Shown here: piece by piece, positions 1-37,413 of the stretch
How positions within the stretch are numbered: the stretch's first letter is position 1
Layout of the letters: each line of letters starts with the position of its first letter
Assembly: GCA_016875735.1 (NCBI GenBank)
Contig: VGOW01000037.1
Location: 1 to 37,413 of the forward strand
Source: Chloroflexota bacterium
GTDB lineage: Bacteria > Chloroflexota > Anaerolineae > Anaerolineales > VGOW01
DNA length: 37,413 nucleotides
Direction: 5' to 3'
Notes under the pieces: model-generated
Databases searched by the model: none
What the model was told of the DNA's origin: nothing
Seen by the model: only the letters and a program-made list of their open reading frames with translations
Made by a program: the position numbers and the translations under genes

Positions 1-403
1 GAGTCACGCCCGTTTCGGAATCGCCGGAGAGGATGGCGGCGGGAATGGGCGCCGCGCCGCGATGGCGGGGGAGGAGTGAGGCGTGAATGTTGAGGCAGCC
101 GAACGGGGGCAGGGTGAGCACCTCGGCGCGGAGGAGTTTGCCGAAGGCGGCGACGATAATGAGATCGGGCTGCCACGCTCGCAGTTGATCCATTGCTTCG
201 CGCATCTTGTCGGGCTGAATGATCGGCCGGCCGAGTTGGAGGGCGGCGGTTTTCACCGCGCACGGGGTGAGCTGTTTGCCGCGACCGGCGGGTTTATCGG
301 GCTGGGTGACGACGCCCACAACGGAAAAGAGGTCGGCGGCGGCGCGGAGGCTGGGCACGGCGAATTCGGGCGAGCCCATGAAGACGATGCGGGTTTGGGG
401 CAT
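1..403 (-). CDS. fmt: Methionyl-tRNA formyltransferase, N-terminal part (cut by window edge)
   Basis: The enzyme formylates Met-tRNAfMet with 10-formyl-THF for translation initiation in the cytoplasm. Reading the minus strand from ATG at 403 gives a protein beginning MPQTRIVFMGSPEFAVPSL, the typical Fmt start. Further on are GVVTQPDKPAGRG, the FGK segment, and LNIHASLLPRHRGAAPI with the Asn-x-His pair of the formyl-transfer site, then SGDSETGVT at the window edge. About 134 residues are visible; the catalytic Asp and the C-terminal tRNA-binding domain lie outside. No Shine-Dalgarno sequence precedes the ATG. Instead an extended -10 (TGCTAAAAT) ends 7 nt before it, which suggests a leaderless mRNA. 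It is divergent from the TM2-type gene. Confidence 0.95.
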   Translation of the reverse strand, partial: MPQTRIVFMGSPEFAVPSLRAAADLFSVVGVVTQPDKPAGRGKQLTPCAVKTAALQLGRPIIQPDKMREAMDQLRAWQPDLIIVAAFGKLLRAEVLTLPPFGCLNIHASLLPRHRGAAPIPAAILSGDSETGVT

Positions 404-419
404 GGGTCGGATTTTAGCA
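404..419 (-). promoter_or_regulatory. Probable fmt promoter, extended -10, leaderless
   Basis: On the minus strand TGCTAAAAT occupies 419-411, and its -10 hexamer TAAAAT (416-411) lies 7 nt before the fmt ATG. A TGn extension is present and no clear -35 is seen. Spacing puts the transcription start at or next to the A of the ATG. Confidence 0.45.
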
Positions 420-433
420 TACCGATTTGCTAC

Positions 434-461
434 TTGCGCCGATGACCAAATGGCATACAAT
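434..461 (+). promoter_or_regulatory. Probable promoter of the TM2-type gene
   Basis: TTGCGC (434-439) and TACAAT (456-461) are separated by 16 bp, about 38 nt before the ATG at 499. A similar TTGCGC occurs before mraZ. Confidence 0.4.
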
Positions 462-498
462 CATAGGCAACCACTTTCACTTCTCAGGAGAATAAATC

Positions 499-777
499 AT
501 GCAATCTACAACTCAAATTCCGCCATCGGATCCACCGAAAGACCCGGTCATTGCCGCCGTTCTCAGTGTATTGTTGCTGGGCGGGGTTGGGCAAATGTAT
601 TTGGGCCAAACCAAGAAGGGCATTATTTTGATCGTGGCGACCGTAGTGTTGTCGTGCGTGGGCGTTGGGTTTGTGATCCCGTTCGTCGGAGCGTACGATG
701 CCTACGTGATCGGCACCAAATTGAAGAGCGGCAAGTCGGTGGGCGATATGGAATTCTTCTGGCAGGCTAACGCCTGA
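499..777 (+). CDS. Small TM2-domain-like membrane protein
   Basis: A 92-residue protein with a polar proline-rich N-terminus and two hydrophobic helices, roughly residues 18-38 and 44-66. Between them is GGVGQMYLGQTKKGIILI, which matches the Gly-x-x-x-x-Tyr-Leu-Gly pattern of the TM2 domain, and a second polar motif (AYDAYVIG) follows the second helix. TM2 proteins are small inner-membrane proteins of largely unknown function. The ATG is preceded by AGGAG at about 486. The gene stands alone with its own promoter, next to another small membrane protein (DUF4870 type). Confidence 0.8.
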   Translation: MQSTTQIPPSDPPKDPVIAAVLSVLLLGGVGQMYLGQTKKGIILIVATVVLSCVGVGFVIPFVGAYDAYVIGTKLKSGKSVGDMEFFWQANA

Positions 778-862
778 AGTTCGCCGTCACTCCGGCGCAA
801 CAACGGTGTTCTATACGGTAGCCAAAAGCGCAATGCTGAGGCTGCCGTATCGTTTAAGAACT

Positions 863-961
863 TATCTCTAAACCTTTCCAGATGACTGTCACCTGACCAG
901 CGTACAATCGAATCAGGCGTACCCTACAGGTGACAGTCATCTTCTGGCAGGTTTAGAGATA
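863..961. repeat. 99-bp imperfect inverted repeat (hairpin or MITE-like)
   Basis: Left arm 863-895 and right arm 927-961 are near-perfect reverse complements. The outer 13 bp (TATCTCTAAACCT) and the inner 15 bp (GATGACTGTCACCTG) pair exactly, and a short mismatched bulge lies between these blocks. The loop is 31 nt. It lies between two small membrane-protein genes, without a T-run to make it a simple terminator. No transposase is seen. A tetranucleotide TAAG occurs near both ends (854-857 and 965-968) but is too short to call a target duplication. Confidence 0.8.
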
Positions 962-995
962 GCCTAAGTTGATACCCTTTCAGGAGGAAAATTTC

Positions 996-1313
996 ATGAG
1001 CCAACAAATGAGCGATGTAACCAGCGATGACAAACTGTGGGCAGGGCTGTCGTATTTCTTTTGGCTGTTTGCCATTTTGGCGCTGTTGATGGAGGACAAG
1101 AAAAATAGGCCGTTCATCAGAGCGCACGCCGCGCAGGCGCTGGCGGCAGGCATCGCCATGACCTTAATCGCCTCGGTTGTCGCCGCCCCCACGTGCGGCA
1201 TCGGCGCGATTGTGTACCTCATCATGTGGTTCTGGGCCTACAAAGCCTATCAGGGCGAACTGATCACCATCCCGGTGGTCACCGACTTTGTGAAGAATCA
1301 GGGGTGGGCGTAG
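996..1313 (+). CDS. DUF4870-type small membrane protein
   Basis: A 105-residue protein beginning MSQQMSDVTSDDKLWAGLSY. It shows the DUF4870/Tic20-like pattern: an N-terminal helix with LWAGLSYFFW, the polar stretch KNRPFIRAHAAQAL, then two further hydrophobic helices ending in WAYKAYQGE. The ATG at 996 is chosen because AGGAGG at 983-988 gives good spacing; an in-frame upstream start at 969 would swallow that site. The function of the family is unknown. A terminator follows, so the gene is probably monocistronic. Confidence 0.8.
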   Translation: MSQQMSDVTSDDKLWAGLSYFFWLFAILALLMEDKKNRPFIRAHAAQALAAGIAMTLIASVVAAPTCGIGAIVYLIMWFWAYKAYQGELITIPVVTDFVKNQGWA

Positions 1314-1315
1314 GT

Positions 1316-1346
1316 CAGTGATCAGTAATCAGTAGTCAGTAATCAG
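1316..1346. repeat. Short tandem repeat, (A)GTCAGTA heptamer family
   Basis: Degenerate copies of a 7-bp unit (CAGTAGT/CAGTAAT) directly after the DUF4870 gene. The same family recurs at 10643-10680. Confidence 0.75.
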
Positions 1347-1374
1347 ACGGGCCTTCGAGGAGGAGGCCCGTTTT
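1347..1374 (+). terminator. Rho-independent terminator
   Basis: Stem ACGGGCCT (1347-1354) and AGGCCCGT (1364-1371), a 9-nt loop and TTTT at 1371-1374. It terminates the DUF4870 gene ahead of recJ. Confidence 0.8.
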
Positions 1375-1409
1375 GATTCAGCGCCCCGATCATGCTGAGA
1401 GGGCGGGGT

Positions 1410-1422
1410 TATAATCCGCCGC
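1410..1422 (+). promoter_or_regulatory. recJ -10 element, probable leaderless start
   Basis: TATAAT at 1410-1415 ends 7 nt before the recJ ATG at 1423. No Shine-Dalgarno sequence lies between. The -35 region is not recognisable. Confidence 0.5.
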
Positions 1423-3144
1423 ATGACCTTCCCCGACCGCCCCGCCAAACGATGGTTGCCTGCGCCGCCGATCACGCCCGAAGCGGATCGCGCGCTGTCA
1501 GCGCATCATCCCGTCATTCGGCAACTCCTGTTCAATCGAAACATCGACAATGCGGCTGACGCGCAAAAGTACCTCAACGCAGAGCCGCCGGACGATGACG
1601 ACCCCATGCAGTTGGCCGGGATGGGCGAGGCGGTGGAGCGTATCGAGCGGGCCATTGCCCAATGCGAGCCGATTGCCATTTATGGCGACTACGACACCGA
1701 CGGCGTCACGGCCACCGCGCTCATGGTGCAAGTGCTCTCCGCGCTGGGCGCCGATGTTCGGCCCTATATCCCCAACCGTTTCGATGAAGGATACGGACTC
1801 AACAACGATGCGCTGACTCAACTCAAAGACGGCGGAGTCGGGTTGGTGATCACGGTGGACTGTGGCATCCGATCTCCGATGGAAGCCGATCATGCGCGGG
1901 GGATCGGACTCGATCTGATCATCAGCGATCATCACACGGTGGGCGATGATCTGCCGCGCGCGCTGGCTGTCATCAACCCCAAACGCGCCGACGATTCATA
2001 CCCATACCGCGACTTAGCCGGAGTGGGGTTGGCTTACAAAATCGCGCAGGCGCTCATGCGGAAGCGCGAACCCCAACCGATGAACCGCAGTGATGTACTC
2101 GATCTTGTGGCGCTGGGCACGGTGTCCGATCTCGCGCCGCTCACCGGAGAGAATCGATTCTTCGTGCGCAAGGGGCTGGCGGTGATCAATAAAGCCAAGC
2201 GCGAGGGGCTCAAGGCGCTGATCCAAACCTCTCGACTCAAACCGGGCGCGATTGATGCGGGCAACATCGGCTTTTCGCTGGGGCCGAGGCTCAACGCCGC
2301 AGGGCGGCTCAAGTTGGGGTTGGCGGCCTATGAGTTGCTGATCGCCGCCGACGCCTCCAAAGCAAACGAGTTGGCCGGGCAACTCGAAGGGTGGAACCAA
2401 GAGCGACAGAAGCGGACGAAAGAAATTGTCGTAAAGGCGCGCCAGAAAGCCGTGCCAAATGAAGCGGACCCGCCGCCATTATTGTTTGCGGCACTTACAG
2501 TTGCGGAAAGTGAGGCAAACTTTGAGGGAGTTGTCGGTCTAGCGGCAGCGCGGTTAGTTGAGGAGTTTTATCGACCTGCGGTTGTAGCAATCGTAGGTAA
2601 GGATAAGACTAGAGGTTCGGCGCGAAGCATCGGTGACCTTATCATGATTGATGCGCTGACAGAGTGCAAGGACTTATTTGAACGATATGGTGGCCATGCG
2701 ATGGCGGCTGGATTCACCCTTGCGAATGGACATACTGAAGAATTGGCTTACCGATTGCATCAGTACGTGGCGGAGAAACTGGCTGGGAAAGAGCTGAAGC
2801 GTGATTTGAAGATCGATGCGAAAATTGAACTCAAGGACATACCTGAGTTTGCACAGATTCTGAAGCAGTTTGAACCGTGCGGCTATGGGAATCTGACACC
2901 TGTGTTCGCGGTGTACGGTGTCGAGCCGAAAAATCCCAAACCCATTGGCGCAGATGGCACACACCTGCGGTTGGCGTTCAGCGATGGGGAACGTTCGGTG
3001 AATGCTGTAGCATTCAAGCAGGCGTACTGGTTGAAAGACATGCCCAAGCGTGTCGATGTGGTGTTTACGTTGGGGATCGATGAGTGGCAGGGGAAAAGCC
3101 GAGTGCAGATGAATGTGAAGGATATGCGGAGGAGTATTGCGTGA
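1423..3144 (+). CDS. recJ: Single-stranded-DNA-specific exonuclease RecJ
   Basis: RecJ degrades ssDNA 5' to 3' in recombination, mismatch and base-excision repair. The 573-residue protein has the DHH phosphoesterase core: DYDTDG at about residue 89, DCGIRS, and ISDHHT (the DHH motif) near 169-171. The DHHA1 domain has GGHAMAAG near 423, followed by a C-terminal OB-like region. Length is normal for the family. The start is ATG 1423, just after a TATAAT. From about 2430 to the stop, codon use becomes visibly AT-richer (third positions often A or T, an AGA arginine codon), unlike the first two thirds and like the adjacent helicase gene. This suggests a recombinant gene; the frame and motifs are intact. 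Confidence 0.96.
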   Translation: MTFPDRPAKRWLPAPPITPEADRALSAHHPVIRQLLFNRNIDNAADAQKYLNAEPPDDDDPMQLAGMGEAVERIERAIAQCEPIAIYGDYDTDGVTATALMVQVLSALGADVRPYIPNRFDEGYGLNNDALTQLKDGGVGLVITVDCGIRSPMEADHARGIGLDLIISDHHTVGDDLPRALAVINPKRADDSYPYRDLAGVGLAYKIAQALMRKREPQPMNRSDVLDLVALGTVSDLAPLTGENRFFVRKGLAVINKAKREGLKALIQTSRLKPGAIDAGNIGFSLGPRLNAAGRLKLGLAAYELLIAADASKANELAGQLEGWNQERQKRTKEIVVKARQKAVPNEADPPPLLFAALTVAESEANFEGVVGLAAARLVEEFYRPAVVAIVGKDKTRGSARSIGDLIMIDALTECKDLFERYGGHAMAAGFTLANGHTEELAYRLHQYVAEKLAGKELKRDLKIDAKIELKDIPEFAQILKQFEPCGYGNLTPVFAVYGVEPKNPKPIGADGTHLRLAFSDGERSVNAVAFKQAYWLKDMPKRVDVVFTLGIDEWQGKSRVQMNVKDMRRSIA

Positions 3145-3149
3145 GGCGT

Positions 3150-3190
3150 GTTGCGTATTGCGTAATTCGTAATTGGTAATTGGTAATTGT
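3150..3190. repeat. Tandem heptamer repeat, GTAATTG family
   Basis: Unit GTAATTG/GTAATTC is repeated about four times in perfect 7-bp register, preceded by degenerate copies, in the convergent gap between recJ and the helicase gene. Confidence 0.8.
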
Positions 3191-3230
3191 TGGCGGGGCA
3201 CTGGAGCAGGATAGGAACAAATCACTCGGA

Positions 3231-6200
3231 CTAAAGACTCGTTGCCTGACTCCAGAATGCTTCAAAAAACTCAGGTGCGGTCTTTGACTCAGTGTACTCA
3301 CTCACCATCTTATGATCGCCATAAGCCCCGCTAAAAGGCGGCATATTCAGTGAGTAATTCCGGCTATACAGGTATCGATCGTGCGGTAGATCTTTCTTTG
3401 ACAACACCGCCACTTGAAGGCTAATGCCACGCCGTTTCAGTTCATTTTGGGCCAGGCGCACCCGCTCGGAGGTGAGTTCGGGCGGTCTGCCTTCGAGGGG
3501 CTGCACTTTCTCCGTCGTTGTCAATACCCGAATGTCACGCGCATAAATTTCAGGCTGTTGGCTCACCTCGAGCAAGAGCTCACAGACGTGATCGGTCATA
3601 TAAGGATCCATCCACCAGATGAAGTCTTTGCACGAGGTGAGTAACTTGCGAAGCGTGATGCGATTGTAGTTTCGGTCGTGACGATCTAGCAACGTACCCA
3701 CCACATCGAATTTCTCAGGCTGGCCAGTTCCTATCAGAGGAAGTTCCTCCATGGTCTGTACGACATGGCCCTCTCCGGCACTGACATAATCGGCCAGCCG
3801 GCGGTATATGCTGGACGGCGGCAAACTACGGCAGTATTCATAGTCGCCGACAATTATGAGGGTCGCCCGTGCACGAGTTATAGCAACATTGAGGAGATTT
3901 TGCGTACCGTTTAGCCATTTCAAGCTGCCATCTGTCATCCCCTTCGACAGGACCGGCGAGAAAATCATGAGATGTTTTTCGTCGCCCTGGAATTTGTGGG
4001 CAGTTCCAGCCATTATTCTGTCAGTCAAACGCATCCCTCCATAACTATTGTCCATTAGCCAGGATCGTAACAGCCTCTCTTGCTCACGGTAGGGGGTGAC
4101 GATGCCGAGGCTGGCGCTGGACATGTCATAATGGTCAAGAGCTTCAAGCAGGCGTGGAACGAGAGTTTGAATGATGGCGAGTTCCGCCCGATTGCACAAG
4201 CTACCGCCAGCTGGGTACTCCACCGCTCCACCGATCTTCAACCAGAACATGCCGCTCCCTTTTTCCAAGAATTCATTTGGAATACCAATGCGTTGCATGT
4301 CCGTGCGAATGATTAGCTCGCGAGCATAGAACTCATCGTTCGAGAAATTGACAATGCGAGGATCGGAGCGGTAATGCTCTTTGAGAAGCAGAGTGCCGGG
4401 ACGATTGCCTGCGCTCCGTTGCGCCAGATCGAACAACGACACCTCGCGATACGAAAATACTTCAGGGGCGATTTCAAACTTGGCTACTGCTTCGCGATCA
4501 GCTTCCGGGTAGAGTGTGGCTACATGACGCAGTTGATTTGGATCGCCAACAATTACGACTCGCTTGGCGCGGTATAGTAATGGCAAAGCGGATGGTATAT
4601 CACTCTGGGAAGCCTCGTCCAGAATGACGACATCGAACAGATCGGGAGTTAGCGGGAGATTGCTTTTGGCGGCAAGGTTTGTCGTGGCCCAGACTGGGAA
4701 TACTTTCAGGGCATGCGAGAGGTTCTCTTCTTCGGAGGCTTTGAGATTACTATACTGAAGACGATCGAAGGTCTCCTCGCCTGACAGTTCGGTCAACTGT
4801 TTGACAGCAGAAATGTAACGCGAAGTTCTCTGGAGTGTCTCGGTTCCTAATGCTTTTACAGATTCGATCCAACTTTGTCGAACAATCTCCGCGCCGACAC
4901 GATATAGTTCAGCATTGATCTCTCTGGTTTGTTGCGCCAACTCTTGTTGGGTGGGGAGCTGTTCGATCTCGTTCTTAAGGCGTGTAAGACCAGCTGTCGC
5001 TGTCCACAATGCAATGATATTGAGCCACTTGGTGAGATGCCCAATGATAGCTGGCACACTGGCCATTTCCTTCAATACCCATAGGCGCTTTTGTTCACTT
5101 GCCGCTATTGACTTGAATACCGCTAAGACACCAAGCCCGTCAACATTGCCATCAATTCTTGCGTTGATGCGTTTGATCAAATGGTCGCGCTGAGCCATCA
5201 TGTCCGTCAGACGACTCCGATAACCCTCAAATAATGGCCGAATTGAGTCAGTGTCTCCGATACCGACTTCGATCTTGCCTACATCTTGCTGGATCGAGTC
5301 AGGGAGATGTGCGAGTGTTGTAGCCAATGTTGTGCGCGCTGCCTCGAGGCCTTGCCGCATATGGATCAGGCGCAGACTGGCCACGGCGGTTTCCAAAGTC
5401 TGTTCGGCATCGCGACAGATTTCAACAAGTTTGGGGATGTCAGCTAGGTTGGGTGAGGATGGTAAAGACCAATTCAACCCTGATGCTTGCTGAAAACCAG
5501 CAATCTGTCTTACCAGATCACGAGCTGGATTTGCAAGACCGAGCCAGGCCAGTATCTTGATGAGCACATTGGGTGGGTGCAAGACAAAAGCCCGTGCTTT
5601 CTGGTGGAGTTGAGCGATATTTGAGGCTAGTGGTTCGAGTTGCTCAAGACTCATTCGGGCAATGATTGTATCGGTGTCTGTCTTGAGGTTTGTTGGTAAT
5701 GATTCAAGGCTTCGCTCAAATAGCGTATTTTGCTCGCGCACCATCAGACTCAATCGATTTGCTTCTGCTTGACGGTCAAGTGCAGATAACAACGTTATCC
5801 ATGTATCAGTGTACTTGGTAAGATCCTCCAGCGACTCGAAGTTGGGTACCGTCAAGAATTGGTTGCCAAGAGATCCCCACTGGTCTTCGAATCGTCTGAG
5901 TCCCATCAACATTGGCGAGTGAACCGTGCTCCCTCTGATGGTGTGAGTCAGTTCATCGATCAAGCCGTCTTGCTGGTCGCGGAGAGCGAGAGCGATCACG
6001 CGCTGAGACGAGATAGCAGATTGCAGATGATTGAGTTCGTCCTTATTATAGGGTGGCGCACAGGTCTCAGCCAGCTCAGACACTTTCTTGGGCAAGATTT
6101 TGCGCAGATCGTCGCGTTCAATGGAGTATGAATGAACCAAGCCGACCATCTCCCGCACTTGGTGGAGGAGTTTATCAGCCCGTTCTAGTGCTTTCTTCAA

Positions 6201-7754
6201 CTCAACGAATTTCTCGTGTTGAGCTAATGGGCTGACATTGCTTGTAAAGATAGTCACCTGTTCCAAGGCCGACAGCATTCGAGAGACTGCGAGCTTGCGA
6301 ATCTCACGATTGCCTGTACGTACTGCCCCAGTGAAACCGATTTCATCCAACAAACGATCCATCACTACATCTACAGCTTTATTGTTGCGGCTAGCGAATA
6401 GGACAGTCTGTCCATGTAACGCCATCTGAGCAATCAAATTTAGAATAAGCTGAGATTTTCCAGTGCCAGGTGGGCCGGTGACAATCGTAACAGGCTCTGA
6501 TTCGGCGGCTGAGATGACTTGACGTTGTCGATCGTTCGCGGGGGTAACGTAGATATGAGTATCTTGGATATAAGGCACAGACTGAGGATAGTTGTGCTCG
6601 GGGAGCGTAGCAAGTAGTTGTTTGAGTGCCCTCGGGGCGCTCTCCCACTTCTGAGGCGAGGCCAACTCCCGCAGTTCGGCAATCAGGTTCGCAGTTGCAA
6701 TGCTGGGCTTTACCCAGAACAGACACGGTGAATAGCAAAGCGTTTTCGGTGGCAACACCGTAGCATTGCCTTCCCAAATTGTACGGGCGAATGGCCATCC
6801 CAAAATCTCTGATAGCCGATGAACGAGGAATTCCTCGAGCGCTGCCGGTAGAGGCTGATTGCTTGTTGGTTGGATATCGGCACACTGCCTGAGAAGTGCC
6901 TCTATCTCTTCGTCAGTCAAATGTAGGTGGTTAAGTGCGGCATAACTGATTTCGAAATCCGAAGGGATCAATTGGATCTGTTTGCCAGTGCTTTCGATGT
7001 TGACAGTCGCAATTGCCAGCGGTGCGAGCTTGTCGCGCTCGGCAACGAGTAAGGGGTAACCCAAACATAATTGTTGGTCACTGCGAGTGCGGCCAATACG
7101 GACAAACTTTGATAGTGACGATGGCTGTCCATTATGTTCGGCTTCAAATTCCAGATTGGTCATTCCTGCCATGAACCGATGAACATGCTCCGGTTCCAAG
7201 TGAAAGAAGTGAACAGATCTGTAAGGATCCTCAATAATGTATTGTTGGCGGTTTTCCCGAATTAGGCACTTGGCGTAATATCCTGCCAGTCGAGCCCAAT
7301 GGTCAGCAGACTGGACTTGCAGAAATCGCTCACGCGCTTGGTTGGCTACTGATGAGGGCGGTGCTGTGAACTTCCATGTACTTGACATGGATCTACTGTG
7401 CACGGTCGGAGTATCTTTCATTGCATTCCTATGAGTGCTGGTGGGCTGTGGAGCTAGTGGATCCAATGGCTCCCTAAAATCATCAGAGTCACTCCGAGCC
7501 GTGATATTTGGCGTGTTTTTCGGCGAAGGGATATTACCGTCATCCGGAAGGGGCACACAGTTCAAAATGCTGGATATATGAAAGTGCCTTTCATCGCTAC
7601 GCAAATAGCAGTAGGCGCGAAACTTGGTGTTGGTTTCCCAGTTGAGAGGCGCAATCTTACGGTCAGTGATATCGCCCCGAAGGTCCCGATACTGTACCTG
7701 TAATAGTTTTCGATTGGAGATAGCCCAATTTATGAGCTCTGCAACAGAGGGCAT
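3231..7754 (-). CDS. WYL-like / SF1 helicase (COG1112 type) / PLD-like fusion, Mokosh type II-like
   Basis: About 1,507 residues. Residues 1-70 resemble a WYL domain (INWAISNRKLLQVQYR, then DRKIAPL and the tail FHISSI). A superfamily 1 helicase follows: Walker A GPPGTGKS near 427, Walker B VVILDEAS near 1045, GDPNQL, TPYREQ, HKFQGDE, and motif VI NVAITRAR near 1288. A roughly 550-residue helical insertion separates motifs Ia and II. The last 150 residues look PLD-like, with LPHDRYLYSRNY near 1456; this is H-x-R rather than a full HxKxxxxD motif. COG1112 helicase plus PLD in one chain is the architecture described for Mokosh type II (MkoC) anti-phage defence; the WYL-like module is unusual. 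ATG 7754 is chosen because GGAAG lies 8 nt upstream; GTG 7772 is an alternative. Composition suggests transfer. Confidence 0.75.
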   Translation of the reverse strand: MPSVAELINWAISNRKLLQVQYRDLRGDITDRKIAPLNWETNTKFRAYCYLRSDERHFHISSILNCVPLPDDGNIPSPKNTPNITARSDSDDFREPLDPLAPQPTSTHRNAMKDTPTVHSRSMSSTWKFTAPPSSVANQARERFLQVQSADHWARLAGYYAKCLIRENRQQYIIEDPYRSVHFFHLEPEHVHRFMAGMTNLEFEAEHNGQPSSLSKFVRIGRTRSDQQLCLGYPLLVAERDKLAPLAIATVNIESTGKQIQLIPSDFEISYAALNHLHLTDEEIEALLRQCADIQPTSNQPLPAALEEFLVHRLSEILGWPFARTIWEGNATVLPPKTLCYSPCLFWVKPSIATANLIAELRELASPQKWESAPRALKQLLATLPEHNYPQSVPYIQDTHIYVTPANDRQRQVISAAESEPVTIVTGPPGTGKSQLILNLIAQMALHGQTVLFASRNNKAVDVVMDRLLDEIGFTGAVRTGNREIRKLAVSRMLSALEQVTIFTSNVSPLAQHEKFVELKKALERADKLLHQVREMVGLVHSYSIERDDLRKILPKKVSELAETCAPPYNKDELNHLQSAISSQRVIALALRDQQDGLIDELTHTIRGSTVHSPMLMGLRRFEDQWGSLGNQFLTVPNFESLEDLTKYTDTWITLLSALDRQAEANRLSLMVREQNTLFERSLESLPTNLKTDTDTIIARMSLEQLEPLASNIAQLHQKARAFVLHPPNVLIKILAWLGLANPARDLVRQIAGFQQASGLNWSLPSSPNLADIPKLVEICRDAEQTLETAVASLRLIHMRQGLEAARTTLATTLAHLPDSIQQDVGKIEVGIGDTDSIRPLFEGYRSRLTDMMAQRDHLIKRINARIDGNVDGLGVLAVFKSIAASEQKRLWVLKEMASVPAIIGHLTKWLNIIALWTATAGLTRLKNEIEQLPTQQELAQQTREINAELYRVGAEIVRQSWIESVKALGTETLQRTSRYISAVKQLTELSGEETFDRLQYSNLKASEEENLSHALKVFPVWATTNLAAKSNLPLTPDLFDVVILDEASQSDIPSALPLLYRAKRVVIVGDPNQLRHVATLYPEADREAVAKFEIAPEVFSYREVSLFDLAQRSAGNRPGTLLLKEHYRSDPRIVNFSNDEFYARELIIRTDMQRIGIPNEFLEKGSGMFWLKIGGAVEYPAGGSLCNRAELAIIQTLVPRLLEALDHYDMSSASLGIVTPYREQERLLRSWLMDNSYGGMRLTDRIMAGTAHKFQGDEKHLMIFSPVLSKGMTDGSLKWLNGTQNLLNVAITRARATLIIVGDYEYCRSLPPSSIYRRLADYVSAGEGHVVQTMEELPLIGTGQPEKFDVVGTLLDRHDRNYNRITLRKLLTSCKDFIWWMDPYMTDHVCELLLEVSQQPEIYARDIRVLTTTEKVQPLEGRPPELTSERVRLAQNELKRRGISLQVAVLSKKDLPHDRYLYSRNYSLNMPPFSGAYGDHKMVSEYTESKTAPEFFEAFWSQATSL

Positions 7755-7821
7755 AGGGAGGCTTCCAGCCACGACCAGCGTTAAGTCAGACTATCAACAA
7801 TGGACGCCGTAGAGTGAGGAA

Positions 7822-7830
7822 ATGATAGCA
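7822..7830 (-). promoter_or_regulatory. Candidate extended -10 for the helicase gene
   Basis: On the minus strand TGCTATCAT (7830-7822) matches the TGC-TATAMT pattern seen before other genes here. It would give a leader of about 60 nt. No clear -35. Confidence 0.3.
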
Positions 7831-7847
7831 CACTATAAAGTCTCTCC

Positions 7848-10640
7848 TCATGTGCGCCTCACACTATTGCCATTCGGTTGCGGGTGCTGATCTGAGGCGC
7901 CGAATAGGAAAACGAGGGTCGTGAGCAGGCTGAGGGCGGAAATCATCGCGCCGAGTTTGAGGGAGAAGGGGTCGAAGCGAAATTCGACGGTGTGGGTTCC
8001 GGCAGGGAGGGCGACGGCGCGAAAGAGGCCGTAGGCGGTTTCGATGGGGGCGGGCTGATCGTCCACTGCGGCGAGCCAGCCGGGATAATTGGTATCGGTG
8101 AGAATCAAGTAGCCGGGCGTGTCGGAAGAGGTTTGGATGAGGACATGCTCGGTTTCGTATTTAAGGATGAAGGATGAAGGAGGAAGGATGAATGGGGAGA
8201 GAGGCTCGGCGAGCGACGAAACGACGAAGGCGCGAGGGAGGGTGTTGAGGTTTTCGTACACTTTCACATCGCCGGAGTGAGCGAGGCGGTAGGGGCCGAG
8301 GGTGAGGGAGTGAAAGGTGTCGGTGCGTTCGTCGATGAGGCTTGCGCCGCGAATGACGAGGGCGGTGGGGGTGAGGATGACGATTTGTTCGACGGCGGCG
8401 GGCCCACTCCAGCGCAGACGGATGGCAGGTTGCGATGGATCGAATGTGATGGGCGCGGTGACGGTCTCCCCCGTGTCGAGGGTGATTTGCGCGACTCCCG
8501 ATTGCGAAAGGTCGTCGAGAACGAGTCCGAGCGCGGTCGCTTGAAAGTTGGGAATGCGGGCGAGGGTGAGCGGCGAGGGTGAGGTGACGGTGGCGGTGAG
8601 TCCGAGATCATAAAATACGTTGTCGAGCCATGCGTCGCCGGTTTTGTCGGTGATGATCCAACGGGTGTTGGTGAGGCTGAGGAGATCGTTGGCGGGGACG
8701 GTTCTAAGGAATTGGCGGAGGCGGCCATCGGTGTTGGGGGGAACGTCGCCGAATTGTTTGGCGAACTCGGCGTAGGCGCGGAGGGGAAGGATGCCGCCAT
8801 CGTAGCCATCGACGGAGGGGATGCGCCATGTGAGCGGAAGGTTGGGCGAGAGCACTTCTTTGTGTTTGGCGGCGATGATGGCATCGTACACGGCGTCGGG
8901 CGGGAGTTGCGAATCCCATTCGCGGCGCAGTTCGGCGAGGTCGCCGGGATCGAATTCGAGTTGCGAAAGGGAGAGGAAGCGGTCGCGTGGAGCGTAGAGC
9001 GTGGGGCGTGGGGCGGCGAGGAGTTGAGTCATCGCCGGGCGAATGGAGGAATATGTGTCGGGGGTGGTGAGGTGATTGGGGGGGAGGGGGGAGGAGGCGA
9101 TGAATAATTCCAAAATTCCAAAGCCAAAAATAAAAAATGAAAAGCATGAGGCGTGGGGCGTGGAGCGTGGAGCGTGAAGCGTGGGGCGTGAAGCGCGGGA
9201 CGTGAGGCGTGAGGCGATAAACATGGTGACGAGAGGGGTGAGCCAGAGGGCGAGGTCGAGAGGGGAGGGGAGGCCGAGGGGGCCGAGTTCGCCGGGAGGG
9301 GTGATGGAGGCGGAGAGGAAGGAAAGGGAGATGAGAAGGATCAGCGGGAGGCTGAGGGATGCGAATTGCCGATGGCTGATGGCTGATGGCTGATCGCTGA
9401 TTCGTTGGAGGCCGACTCCGGCGAGGAGGGCGGAGCCGAGTGACCAAAGGACGAGCCAGCGGGCGGGGACGCGGAAGAAGCTGAAGCCGGGAAGTTTGGC
9501 GAGCAAAAGGTAGAGAGGGTTGTAGCCGCCGAAGGCGAAGAGGAGGCCGAGGGTGGAGAGCGAAATAGCGAATAGCAGTTGGCGGTTAGCGATTAGCGAA
9601 TAGCGATTGACGATCGCAGACTGAATTGGGAACGTGGCGAGGAGGAGCGGGAGGATTCCGATGTGGGCGATGAATTCGGAGAAGATGACGCGGCTGTAGC
9701 CGGGAAGGAGGGCGCGGCCAAGCAGGAGGGGGTTGAGGGAGAATGAGACGGCTTCGTTCAACGGGAGACCGCCGCCGCGAAGGGAGAGGCGCGAGAGTTC
9801 GAGGGTGGGGATGAGTTGAACGGCGGAGAGGGCGAAAGCGAGGATAACTCCGAATGTCCAAAAGCCGAACTTGAAAAGCGTGGAGCGTGGAGCGTGGAGG
9901 GTGGAGGGTGGAGGGTGGAGGGAAGAGAGAAGAGCGATGAGGGCCGTGAGGGCGCAGGCGACGAGGGTGATGAAGGCGGTTTGGGTGTGGCCGGCGGTGA
10001 GTTGGAGGGCGATGAACAATGAAAGTAATGAACAATGAACAATGGTGGCTGGGTGGTTAGGTGGTTGGGGGGTTGGGTGGTTAGGTGGTTGGGTGGTTGG
10101 GTGGTTAGGTGGTTGGGTGGTTGGGTGGTTGGGTAGTTGGGTGAGGCGGATTGTGGAGAGGAGGGCGAATGGAAGCCAAGCGAGGCCTTGCAGTTGGTTG
10201 ACGTGTTCGACCTGCGCGGTGAGGTAGCCGCCGAAGGCGAAGACGGCGGCGGCGAATGCGGCAGGCATCGGTTCGAGATCGAAGGCGCAGCGGGCGAGGG
10301 CATAGGTTCCCCATGCGGCGATGATGACGTGAGCAATGATGCTGATCTTCACGGCCACCGGCGCAGGGAAAAAGATGAGCGGCCAGTTGAGAGGATAGAA
10401 GACTCCGGCTTGCGAGTTGGCGAGGAAGGGCACGCCCATGAAGAGATACGAATTCCACAACGGCAAGTGACCGGCGAGCAGGGATTGGGCGCGGTAGTCC
10501 CAATAGGGATAGAAGTAGAGCAGGGTATCGCCGCGAGCGAAGATGAGGTTGGTGAAAGCGGCTTGACGATAGAAGAGGAGGGCGAGGGCGGCCAGCGCGG
10601 GAAGGATGAAGGAGGAAGGATGAAGAGTGAAGCGGCGCAT
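7848..10640 (-). CDS. YfhO-like polytopic membrane protein with in-frame repeat insertions
   Basis: A 930-residue membrane protein. After the first helix it has FARGDTLLYFYPYW and LLAGHLPLWNSYLFMG, typical of the YfhO family. YfhO proteins are GT-C-like membrane proteins linked to glycosylation of cell-envelope polymers. Many helices follow, then a long extracytoplasmic region, and near the C-terminus the stretch YPGWLAAVDDQPAPIETA and the LPAGTHTVEFRFDP segment common in this family. At least eight places encode low-complexity text made by short tandem repeats, for example PNHPTTQP copies from 10044-10143, and the N-terminus itself (FTLHPSSFIL). The frame stays open throughout. The start at ATG 10640 lies in repeat-derived DNA, so the true start may differ. 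Confidence 0.8.
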   Translation of the reverse strand: MRRFTLHPSSFILPALAALALLFYRQAAFTNLIFARGDTLLYFYPYWDYRAQSLLAGHLPLWNSYLFMGVPFLANSQAGVFYPLNWPLIFFPAPVAVKISIIAHVIIAAWGTYALARCAFDLEPMPAAFAAAVFAFGGYLTAQVEHVNQLQGLAWLPFALLSTIRLTQLPNHPTTQPPNHPTTQPPNHPTPQPPNHPATIVHCSLLSLFIALQLTAGHTQTAFITLVACALTALIALLSSLHPPPSTLHAPRSTLFKFGFWTFGVILAFALSAVQLIPTLELSRLSLRGGGLPLNEAVSFSLNPLLLGRALLPGYSRVIFSEFIAHIGILPLLLATFPIQSAIVNRYSLIANRQLLFAISLSTLGLLFAFGGYNPLYLLLAKLPGFSFFRVPARWLVLWSLGSALLAGVGLQRISDQPSAISHRQFASLSLPLILLISLSFLSASITPPGELGPLGLPSPLDLALWLTPLVTMFIASRLTSRASRPTLHAPRSTPHASCFSFFIFGFGILELFIASSPLPPNHLTTPDTYSSIRPAMTQLLAAPRPTLYAPRDRFLSLSQLEFDPGDLAELRREWDSQLPPDAVYDAIIAAKHKEVLSPNLPLTWRIPSVDGYDGGILPLRAYAEFAKQFGDVPPNTDGRLRQFLRTVPANDLLSLTNTRWIITDKTGDAWLDNVFYDLGLTATVTSPSPLTLARIPNFQATALGLVLDDLSQSGVAQITLDTGETVTAPITFDPSQPAIRLRWSGPAAVEQIVILTPTALVIRGASLIDERTDTFHSLTLGPYRLAHSGDVKVYENLNTLPRAFVVSSLAEPLSPFILPPSSFILKYETEHVLIQTSSDTPGYLILTDTNYPGWLAAVDDQPAPIETAYGLFRAVALPAGTHTVEFRFDPFSLKLGAMISALSLLTTLVFLFGASDQHPQPNGNSVRRT
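8159..8196. repeat. Heptamer repeat AAGGATG inside the YfhO-like gene
   Basis: Copies of AAGGATG/AAGGAGG in 7-bp register, encoding a Pro-Ser-Ser-Phe-Ile-Leu pattern in the minus-strand protein. The same family occurs at 10600-10628 and 27926-27953. Confidence 0.75.
8984..9018. repeat. Heptamer repeat CGTGGAG/CGTGGGG inside the YfhO-like gene
   Basis: About four degenerate 7-bp copies, in frame in the minus-strand protein (RPTLYAPR). Confidence 0.7.
9144..9219. repeat. Longer CGTGRRG heptamer array inside the YfhO-like gene
   Basis: About ten degenerate copies of a 7-bp unit (CGTGGAG, CGTGAAG, CGTGGGG, CGTGAGG). Related arrays are at 8984-9018, 9880-9925 and 11115-11155. Confidence 0.8.
9366..9400. 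repeat. Heptamer repeat GATGGCT inside the YfhO-like gene
   Basis: Three exact GATGGCT copies and a degenerate one in 7-bp register, encoding SDQPSAIS in the minus-strand protein. Confidence 0.75.
9556..9612. repeat. Heptamer repeat AGCGATT/AGCGAAT inside the YfhO-like gene
   Basis: Degenerate 7-bp copies that encode a LIANRQLLFAIS-like stretch. The same family is intergenic at 29340-29440 and 36872-36935. Confidence 0.7.
9880..9926. repeat. Heptamer repeat CGTGGAG/GGTGGAG inside the YfhO-like gene
   Basis: Six or seven copies in 7-bp register, encoding LHPPPSTLHAPRSTL in the minus-strand protein. Confidence 0.75.
10044..10143. repeat. Octamer tandem array TGGTTGGG/TGGTTAGG inside the YfhO-like gene
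   Basis: About twelve copies of an 8-bp unit. Because 8 is not a multiple of 3, the protein repeats every 24 nt as the 8-residue text PNHPTTQP. It lies in a loop after the second or third membrane helix and leaves the frame open. Confidence 0.85.
10600..10628. repeat. Heptamer repeat GGATGAA at the 5' end of the YfhO-like gene
   Basis: AAGGATG/AAGGAGG copies overlap the N-terminal codons of the minus-strand gene. Confidence 0.65.
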
Positions 10641-10642
10641 TG

Positions 10643-10680
10643 AAGTCAGTAGTCAGTAGTCAGTAGTCAGTGGTCAGTAT
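10643..10680. repeat. Heptamer repeat AGTCAGT between two membrane-protein genes
   Basis: Five copies of the 7-bp unit AGTCAGT (variants AGTGGTC) fill the gap between the YfhO-like and GT39-like genes and reach the last codons of the latter. Confidence 0.8.
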
Positions 10681-12209
10681 GGCGCGGGTGGTTGATCGCT
10701 GACTGCTGAAGGCAGGACTTGGTAGAGGGTGAATGAAAGCGAGCCGTCGCGGCGATGGGTTTGCTGAATGGGCTCGGCGGTGAAGCCTGCGGATTCGATG
10801 GCGGCCTGTGCTTCGGCAAATGATTCCCACGATGGGGAGACGATGAAGCGGGGTGAGGTGTGGCCGAACGATTTCAAGTCGTCGGCTAACGTGCCCGGAC
10901 CCGGCATCCACACGAAATAGGTCGGGCCGTCAAAGAGATAGAAACCTAGTTCCCAGCTCAGCCAATGATCATACAATACCGAGCCGGGGGGAACGCCGCG
11001 CAGGGTTGCGGCGATCTCGTCGATGCCATCGTATGCGCCGTGATCGCCGCCGATGGGGAAGCCGGAGCGAGCGGCAGTGAGAGATGAAGGGAGAAGGATG
11101 AGGAATGAGAGGAGCAGCGTGAAGCGTGGGGCGTGGGGCGTGAAGCGTAAAGCGAGGAAGGCGAGGCGGTCGAGGAGGCGGCCGGTGAGGAGGGCGATGA
11201 TGGGCGTGAGGATGAGCAAGTATCGATCCCACACGTTGAAGGCGAGGAGCCAGTAGCCAGCGAGGAAGGCGAGGGTGAATCCGGCGAGGATGAAATCGTG
11301 AAGGGCGGGGATGGAACGCCGGTTGAAGAAGAGGAGAAGTGGGAGGCCGATGAGGAGGGCGATGTTTATGATGGAGGAGCCGGTGAGGTGCCGCAGGAGA
11401 TCGATCCATGCTGAGAGGCGCGGCCAGATTTCATTGGAGCGCACGAGCCGGCCCGGGTTGTTGTCGGCGTAGCCCTGTATCCAAAAGGAGATGGGCGCGT
11501 GGCGGGCAAAGTCCCACAGGAAGATGGCGGCGGCGCAGAGGATGGTTGGGAGGAGAAATGATTTCATCACAGAGAACACGGAGGTCACTGAGAATCTTTT
11601 CGATAAATCTCTGCGGTGAAAAAACGATGTTATCCCGAAGGCAATGATGAGCGGCAGAAAGAACAGCGCGGTTTGTTTGCAGGCGAAGGCGAGGCCAAAG
11701 GCCCATCCGGCCGTACTCCATTGTTGCCGCGCGGCGCAGAGCAGACTGAAGAAGATGAAGGCCGCGAGCAGGGTGTCGGTGAAGAGGGTGATGGCGAAGA
11801 GGATCGCCATTGGGGAGAGGGCGAGGGTGAGGGCGGAGAAAGTGGCGGCGTCACCGTTGTAGATCGTTCGGGTGAGGCGATGAAGGATGGCAACGGTGAT
11901 CAGGCTGGCGAAGAGGGAGGGCAGTCGAGCGGCAAATTCCGTTCCGCCGAAAACGGTCATGCTGGCGGCCATGAGGTAGAAGGGCAGAGGCGGCTTGTCC
12001 GCGACAATGGTGGAGAGGAGCGGGTCGCGGCCAGAGGCGATGAGGCGGGCGAAGGCGGCGTAGAGGGCTTCGTCGGGATGGAAGCGGTTGTCGGTGAGGG
12101 GCGCGGCGCGGAGGGCGAAGGTGATCAAAAGGATGAACCCCTTGACAGGGGCAGGTGATGAAGGACGAAGGACGAAGGAACGGAGTCGCGCGCGTTGTCT
12201 GATGCACAT
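10674..12209 (-). CDS. GT39-like (ArnT/PMT type) membrane glycosyltransferase
   Basis: A 511-residue polytopic membrane protein. Near the N-terminus it has NRFHPDEALYAAFARLI (Asp-Glu at about 46-47), the first-loop acidic pair of lipid-linked-sugar GT-C transferases. DKPPLPFYLMA near 71 and FGGTEFAARLPS follow, both typical of the PMT/ArnT superfamily. About ten further hydrophobic helices follow, with a soluble C-terminal part. It would transfer a sugar from a polyprenyl-phosphate donor on the outer face of the membrane; the acceptor is unknown. The N-terminal residues 9-20 and the last residues (SAVSDQPPAPY) are encoded by heptamer repeats. ATG 12209 lies 9 nt after an extended -10, so the mRNA is probably nearly leaderless. 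It may be co-transcribed with the YfhO-like gene. Confidence 0.8.
   Translation of the reverse strand: MCIRQRARLRSFVLRPSSPAPVKGFILLITFALRAAPLTDNRFHPDEALYAAFARLIASGRDPLLSTIVADKPPLPFYLMAASMTVFGGTEFAARLPSLFASLITVAILHRLTRTIYNGDAATFSALTLALSPMAILFAITLFTDTLLAAFIFFSLLCAARQQWSTAGWAFGLAFACKQTALFFLPLIIAFGITSFFHRRDLSKRFSVTSVFSVMKSFLLPTILCAAAIFLWDFARHAPISFWIQGYADNNPGRLVRSNEIWPRLSAWIDLLRHLTGSSIINIALLIGLPLLLFFNRRSIPALHDFILAGFTLAFLAGYWLLAFNVWDRYLLILTPIIALLTGRLLDRLAFLALRFTPHAPRFTLLLSFLILLPSSLTAARSGFPIGGDHGAYDGIDEIAATLRGVPPGSVLYDHWLSWELGFYLFDGPTYFVWMPGPGTLADDLKSFGHTSPRFIVSPSWESFAEAQAAIESAGFTAEPIQQTHRRDGSLSFTLYQVLPSAVSDQPPAPY
11115..11155. repeat. CGTGAAG/CGTGGGG heptamers inside the GT39-like gene
   Basis: About five degenerate 7-bp copies, in frame, encoding LRFTPHAPRFTL-type text in a predicted loop or helix edge. 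Confidence 0.7.
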
Positions 12210-12218
12210 CGTCAGCGC

Positions 12219-12227
12219 ATCATATCA
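12219..12227 (-). promoter_or_regulatory. Extended -10 of the GT39-like gene
   Basis: Minus-strand TGATATGAT (12227-12219) ends 9 nt before the ATG at 12209. No Shine-Dalgarno sequence is seen. Confidence 0.4.
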
Positions 12228-12233
12228 CGGCGG

Positions 12234-12261
12234 TTGCCCGCGCAAGCCGAAGTGCTATAAT
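12234..12261 (+). promoter_or_regulatory. Promoter of the AAA ATPase gene
   Basis: TTGCCC (12234-12239), a 16-bp spacer and TATAAT (12256-12261) with a TGC extension. The leader to ATG 12303 is about 35 nt. Confidence 0.55.
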
Positions 12262-12302
12262 CGTTGCGTTCCGTCTATCTTTTTGATCAAAGGCATATTG
12301 CT

Positions 12303-13709
12303 ATGATGAATCGCCCGCCCGCCGCACCGCAACAACGTCCCGCCGCGCCGCCCTCTCCGCCGCGCACGACCGGCCCGGTGAAACCGGGCACCGGCCAACT
12401 CACTCCGCCGCCGCAGATGAGGCAACGCTTCACTCCGATGCCGGTGAACAAAGTGGAAGACACTGGCATCAATGGCTTGTGGTTGCAAGATTTGATTCTA
12501 AAGTCCCTGTACTTTCGCGGATACCTCTCCGGTTTTCAGATCGCCGACTCGATCCGCCTGCCGTTCGTAGGCATCGTGGATGGATTGCTCAACACGCTCA
12601 AGCGCGACAAATTGATCGAAGTGCTCACCAGTTCGGCGGGGTTCGGCGAGGGCGCGTATCAATACACGATCACCGGCGGCGGAATGCAGCGCGCGCGCGA
12701 AGCATTGGAGCGCAGTCAATATGCCGGCCCCGCGCCCGTGCCCATTCAGGTGTACAACGATTCCATCCGCAAGCAATCCATGGGCCGCCCCAAAGTGAGC
12801 CAACGCGCTCTGCGGCAGCTGCTCGATCAACTGGTGATCTCCGACAGGATTTTTAACCGCATCGGCCCGGCGGTCAACTCCGGCACATCCATGTTCATGT
12901 ACGGCCCGCCCGGCAACGGCAAGACGACGGTCGCCCGCGCAGTGGGCAACCTCATCCTCTCCGAGGATATGTACATTCCCTACGCCATTGACATCGAGGG
13001 GCAAGTCGTCAAACTTTACGATAGCGTCAATCATCAACTGGCGAAGGATGAAGATGTGGATCCGGGCACCGGCGCGTTGAAGGCGGGCGCCAAACGCGAT
13101 CCGCGCTGGGTGAAAGTCAAGCGCCCGTTCATCGTCGTCGGCGGCGAACTTACCCTCGAAGGACTCGATCTGGTCTTCGATGACGTGAACAAGTATTACG
13201 AAGCGCCGTTTCAAGTGAAAGCGAACGGCGGCATGTTCCTCATCGACGACTTTGGCCGCCAGCAAGTGCGCCCGCGCGATCTGCTCAACCGCTGGATCGT
13301 GCCCCTCGAGAACCGAATCGATTACCTCACCCTGCACACGGGCCGCAAAGTGGACGTGCCTTTCGATGTGCTCGTGGTGTTCTCCACCAACCTGCCGCCC
13401 AAAGACCTCGTGGACGAAGCCTTCCTCCGCCGCTTGCGCCACAAAGTTGAAATCACCGATCCCAGTTACGAAGAGTTCAACGAAATTTTCAAGCGCGTGT
13501 GCGACGCGAAAAAGGTGCGCTACTCTCAGCAGGGCCTCGCCTATCTCCTGCAAGAGTGGTACATCAAACGCAACCGCAAACTTCGCGCCGTCCACCCGCG
13601 CGACATCTGCGATCAGATTCACGACATCTCCTCTTATCTCGGCGTCGAACCGGCGATGACCAAAGAATTATTGGAGATGGCCGCAGGCGCGTACTTCGTC
13701 GAACTATGA
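12303..13709 (+). CDS. AAA ATPase with N-terminal winged-helix-like region
   Basis: A 468-residue protein starting MMNRPPAAPQQ with a proline-rich leader of about 40 residues. Next comes a helical winged-helix-like part (LILKSLYFRGYLSGFQIADS, about residues 60-135). The AAA core has Walker A GPPGNGKTT near 202, Walker B MFLIDDFG near 311, the sensor segment VVFSTNLPP near 359, and FLRRLRHKVEI carrying a likely arginine finger. A C-terminal helical lid ends the protein. It resembles AAA ATPases of unknown client used as remodelling machines. The start at 12303 is preferred to 12264 because a promoter lies at 12234-12261 and AAAGG sits about 9 nt upstream. It overlaps the next frame by an ATGA. 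Confidence 0.75.
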   Translation: MMNRPPAAPQQRPAAPPSPPRTTGPVKPGTGQLTPPPQMRQRFTPMPVNKVEDTGINGLWLQDLILKSLYFRGYLSGFQIADSIRLPFVGIVDGLLNTLKRDKLIEVLTSSAGFGEGAYQYTITGGGMQRAREALERSQYAGPAPVPIQVYNDSIRKQSMGRPKVSQRALRQLLDQLVISDRIFNRIGPAVNSGTSMFMYGPPGNGKTTVARAVGNLILSEDMYIPYAIDIEGQVVKLYDSVNHQLAKDEDVDPGTGALKAGAKRDPRWVKVKRPFIVVGGELTLEGLDLVFDDVNKYYEAPFQVKANGGMFLIDDFGRQQVRPRDLLNRWIVPLENRIDYLTLHTGRKVDVPFDVLVVFSTNLPPKDLVDEAFLRRLRHKVEITDPSYEEFNEIFKRVCDAKKVRYSQQGLAYLLQEWYIKRNRKLRAVHPRDICDQIHDISSYLGVEPAMTKELLEMAAGAYFVEL

Positions 13710-13716
13710 TTGTGCA

Positions 13717-13735
13717 GGCGAGTCCGAGACTCGCC
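13717..13735. repeat. Perfect hairpin GGCGAGTC-CGA-GACTCGCC
   Basis: An 8-bp perfect stem with a 3-nt loop directly after the ATPase stop and before the phosphodiesterase start. It has no T-run, so it may be a repeat element or an RNA-stability hairpin. Confidence 0.7.
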
Positions 13736-13741
13736 CCTGCC

Positions 13742-14494
13742 ATGCTTTCGCTCGATCATCTCTACCCTCGCCTCCCGGCCATCATTGGCCACCGGGGCGC
13801 GAGCGCCGCCGCTCCCGAAAACACCCTCGCCGCTTTCAGCCTTGCCGCCGATCTCGGCGCGGATGCCGTTGAGCTCGATGTGAAACTCTCGAAAGACGGT
13901 GTGCCGGTGGTGATGCACGACGCCACCGTTGACCGAACCACTGACGGGCGCGGGCGCGTGGCCGATCTCACATTAGCCGATCTGAAAACACTCGACGCCG
14001 GATCGCGAAAGGACGCGAAGTACGCTGGCGAACGTGTGCCCACGCTGGCCGAAGCCTTCGAATCGGTGGTGAGCCGACTCTGGATCAATGTTGAATTGAC
14101 GAATTACGAGACGCGGGGAGACCGCCTTGTGCTTTTGGTGGTGAGGCTGATCCAAAAAATGAGCCTTCAGCGGCGAGTGCTTGTTTCCTCTTTCGAGCCG
14201 CGCAACATTCGCGCAGTGAAACGGCTCGATCCTTCAATCCCCGTTGCCCAACTCACTGCTATTGGAATGCCGATCTATCTTCGTGATGCTTGGCTTGCGC
14301 CGCTCATCCGGCACGAAGCCCGCCACCCCGACGTGGCTCAACTCAAACAAAAGGGCGTGGCCTTCTTCCACAAACGCGGCTACCGCGTCAACGTGTGGAC
14401 GATCAACGACCCCGACGACATGCGCGAGTTCGCGCGGCAGGGAGTGGACGGGTTGATTACGGACGCGCCGGATATAGCGAGGAAAGCGGTATGA
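13742..14494 (+). CDS. Glycerophosphodiester phosphodiesterase
   Basis: Hydrolyses glycerophosphodiesters to glycerol-3-phosphate and an alcohol. The 250-residue protein has the GDPD fold markers: IIGHRGASAAAPENTLAAF with the catalytic His-Arg-Gly and Glu-Asn-Thr, then DAVELDVKLSKDG and VVMHDATVDRTTDGRG with the second His-Asp, and the C-terminal NVWTINDPDDM and GVDGLITDAPD. ATG 13742 is chosen because the in-frame upstream ATG at 13706, which would overlap the ATPase stop as ATGA, reads through the hairpin. That longer start (262 residues) is possible. No signal peptide is seen, so it is probably cytoplasmic. The stop overlaps the next start (ATGA). Confidence 0.9.
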   Translation: MLSLDHLYPRLPAIIGHRGASAAAPENTLAAFSLAADLGADAVELDVKLSKDGVPVVMHDATVDRTTDGRGRVADLTLADLKTLDAGSRKDAKYAGERVPTLAEAFESVVSRLWINVELTNYETRGDRLVLLVVRLIQKMSLQRRVLVSSFEPRNIRAVKRLDPSIPVAQLTAIGMPIYLRDAWLAPLIRHEARHPDVAQLKQKGVAFFHKRGYRVNVWTINDPDDMREFARQGVDGLITDAPDIARKAV

Positions 14495-15306
14495 CCGATT
14501 TCACCACCGACGAACTCATCTCCGTATGCATCTCGCGCCAGATCGAAGACGGCGAAGTGTTGGCGCAGGGCATTGCCACGCCGCTCGTGGCCGCCGGATA
14601 CATTTTGGCGAAATGCACCCACGCGCCCAATGTCATGTTCGCCTCGGCCATCGGCCAGAGTTTGTGCCAAGATTGGGCCCCGCTCGGCCTCGCCCGCATC
14701 GAATCGCTGTGGCTCGACAAAGCCATCGTCGGCTTCGGCTTCGTGCGCGCCGCCACCGAAGTCCTGCCGCGCCTCGCGCCCAAAGAATTCTTCCGCCCGG
14801 CGCAAATGGATCGGCGCGGCAACTTCAACAACATCGCCCTCGGCGAAAACTACGCCCGCCCGCGAATGCGCCTGCCCGGCACCGGCGGCATCCCCGACGT
14901 GACCACCTTCTCCAGCGAAATCTACCTTTACGTCCCCCGCCACTCCCGCGTCACCTTCGTTCCCCGCCTCGACTTCCTTTCCGGCATGGGGCATCACCCC
15001 CAACGAACGCTCGGCGAGGGGCCGCGATATTTGATCACCGATTTGGGGCAATTCGACTTCGCCGACGGCGTGATGCGAATCACCTCGATCCATCCGGGCG
15101 AGACGCTCGACCGAATCCGCGCCAAAACCGGTTTCCCGGTGGACGCCGCCCCCGATTGCCGCGAGACCGAGCCGCCCACCGCCGAGGAACTGCGACTGCT
15201 TCGGGAAGAAATAGACCCCTTGGGCGTGCGCCGATTGGAACTGCTGGGCGGCGCGGCGCGCAAAGAAGCCATGCGAGAAATTTTGGAAAGAGAAGATGCG
15301 CTGTAG
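14491..15306 (+). CDS. CoA-transferase family beta-subunit-like protein lacking the catalytic Glu
   Basis: A 271-residue protein of the glutaconate CoA-transferase subunit B (family I) type. It shows GIATPLVAAGYILAK, THAPNVMF, a glycine-rich middle (TGGIPDVTTFSS), GPRYLITDLGQFDF, and the tail LREEIDPLG, all as in GctB. In active transferases the stretch after APN carries a Glu that forms the CoA thioester (Glu54 in the Acidaminococcus beta subunit). Here this reads ASAIGQS, with Ala53 at that position, so it is probably not a classic transferase. IpdAB-type hydrolases also lack this Glu. No alpha subunit is in the window. SD AGGAAAG precedes ATG 14491. It is coupled to the GDPD gene and followed by an acyl-CoA ligase, which suggests acyl-CoA metabolism. 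Confidence 0.8.
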   Translation: MTDFTTDELISVCISRQIEDGEVLAQGIATPLVAAGYILAKCTHAPNVMFASAIGQSLCQDWAPLGLARIESLWLDKAIVGFGFVRAATEVLPRLAPKEFFRPAQMDRRGNFNNIALGENYARPRMRLPGTGGIPDVTTFSSEIYLYVPRHSRVTFVPRLDFLSGMGHHPQRTLGEGPRYLITDLGQFDFADGVMRITSIHPGETLDRIRAKTGFPVDAAPDCRETEPPTAEELRLLREEIDPLGVRRLELLGGAARKEAMREILEREDAL

Positions 15307-15314
15307 TTTTTTGG

Positions 15315-15323
15315 TGCTATACT
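15315..15323 (+). promoter_or_regulatory. Extended -10 of the acyl-CoA ligase gene
   Basis: TGCTATACT at 15315-15323, 50 nt before ATG 15374. No clear -35. Confidence 0.4.
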
Positions 15324-15373
15324 GAGCGCAGAATAAAATCGCGGCGTTCGCGATGCATACAGAGGAGGCAAAC

Positions 15374-17074
15374 ATGGATCCAAACACTTGGCTCAAGAGC
15401 TACGACTCCGACGTTCCCCGCACTCTCAAACCCTATCCCAACATTCCCCTCTTTCAACTCCTCGAAGACTCCGCCCGCAAACACCCCGATCACCCCTGCA
15501 CCATTTTCAAAGGCGCGACGATCACTTACAAGCAAATGAATGACATGAGTGATCAAGTGGCGGCGGCGCTGTCGGCGATGGGCGTGAAGAAGGGCCAGCC
15601 GGTGGGCATCTTCATGCCCAACACGCCGCAGTTCGTGATGTGCTACTACGGCATCCTCAAAGCGGGCGGGGTAGTGGTGGCCTCCAACCCGCTGTACACG
15701 CCGCGCGAAATGGAGCATCAATTCAACGACGCTGGAATAGAAATCGTGCTCGTGATGAGCAATTTCTACAACCGAGTCAACGAAGTCCGGGCGAAGACCA
15801 AACTCAAGACGGTGATCGTCACCAATATCAAAGAAGCCCTTCCCCCTGTGCTAAGCTTTCTCTTCACGTTGACCAAAGAAAAGAAAGACGGTCATCGTGT
15901 GGAACTGCAGCCGGGCGATATGTGGCTGAAAGATTTGCTGGCGAAATACAAACCCTCCGACCGCCCGAAAGTGGAACTGACGGGCGACGACCGGGCGCTG
16001 TTCCAATACAGCGGCGGCACTACCGGCCTCTCCAAGGCGGCGGTGGCTCTGCATCGCAACATCGTCGTCAACACCCTGCAAATCAAATCGTGGCTGGCCG
16101 ATGTGAGAGAGGCGGGCGAAGTGACGCTGATGGCCATCCCGCTTTTCCACGTGTACGGAATGGTGGCCGGCATGTCGTTCTCGGTGAGTAGCGCCGGAAC
16201 AATGGTGATGGTGCCCAACCCGCGCGATCTCAAAGACGTGCTGGAGAATATCAACAAGCACCAACCCACCATCTTTCCCGGCGTGCCCACGCTGTATAAC
16301 GCCATCAATAATCACCCCGAAGTGAAGGCGGGCAAAGTCAAACTCGGATCGATCCGCGCCTGCATCTCTGGCTCGGCGCCGTTGCTGCTGGAGATCAAGC
16401 AGAAGTTCGAATCTCTCTCCGGCGGCAAAGTGTTCGAGGGCTATGGCCTCTCCGAGTCGCCAACCGCCTCGCACTGCAACCCGTTCAAGGGCAAAAACAA
16501 AGAAGGCTCCATTGGCCTGCCCCTGCCGGATATGGAAGTGAAGATTGTGAGCCTCGACGACGGCGAGACTGAATTGGCCCCGGGCGAAGTGGGCGAGATT
16601 GTGATGCGCGGGCCGCAGATCATGTGGGGCTATCACAACATGCCGCAGGAGACGACGAACACTCTGCGCGATATGGGCGACGGCGGCGGCCCGTGGCTGT
16701 TCACCGGCGATATTGCCAGCGTGGACGAGGATGGCTACTTCTACATTGTGGATCGGAAGAAGGAGTTAATCAAAGCGGGCGGCTTCCAAGTGTGGCCGCG
16801 CGAAGTGGAAGAGGTGCTGGCCGCGCACCCGAAGGTAATGGAAGTGGGCGTGGCCGGAGTGCCGCACGCCTCATACGGCGAAACGGTGAAGGCGTGGGTG
16901 GTGCTCAAACCCGATCAGTCGGCGACGCCGGACGAGTTGAAAGCGTTCTGCCAAGACAAGCTGGCCAAATTCAAAGTGCCGACCGAGATCGAGTTTCGCA
17001 ATGAGTTGCCGAAGACGACGGTGGGCAAAATTTTGCGGCGCGAGCTGGTGAGGCAGCATAAGGAGAAGGGGTAG
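15374..17074 (+). CDS. fadD: Long-chain-fatty-acid--CoA ligase (AMP-binding)
   Basis: Activates fatty acids to acyl-CoA through an acyl-adenylate. The 566-residue ANL-superfamily protein has YSGGTTGLSKAA (P-loop-like A3 motif, near residue 212), GYGLSESPTASHCNP near 355, and TGDIASVDEDGYFYIVDRKKELIKAGG with the hinge and CoA-binding region. LPKTTVGKILRREL near 545-555 carries the catalytic Lys. ATG 15374 has AGAGGAGG about 6 nt upstream; the in-frame ATG at 15353 is less likely. It has its own promoter just after the GctB-like gene. It matches FadD-type long-chain ligases better than acetyl-CoA synthetases, but chain-length preference is not proved. Confidence 0.92.
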   Translation: MDPNTWLKSYDSDVPRTLKPYPNIPLFQLLEDSARKHPDHPCTIFKGATITYKQMNDMSDQVAAALSAMGVKKGQPVGIFMPNTPQFVMCYYGILKAGGVVVASNPLYTPREMEHQFNDAGIEIVLVMSNFYNRVNEVRAKTKLKTVIVTNIKEALPPVLSFLFTLTKEKKDGHRVELQPGDMWLKDLLAKYKPSDRPKVELTGDDRALFQYSGGTTGLSKAAVALHRNIVVNTLQIKSWLADVREAGEVTLMAIPLFHVYGMVAGMSFSVSSAGTMVMVPNPRDLKDVLENINKHQPTIFPGVPTLYNAINNHPEVKAGKVKLGSIRACISGSAPLLLEIKQKFESLSGGKVFEGYGLSESPTASHCNPFKGKNKEGSIGLPLPDMEVKIVSLDDGETELAPGEVGEIVMRGPQIMWGYHNMPQETTNTLRDMGDGGGPWLFTGDIASVDEDGYFYIVDRKKELIKAGGFQVWPREVEEVLAAHPKVMEVGVAGVPHASYGETVKAWVVLKPDQSATPDELKAFCQDKLAKFKVPTEIEFRNELPKTTVGKILRRELVRQHKEKG

Positions 17075-17099
17075 GGGATGAGAAGTTAGAGGTCAGAAG

Positions 17100-18278
17100 T
17101 CAGAGGCCGCCGGGTGAGGAGTCCGGCGGCTTTTTTGTTGAAAGTATTTCGACGACTCGCACTGTGGTTTGCGCCGCCATCTCCAGCGCAGAGGAGTCGA
17201 TGAGTTCGATGGTGTCGAAGGATGTGTGATAGGCCAACTCGGCTTCGGAGGAGCCGCCGGTTTGCAGTGAGGCCGCCGCGAGTCCCCGCCGCAGAAACGG
17301 CGCGAAGTCGCCGCTGCGAACCGAATACGGGATGCCGGTGGCTTGCGGATACGCGCGGCGAATCGCGGCGCTCAGTTTCTCGTCGGTGCGCAGGGGGAAG
17401 AGTGTGCCGTCGGCGGTGACGAAGTGGAGTCGGCTCCCCGCGCCGACCATGTCGAAGTTCAGAATCATCGTTCCACGCTCGGCGCTTTCGGCGAACGACT
17501 CTGCGCCGTGCAGTCCCGTTTCCTCCGCGCCAGTGAATAAGAATCCGAGTCGAATGCCGGAAGGCGGATGATGAGCGAAGTGTTCGGCCAGCGCCAGCAC
17601 AACGCCGACGCCCGAAGCGTTATCGTTCGCGCCCGGCGAATATCGGTTGCGGTGGGCGATCTGATTGAGGGTGTCGGCCAATGCCATCCACCCACCCGCG
17701 AACGCACCCGCGAGTCCGATGATGATGGTGATCGCGCCGGGCAGTGTGATGCCGATGAGGGCGATGACTGCGGCGACGGCGGCAAGTATCGAAACGCGCA
17801 TGGCGATGAAGAGTGTGCGGCTGTACAGCCAGCGCCAGCGGCGATGCTGAAAGGCGATGGCGCGCGCGCTGTCGGCGTGAGCGCAGAAGATGAGAGTCGG
17901 TTTCCCTTTGGGCGCGGGGGCAAAGGCAACGAGGTTTTGAGAGAGGGCGGTGCGGGATCGTCGGCGAACCATGAGTCGGGCGATCTGCGGAAGCGCGGCG
18001 ATCATCAGCGGGAGTCCGAGAGCGATGATCGGGATCGTCGCTACACTCCAACAGCCGACGATGATGAGCAGGCCGGCGAGGGTGTGCAGGGGGTTGAAGC
18101 GCGGAAGGGGCGCGAACGGCGCAGGCCGGGTTTGTGGCTCGTAACCGCAGGCGCGCAGTTGTTCGGCGATGTAATCGAAGGCGCGGCGCTCGGGCTCGCT
18201 GCCGGCCGGGCGCGGGCCGATGTCGCGCGCGAGGGCGCGGATGTGATCGAGGGCGCGCGCGCTGAGTGAGTCAGTCAT
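17100..18278 (-). CDS. Membrane-anchored M28-family zinc peptidase
   Basis: A 392-residue protein with the M28 aminopeptidase zinc ligands in order: His134-Ala-Asp136 (FCAHADS), Asp219 in GANDNASG, Glu252-Glu253 in FTGAEETG, Asp276 in ILNFDMVG and His351 in YHTSFDT. Two hydrophobic helices at about 66-105 interrupt the N-terminal part, and two more (about 155-205) lie between the first His-x-Asp and the bridging Asp. The protein is therefore probably membrane-embedded, with its catalytic domain on one face. ATG 18278 overlaps the upstream gene's stop by 8 bp. The C-terminus runs through the facing gene's terminator. Substrate unknown. Confidence 0.85.
   Translation of the reverse strand: MTDSLSARALDHIRALARDIGPRPAGSEPERRAFDYIAEQLRACGYEPQTRPAPFAPLPRFNPLHTLAGLLIIVGCWSVATIPIIALGLPLMIAALPQIARLMVRRRSRTALSQNLVAFAPAPKGKPTLIFCAHADSARAIAFQHRRWRWLYSRTLFIAMRVSILAAVAAVIALIGITLPGAITIIIGLAGAFAGGWMALADTLNQIAHRNRYSPGANDNASGVGVVLALAEHFAHHPPSGIRLGFLFTGAEETGLHGAESFAESAERGTMILNFDMVGAGSRLHFVTADGTLFPLRTDEKLSAAIRRAYPQATGIPYSVRSGDFAPFLRRGLAAASLQTGGSSEAELAYHTSFDTIELIDSSALEMAAQTTVRVVEILSTKKPPDSSPGGL
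17106..17136 (+). terminator. Terminator of the acyl-CoA ligase, inside the 3' end of the convergent gene
   Basis: Stem GCCGCCGG (17106-17113) and CCGGCGGC (17123-17130) with a 9-nt loop and six T at 17131-17136. It lies within the last codons of the minus-strand M28 peptidase gene and encodes part of its C-terminal tail (KKPPDSSPGG). Confidence 0.85.
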
Positions 18279-19083
18279 TGCGGCGGGCGGTAATGACGAA
18301 GCGCGGGAGATCGTATTGATAGAGGAGCGAGTCATGCCGGAAGGCGGCGAGAGGCGCGATGCTCGCGGCGCGCAGAAGTTCGATCTGCGCGTTGTGTTCG
18401 GCTTCGCCTTGATTGACGATGATGAGCAGGCCGCCCGATTCCAAACTTGCCCACGCATCGCGCAAGAGTTGGCCGGGCGCGAAGTGCGATTGCGGCAGGC
18501 CCCATTCGAGATGATCGCGAACGAAGACGAAGGGGAAGAAGAGGGTGATGACGTTGAAGCGATTCGGCTGGGAGGCGAAGGCGTGAGGGAGATAGTTGAC
18601 ATTTTCCAGCCCGGCCATGTGGGCGAGGGCGTGGTCGAATCGGGAATAGAGGTCGCCGTAGACTCGGTAAGCATCGGCTTCGTAGGCGGTGAGCCACAGG
18701 GATCGCGGCGGATCACTGCGCCAGCGGGAGAGGGCGGCGTGTAGGGCGTGAACGTAGAACCAGTGCGAGGGGCCGATGTCGGCGGCGGCGAGGGGAGAGG
18801 GCAGGGGGGAGTCGGCGGCGTCGAGGGCGCGGAGGATCAGTTCGAGGTAGAAGAGGTTCTCGCGGTAGTTGTCGGCGCGGCTGTGGGTGTAGAGGTAATC
18901 GAGCTGGTAATCGATCAATAATCGGCTGGCGAGCCGCTCGGCGCGCAATCTGTCTTCCGGCGGCAAGGGGTTGAAGAGGCCTTCCTTCGGCTCAGTGAAG
19001 AGGCGCAGGCCGCGCCGCCGCCAATGGAAGAATCGGCGCAGTGGATAATCGATAGCATTGCGAATGATGTGAATAGCGTTCAC
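18271..19083 (-). CDS. Putative SAM-dependent methyltransferase-like protein
   Basis: A 270-residue protein that I do not recognise with certainty. It begins at GTG 19083 with a basic N-terminal stretch (RRFFHWRRRGLRLF). It has ADIGPSHWFYVHAL, reminiscent of methyltransferase motif I although the glycine-rich loop is weak. FNVITLFFPFVF is in the motif-IV position, and LLRDAWASLESGGLLIIVNQGEAEH resembles the late strand of class I methyltransferases. No catalytic residue can be named. It overlaps the M28 peptidase gene by 8 bp and so is probably its operon partner. It is divergent from parA with only 39 bp between start codons. Confidence 0.55.
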   Translation of the reverse strand: MNAIHIIRNAIDYPLRRFFHWRRRGLRLFTEPKEGLFNPLPPEDRLRAERLASRLLIDYQLDYLYTHSRADNYRENLFYLELILRALDAADSPLPSPLAAADIGPSHWFYVHALHAALSRWRSDPPRSLWLTAYEADAYRVYGDLYSRFDHALAHMAGLENVNYLPHAFASQPNRFNVITLFFPFVFVRDHLEWGLPQSHFAPGQLLRDAWASLESGGLLIIVNQGEAEHNAQIELLRAASIAPLAAFRHDSLLYQYDLPRFVITARRND

Positions 19084-19084
19084 G

Positions 19085-19114
19085 TTGCATCTCGCCTCTT
19101 CTTCGTGCTATACT
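19085..19114 (+). promoter_or_regulatory. parA promoter, probable leaderless start
   Basis: TTGCAT (19085-19090), 18 bp, then TATACT (19109-19114) with a TGC extension. The -10 ends 8 nt before ATG 19123. Confidence 0.55.
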
Positions 19115-19122
19115 CCTCGCTC

Positions 19123-19887
19123 ATGCCCCTTCGCATGATTGCTATCGCCAATCAAAAGGGGGGCGCCGGAAAAACCAGCACGGCGCTCAATCTCGGCGCG
19201 GCGTTGGCCGAGTTGGGCGCGCAGGTGTTGTTGGTCGATCTCGATCCGCAGTGCGCGCTCACCGCCTCGTGCAACCTCGACCCCTACGCCGTCAACCGAT
19301 CCACGTATTCGATTCTCACCCGTGATAACGTCTCGGTGGTGTCATGCGTGCGCAACGTCGCCCGCAATTTGCACATTCTGCCGGGCAGCGTGGATTTGGC
19401 CGCCGCCGAGGTGATGCTGACCTCGGCCCCCAACGCGCCCTTCCGTTTGCGCGATGCCTTCGCCCGCTCGCGCGCGCCGCTCGATTACGTTCTGTTCGAT
19501 ACCCCGCCGAGCCTCGCCATTCTCACCGTCAACGCGCTCGTCGCCGCGCAAGAACTGCTCATCCCCGTGCAGTGCCAATACCTTTCGATGCGCGGCGTGC
19601 GCGCATTGCTCGAAACCGTGTGGCTTATCCACAAAAACATGAACCCCAGACTCGATCTGCTGGGCGTGCTGGCAACGATGTACCGCGAGCATTCCGATCA
19701 CTCGCGGCAAGTGGTTGCCGAGCTGCGCCACGTGTTCGAAGACAAAGTGTTCGAGATGCTGATCCCCGATGACGATGCGGTGGCCGAAGCCCCGGCGTCA
19801 AAGAAGTCGGTGCTGGCTTACCAGCCCAACAGCGAGGCGGCCAGCGCCTTCAGGCAGTTAGCGGAGGTGATCCACCATGAGCGATGA
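19123..19887 (+). CDS. ParA/Soj-type ATPase
   Basis: ParA-type ATPases bind DNA as ATP dimers and position plasmids, chromosomes or protein complexes. The 254-residue protein starts MPLRMIAIANQKGGAGKTSTALNL, with the deviant Walker A KGGAGKTS. VLLVDLDPQCALTASCNL and LFDTPPSLAILTVNAL (Walker B region) follow, then PVQCQYLSMRGVRALLETV, all as in Soj. It has no N-terminal helix-turn-helix, so it is a short chromosomal type. No ParB and no parS-like site is seen nearby. It overlaps the next gene by 11 bp. ATG 19135 is an alternative start. Confidence 0.88.
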   Translation: MPLRMIAIANQKGGAGKTSTALNLGAALAELGAQVLLVDLDPQCALTASCNLDPYAVNRSTYSILTRDNVSVVSCVRNVARNLHILPGSVDLAAAEVMLTSAPNAPFRLRDAFARSRAPLDYVLFDTPPSLAILTVNALVAAQELLIPVQCQYLSMRGVRALLETVWLIHKNMNPRLDLLGVLATMYREHSDHSRQVVAELRHVFEDKVFEMLIPDDDAVAEAPASKKSVLAYQPNSEAASAFRQLAEVIHHER

Positions 19888-21379
19888 TTCTACCATCGTG
19901 GGCAAAGGCCACGACATCCTTTTGCCGCCCCAGGGCAACCCGTTCAAAAAAGAGTCGTCGGCGGAAGAACCGCGCGACCTCAGCCCGACCGAGATCGCCG
20001 CGCGATTCGGCGGCGCGGCCGCCGAGACTCCGGTGGGGGAGGCCGCCACCGCGCCGATGGACCTCGGCCCGGAGGACATTGCCGCGCTGTTCCCCTCGCA
20101 TCACGATGACCGAAACGCCGTACCCGGCGCAACCGATGAGGCCGTGCCCCCACCGGAATCCGCTCCCCCCGCGCCGCCGCCCCCGTTGCGCGTGTCGGCG
20201 CGACCGACGATCTCGGCGGCGACCGACGGCGGCATCGATCTCTCCGCCTTCAATCCCGACGCGCCCATCGGCCAGCCCTCCGCGCCGGTTGAGGATGTTT
20301 CGCCAGCGACGATGATGGCCGATGCCGCCTCGCTCAAGGCCGATGCGCCGCCCGCCGAAACGGAGACCGCCGCCATGCACGACTCTGCCGAAACGACTCC
20401 GCCCGCGCTCGCGCCCGAATCGGCCCCGGCGGAATCGACCGCGCCAACCGTTGGGTTCAAACCGCTCAATCCGTTTGCGGCTTCGGAAGAGAAGCCTGCC
20501 GAGGCAGCCCCGCCGCCGCCGACGTTTGGTATTGCGAGTCCGGTGGTGTCTGAGTCTCCCGATGAGGCGGCAGGGAAAGCAGTTACCAGCGGCGCATATC
20601 CCGTGCCGCTCGTCGCGGAGGACGATACGCTGGTGGAGAAGTTGATCACTGATGCGCGAGTGGAGCAGTTGTGGCAACGCATTGAAGCCGCCGAGAAGAT
20701 GGCCGTGGCCGACGAGAACAGCCTGCCATCGCAGAGAGTCGCAAACTTCGAGAATCTCAAGGCGGCGCGCAATTTGCTTTTGGGCGGGCGAAAGAATTAC
20801 GATGACGCGCTGAGATACGTGGTCGAAGTCGAGTCCGATCTGTTGTATGTGGGGCGCGTGCGCCGCTGGTCGTATACGTGGGGGATGTTCATTCTGTTTT
20901 ACAACTTGGTGTGGCTGGCGTTGCTCACACTGGGATACGTGTCGGCCACGCGAATTTCAGCATTGGCCTCTTCCACCGGCGTGCTCGATCAGGCTTTTGG
21001 GTTTACGCTGTGGGTCACCATTCTGTCGGGTGGGTTGGGCGGCGTTTCTAAATCGCTGTTCTCGCTGGCCAGCCATGTGAGCAAACAGGATTTCGACAGC
21101 CAGCATCGCATGTGGTATTTCACCAGCCCGCTCATCGGCGCGGTGCTGGGCATCTTCGTCATTCTGATTTCGCAGGTTGGGTTGTTCGCCGTGAGCGCGG
21201 GCGGCGGCACGAACAGCAATGCCGGGCTTATCGTGTGGGTCCTCGCCTGGGTTGTCGGCTTCCAACAGAACATCGCCCTCAAACTTGTGGAGCAAGTGGT
21301 GAATCTATTGGTGAAGCAAGACAACAAAGAGTCCACAGGCCAAACCTCCAGCCCGGCAGACACCGGCGGCGGCAAATAG
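19877..21379 (+). CDS. Unknown membrane protein with long disordered N-terminus, paired with ParA
   Basis: 500 residues, family not recognised. The first 250 or so residues are low-complexity, rich in Pro, Ala and acidic residues. Two copies of a short motif stand out: DLSPTEIAARF at 34-44 and DLGPEDIAALF at 62-72. A predicted helical region (about 265-325, with EKLITDARVEQLWQRIEAAEK) follows. The last 170 residues have four hydrophobic helices (WGMFILFYNLVWLALLTLGY; GFTLWVTILSGGLGG; IGAVLGIFVILISQVGLF; LIVWVLAWVVGFQQN). The start at ATG 19877 overlaps parA's stop by 11 bp, so the two are translationally coupled. It may be a membrane receptor or cargo adaptor for the ParA; that is inference. 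Confidence 0.75.
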   Translation: MSDDSTIVGKGHDILLPPQGNPFKKESSAEEPRDLSPTEIAARFGGAAAETPVGEAATAPMDLGPEDIAALFPSHHDDRNAVPGATDEAVPPPESAPPAPPPPLRVSARPTISAATDGGIDLSAFNPDAPIGQPSAPVEDVSPATMMADAASLKADAPPAETETAAMHDSAETTPPALAPESAPAESTAPTVGFKPLNPFAASEEKPAEAAPPPPTFGIASPVVSESPDEAAGKAVTSGAYPVPLVAEDDTLVEKLITDARVEQLWQRIEAAEKMAVADENSLPSQRVANFENLKAARNLLLGGRKNYDDALRYVVEVESDLLYVGRVRRWSYTWGMFILFYNLVWLALLTLGYVSATRISALASSTGVLDQAFGFTLWVTILSGGLGGVSKSLFSLASHVSKQDFDSQHRMWYFTSPLIGAVLGIFVILISQVGLFAVSAGGGTNSNAGLIVWVLAWVVGFQQNIALKLVEQVVNLLVKQDNKESTGQTSSPADTGGGK

Positions 21380-21393
21380 ACAGCCTCTCCGCG

Positions 21394-21437
21394 AAAGCGG
21401 CCCTATCGGTGGTATGCCGATGGGGCCGCTTTTTTTG
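21394..21437 (+). terminator. Strong rho-independent terminator after the parA operon
   Basis: A 16-bp stem: AAAGCGGCCC (21394-21403) pairs with GGGCCGCTTT (21423-21432), and it extends inward by CTATCGG/CCGATGG. The loop is 7 nt, and the T-run reaches 21437. It separates the parA pair from the dcw cluster. Confidence 0.9.
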
Positions 21438-21501
21438 TTGCGCCCGGCGGGAGGCAGGAGTTTTTACCCACCCTCTCACTGCTTAAAATATCCGCTTCGA
21501 C

Positions 21502-21531
21502 TTGCGCCGAAGTGGGGAAGTGTGTTATAAA
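21502..21531 (+). promoter_or_regulatory. dcw cluster promoter (mraZ promoter)
   Basis: TTGCGC (21502-21507) and TATAAA (21526-21531) with an 18-bp spacer and a TG at the extended -10 position. Transcription would start just before the MraZ boxes. Confidence 0.55.
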
Positions 21532-21542
21532 CAGGGCGGCTT

Positions 21543-21567
21543 GTGGGTCAAAGTGGGACAAAGTGGC
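21543..21567 (+). promoter_or_regulatory. MraZ operator: three GTGG boxes at 10-bp spacing
   Basis: GTGG occurs at 21543, 21553 and 21563, that is GTGGGTCAAA, GTGGGACAAA, GTGGCACGCC. Direct GTGG repeats with a 10-bp period upstream of mraZ are the known binding site of the MraZ repressor. They lie just downstream of the -10, which suits autorepression by blocking RNA polymerase. Confidence 0.8.
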
Positions 21568-21619
21568 ACGCCGGGAGAATCCTCTCCCGGCGGTGTTACT
21601 TAATGCCCTCGTAGAACGC

Positions 21620-22063
21620 ATGTTTTTAGGTGAGTATCAGCACTCCTTCGACGATAAAAGCCGACTGACCATCCCGGCCAAGTTTCGGGATGAGTTGGCC
21701 AAAGGTTGCGTCGTCACTCGCGGCTTCGAGAAGAATCTCAATGTGTACACGTCGGGAGACTTTGCGAATCTGATCAAGCAAGCGCAGACGATGAGCCCCA
21801 CCGACCCCGAGGCCCGCGCTCTGCAACGGCTCATCTTCTCCGGCGCGAGCGAGGCCGTGCCCGATCGCAACGGACGCATTCTCATCCCGCCCTTTTTGCG
21901 CGCGTATGCCGATCTCGAAAACGAAGCGTACGTGATCGGCGTGGGGCAGTACATTGAAATTTGGAGCCGGGCCGGTTGGGAGGAGCAGCTCAAAGGCATG
22001 AGCGATCCCGAGTCCAACTCTCGCCGTTTCGCCGCGCTGAATCTGTCGGCCAACGGCGGTTGA
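21620..22063 (+). CDS. mraZ: Transcriptional regulator MraZ
   Basis: MraZ is the DNA-binding regulator encoded first in dcw clusters. The 147-residue protein begins [23 protein letters not shown], the classical first SpoVT/AbrB-like half. The second half has [18 protein letters not shown] and [14 protein letters not shown] 21620 is chosen because the family begins exactly at MF(L/R)GEY; reading further upstream gives no family sequence. No Shine-Dalgarno sequence is obvious. It is expected to bind the GTGG boxes at 21543-21567 and repress its own operon. Confidence 0.95.
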
Positions 22064-22070
22064 AGGCTCG

Positions 22071-22988
22071 GTGCACGCCCCCGTTCTTTACAATGAAGTG
22101 ATCGGCGGCCTTCAGCCGCGAGCCGGTGGCCGATACATCGACGGTACGGTGGGGGCGGGGGGACACGCTCTCGGCCTTCTCGAAGCCTCGTCTCCCGACG
22201 GTGAACTGCTGGGTTTGGATTTGGATCCGGCGGCGCTGGAAACGGCGGCTCAACGACTGAAATCGTTCGGGGATCGCGTTCGACTCGTTCGTTCGAGTTA
22301 TCGGGAGATGGTTTCCGTTGCGAACGGGTTCGGGTGGGACGCCGTCGATGGCATCGTTCTCGATCTCGGTTTGTCGTCTCTGCAATTGGGCGCCGCCGAA
22401 CGCGGCTTTGCCTTTCGACACGATGGGCGGTTGGATATGCGTTTCGATCCGTCGAGCCCGATCACGGCGCGCGATTTGGTGAACGGCATGCCCGAAGACG
22501 AGTTGGCCGATGTTCTTTTCAAGTTTGGAGAGGAGCGCGCGGCGCGAAAGGTGGCGCGGGCCATTGTGGCGGCGCGGCCCATCGATGGCACACAGCGATT
22601 GGCCGAAGTGGTGGGCGCGGCATTGGGCGGCCGGCGCGGCGGGATACATCCGGCGACACGAACGTTTCAGGCCTTGCGAATTGCGGTGAACGGCGAATTG
22701 GAGTCGGTGTCGGCTTCACTGCCGTTGGCGGTTGGGTTGCTGAAATCGGGCGGGCGGCTGGCGGTGATCAGTTTCCATTCGCTGGAGGATCGGATCGTCA
22801 AATCGTTCTTTCACCGAGAGTCGCGCGATTGTATTTGCCCGCCCGAACAGCCGCTGTGTGTGTGCGGCCATCGGGCGAGCGTCAAAGAGATGACTCGAAA
22901 GCCGGTGGTTCCGACAAAAGAGGAAGAGGCGCAGAACCCCCGAAGTCGGAGCGCGAAGTTGAGGATTGCAGAAAAACTGGAGATTTGA
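22071..22988 (+). CDS. rsmH: 16S rRNA (cytosine-1402-N4)-methyltransferase RsmH
   Basis: RsmH (MraW) methylates N4 of C1402 in 16S rRNA. The 305-residue protein has [11 protein letters not shown] at the start, [12 protein letters not shown] (SAM motif I), [11 protein letters not shown], and [23 protein letters not shown]. Later come [47 protein letters not shown] and [17 protein letters not shown]-terminal cysteine cluster [14 protein letters not shown] follows. The start is GTG 22071, 8 nt after the mraZ stop. Complete and of usual length. Confidence 0.96.
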
Positions 22989-23203
22989 GAGTGGAGATTG
23001 GGTTTGGCAATTTCTTTTCTCTCAATCAGGCACAGACCTTGCATTTCCTGGTGCAGAAAGTGAAATCGGATTCGCGGGCGGGCAGTTGGATGGGCTGGAT
23101 GGGCAAGCCGCAAGAGCGCGGCCCTGCCGATACTGCTGTTCATCGCGCCGCCCCGCCGAAGGGCGCGGCCCCCCGCGCCGCCCCCCGCACAGGAAAGAAC
23201 CCC
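22989..23203 (+). other. 215-bp gap between rsmH and the FtsL-like gene
   Basis: The FtsL-like reading frame is open from a GTG at 22991 through this gap but encodes low-complexity text (HRAAPPKGAAPRAAP) without FtsL features. A short run of GGATGGGCT-type repeats lies at 23088-23104. I see no RNA gene or other confident element here. Confidence 0.4.
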
Positions 23204-23677
23204 ATGCAAAGCCTGGCTCAACTTCGGTATGTGGATATTAGCCGCGCATTCAAGCAAGCGCCGTGGCGGGTGCAGATTCAGGTGATTGCGACTTTGGCCT
23301 CTGTGGCAATTGTGATCGTGGCCCTCGGCGGGTTGTATCTCATCGAAGCTTCGCGCGCCGCCACGGCCGGGCGCGATGTGCAAAGTTTGCAAGTGGACAA
23401 AGCCGAACTCGAACTGTCGATCAATCGGCAGTTGGCGTTAATTGCCTCGGCCAAATCGGTGGCGCGTTTGGAGATGCGCGCTCGCGAACTGGGTTACGCT
23501 CCGGCGCAAATTGGGCAGATCGATTTTGTGGTGGTGAAGGGTTACTACGGGCCGCAGCTTCACTTGCCTGCCGCCGTCGCACCCGCCCCCGAACCCGAAC
23601 TGCCCGATTACAATGAAACACTGGGCACTTGGCTGGTGGGGACGCTTGCCGATATGTTTGGGCCGGGAGGGGAGTGA
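23204..23677 (+). CDS. ftsL: FtsL/DivIC-like cell division protein
   Basis: Small bitopic division proteins of this type form the FtsL-FtsB-FtsQ complex that activates FtsW and FtsI at the septum. The protein has 157 residues: a short cytoplasmic part, one membrane helix at about 25-47 (VQIQVIATLASVAIVIVALGG), then a heptad-rich coiled coil (VQSLQVDKAELELSINRQLALI). The segment ARLEMRARELGYAPAQIGQIDFVVV is the typical 'A-x-x-LGM' analogue of FtsL. Sequence conservation is low, so the name rests on topology and on position between rsmH and ftsI. ATG 23204 has AGGAAAG 6 nt upstream; a GTG at 22991 would add 71 low-complexity residues. Confidence 0.75.
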   Translation: MQSLAQLRYVDISRAFKQAPWRVQIQVIATLASVAIVIVALGGLYLIEASRAATAGRDVQSLQVDKAELELSINRQLALIASAKSVARLEMRARELGYAPAQIGQIDFVVVKGYYGPQLHLPAAVAPAPEPELPDYNETLGTWLVGTLADMFGPGGE

Positions 23678-23680
23678 CCC

Positions 23681-25405
23681 ATGACCGAGTCGGTTCGCTC
23701 TCGCCTCAAAGCTATGCTCGGCGTCTTTGCCGTGCTCACCGGCTTGATCGTCGTCCGACTGATCAGCCTGCAATTTGGCAAAGACGTGGAGCACTTTCGT
23801 GACATTTACGAATCGGAGACCGGCTACCTCGTCACCGTGACGCCGCCGCGCGGGCGCATCTACGACCGCTCCGGCGAACTGCTCGCCACCAACGATGTGA
23901 AATACGCGCTCGGCATCTCGCCCGATTTCGTCACCGACCCTGAAGGGCTGGCGAAGATTCTCTCTTCGCTGTTGGGGCGCCCCTTCGAAGATATGCACGC
24001 CCTCATCCAGCAAGAAACGCCGGAGAAGTATGTGATCATTCAGCGCCCCGTGTCGGCGGAGATCGGCGAGAAACTGCTGGCGATGCAGCGCGACCCCGTT
24101 GGCCCCAACCTCGGCGGCCTCATCGTGGAGCCGATGCAAACGCGGGTGTATCCCGGCGGCACGCTGGCCTCGCACGTGGTGGGGTTCGTTGGCCTCGACA
24201 ACCAAGGTTACGCCGGGATCGAAGATTTCTATAACGATATTTTGGCCGGGCGTCCGGTGGTGGGCTTCAAGCCGGTGGTGCCCTTCGATGTGGCCCTCAA
24301 CCCGGCGCCCGACGTCGGCGCTGATTTGTATCTCACTATCGACCGCGACATTCAATCGTTGGCCGAGCAAACGCTGGCCGGCGCGGTGAAGCGCTACGGC
24401 GCGGAGGGCGGCGAAATCATCATCATGGAGCCGAAGACCGGGCGCATTCTGGCATTGGCCGTCAACCCCGCCTTCGATCCCAACAATTACGTCACCGATC
24501 CCAACGCCTTCGAGCCCAACCCGGCGGTCAGCGCGCAATTCGAACCCGGCTCCACGTTCAAAGTTCTCACCATGGCCGCCGCCTTGCAATCGGGCGTGGT
24601 CACTCCGGAGACGACGTATCAAGACACCGGCTACATCGAGGTGGGCGGGGTGGGAATCCGAAACTGGAACGGGGCGGCATGGGGCACGCAGGACATGACC
24701 GGCCTGCTTCAACATTCGCTCAACGTGGGCACGGCGTGGGTTTCTACTCAAATGGGGCCGAAGACATTTTACGATTACATGACCGCCTTCGGCATCGGGC
24801 AAGTGACCAACATTGATCTCAGCGGCGAAGCCTCGGGGCGGCTCAAACGCCCCGGCGACTCCGACTGGTACGAATCCGATCTGGGCACCAATGCGTTTGG
24901 GCAAGGCGTGGCAACGACTCCCATTCAATTACTCACGGCGATCTCGGCCATTGCCAACGGCGGCGCAATGATGCAACCGCATTTGCTCGAGCGCGTGGTG
25001 GATGGCGATGTGATTCACACCACCCAGCCGCAGGTGTTGGGGCGGCCCATCTCGGCGGATGTGGCGGCCACTCTCAACAACATGCTGGCCGTGAGCGTGG
25101 AGCGCGAAGCCAATGGCGCGTTGCTGCCGGGCTACCGAATCGCTGGGAAGACGGGCACGGCGCAGATTCCGATTCCCGGCGGGTACGATTTCCAGAAAAC
25201 GATCGCGTCGTTTGTGGGCTGGGGGCCGGTGGACGATCCGCGCTTCATCGTGCTGATCAAATTCGACCGGCCGAGCGCATCCATTTGGGGCTCCGACACC
25301 GCCGCGCCCACCTTCGGCGAATTGGTGAAGCGATTGGTGGTGCTCATGGATATTCCGCCCGATGACGTGCGGCGCCAATTGGCGGCGCAAACGGCAGGGC
25401 AGTGA
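23681..25405 (+). CDS. ftsI: Peptidoglycan transpeptidase FtsI (class B penicillin-binding protein)
   Basis: FtsI cross-links septal peptidoglycan and partners with FtsW. The 574-residue protein has an N-terminal membrane helix (MLGVFAVLTGLIVVRLISLQ) and the pedestal segment PPRGRIYDRSGELLATN. The transpeptidase motifs follow in order: SxxK as PGSTFK (Ser near 291), SxN as HSLN near 346, and KTG as GKTGTAQ near 489. No PASTA domain is seen. It starts 3 nt after the FtsL-like stop. No murE follows, although murE is the usual neighbour here. Confidence 0.95.
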   Translation: MTESVRSRLKAMLGVFAVLTGLIVVRLISLQFGKDVEHFRDIYESETGYLVTVTPPRGRIYDRSGELLATNDVKYALGISPDFVTDPEGLAKILSSLLGRPFEDMHALIQQETPEKYVIIQRPVSAEIGEKLLAMQRDPVGPNLGGLIVEPMQTRVYPGGTLASHVVGFVGLDNQGYAGIEDFYNDILAGRPVVGFKPVVPFDVALNPAPDVGADLYLTIDRDIQSLAEQTLAGAVKRYGAEGGEIIIMEPKTGRILALAVNPAFDPNNYVTDPNAFEPNPAVSAQFEPGSTFKVLTMAAALQSGVVTPETTYQDTGYIEVGGVGIRNWNGAAWGTQDMTGLLQHSLNVGTAWVSTQMGPKTFYDYMTAFGIGQVTNIDLSGEASGRLKRPGDSDWYESDLGTNAFGQGVATTPIQLLTAISAIANGGAMMQPHLLERVVDGDVIHTTQPQVLGRPISADVAATLNNMLAVSVEREANGALLPGYRIAGKTGTAQIPIPGGYDFQKTIASFVGWGPVDDPRFIVLIKFDRPSASIWGSDTAAPTFGELVKRLVVLMDIPPDDVRRQLAAQTAGQ

Positions 25406-25411
25406 GGAGAG

Positions 25412-25470
25412 AATTCGCAATACGGAATGCGGAATACTGATCTCGAGTTGCCTGGAGTATTCCGTATTGA
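25412..25470. repeat. Inverted repeat between ftsI and murF
   Basis: CAATACGGAAT (25418-25428), with a second partial copy GGAATAC (25431-25437), pairs with GTATTCCGTATTG (25457-25469). The unit CGGAAT(A/G) recurs in near-7-bp steps. No T-run follows. Confidence 0.7.
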
Positions 25471-25485
25471 GTGTTCTGTGTTCCG

Positions 25486-26928
25486 ATGCTGGCTCTCTCC
25501 CACATCTTCGAGGCGCTCACCGGCGCGCCGCTTGCGGGCGCGGGGCAAGTCATCACCGATGTGGTGATCGACTCGCGATTGGCCATCCCCGGCTCGTTAT
25601 TTGTGGCCCTGCCCGGCGAGCGCACCGACGGGCACCAGTTTGTGGGCGCGGCCTTTGCCAAAGGCGCAGTGGCCGCCCTTGTGCAACAAGACTTACCGGA
25701 CTTTTACACGCTGGACTTGCGCGAGCCGATCACTTACAGCCACGCCGCCGAATTGAAATTGCCGGTGTGCCTGCGGGTGGCCGACTCGTTGGCGGCATTG
25801 CAGACGGCGGCCAAATTTTGGCGCGGGCGGCTCGATATTCGGGTGGTCGGCGTCACCGGTAGTGTCGGCAAGACCACCACCAAAGAGATAGTCGCCGCGG
25901 TGCTGGGCACGCGGTTCCGCACCTTAAAAAGCGAAGGAAATCTGAATAACGAGATTGGTCTGCCGCTTTCGCTTCTGCGCCTCACCGAGGCGCACGAGCG
26001 CGCGGTGTTGGAGATGGGCTTCTACCAAATTGGAGAAATTGCGCTTCTGTGTTCGCTGGCGAGGCCGCATATTGGCGTGGTGAATAACGTGTATGGAGTG
26101 CATTTGGCGCGAGCCGGAAGCATTGAGAATATTGTTTTGGGAAAAGGCGAATTGGTAGAAGCCCTCCCTCCCGCGCCGGACGGCGTGGCGGTGCTCAACT
26201 TCGATGAGCCGATGGTGATGAGCATGGCCTCGCGCACAAAGGCGCGGGTGATCACCTATGGCCTCGATTCGCAAGCCGATGTATGGGCCTCCGATGTGGC
26301 GGGGCTCGGACTCGAAGGCATTCACTTTCAGTTGCACTACCCGAAGGCGCGAGAGACCCTGCATGTTCGTTTCCCCATGCTGGGGCGGCACTCGGTACAT
26401 ACAGCGCTGAGGGCGGTGGCGGTGGGATTGGCTGAAGGGCTGACGTGGCAAGAGATTGTGGGCGGCTTGCAGGGCATGGAGGCGCACTCGCAGTTGCGAT
26501 TGTATGCGGTGACCGGGCCGGGCGGCAGTTTAATTTTGGATGACTCGTACAACGCCTCGCCCGAGTCGGTGATTGCGGCCCTGAATCTTTTGGAAGAAAT
26601 GGAAGCGAAGCGGCGAGTGGCGGTGCTGGGCGATATGCTCGAACTAGGCGAGAGAGAAGAGGAGGGACACCGGTTGGTGGGCCGTCGCGCCGCCGACGCC
26701 GTCGATCTTCTGATCACCATTGGCGCGTTGGCCGAGACCATTGCCGCCGAAGCCATGGCCTCCGGCCTCTCGGCGCGGCGCATCGTGAAAGTGGCCGACC
26801 GCGACTCGGCGCTGGCTTATTTGAAAGAAAACCTGCGCGGCGGCGATGTGGTGCTGGTGAAAGGCTCGCATGGCATGAGGCTCGATAGGCTGGTGGGGGC
26901 GCTGGAGCAAACATCGCCGGGAGTGTGA
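25486..26928 (+). CDS. murF: UDP-MurNAc-tripeptide--D-Ala-D-Ala ligase MurF
   Basis: Adds D-Ala-D-Ala to UDP-MurNAc-tripeptide in the cytoplasm. The 480-residue Mur ligase has the N-terminal UDP-binding half (ITDVVIDSRLAIPGSLFVAL), the ATP loop VTGSVGKTTTKE, and NLNNEIGLPLSLL and LEMGFYQIGEI, which are typical of MurF. DDSYNASPESV, LGDMLELGE and VKGSHGMRLD follow. ATG 25486 is chosen; a GTG at 25471 adds five residues. The repeat-filled gap before it has no clear promoter, so it probably continues the ftsI transcript. Confidence 0.95.
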   Translation: MLALSHIFEALTGAPLAGAGQVITDVVIDSRLAIPGSLFVALPGERTDGHQFVGAAFAKGAVAALVQQDLPDFYTLDLREPITYSHAAELKLPVCLRVADSLAALQTAAKFWRGRLDIRVVGVTGSVGKTTTKEIVAAVLGTRFRTLKSEGNLNNEIGLPLSLLRLTEAHERAVLEMGFYQIGEIALLCSLARPHIGVVNNVYGVHLARAGSIENIVLGKGELVEALPPAPDGVAVLNFDEPMVMSMASRTKARVITYGLDSQADVWASDVAGLGLEGIHFQLHYPKARETLHVRFPMLGRHSVHTALRAVAVGLAEGLTWQEIVGGLQGMEAHSQLRLYAVTGPGGSLILDDSYNASPESVIAALNLLEEMEAKRRVAVLGDMLELGEREEEGHRLVGRRAADAVDLLITIGALAETIAAEAMASGLSARRIVKVADRDSALAYLKENLRGGDVVLVKGSHGMRLDRLVGALEQTSPGV

Positions 26929-26929
26929 C

Positions 26930-27925
26930 TTGAGAGAAGCCGCTTTCGATCTGACGCTCGGCGTCACCGCTTTTTTGCTCATCGTGATTTGGGGCGGGCC
27001 GTTCATCGAACTGCTCAAACGGTTTCGCATCGGCAAGCAGATCCGGGTGGACGGGCCGCAAACGCACTTTACCAAAATGGGCACGCCGACGATGGGCGGG
27101 CTGTTGTTCATCGTGCCGGTGGTGGGCATCACCGCCGTGCTCAACATCGTGAGTTTGGTGAAGCCGCTGCTGGGCCGCTCCATCCTTTTGCCGTTGGGCA
27201 TTTTGGTGGCCTTCGCCGCGCTGGGCGCGTGGGACGATTGGGAAGGTTTGCGCGGCAAGCGGGCCACCACCGGCGAAGGCATGTTGGGGCGCTACAAGTT
27301 TTTGTATCAATGGGCGCTGGCCGGAATAGCCGCCTTCGGGCTGTATTATTTTCTCGACATTCATAGCCTGGCCTTACCCGGCAACCCGTTCAAGTTCGAT
27401 CTGGGGTGGGCGTACATTCCGATTGCGGCGTTCATCATTGTCAGCGCGGCCAACGCCGTGAATTTTTCCGATGGGTTGGACGGGCTGGCCGGGTTGATCT
27501 CGGCCACGGCGTTCGCCGCTTACGGGTTGATTGCGGTGTTGCAGGGGCAGTTCTTCTTGGCGAGGTTTTGCTACACGCTCGTCGGCGCGCTATTTGCGTT
27601 TTTGTGGTTCAACGTGCACCCGGCGCAGTTGTTCATGGGCGACACCGGCTCGATGGCGCTAGGTTCCACGCTGGGCGTAGTGGCGTTGATGACCGGCCAG
27701 TGGCTGCTCCTGCCCATCATCATCGTCATCCCGGTGGCCGAAGTGGTGTCGGTGATTTTGCAGGTTGGATATTTCAAGATCACAGGCGGCAAACGGCTAT
27801 TCAAAATGGCGCCGCTCCATCATCACCTTGAGTTGAGCGGCTGGAGCGAAACGCAGATCGTGCAGAGGTTTTGGCTCATCGGTTTGTTGGCGGCGATGGT
27901 GGGGATCGGGTTGGCGTTGTTGTAA
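26930..27925 (+). CDS. mraY: Phospho-MurNAc-pentapeptide translocase MraY
   Basis: Makes lipid I from UDP-MurNAc-pentapeptide and undecaprenyl phosphate at the inner membrane. The 331-residue polytopic protein has KMGTPTMGGLLF, LGAWDDWEG, NFSDGLDGLAG (the catalytic Asp pair), LWFNVHPAQLFMGDTGSMALG and the C-terminal HHHLELSGWSETQIVQRFW. It starts with TTG at 26930, one nucleotide after the murF stop. The N-terminus is somewhat short but complete in motifs. Confidence 0.95.
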   Translation: MREAAFDLTLGVTAFLLIVIWGGPFIELLKRFRIGKQIRVDGPQTHFTKMGTPTMGGLLFIVPVVGITAVLNIVSLVKPLLGRSILLPLGILVAFAALGAWDDWEGLRGKRATTGEGMLGRYKFLYQWALAGIAAFGLYYFLDIHSLALPGNPFKFDLGWAYIPIAAFIIVSAANAVNFSDGLDGLAGLISATAFAAYGLIAVLQGQFFLARFCYTLVGALFAFLWFNVHPAQLFMGDTGSMALGSTLGVVALMTGQWLLLPIIIVIPVAEVVSVILQVGYFKITGGKRLFKMAPLHHHLELSGWSETQIVQRFWLIGLLAAMVGIGLALL

Positions 27926-27953
27926 AGGATGAACGCAGAAGGATGAAGGATGA
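27926..27953. repeat. GGATGAA-family repeat at the mraY-murD junction
   Basis: AAGGATG/AAGGATGA copies overlap the murD start codon region. This is the same family as 8159-8196 and 10600-10628. Confidence 0.6.
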
Positions 27954-29337
27954 GTGGTTGGGGAAGCGGGTCGTCATTCTTGGCCTGGCGCGGCAAGGCA
28001 CGGCACTTGCACAGTATTTGGTGTCGAGAGGCGCGCGCGTTGCGGTGAGCGACGCGAAATCGGAAGAGCAGTTGGCCGATGCGCTCGCGGCGTTGAGCAA
28101 TTTACCAATTGAATATGCCCTCGGCGGCCATCCGCCGACTCTGCTCAACGGCGCGGACCTCCTGTGCCTCTCCGGCGGCGTTCCCGCCGGAGTGCCGCTA
28201 GCACAGGAGGCCCGCAGTCGGGGCGTGCCGGTGTCGAACGATTCGCAAATTTTTCTCGACGCCGCGCCGTGCAGGGTGGTGGGCATCACCGGCTCGGCGG
28301 GAAAGACGACGACGACGACGCTCACCGGAAAAATGATCGGCGCGAGTGGCCGCGCCACGTGGGTTGGCGGCAACATCGGCAACCCGCTGATCGCCGATTT
28401 GGATCGAATGGCAGTGGGCGACATCGCGGTGATGGAGTTGTCGAGTTTCCAGTTGGAGATCATGACCACATCGCCGCAGGTGGCCGGAGTGCTGAACATC
28501 ACCCCGAATCATCTCGACCGACACGGGACGATGGACGTTTACATCGAGGCCAAGAGTCAGATTCTTCGGCATCAGCCCGCCGATGCGATCGCGGTGTTGG
28601 GACGGGATGATGACAACGCCCGCGCGTTGGAGTCGGTTGCCCCCGGACAGGTGTGGTGGTTCAGCGCCAAAGAGGAGGTCGGCGTCGGCGCGTTCATCCG
28701 CGAAGGGACGGTGTGTCTCCGCGATGGGCAACAAGAGCGAACGGTGTGCGCGGTGAGCGACATCCGATTGCGCGGGGCGCACAATGTGTTGAATGTGTTG
28801 GCGGCGAGCGCGTTGGCCGGGGCGGTGGGCGCTGCGCCCGAAGCGATGGGCGAGGCGATTGTGAATTTTGCGGGCGTGCCGCACCGGCTCGAATTGGTGC
28901 GCGAGTTGAACGGCGTGAAGTGGTACAACGACTCGATTGCCACCGCGCCCGAACGAGTGGTGGCCGCGCTCAATTCGTTTGCCGAGCCGATTGTGCTGTT
29001 GGCCGGCGGGCGCGACAAGAAGTTGCCGTGGGATGAGTTTGCCCGCGCCGCGCGGCAGAGGACGAAAACGGTGATCGCTTTCGGCGAGGCCGCCGATTTG
29101 ATCGAACGGGCGGCTGAGGTCGAAAACGAAAAAGTGGAAGGGCGCGCATACAAAGCGCGGCCAAAGTTGATCCGGGTGGTAAAGCGCCGACGAATGGCTG
29201 ATGCAGTGCAGAAGGCGGCGGAGATCGCCGAAGCGGGAGATGTGGTGTTGCTCTCGCCGGGCGGAACGAGTTTCGACGAGTTCAAAGATTTTGAGGAACG
29301 CGGGCAGAGGTTTAGAGAGATGGTGAGTGAGTTGTGA
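27943..29337 (+). CDS. murD: UDP-MurNAc-L-Ala--D-Glu ligase MurD
   Basis: Adds D-Glu to UDP-MurNAc-L-Ala. The 464-residue Mur ligase starts MKDEWLGKRVVILGLARQGTAL, with the nucleotide-binding N-terminal motif. It has ITGSAGKTTTTTL (ATP loop), ELSSFQLEIM, PNHLDRHGTMDVYIEAK, AHNVLNVLAASALA, WYNDSIATAPE, LLAGGRDKKLPWDEF and LSPGGTSFDEFKDFEERG, all MurD-typical. ATG 27943 lies in a repeat, so the exact start is uncertain by a few residues. Confidence 0.95.
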   Translation: MKDEWLGKRVVILGLARQGTALAQYLVSRGARVAVSDAKSEEQLADALAALSNLPIEYALGGHPPTLLNGADLLCLSGGVPAGVPLAQEARSRGVPVSNDSQIFLDAAPCRVVGITGSAGKTTTTTLTGKMIGASGRATWVGGNIGNPLIADLDRMAVGDIAVMELSSFQLEIMTTSPQVAGVLNITPNHLDRHGTMDVYIEAKSQILRHQPADAIAVLGRDDDNARALESVAPGQVWWFSAKEEVGVGAFIREGTVCLRDGQQERTVCAVSDIRLRGAHNVLNVLAASALAGAVGAAPEAMGEAIVNFAGVPHRLELVRELNGVKWYNDSIATAPERVVAALNSFAEPIVLLAGGRDKKLPWDEFARAARQRTKTVIAFGEAADLIERAAEVENEKVEGRAYKARPKLIRVVKRRRMADAVQKAAEIAEAGDVVLLSPGGTSFDEFKDFEERGQRFREMVSEL

Positions 29338-29339
29338 AA

Positions 29340-29440
29340 TGACGAATGACGAACAGCGGATGGCTGATAGCGAATTGCGGATAGCCATCTGCCATTCGCT
29401 ATCCGCTACCTGCTCATCGCTAATGGCTAATTGCTAACCG
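29340..29440. repeat. AGCGAAT/GGCTGAT repeat region with hairpins before ftsW
   Basis: The 105-bp gap between murD and ftsW is almost entirely degenerate short repeats. GCGGATAG (29377-29384) pairs with CTATCCGC (29399-29406), and alternatively GATAGCGAAT (29366-29375) with ATTCGCTATC (29394-29403). No T-run follows. Confidence 0.75.
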
Positions 29441-29442
29441 CT

Positions 29443-30651
29443 ATGACTGCAATGATGGCTCCACCTCCTGAACGGAAAAAGTCTAACCCCCTCCATCTCG
29501 ACTGGGGCCTTTTGCTCATCGTGGGCGTACTCATCGCCTTCGGGCTGATGATGGTGTATTCGACGACTTTCGATTGGTCGTATCGGGAATTCGACTCGCC
29601 GACCACCATTTTCTTTCGGCAAGTGAAATCGCTCGGACTCGGATTGGTGGTGATGCTGGCGCTGGCGCGCATAGATTATCACTGGTGGAAGATATTGGCG
29701 ATCCCGGCGCTGGGCTTCACACTGCTTGCGCTCATTGCCGTGCTGGTCATTGGCTCGCAAACCTTTGGCGCACAGCGCGGGTTGCTCAACGGATCGTATC
29801 AGCCTTCCGAAGCCGCCAAACTGGTGACGATCATCTATCTCGGCGTGTGGCTCACCTCGAAAGGCGACAAAATCAAAGACATCACTTACGGCCTCATCCC
29901 TTACGGGGTTGTGGTGGGCGTGCTGGCCGGTTTCGTTTTTCTTCAGCCCGACATCAGCGCCACGCTGACTCTGGTGTTGGTGGGCGGCACGATGTTCTTT
30001 CTGGCCGGAGCCGATCTTTTGCAGATTGCGCTGGCCACGGTGGTAAGCGGCCTCGCCGGATACGCCATCGTAATGTCGTCCACCACGGCTCGCGGGCGCA
30101 TCACCGAATATCTGGCTGGCCTTTCGAACATCACCGAAACATCGTGGCACGTTCAGCAGGCCATCATCGCCTTCATCAACGGCGGCGTCTTCGGGCGCGG
30201 GCTCGGCGAGAGCCACCAAAAATTTCAGGCCCTGCCCACGCCCCACACCGATAGCGTGTTCGCAGTCGTCGGCGAAGAGCTGGGTTTGATCGGCTGTCTC
30301 GCGGTGATTGCGCTCTTTGCCTTTTTGATCTGGCGCGGCGCGAAGGTTGCCGCCAACGCCAAAGATGAACTGGGCGCGATCATGGCCGCGGGCATCACCA
30401 CCTGGCTGGCCTTCGAGGCGATCATCAACATTGGGGTGATGGTGGCCGCCCTGCCGTTTGCCGGAAACGCTTTGCCGTTCGTGAGCTACGGCGGCTCGTC
30501 GCTGGTGGTGGCGCTGGCCGGAGTGGGGTTGCTGTTGAGTATTTCGAGGCACGACCCCGACGCCAGCATTCCGAGGAAGACTCGTGCGGCTTTTGATTAC
30601 AGCCGGTGGGACCGGCGGCCACGTGTATCCAGCACTCGCCGCCGCGAGTGA
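29443..30651 (+). CDS. ftsW: Lipid II polymerase / division protein FtsW
   Basis: A SEDS glycosyltransferase that polymerises lipid II at the septum with FtsI. The 402-residue protein has about ten membrane helices, LDWGLLLIVGVLIAFGLMMVYS at the start, FLQPDISATLTLVL, the SEDS signature LPTPHTDSVFAVVGEELG, and FAGNALPFVSYGGSSL. ATG 29443 follows the repeat gap; no clear Shine-Dalgarno sequence. The basic cytoplasmic tail (RKTRAAFDYSRWDRRPRVSSTRRRE) is encoded in a 68-bp overlap with murG. Confidence 0.93.
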   Translation: MTAMMAPPPERKKSNPLHLDWGLLLIVGVLIAFGLMMVYSTTFDWSYREFDSPTTIFFRQVKSLGLGLVVMLALARIDYHWWKILAIPALGFTLLALIAVLVIGSQTFGAQRGLLNGSYQPSEAAKLVTIIYLGVWLTSKGDKIKDITYGLIPYGVVVGVLAGFVFLQPDISATLTLVLVGGTMFFLAGADLLQIALATVVSGLAGYAIVMSSTTARGRITEYLAGLSNITETSWHVQQAIIAFINGGVFGRGLGESHQKFQALPTPHTDSVFAVVGEELGLIGCLAVIALFAFLIWRGAKVAANAKDELGAIMAAGITTWLAFEAIINIGVMVAALPFAGNALPFVSYGGSSLVVALAGVGLLLSISRHDPDASIPRKTRAAFDYSRWDRRPRVSSTRRRE

Positions 30652-31684
30652 ACTGCCGCCCTCGGCGGCGGTGCGCTGGATCGGTTCGGTGGGGGGAATG
30701 GAACGCGAGCTCGTGACCCGTGAGGGGATCGAGTTCGAGGCCATTCAGGCGGGGCAGGTGGTGGGGGTTGGGTTGCGCGGCGTTGTCGGCCTCGTCAAGT
30801 TGGGGTGGGGCGCGGCGCAGGCGGCGCGCATCGTGAGAGAGTGGAAACCCGATGCGCTGCTCGTCACCGGAGGGTACACGGCCATCCCCGTCGCCATCGT
30901 GTGTTGGCTGGCGCGGGCGCCGGTGATGATTTATTTGCCCGACATCGAGCCGGGCTCAGCCGTGCGAACGCTGGCACGGATCGCGACTGTGATAGCCGTG
31001 ACGGCGGAAGAGTCGCGGCGGCACTTTCCAAACAAGAATGTGATCGTGACCGGCTACCCGGTTCGAGCGCGAATGGCGGCGCCCACCCGCGTGGAGGCCG
31101 TCGCCCATTTCGGGTTGGCCGAGTCCCGGCAGACGATCTTTGTCTTTGGCGGCAGCCGCGGGGCGCGCAGTATCAACCTCGCTTTGCTCGATGCGTTGGA
31201 CGATCTGCTGAACGATTATCAGATCATCCACGTGAGCGGCGAGTTGGATTGGCCGACAGTGAGCGAGCGGGCGAAACGATTGCCCGACGACAAACGTGTT
31301 CATTACCATGCTTATCCGTATCTGCACGACGACATGGGCTTGGCCTTTGCCGCCGCCGATTTGGTGGTGTCGCGGGCGGGGGCCAGCACGCTCGGCGAGA
31401 TTCCCATGTTCGGGTTGAGTGCAATACTCGTGCCGTATCCGTATGCGTGGCGCTATCAAAAAGTGAACGCCGATTATTTGGCCGGGCGCGGCGCGGCGGT
31501 GCGGTTGAATGACGAAGAACTGAAAATGAAACTCTCGGCCACCATCCGCGAACTCTTGCGCGATCCGCATCGGCTCGCTGCCATGCGCGCCGCCTCGCGA
31601 GCATTGGCCGCGCCCGATGCGGCCAAACGCCTCGCGGACGAACTTTTGCGGCTTGCAAGCCGGCGCGAGGGCCAACGCCGATGA
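30584..31684 (+). CDS. murG: UDP-GlcNAc--undecaprenyl-PP-MurNAc-pentapeptide GlcNAc transferase MurG
   Basis: Makes lipid II from lipid I at the cytoplasmic face of the membrane. The 366-residue GT28 protein starts with GTG 30584 and the G-loop LLITAGGTGGHVYPALA. It then has VGGMERELVTREGIEFE, VTGGYTAIPVAI, a second G-loop VFGGSRGARSINLAL, and the donor-binding segment VVSRAGASTLGEIPMFGLSAILVPYPYA. GAGGAAG lies about 4-10 nt before the GTG, inside ftsW. The 3' end overlaps the next gene as ATGA. Confidence 0.95.
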   Translation: MRLLITAGGTGGHVYPALAAASELPPSAAVRWIGSVGGMERELVTREGIEFEAIQAGQVVGVGLRGVVGLVKLGWGAAQAARIVREWKPDALLVTGGYTAIPVAIVCWLARAPVMIYLPDIEPGSAVRTLARIATVIAVTAEESRRHFPNKNVIVTGYPVRARMAAPTRVEAVAHFGLAESRQTIFVFGGSRGARSINLALLDALDDLLNDYQIIHVSGELDWPTVSERAKRLPDDKRVHYHAYPYLHDDMGLAFAAADLVVSRAGASTLGEIPMFGLSAILVPYPYAWRYQKVNADYLAGRGAAVRLNDEELKMKLSATIRELLRDPHRLAAMRAASRALAAPDAAKRLADELLRLASRREGQRR

Positions 31685-32202
31685 TGTCTCTGTCGTCGGT
31701 GTTCTGGCTTTTGCTCATCATCGCCGGGACGATTGGCGGGAGCCGCGGCTGGGCGCGAGAGATTCTGGTGTTGTTTAGCCTCGTGCTGGCGATGTGCATC
31801 AACGCTCTCATTCAGCAATTCATGCCGGAGGTGGACGCGGTGCTGCGAGCGCAGAGTCCGCTGTTTCAGTTTTCGGTGCGGGCAGTGTTCTTCATGGTGC
31901 TGGCCTTTTTCGGCTACGAGTCTCCGGCCATTTCAAGCGCGTTGGCCGGCAAGGGCAAGCGCGAAAAGCTGCAAGATATTTTGCTGGGCTTTGTGCTGGG
32001 AATGATCAACGGTTATTTGCTGGTGGGATCGCTGTGGTTTTACATGCACGAAACGCAGTATCCCATTCCGGGCGTCATCCCGCCCACCGAGCCATCGGTG
32101 CTGAACTACCTCAACTTCATGCCGCCGAAGGTGGTGGGCGTGCCGCAAATCTATTTTGCCACGGTGGCCTCGTTTGTGTTTGTGCTGGTCGTCTTTTTAT
32201 GA
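31681..32202 (+). CDS. CvpA-like four-helix membrane protein in the dcw cluster
   Basis: A 173-residue protein with four hydrophobic helices: about residues 7-17 with GTIGGSRGWAREILVLFSLVL, 66-80, 99-118, and the C-terminal 20 residues. The start, with a Gly-rich turn followed by RGWAREI, resembles the CvpA (colicin V production) family. The match is by pattern only. It overlaps murG at its start and murC at its end, both as ATGA, so it is certainly part of the operon. A role in envelope or division is suggested only by position. Confidence 0.65.
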   Translation: MMSLSSVFWLLLIIAGTIGGSRGWAREILVLFSLVLAMCINALIQQFMPEVDAVLRAQSPLFQFSVRAVFFMVLAFFGYESPAISSALAGKGKREKLQDILLGFVLGMINGYLLVGSLWFYMHETQYPIPGVIPPTEPSVLNYLNFMPPKVVGVPQIYFATVASFVFVLVVFL

Positions 32203-33563
32203 AACGCGCGCACTTTGTTGGCATCGGCGGGTCGGGCCTCTCGGCCATTGCCACACTGCTCCTCGAGAGCGGCGTGGCCGTGTCGGGCTCCGACGCGCAG
32301 GGCTCGGAGATGACTGATCGACTGCGCGCGCTCGGCGCGGCGGTTTCGATTGGGCATCGAGCCGACAATGTGGCCGGAGCCGAAGTGGTGGTCGTCTCCT
32401 CCGCAGTGGCCGCCGACAACCCCGAAACCGTTGCCGCGCGCGCCGCCGGAATCCCGGTGCTCAAACGCGCCGACTTTCTCGGCGGGCTGATGGCCGGGCG
32501 CGCGGGCGTGTGCGTGGCCGGCACGCACGGCAAAACGACGACCACCGCGCTCATCGCCTTCATCCTTTTGCGCGCCGGGCGCGATCCGTCGTTCATCGTC
32601 GGCGGCGTCATCGCCGAGCTGGGCACGAACGCGCGGCACGGAAACGGCGAGCCGTTTGTGATCGAAGCCGACGAATACGACGGCATGTTTCTCGGCCTGC
32701 GCCCGAAAGTTTCGGTGATCACCAACGTCGAGCACGATCACGTGGATTGCTATCCGACGGCGGAAGAGTATCGGGCCGCGTTCGCCAAGTTTGCCGCGCT
32801 CACGCCGGGCGATGGCGTGCTGATTGCCTGCCGCGACGACGCGGGCGCGAAAGAGATCGGCGAGGGCGCGGCGCAAAACGGCGCGCGTGTGCAGTGGTAC
32901 GGATTGAAGAACGGCAGTGAATGGCGGGCCGAGCATATGCAAGCCAACGGCGCGGGCGGCAGTGATTTTGTGGTCACACGAAACGGAGTCACGGTGGGGC
33001 TGGCGCGGATTCGACTTCCCGGCGTGCACAACGTGTCCAACAGCCTCGCGGCGTTGGCGGCGGTGGAGTCGCTCGGTGTGGATTTCAATTCGGCGCGCGC
33101 CGCTCTCTCCGAGTTCGGAGGCGTGGACCGCCGATTCGAAATCAAAGGCGAAGCCAACGGCGTGACGGTGGTGGACGATTACGCGCATCACCCCACCGAG
33201 ATTCGGGCGACGCTGGCGGCGGTGCGGCGGCGATACGGCGGGCGGACGGTGTGGGCGATGTTTCAACCGCACACCTTCAGCCGCACCCGCGCCTTGCTCA
33301 ACGAGTTCGCCGCCAGTTTCGGCGACGCCGATCACGTGCTGGTGACCGACATTTACCGTTCGCGCGAGGCGATGGACGACTCGGTGAAAGCGAAGCAGAT
33401 TGTGTCGCAGATGCGCCACCCCGATGCGCGATACGTTCCCGCGCTGTCGGACGCGGTGGCGACTCTGCTGACAGAAGTGAAACCGGGCGATGTGTTGATC
33501 ACGCTCGGAGCCGGAGACGGCAATACGGTGGGCGAAAAAGTTTTGGAGGGATTGAGGAAGTGA
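32199..33563 (+). CDS. murC: UDP-N-acetylmuramate--L-alanine ligase MurC
   Basis: Adds the first peptide residue, L-Ala, to UDP-MurNAc. The 454-residue Mur ligase starts MKRAHFVGIGGSGLSAIA (the GIGGxGxS fold motif). It has VAGTHGKTTTTALIA (ATP loop), VIEADEYDGMFLGLRP, TNVEHDHVDCYP, RLPGVHNVSNSLAALA, RRFEIKGEANGVTVVDDYAHHPTEI and FQPHTFSRTRALLNEFA, all MurC-typical. ATG 32199 overlaps the previous stop (ATGA), and its own TGA overlaps the next gene's GTG. Confidence 0.95.
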   Translation: MKRAHFVGIGGSGLSAIATLLLESGVAVSGSDAQGSEMTDRLRALGAAVSIGHRADNVAGAEVVVVSSAVAADNPETVAARAAGIPVLKRADFLGGLMAGRAGVCVAGTHGKTTTTALIAFILLRAGRDPSFIVGGVIAELGTNARHGNGEPFVIEADEYDGMFLGLRPKVSVITNVEHDHVDCYPTAEEYRAAFAKFAALTPGDGVLIACRDDAGAKEIGEGAAQNGARVQWYGLKNGSEWRAEHMQANGAGGSDFVVTRNGVTVGLARIRLPGVHNVSNSLAALAAVESLGVDFNSARAALSEFGGVDRRFEIKGEANGVTVVDDYAHHPTEIRATLAAVRRRYGGRTVWAMFQPHTFSRTRALLNEFAASFGDADHVLVTDIYRSREAMDDSVKAKQIVSQMRHPDARYVPALSDAVATLLTEVKPGDVLITLGAGDGNTVGEKVLEGLRK

Positions 33564-33769
33564 AACCGACAAAATCAAAACTCAAACTCCAAACTCCCAA
33601 GCGCCCATCGAACGATAATGCTCCGTTCGCTTTCGACGCTCCGGCCATGCCGACTCTGTCGAAGCCGGAGGCGAACACGGTGGGCACTGCCGCAGGGAAG
33701 CCGTTGCCACGGGGCAACGTGAGCAAGCGAACCGTGAAGCGGTTGATTGAGGCGGTGGAAAGGCTGTGA
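33560..33769 (+). CDS. Small 69-codon protein between murC and murB, function unknown
   Basis: Encodes a 69-residue basic, Pro/Lys-rich protein starting at GTG 33560 (KPTKSKLKLQTPKRPSNDNA) and ending VSKRTVKRLIEAVERL, with a helical amphipathic C-terminal stretch. No domain is recognised and no membrane helix or signal peptide is seen. The gene is supported by exact GTGA overlaps on both sides (murC stop/start 33560-33563, and murB start 33766-33769). A GGAGG stands at 33545-33549. Composition is like the neighbours. It could be a small division or ribosome-coupling protein, but nothing in the sequence shows this. Confidence 0.7.
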   Translation: MKPTKSKLKLQTPKRPSNDNAPFAFDAPAMPTLSKPEANTVGTAAGKPLPRGNVSKRTVKRLIEAVERL

Positions 33770-34719
33770 CAGTGGCGTTTATGGTGATGTCGGCCCGGCC
33801 CACGCTGGCCAGCCAATTGCGGTTGGCTTTCGGCGATCGGCTGCGCGAAGGCGAGCCCCTCAGCCGCCACACATCGGCGCGGGTGGGCGGCCCAGCAGAT
33901 TTTTTCGTGACGGTGGACTCGGCGGACGAGCTGGCCGACGCCGCGCGTGAGGCTATGCGGCAGGGCGTGCGCTATTACGTGTTGGGCGCCGGATCGAACG
34001 TGCTGGTTTCGGATCGGGGTGTGCGCGGGCTGGCGATCAAAAACCGGGCCGGCGCTATCACTTTTGAGGATCGCGGCGAGCTGATCATCGCCCGCGCCGA
34101 GTCGGGGGTAGGATTGCCCACGCTGGCGCGGCAGTGTGTTTTGCGCGGCGCGAGTGGGCTGGAGTGGGCGGCCACCGTTCCCGGCACGGTGGGCGGGGCG
34201 GTGGTGGGCAACGCCGGGGCGCACGGCTCCGACACGGCGGCCTCTCTTCGTCTGGCAACGATCTTGCAGGGAAATGGGGAGATACGCGAGTGGTCGAATG
34301 CCGATCTCAAATTTTCGTACCGCAAGTCGGCGCTGAAGAACGGCGGGCGGGCGGTGGTGCTCTCGGCGGAGTTTGCGCTGACGCGCGGCGACCCCGATGA
34401 ATTGCAAATGCGAGTGGAAACATTTTTGGCGCACCGGCGGCGCACTCAGCCGCCGGGAGCGAGCATCGGCTCGATGTTCAAGAATCCGCCGGGCGATTAC
34501 GCCGGGCGGCTGATCGAGGCGGCGGGATTGAAGGGAATGCGAATCGGCAAGGCGGAGATTTCGCCCATTCACGCCAACTTTTTTGTGAACCTCGGTGGGG
34601 CGACGACGCGCGATGTGTATTCGCTCATTGCCTTGGCGCAGAGCAAAGTGCGCGAGAAGTTCGGGGTGGAGTTGGAGTTGGAGATCGAGTTGGCCGGCGA
34701 TTGGGGAGGGCAGTGCTGA
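33766..34719 (+). CDS. murB: UDP-N-acetylenolpyruvoylglucosamine reductase MurB
   Basis: FAD enzyme that reduces UDP-GlcNAc-enolpyruvate to UDP-MurNAc. The 317-residue protein has HTSARVGGPADFFV, YYVLGAGSNVLVSDRGVRG (FAD binding), LEWAATVPGTVGGAVVGNAGAHGSD, YRKSALKNG and ASIGSMFKNPPGDYAGRLIEAAGLKG, where the Ser of GSMFKNP is the proton donor. The C-terminal HANFFVNLGGATTRDVYSLI follows. GTG 33766 overlaps the previous stop as GTGA; ATG 33781 is a possible later start. Confidence 0.95.
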   Translation: MTVAFMVMSARPTLASQLRLAFGDRLREGEPLSRHTSARVGGPADFFVTVDSADELADAAREAMRQGVRYYVLGAGSNVLVSDRGVRGLAIKNRAGAITFEDRGELIIARAESGVGLPTLARQCVLRGASGLEWAATVPGTVGGAVVGNAGAHGSDTAASLRLATILQGNGEIREWSNADLKFSYRKSALKNGGRAVVLSAEFALTRGDPDELQMRVETFLAHRRRTQPPGASIGSMFKNPPGDYAGRLIEAAGLKGMRIGKAEISPIHANFFVNLGGATTRDVYSLIALAQSKVREKFGVELELEIELAGDWGGQC

Positions 34720-34796
34720 CAAGATGAAAGGATGACACGATGACAAGGTGACTGGGATGAGCATCTTGTCACCCGGTCATCAAGTCATCTTGTCAG
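34716..34796. repeat. Perfect 12-bp inverted repeat and GATGACA repeats between murB and ddl
   Basis: CTGACAAGATGA (34716-34727) and TCATCTTGTCAG (34785-34796) are exact reverse complements. GATGACA-type 7-bp units lie between them, and inner arms GGTGAC/GTCACC can pair. The left arm includes the murB stop. Confidence 0.8.
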
Positions 34797-34805
34797 AGTC
34801 AACAA

Positions 34806-35927
34806 GTGACGCGGAAGATAAGAGTCGGGCTGATTTTTGGAGGGCGGAGCGGCGAGCACGAAGTGTCGTTGATGTCGGCGCGGTCGGTGCTCAAGGCCAT
34901 TAACAAAGATAAATACGATGTGACGCTGATCGGCATCACGAAAGAGGGCAAGTGGATCGGCGGCGAGAATCCGATGAAGGCGCTCGAAGGGGGCGCCGAC
35001 TCGGCTCCGACGACTGCGCTCTTGGGCGAGCCGCAATACCGCGCGCTCATGCAAGTCGTCGAACAGCCGGGCGGCAAAGCGGTTGCGCTCTCGTCGGTGG
35101 CGGAGCTCGACGTGATCTTCCCGCTTCTGCACGGCACGTTCGGCGAAGACGGCACGGTGCAGGGTTTGCTCGAATTGGCGAACCTTCCGTACGTCGGCGC
35201 GGGAGTGGTCGGCTCGGCGGCGGGGATGGACAAAGGCGTGTTCAAGTCGCTGATGGCGGCGGCGAACATCCCCGTGCCCAAGTGGACATTGGCTCTGCGA
35301 ACCGAGATCGAACGGGACGCCGACCCCGTGATCGCTCGAGCCGAAGCGCAGTTCGGGTATCCCATGTTCACCAAACCGGCGAACTTGGGATCGTCGGTGG
35401 GCGTGGTGAAGGCGCATGGCCGGGAGGAGATGAAGGCCGCGCTGAAAGAGTCGGCGCGGTGGGATCGGCGGGTGATCATCGAGCAGGGCATCAACGCCCG
35501 CGAGATCGAAGTGAGCGTGCTGGGCAACGATGATCCGATTGCGTCCGTGCCCGGAGAGATTGTTCCGGGCCGCGAGTTTTATGATTACGAGGCGAAGTAT
35601 GTTGACGAGAGTTCGCGGCTGATCATTCCCGCGCCGCTCGACGAGCGGACGACGAAGCGGGCGCAAGAACTTTCGGTGACCGCGTTCCGGGCGATTGATT
35701 GCGCGGGCATGGCGCGAGTGGATTTTCTGCTCGACCGAGACAGCGGCGAATTGTATGTGAGCGAACTCAACACCATTCCGGGCTTCACGCAGATCAGCAT
35801 GTACCCGAAGTTGTGGGAAGCCAGCGGAATGAGCTACAGCGAATTGATTGATCGGTTGATCGAGCTGGCATTGGAGAGGCAAGCCGACAAAGATCGGACT
35901 GAAAGAAGTTTCGAGGTGAAGCGATGA
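34806..35927 (+). CDS. ddl: D-alanine--D-alanine ligase
   Basis: Makes D-Ala-D-Ala for MurF. The 373-residue ATP-grasp protein starts at GTG 34806 and has GLIFGGRSGEHEVSLMSA, VIFPLLHGTFGEDGTVQGLLE, VGAGVVGSAAGMDKGVFK, FTKPANLGSSVGVVK (ATP grasp), the omega-loop FYDYEAKY with the Tyr typical of D-Ala-D-Ala rather than D-Ala-D-Lac ligases, and ELNTIPGFTQISMYPKLW. It overlaps ftsQ by ATGA. It is preceded by a repeat gap, not a clear promoter. Confidence 0.94.
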   Translation: MTRKIRVGLIFGGRSGEHEVSLMSARSVLKAINKDKYDVTLIGITKEGKWIGGENPMKALEGGADSAPTTALLGEPQYRALMQVVEQPGGKAVALSSVAELDVIFPLLHGTFGEDGTVQGLLELANLPYVGAGVVGSAAGMDKGVFKSLMAAANIPVPKWTLALRTEIERDADPVIARAEAQFGYPMFTKPANLGSSVGVVKAHGREEMKAALKESARWDRRVIIEQGINAREIEVSVLGNDDPIASVPGEIVPGREFYDYEAKYVDESSRLIIPAPLDERTTKRAQELSVTAFRAIDCAGMARVDFLLDRDSGELYVSELNTIPGFTQISMYPKLWEASGMSYSELIDRLIELALERQADKDRTERSFEVKR

Positions 35928-36874
35928 CGACCTTGCGACGCATATCGAGCAGTGACAATGTATCGCGCGCCGATGCAGTGCGCGCTCGCCGCAAGCAGCA
36001 GGAAACGCAAAAGACGTGGACAGCGGCGCGCACCGTGAGCCACACTCGCGCCCTGCCCGAACGGACGCCGACCTCGCCCTCGTGGAAGCGGCGCGGCGCG
36101 GCGGGGACGACTCGGCGTTGGAATGCGGCGGCGCCCGCAGTGGGCGGCCTGCCTTCATTCCAATCGTTGGCGCACGCCCTGCCGCACATTCAATTGAGCT
36201 GGAAGATGGCCAGCGCGGCGTTGGTAATGATGCTCGGCTCGCTGCTCTTTCACATTCTGTCGTCGTCGCAATACTTCATCACGTCCATCAACCTCGCCGG
36301 GGCGCAATACATTCCGGGCGAGGAGCTGTACGACGCATCGGGCGTCCACCATCTCAACATCCTGTGGCTCGACCCGGCGCAGATAGAGCGGAACGTGGAA
36401 ACCGTGCCGGGCATCAAAGAGGCGCACGTGGAAGTGCGGTGGCCCAATCAAGTTTTCGTCATCGTCGAGGAACAAGTGCCGGTGCTGGCGTGGTCGCAGG
36501 GCGGGCAGACGATGTGGGTGGACGCCGAGGGCAGAGTGTTCCCGGCGCGCGGGCAGTTGTCGGGGTTACTGCCCATCATGGTTGACGACGCCAACTACCC
36601 GCTCACTCCCGACTCGCGCATCCCGGTGGAGGTCATTGCCGGGGCCCTGCAGTTGAAGCAGTTGCGCAATAACATAGAACTGCTACACTACGACGCCAAG
36701 AATGGGCTTTCGTATCAGGATGGCCGCAACTGGCGAGGCTACTTTGGAACCGGCGCGGAGATGGATGTGAAGCTGGTGGTGTACGAAACGTTGATTGAAA
36801 ATTTGCTCGCCCGCGGCATTCACCCTTCGGCGGTGAGCGTGATCGATGAGGATGCGCCGGTTTATCGCAGATAG
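35924..36874 (+). CDS. ftsQ: Cell division protein FtsQ-like (POTRA)
   Basis: FtsQ/DivIB recruits FtsB and FtsL to the septum. The 316-residue protein has a basic, Ser/Arg-rich cytoplasmic tail of about 90 residues (longer than usual), one membrane helix at about 95-113 (ASAALVMMLGSLLFHILSS), and a POTRA-like part: ITSINLAGAQYIPGEELYDASGVHHLNILWLDPAQIERNVETVPGI... in the 118-160 region with VRWPNQVFVIVEEQ after it. An FtsQ beta domain with VDAEGRVFPA follows. It overlaps the ddl stop by ATGA and is followed by ftsA. Confidence 0.88.
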   Translation: MTTLRRISSSDNVSRADAVRARRKQQETQKTWTAARTVSHTRALPERTPTSPSWKRRGAAGTTRRWNAAAPAVGGLPSFQSLAHALPHIQLSWKMASAALVMMLGSLLFHILSSSQYFITSINLAGAQYIPGEELYDASGVHHLNILWLDPAQIERNVETVPGIKEAHVEVRWPNQVFVIVEEQVPVLAWSQGGQTMWVDAEGRVFPARGQLSGLLPIMVDDANYPLTPDSRIPVEVIAGALQLKQLRNNIELLHYDAKNGLSYQDGRNWRGYFGTGAEMDVKLVVYETLIENLLARGIHPSAVSVIDEDAPVYRR

Positions 36875-36935
36875 CCAACAGCCTATGACGGATAGCAAGA
36901 AAACGCTGCGACTCGCTGCCCGCCATTCGCCATAA
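36872..36935. repeat. Short repeat gap between ftsQ and ftsA
   Basis: Degenerate GATAGC(C/A)-type units (at about 36871 and 36891) and GCCATTCGCCAT lie in the 66-bp gap. Same family as 29340-29440. Confidence 0.55.
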
Positions 36936-36940
36936 GCCAA

Positions 36941-37413
36941 ATGAACGCTCCACTACTGACCGCTATTGACGTTGGCACCACTAAAATTTGCGCGCTGATC
37001 GCGGAGATGACCAGCGAGACCGATTTCGAGATCATCGGCGTGGGCATTGAGGCCGCGCGCGGAATGCGCAAAGGGGTGGTGGTCAACGTGGATGGGGCCG
37101 GAGCGGCGATTCGAGAGTCGGTGGCCAAAGCGGAACGAACGTCGGGGCTGGAGATCGGGCAGGCGATGGTGAGCATGGCCGGATCGCACATCGCTTCGGT
37201 CAACAGTCACGGGGTGGTCGGCATTTCGGGCCAGCGCGGCATCGATCAGGAGGACATTGATCGCGCGCTCGACGCGGCGCAGGCCATTGCCATTCCGCAC
37301 AACCGCGAAGTCATTCATGTCATCCCGCGCGGCTTCACGGTGGATGGGCAAGAGGGCGTGCGCTCGCCGTTGGGAATGCACGGCTTCCGCCTCGAAGTGG
37401 AAGCGCACATCGT
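36941..37413 (+). CDS. ftsA: Cell division protein FtsA, N-terminal part (cut by window edge)
   Basis: FtsA is the actin-like membrane tether for FtsZ. About 157 residues are visible. The protein starts MNAPLLTAIDVGTTKICALIAE, with the actin-family phosphate-1 motif (DVGTTK). IIGVGIEAARGMRKGVVVNVD, VSMAGSHIASVNSHGVVGI, DIDRALDAAQAIAIPHNREVIHVIPRGFTVDGQEGV and SPLGMHGFRLEVEAHI follow, typical of domains 1A and 1C. ATG 36941 is used; no strong Shine-Dalgarno sequence is seen. The C-terminal amphipathic helix lies outside the window. Confidence 0.96.
   Translation, partial: MNAPLLTAIDVGTTKICALIAEMTSETDFEIIGVGIEAARGMRKGVVVNVDGAGAAIRESVAKAERTSGLEIGQAMVSMAGSHIASVNSHGVVGISGQRGIDQEDIDRALDAAQAIAIPHNREVIHVIPRGFTVDGQEGVRSPLGMHGFRLEVEAHI

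Follow-up and report, generated by a model that had tools for sequence, protein, structure and literature searches.

A WYL-helicase protein with a C-terminal HDR domain in Chloroflexota: a probable undescribed variant of helicase-nuclease phage defence

The window (the whole stretch of 37,413 nucleotides analysed, contig VGOW01000037.1 of a Chloroflexota bacterium) raises the question of what a single large helicase gene is doing between two housekeeping genes, and whether it is a defence gene against phages, as a reading of the sequence alone had proposed. The answer developed below is that the gene is a recent acquisition, that its product joins a WYL domain, a UPF1-like helicase and a non-canonical C-terminal domain in one chain, and that its defence role is well supported, though indirectly, by the neighbourhoods of its homologues.

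A single-gene insertion and its scattered homologues

The complete open reading frame (positions 3231..7772, minus strand; all domain and motif coordinates given below lie on this strand) encodes 1513 amino acids from a GTG start at 7772 and is sustained over its full length by homologues of 33-46% identity; an alternative ATG start at residue 7 (7754) agrees equally well with the starts of the homologues. From the N-terminus onward the protein comprises a WYL domain, an N-terminal domain of the helicase family, a superfamily 1 (SF1) helicase with a long insertion, and a C-terminal domain named here after its HDR motif. The gene is flanked by recJ (1423-3144, plus strand) and, convergent with the latter, by the gene of a YfhO-like membrane protein (7848-10640, minus strand). 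Within this membrane protein lies a proline-rich repeat tract, (NHPTTQPP)n, which is unexpected for its family and resembles a minisatellite-like insertion.

In all four genomes of the same genus that were examined (G318, G412, G424 and G435), recJ and the yfhO-like gene adjoin directly, with 78-151 bases between the respective protein matches; in consequence, the segment 3145..7847 is a 4.7-kb insertion of a single gene. The base composition deviates likewise: the GC content of the gene is 50.6% (GC3 53%), compared with 57-65% (GC3 66-79%) in the other genes of the window. The lower GC content and the position among housekeeping genes that the sequence-only reading had pointed out, along with its single-gene assignment, are thus borne out: the gene was recently inserted and is foreign to this genome. 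Searches for a tRNA, an Rfam family or structured RNA, a flanking repeat or an integrase that might mark the insertion yielded no match.

Homologues over most of the length were found six times, exclusively in Chloroflexota (G419, G732, G598, G652, G656 and a plasmid of Leptolinea sp. HRD-7, whose genome is apparently the same as G1044), with identities of 46% (G419), 45% (G732) and 33% (Leptolinea). Besides the query, the family occurs in 4 of the 301 genomes of the order and in one more among 396 of the class, and sampling 400 genomes of the phylum added no other; its distribution is very patchy. Viral contigs contained no relatives, and phage records gave weak helicase matches only. The Leptolinea copy (L034:14986-19389, plasmid AP024711.1) is interrupted by one in-frame TAA and annotated as two genes, and is therefore probably decaying.

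The WYL domain and the helicase

The N-terminal WYL domain (residues 11-85, 7518..7742) scores just below the 21.8-bit cut-off of PF13280 when the whole protein is searched (residues 11-71, E=5e-4, 20.4 bits) and above it when the isolated segment is used (E=1e-5, 25.7 bits). PF13280 matches all eight family segments (best 5.6e-9), the family profile matches solved WYL proteins in the PDB (PafBC at 1.9e-8, also CapW and BrxR), and the PADLOC WYL profile is matched at 5e-10. With profiles built from the family itself, the domain was detected in every homologue with an intact N-terminus; the G419 homologue (L051:3668-8395) carries two WYL domains in tandem (residues 4-76 and 96-172 of its open frame). 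An AlphaFold2 model of the N-terminal 425 residues was unusable (pLDDT 33). Known WYL proteins are regulators gated by a ligand or by single-stranded DNA, and within defence loci the WYL domain is familiar chiefly from proteins that regulate transcription.

The WYL domain is followed by a domain of approximately 250 residues (152-405, 6558..7319) that belongs to the helicase family rather than to this protein in particular, as it matches the profile of three COG1112 helicases without WYL or HDR domain (L033, L032 and a Rhizobium plasmid hit, H2; hhalign P=8.5e-10). Its identification as DUF4011 was considered and rejected (hhalign against DUF4011 proteins, P=0.22).

The helicase itself (residues 411-1335) is complete and UPF1-like (COG1112, SF1): all main motifs are present, and SEN1 and UPF1 are among the nearest solved relatives. 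Its first RecA-like part (residues 411-540, 6153..6542; AAA_11, PF13086, 4e-29) includes Walker A (residues 433-440, 6453-6476) and motif Ia (6363-6395), and the remaining part (residues 1001-1335, 3768..4772; AAA_12, PF13087, 9e-29) contains DEASQ (residues 1052-1056, 4605-4619), GDPNQLRH (residues 1076-1083, 4524-4547), motif V (residues 1256-1265, 3978-4007) and motif VI (residues 1294-1302, 3867-3893). Approximately 580 residues separate motif Ia from motif II, most of them contributed by a poorly conserved insertion (residues 541-1000, 4773..6152) that is presumed to form a helical stalk. The WYL-like N-terminus, the complete COG1112-type helicase and the very long insertion claimed in advance have accordingly all been confirmed, the last with regard to its size.

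The C-terminal HDR domain

The C-terminal domain (residues 1338-1513, 3234..3761) was detected, again with family-built profiles, in every homologue whose C-terminus is intact. In the five intact C-termini, which are 34-55% identical to one another, the motifs HDR (residues 1464-1466, 3375..3383), NMPP, GAxGxH and VSEYT are invariant, as are the polar residues H127, D128, R129, N139, H150, S154 and E155 (domain numbering). The canonical PLD motif HxKxxxxD is absent from all five: its lysine is replaced by arginine, and the position of its aspartate (1471) is occupied by R, Q or S. HDR in place of HxKxxxxD had been read correctly from the sequence; the PLD-like nature of the domain, claimed at the same time, stood to a moderate degree and by an indirect route only, as neither a Pfam family, PLD included, nor, by sequence, a PLD structure of the PDB was matched by the domain itself.

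The route leads through the NCBIfam profile VPA1262_N, which matches four of the five family members (best 1.2e-6, profile positions 330-428) and, with positions 320-474, also an open frame of 1677 aa in G172 at its C-terminal end (1.6e-6), where an HDR motif is followed by GTS. Relatives of this second type of HDR domain are found at the C-terminal ends of large proteins encoded on plasmids, whose annotation is hypothetical or ATP-binding, and of one NACHT-type protein. The best PDB match of the profile of these STAND-type HDR domains is a phosphatidylserine synthase, an enzyme of the PLD superfamily; although weak (E=0.12), this match places HDR on the HxK motif of the enzyme, and a second stretch covers the DPYF strand. 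On account of the VPA1262 link and of this alignment, the C-terminal domain is interpreted, with moderate confidence, as a non-canonical PLD-like domain. A direct profile comparison between the HDR domain and the STAND HDR domains gave P=0.007 (hhalign), a score reached by none of 200 column shuffles but by 16 of 200 block shuffles, so that most of the signal resides in the HDR motif itself; compared with one ordinary tandem-HKD PLD protein, the domain gave no match.

Whether the HDR domain is catalytic is uncertain, because the lysine is an arginine and the aspartate is lost. The domain might instead bind nucleic acid or membrane, as has been proposed for the PLD-like domain of eukaryotic MITD1, in an otherwise identical defence protein, the effector then being the helicase or a translocation-driven displacement. 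MITD1 ranked second in the Foldseek list obtained with a single-sequence AlphaFold2 model of the C-terminal domain; in a STAND protein encoded near the G652 homologue, the motif has degenerated further, to HER. The model, however, is poor (pLDDT 54) and the Foldseek and VIA searches with it returned a mixture of folds (CD38, Arf GTPases and MITD1, the latter being the only PLD-superfamily entry in these lists), so that the rank of MITD1 means little. In addition, H, D, R, N, the second H and E are strongly conserved among domains of 34-55% identity, which suggests a retained active site and leaves the non-catalytic alternative rather unlikely.

A further alternative is that the protein is a divergent Mokosh type II protein to which a WYL domain was added, as the sequence-only reading had suggested from the published layout of helicase and then PLD in one protein (PMC11672841). 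The order of the domains agrees, as the query, too, is encoded by one gene and has its PLD-like domain C-terminal to a COG1112 SF1 helicase; among the PADLOC profiles, MkoC matches it best (9e-62, over helicase domain 2), and the whole-protein alignment extends to profile position 1075 of 1136, beyond the end of the helicase near 950-970, where relatives without HDR domain stop. Against this, related helicases without WYL or HDR reach 1e-41 to 1e-79 with the same profile, and the MkoC score of the query therefore largely stems from the shared helicase; other Chloroflexota genomes with MkoC matches at E<=1e-45 were also matched over the helicase positions only, and the alignment of the homologue L050 ends at position 965. 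The isolated HDR domain of the five members gave no match to any MkoC profile at E up to 5, and it differs from Mokosh II in its motif, as does the query in its N-terminal WYL domain. The MkoC search proposed beforehand gave a match for the whole protein and none for the isolated HDR domain, and a membership in Mokosh II is considered unlikely. The Mokosh I arrangement (STK- or NERD-kinase, helicase and a separate PLD gene) is not present either: the neighbours in the window are recJ and yfhO, and kinases occur near the G652 homologue only.

Defence context and comparison with known systems

Since the neighbourhood of the gene in the window consists of housekeeping genes only, the defence context comes from the homologues, of which two have informative neighbourhoods. 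The G652 homologue adjoins PsyrT (2e-268) and PsyrA (1e-94), and the same island encodes DrmD (7e-112), a DrmMI/type IIG-like methyltransferase, NERD- and STK-kinases, and also the NACHT/STAND protein with HER at the motif, which has an HDR-class domain of its own at the C-terminus. The G656 homologue follows the end of a methyltransferase that is 31% identical to the one in G652 (4e-15). Furthermore, the Leptolinea homologue is plasmid-borne, and an IS4-type transposase sequence lies near the G419 homologue. The inspection of homologue neighbourhoods that had been recommended thus places one copy beside PsyrTA and DISARM-type genes and another beside a methyltransferase, and it is these, not the genes of the window, that uphold the proposed defence candidacy; a defence role of the protein is well supported, albeit indirectly.

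As observations in their own right, a single contig of G652, a genome of the same order (C41; loci L053 and L074), unites PsyrTA, DrmD, the methyltransferase, NERD-kinases, the STAND protein and the WYL-helicase, and large proteins with a related HDR-type C-terminal domain are encoded at L074:4145-9085 (G652; NACHT/AAA N-terminus, HER motif) and at L073 (G172); this domain, which lacks a Pfam match, may be an undescribed and widely shared effector. One of the related COG1112 helicases, whose C-terminus looks like a nuclease (L031:1-2225, from a gut MAG), lies among nadD-like, transketolase and ftsE/ftsX-like genes, and the wider helicase family is thus not confined to defence islands.

That the helicase serves the maintenance of nucleic acids, in repair or RNA processing, and is mobile by chance and unrelated to phage defence, is quite improbable, given its absence from all four congeners examined and from most of the order, the PsyrTA/DISARM-type neighbourhood of a homologue and the broken copy in Leptolinea, even though its core is UPF1/SEN1/DNA2-like, its insertion site lies beside recJ and some of the related helicases that lack WYL and HDR reside among housekeeping genes.

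We therefore favour, with somewhat better than even confidence, the view that the gene was acquired horizontally and that its product acts alone against phages as a UPF1-like helicase joined to an effector, probably representing a variant of helicase-nuclease defence that has yet to be described. If the WYL domain behaves like those of known proteins, it would bind single-stranded DNA or an oligonucleotide as its cue and gate the ATP-driven helicase. The latter, as inferred from UPF1-like motors, would track along single-stranded nucleic acid of the phage, and the HDR domain would then act as effector; in all likelihood this domain would be a phosphodiesterase whose active site is a variant one and which either cuts nucleic acid or poisons the cell. 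The stronger version, a new type of defence, is put forward tentatively: single-stranded nucleic acid derived from the phage would occupy the WYL domain, which would allosterically license the UPF1-like motor to fire a non-canonical, HDR-bearing PLD-like effector common to helicases and NACHT/STAND proteins. As the proposed sensor, motor and PLD-like effector are united in one chain, their coupling is directly testable in a single protein.

With regard to novelty, fusions of WYL with Superfamily-I helicases were listed by Makarova et al. in 2014, with WYL proposed as a defence ligand sensor (PMC4012209), and this pairing is therefore not new; in the main text of that paper, no PLD-like domain is named. 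The triple combination of WYL, helicase and HDR domain was not encountered in the libraries or the literature searched, and as an architecture it may be new. Within the fetched loci, the WYL and HDR profiles had no match in other open reading frames, the COG1112 relatives included as far as the loci reached.

The helicase core and the N-terminal domain (the latter matched by profile in three cases) are shared by the COG1112 helicases L002, L031-L033 and the Rhizobium plasmid hit H2, which differ from the query by the absence of WYL and HDR domain; L002 and L031-L033 instead exhibit a C-terminus that, judged by eye, looks nuclease-like (Vsr/DUF559 type), and L033 has no insertion of the size found in the query. 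The architecture of the query further suggests an exchange of terminal domains among COG1112 helicases. The Hhe/DUF4011 helicases are comparable as very large single-protein COG1112 helicases with an antiphage role, but by profile comparison their DUF4011 region is unrelated to the N-terminal domain of the query. CoCoNuT type III (CnuH), in which a UPF1-like helicase is combined with an effector nuclease of the Vsr or PLD type (PMC11090510), shares the joining of such a helicase to an effector, but requires a CnuB/McrB GTPase, which is present neither beside the gene in the window nor in the G652 locus. The NACHT/STAND proteins with an HDR C-terminus and the VPA1262 family, finally, possess a STAND-type ATPase instead of a helicase and no WYL domain, but carry a related HDR-type domain recognized by a common NCBIfam profile, which suggests that one effector domain of the HDR type is common to helicase-based and NACHT/STAND-based defence.
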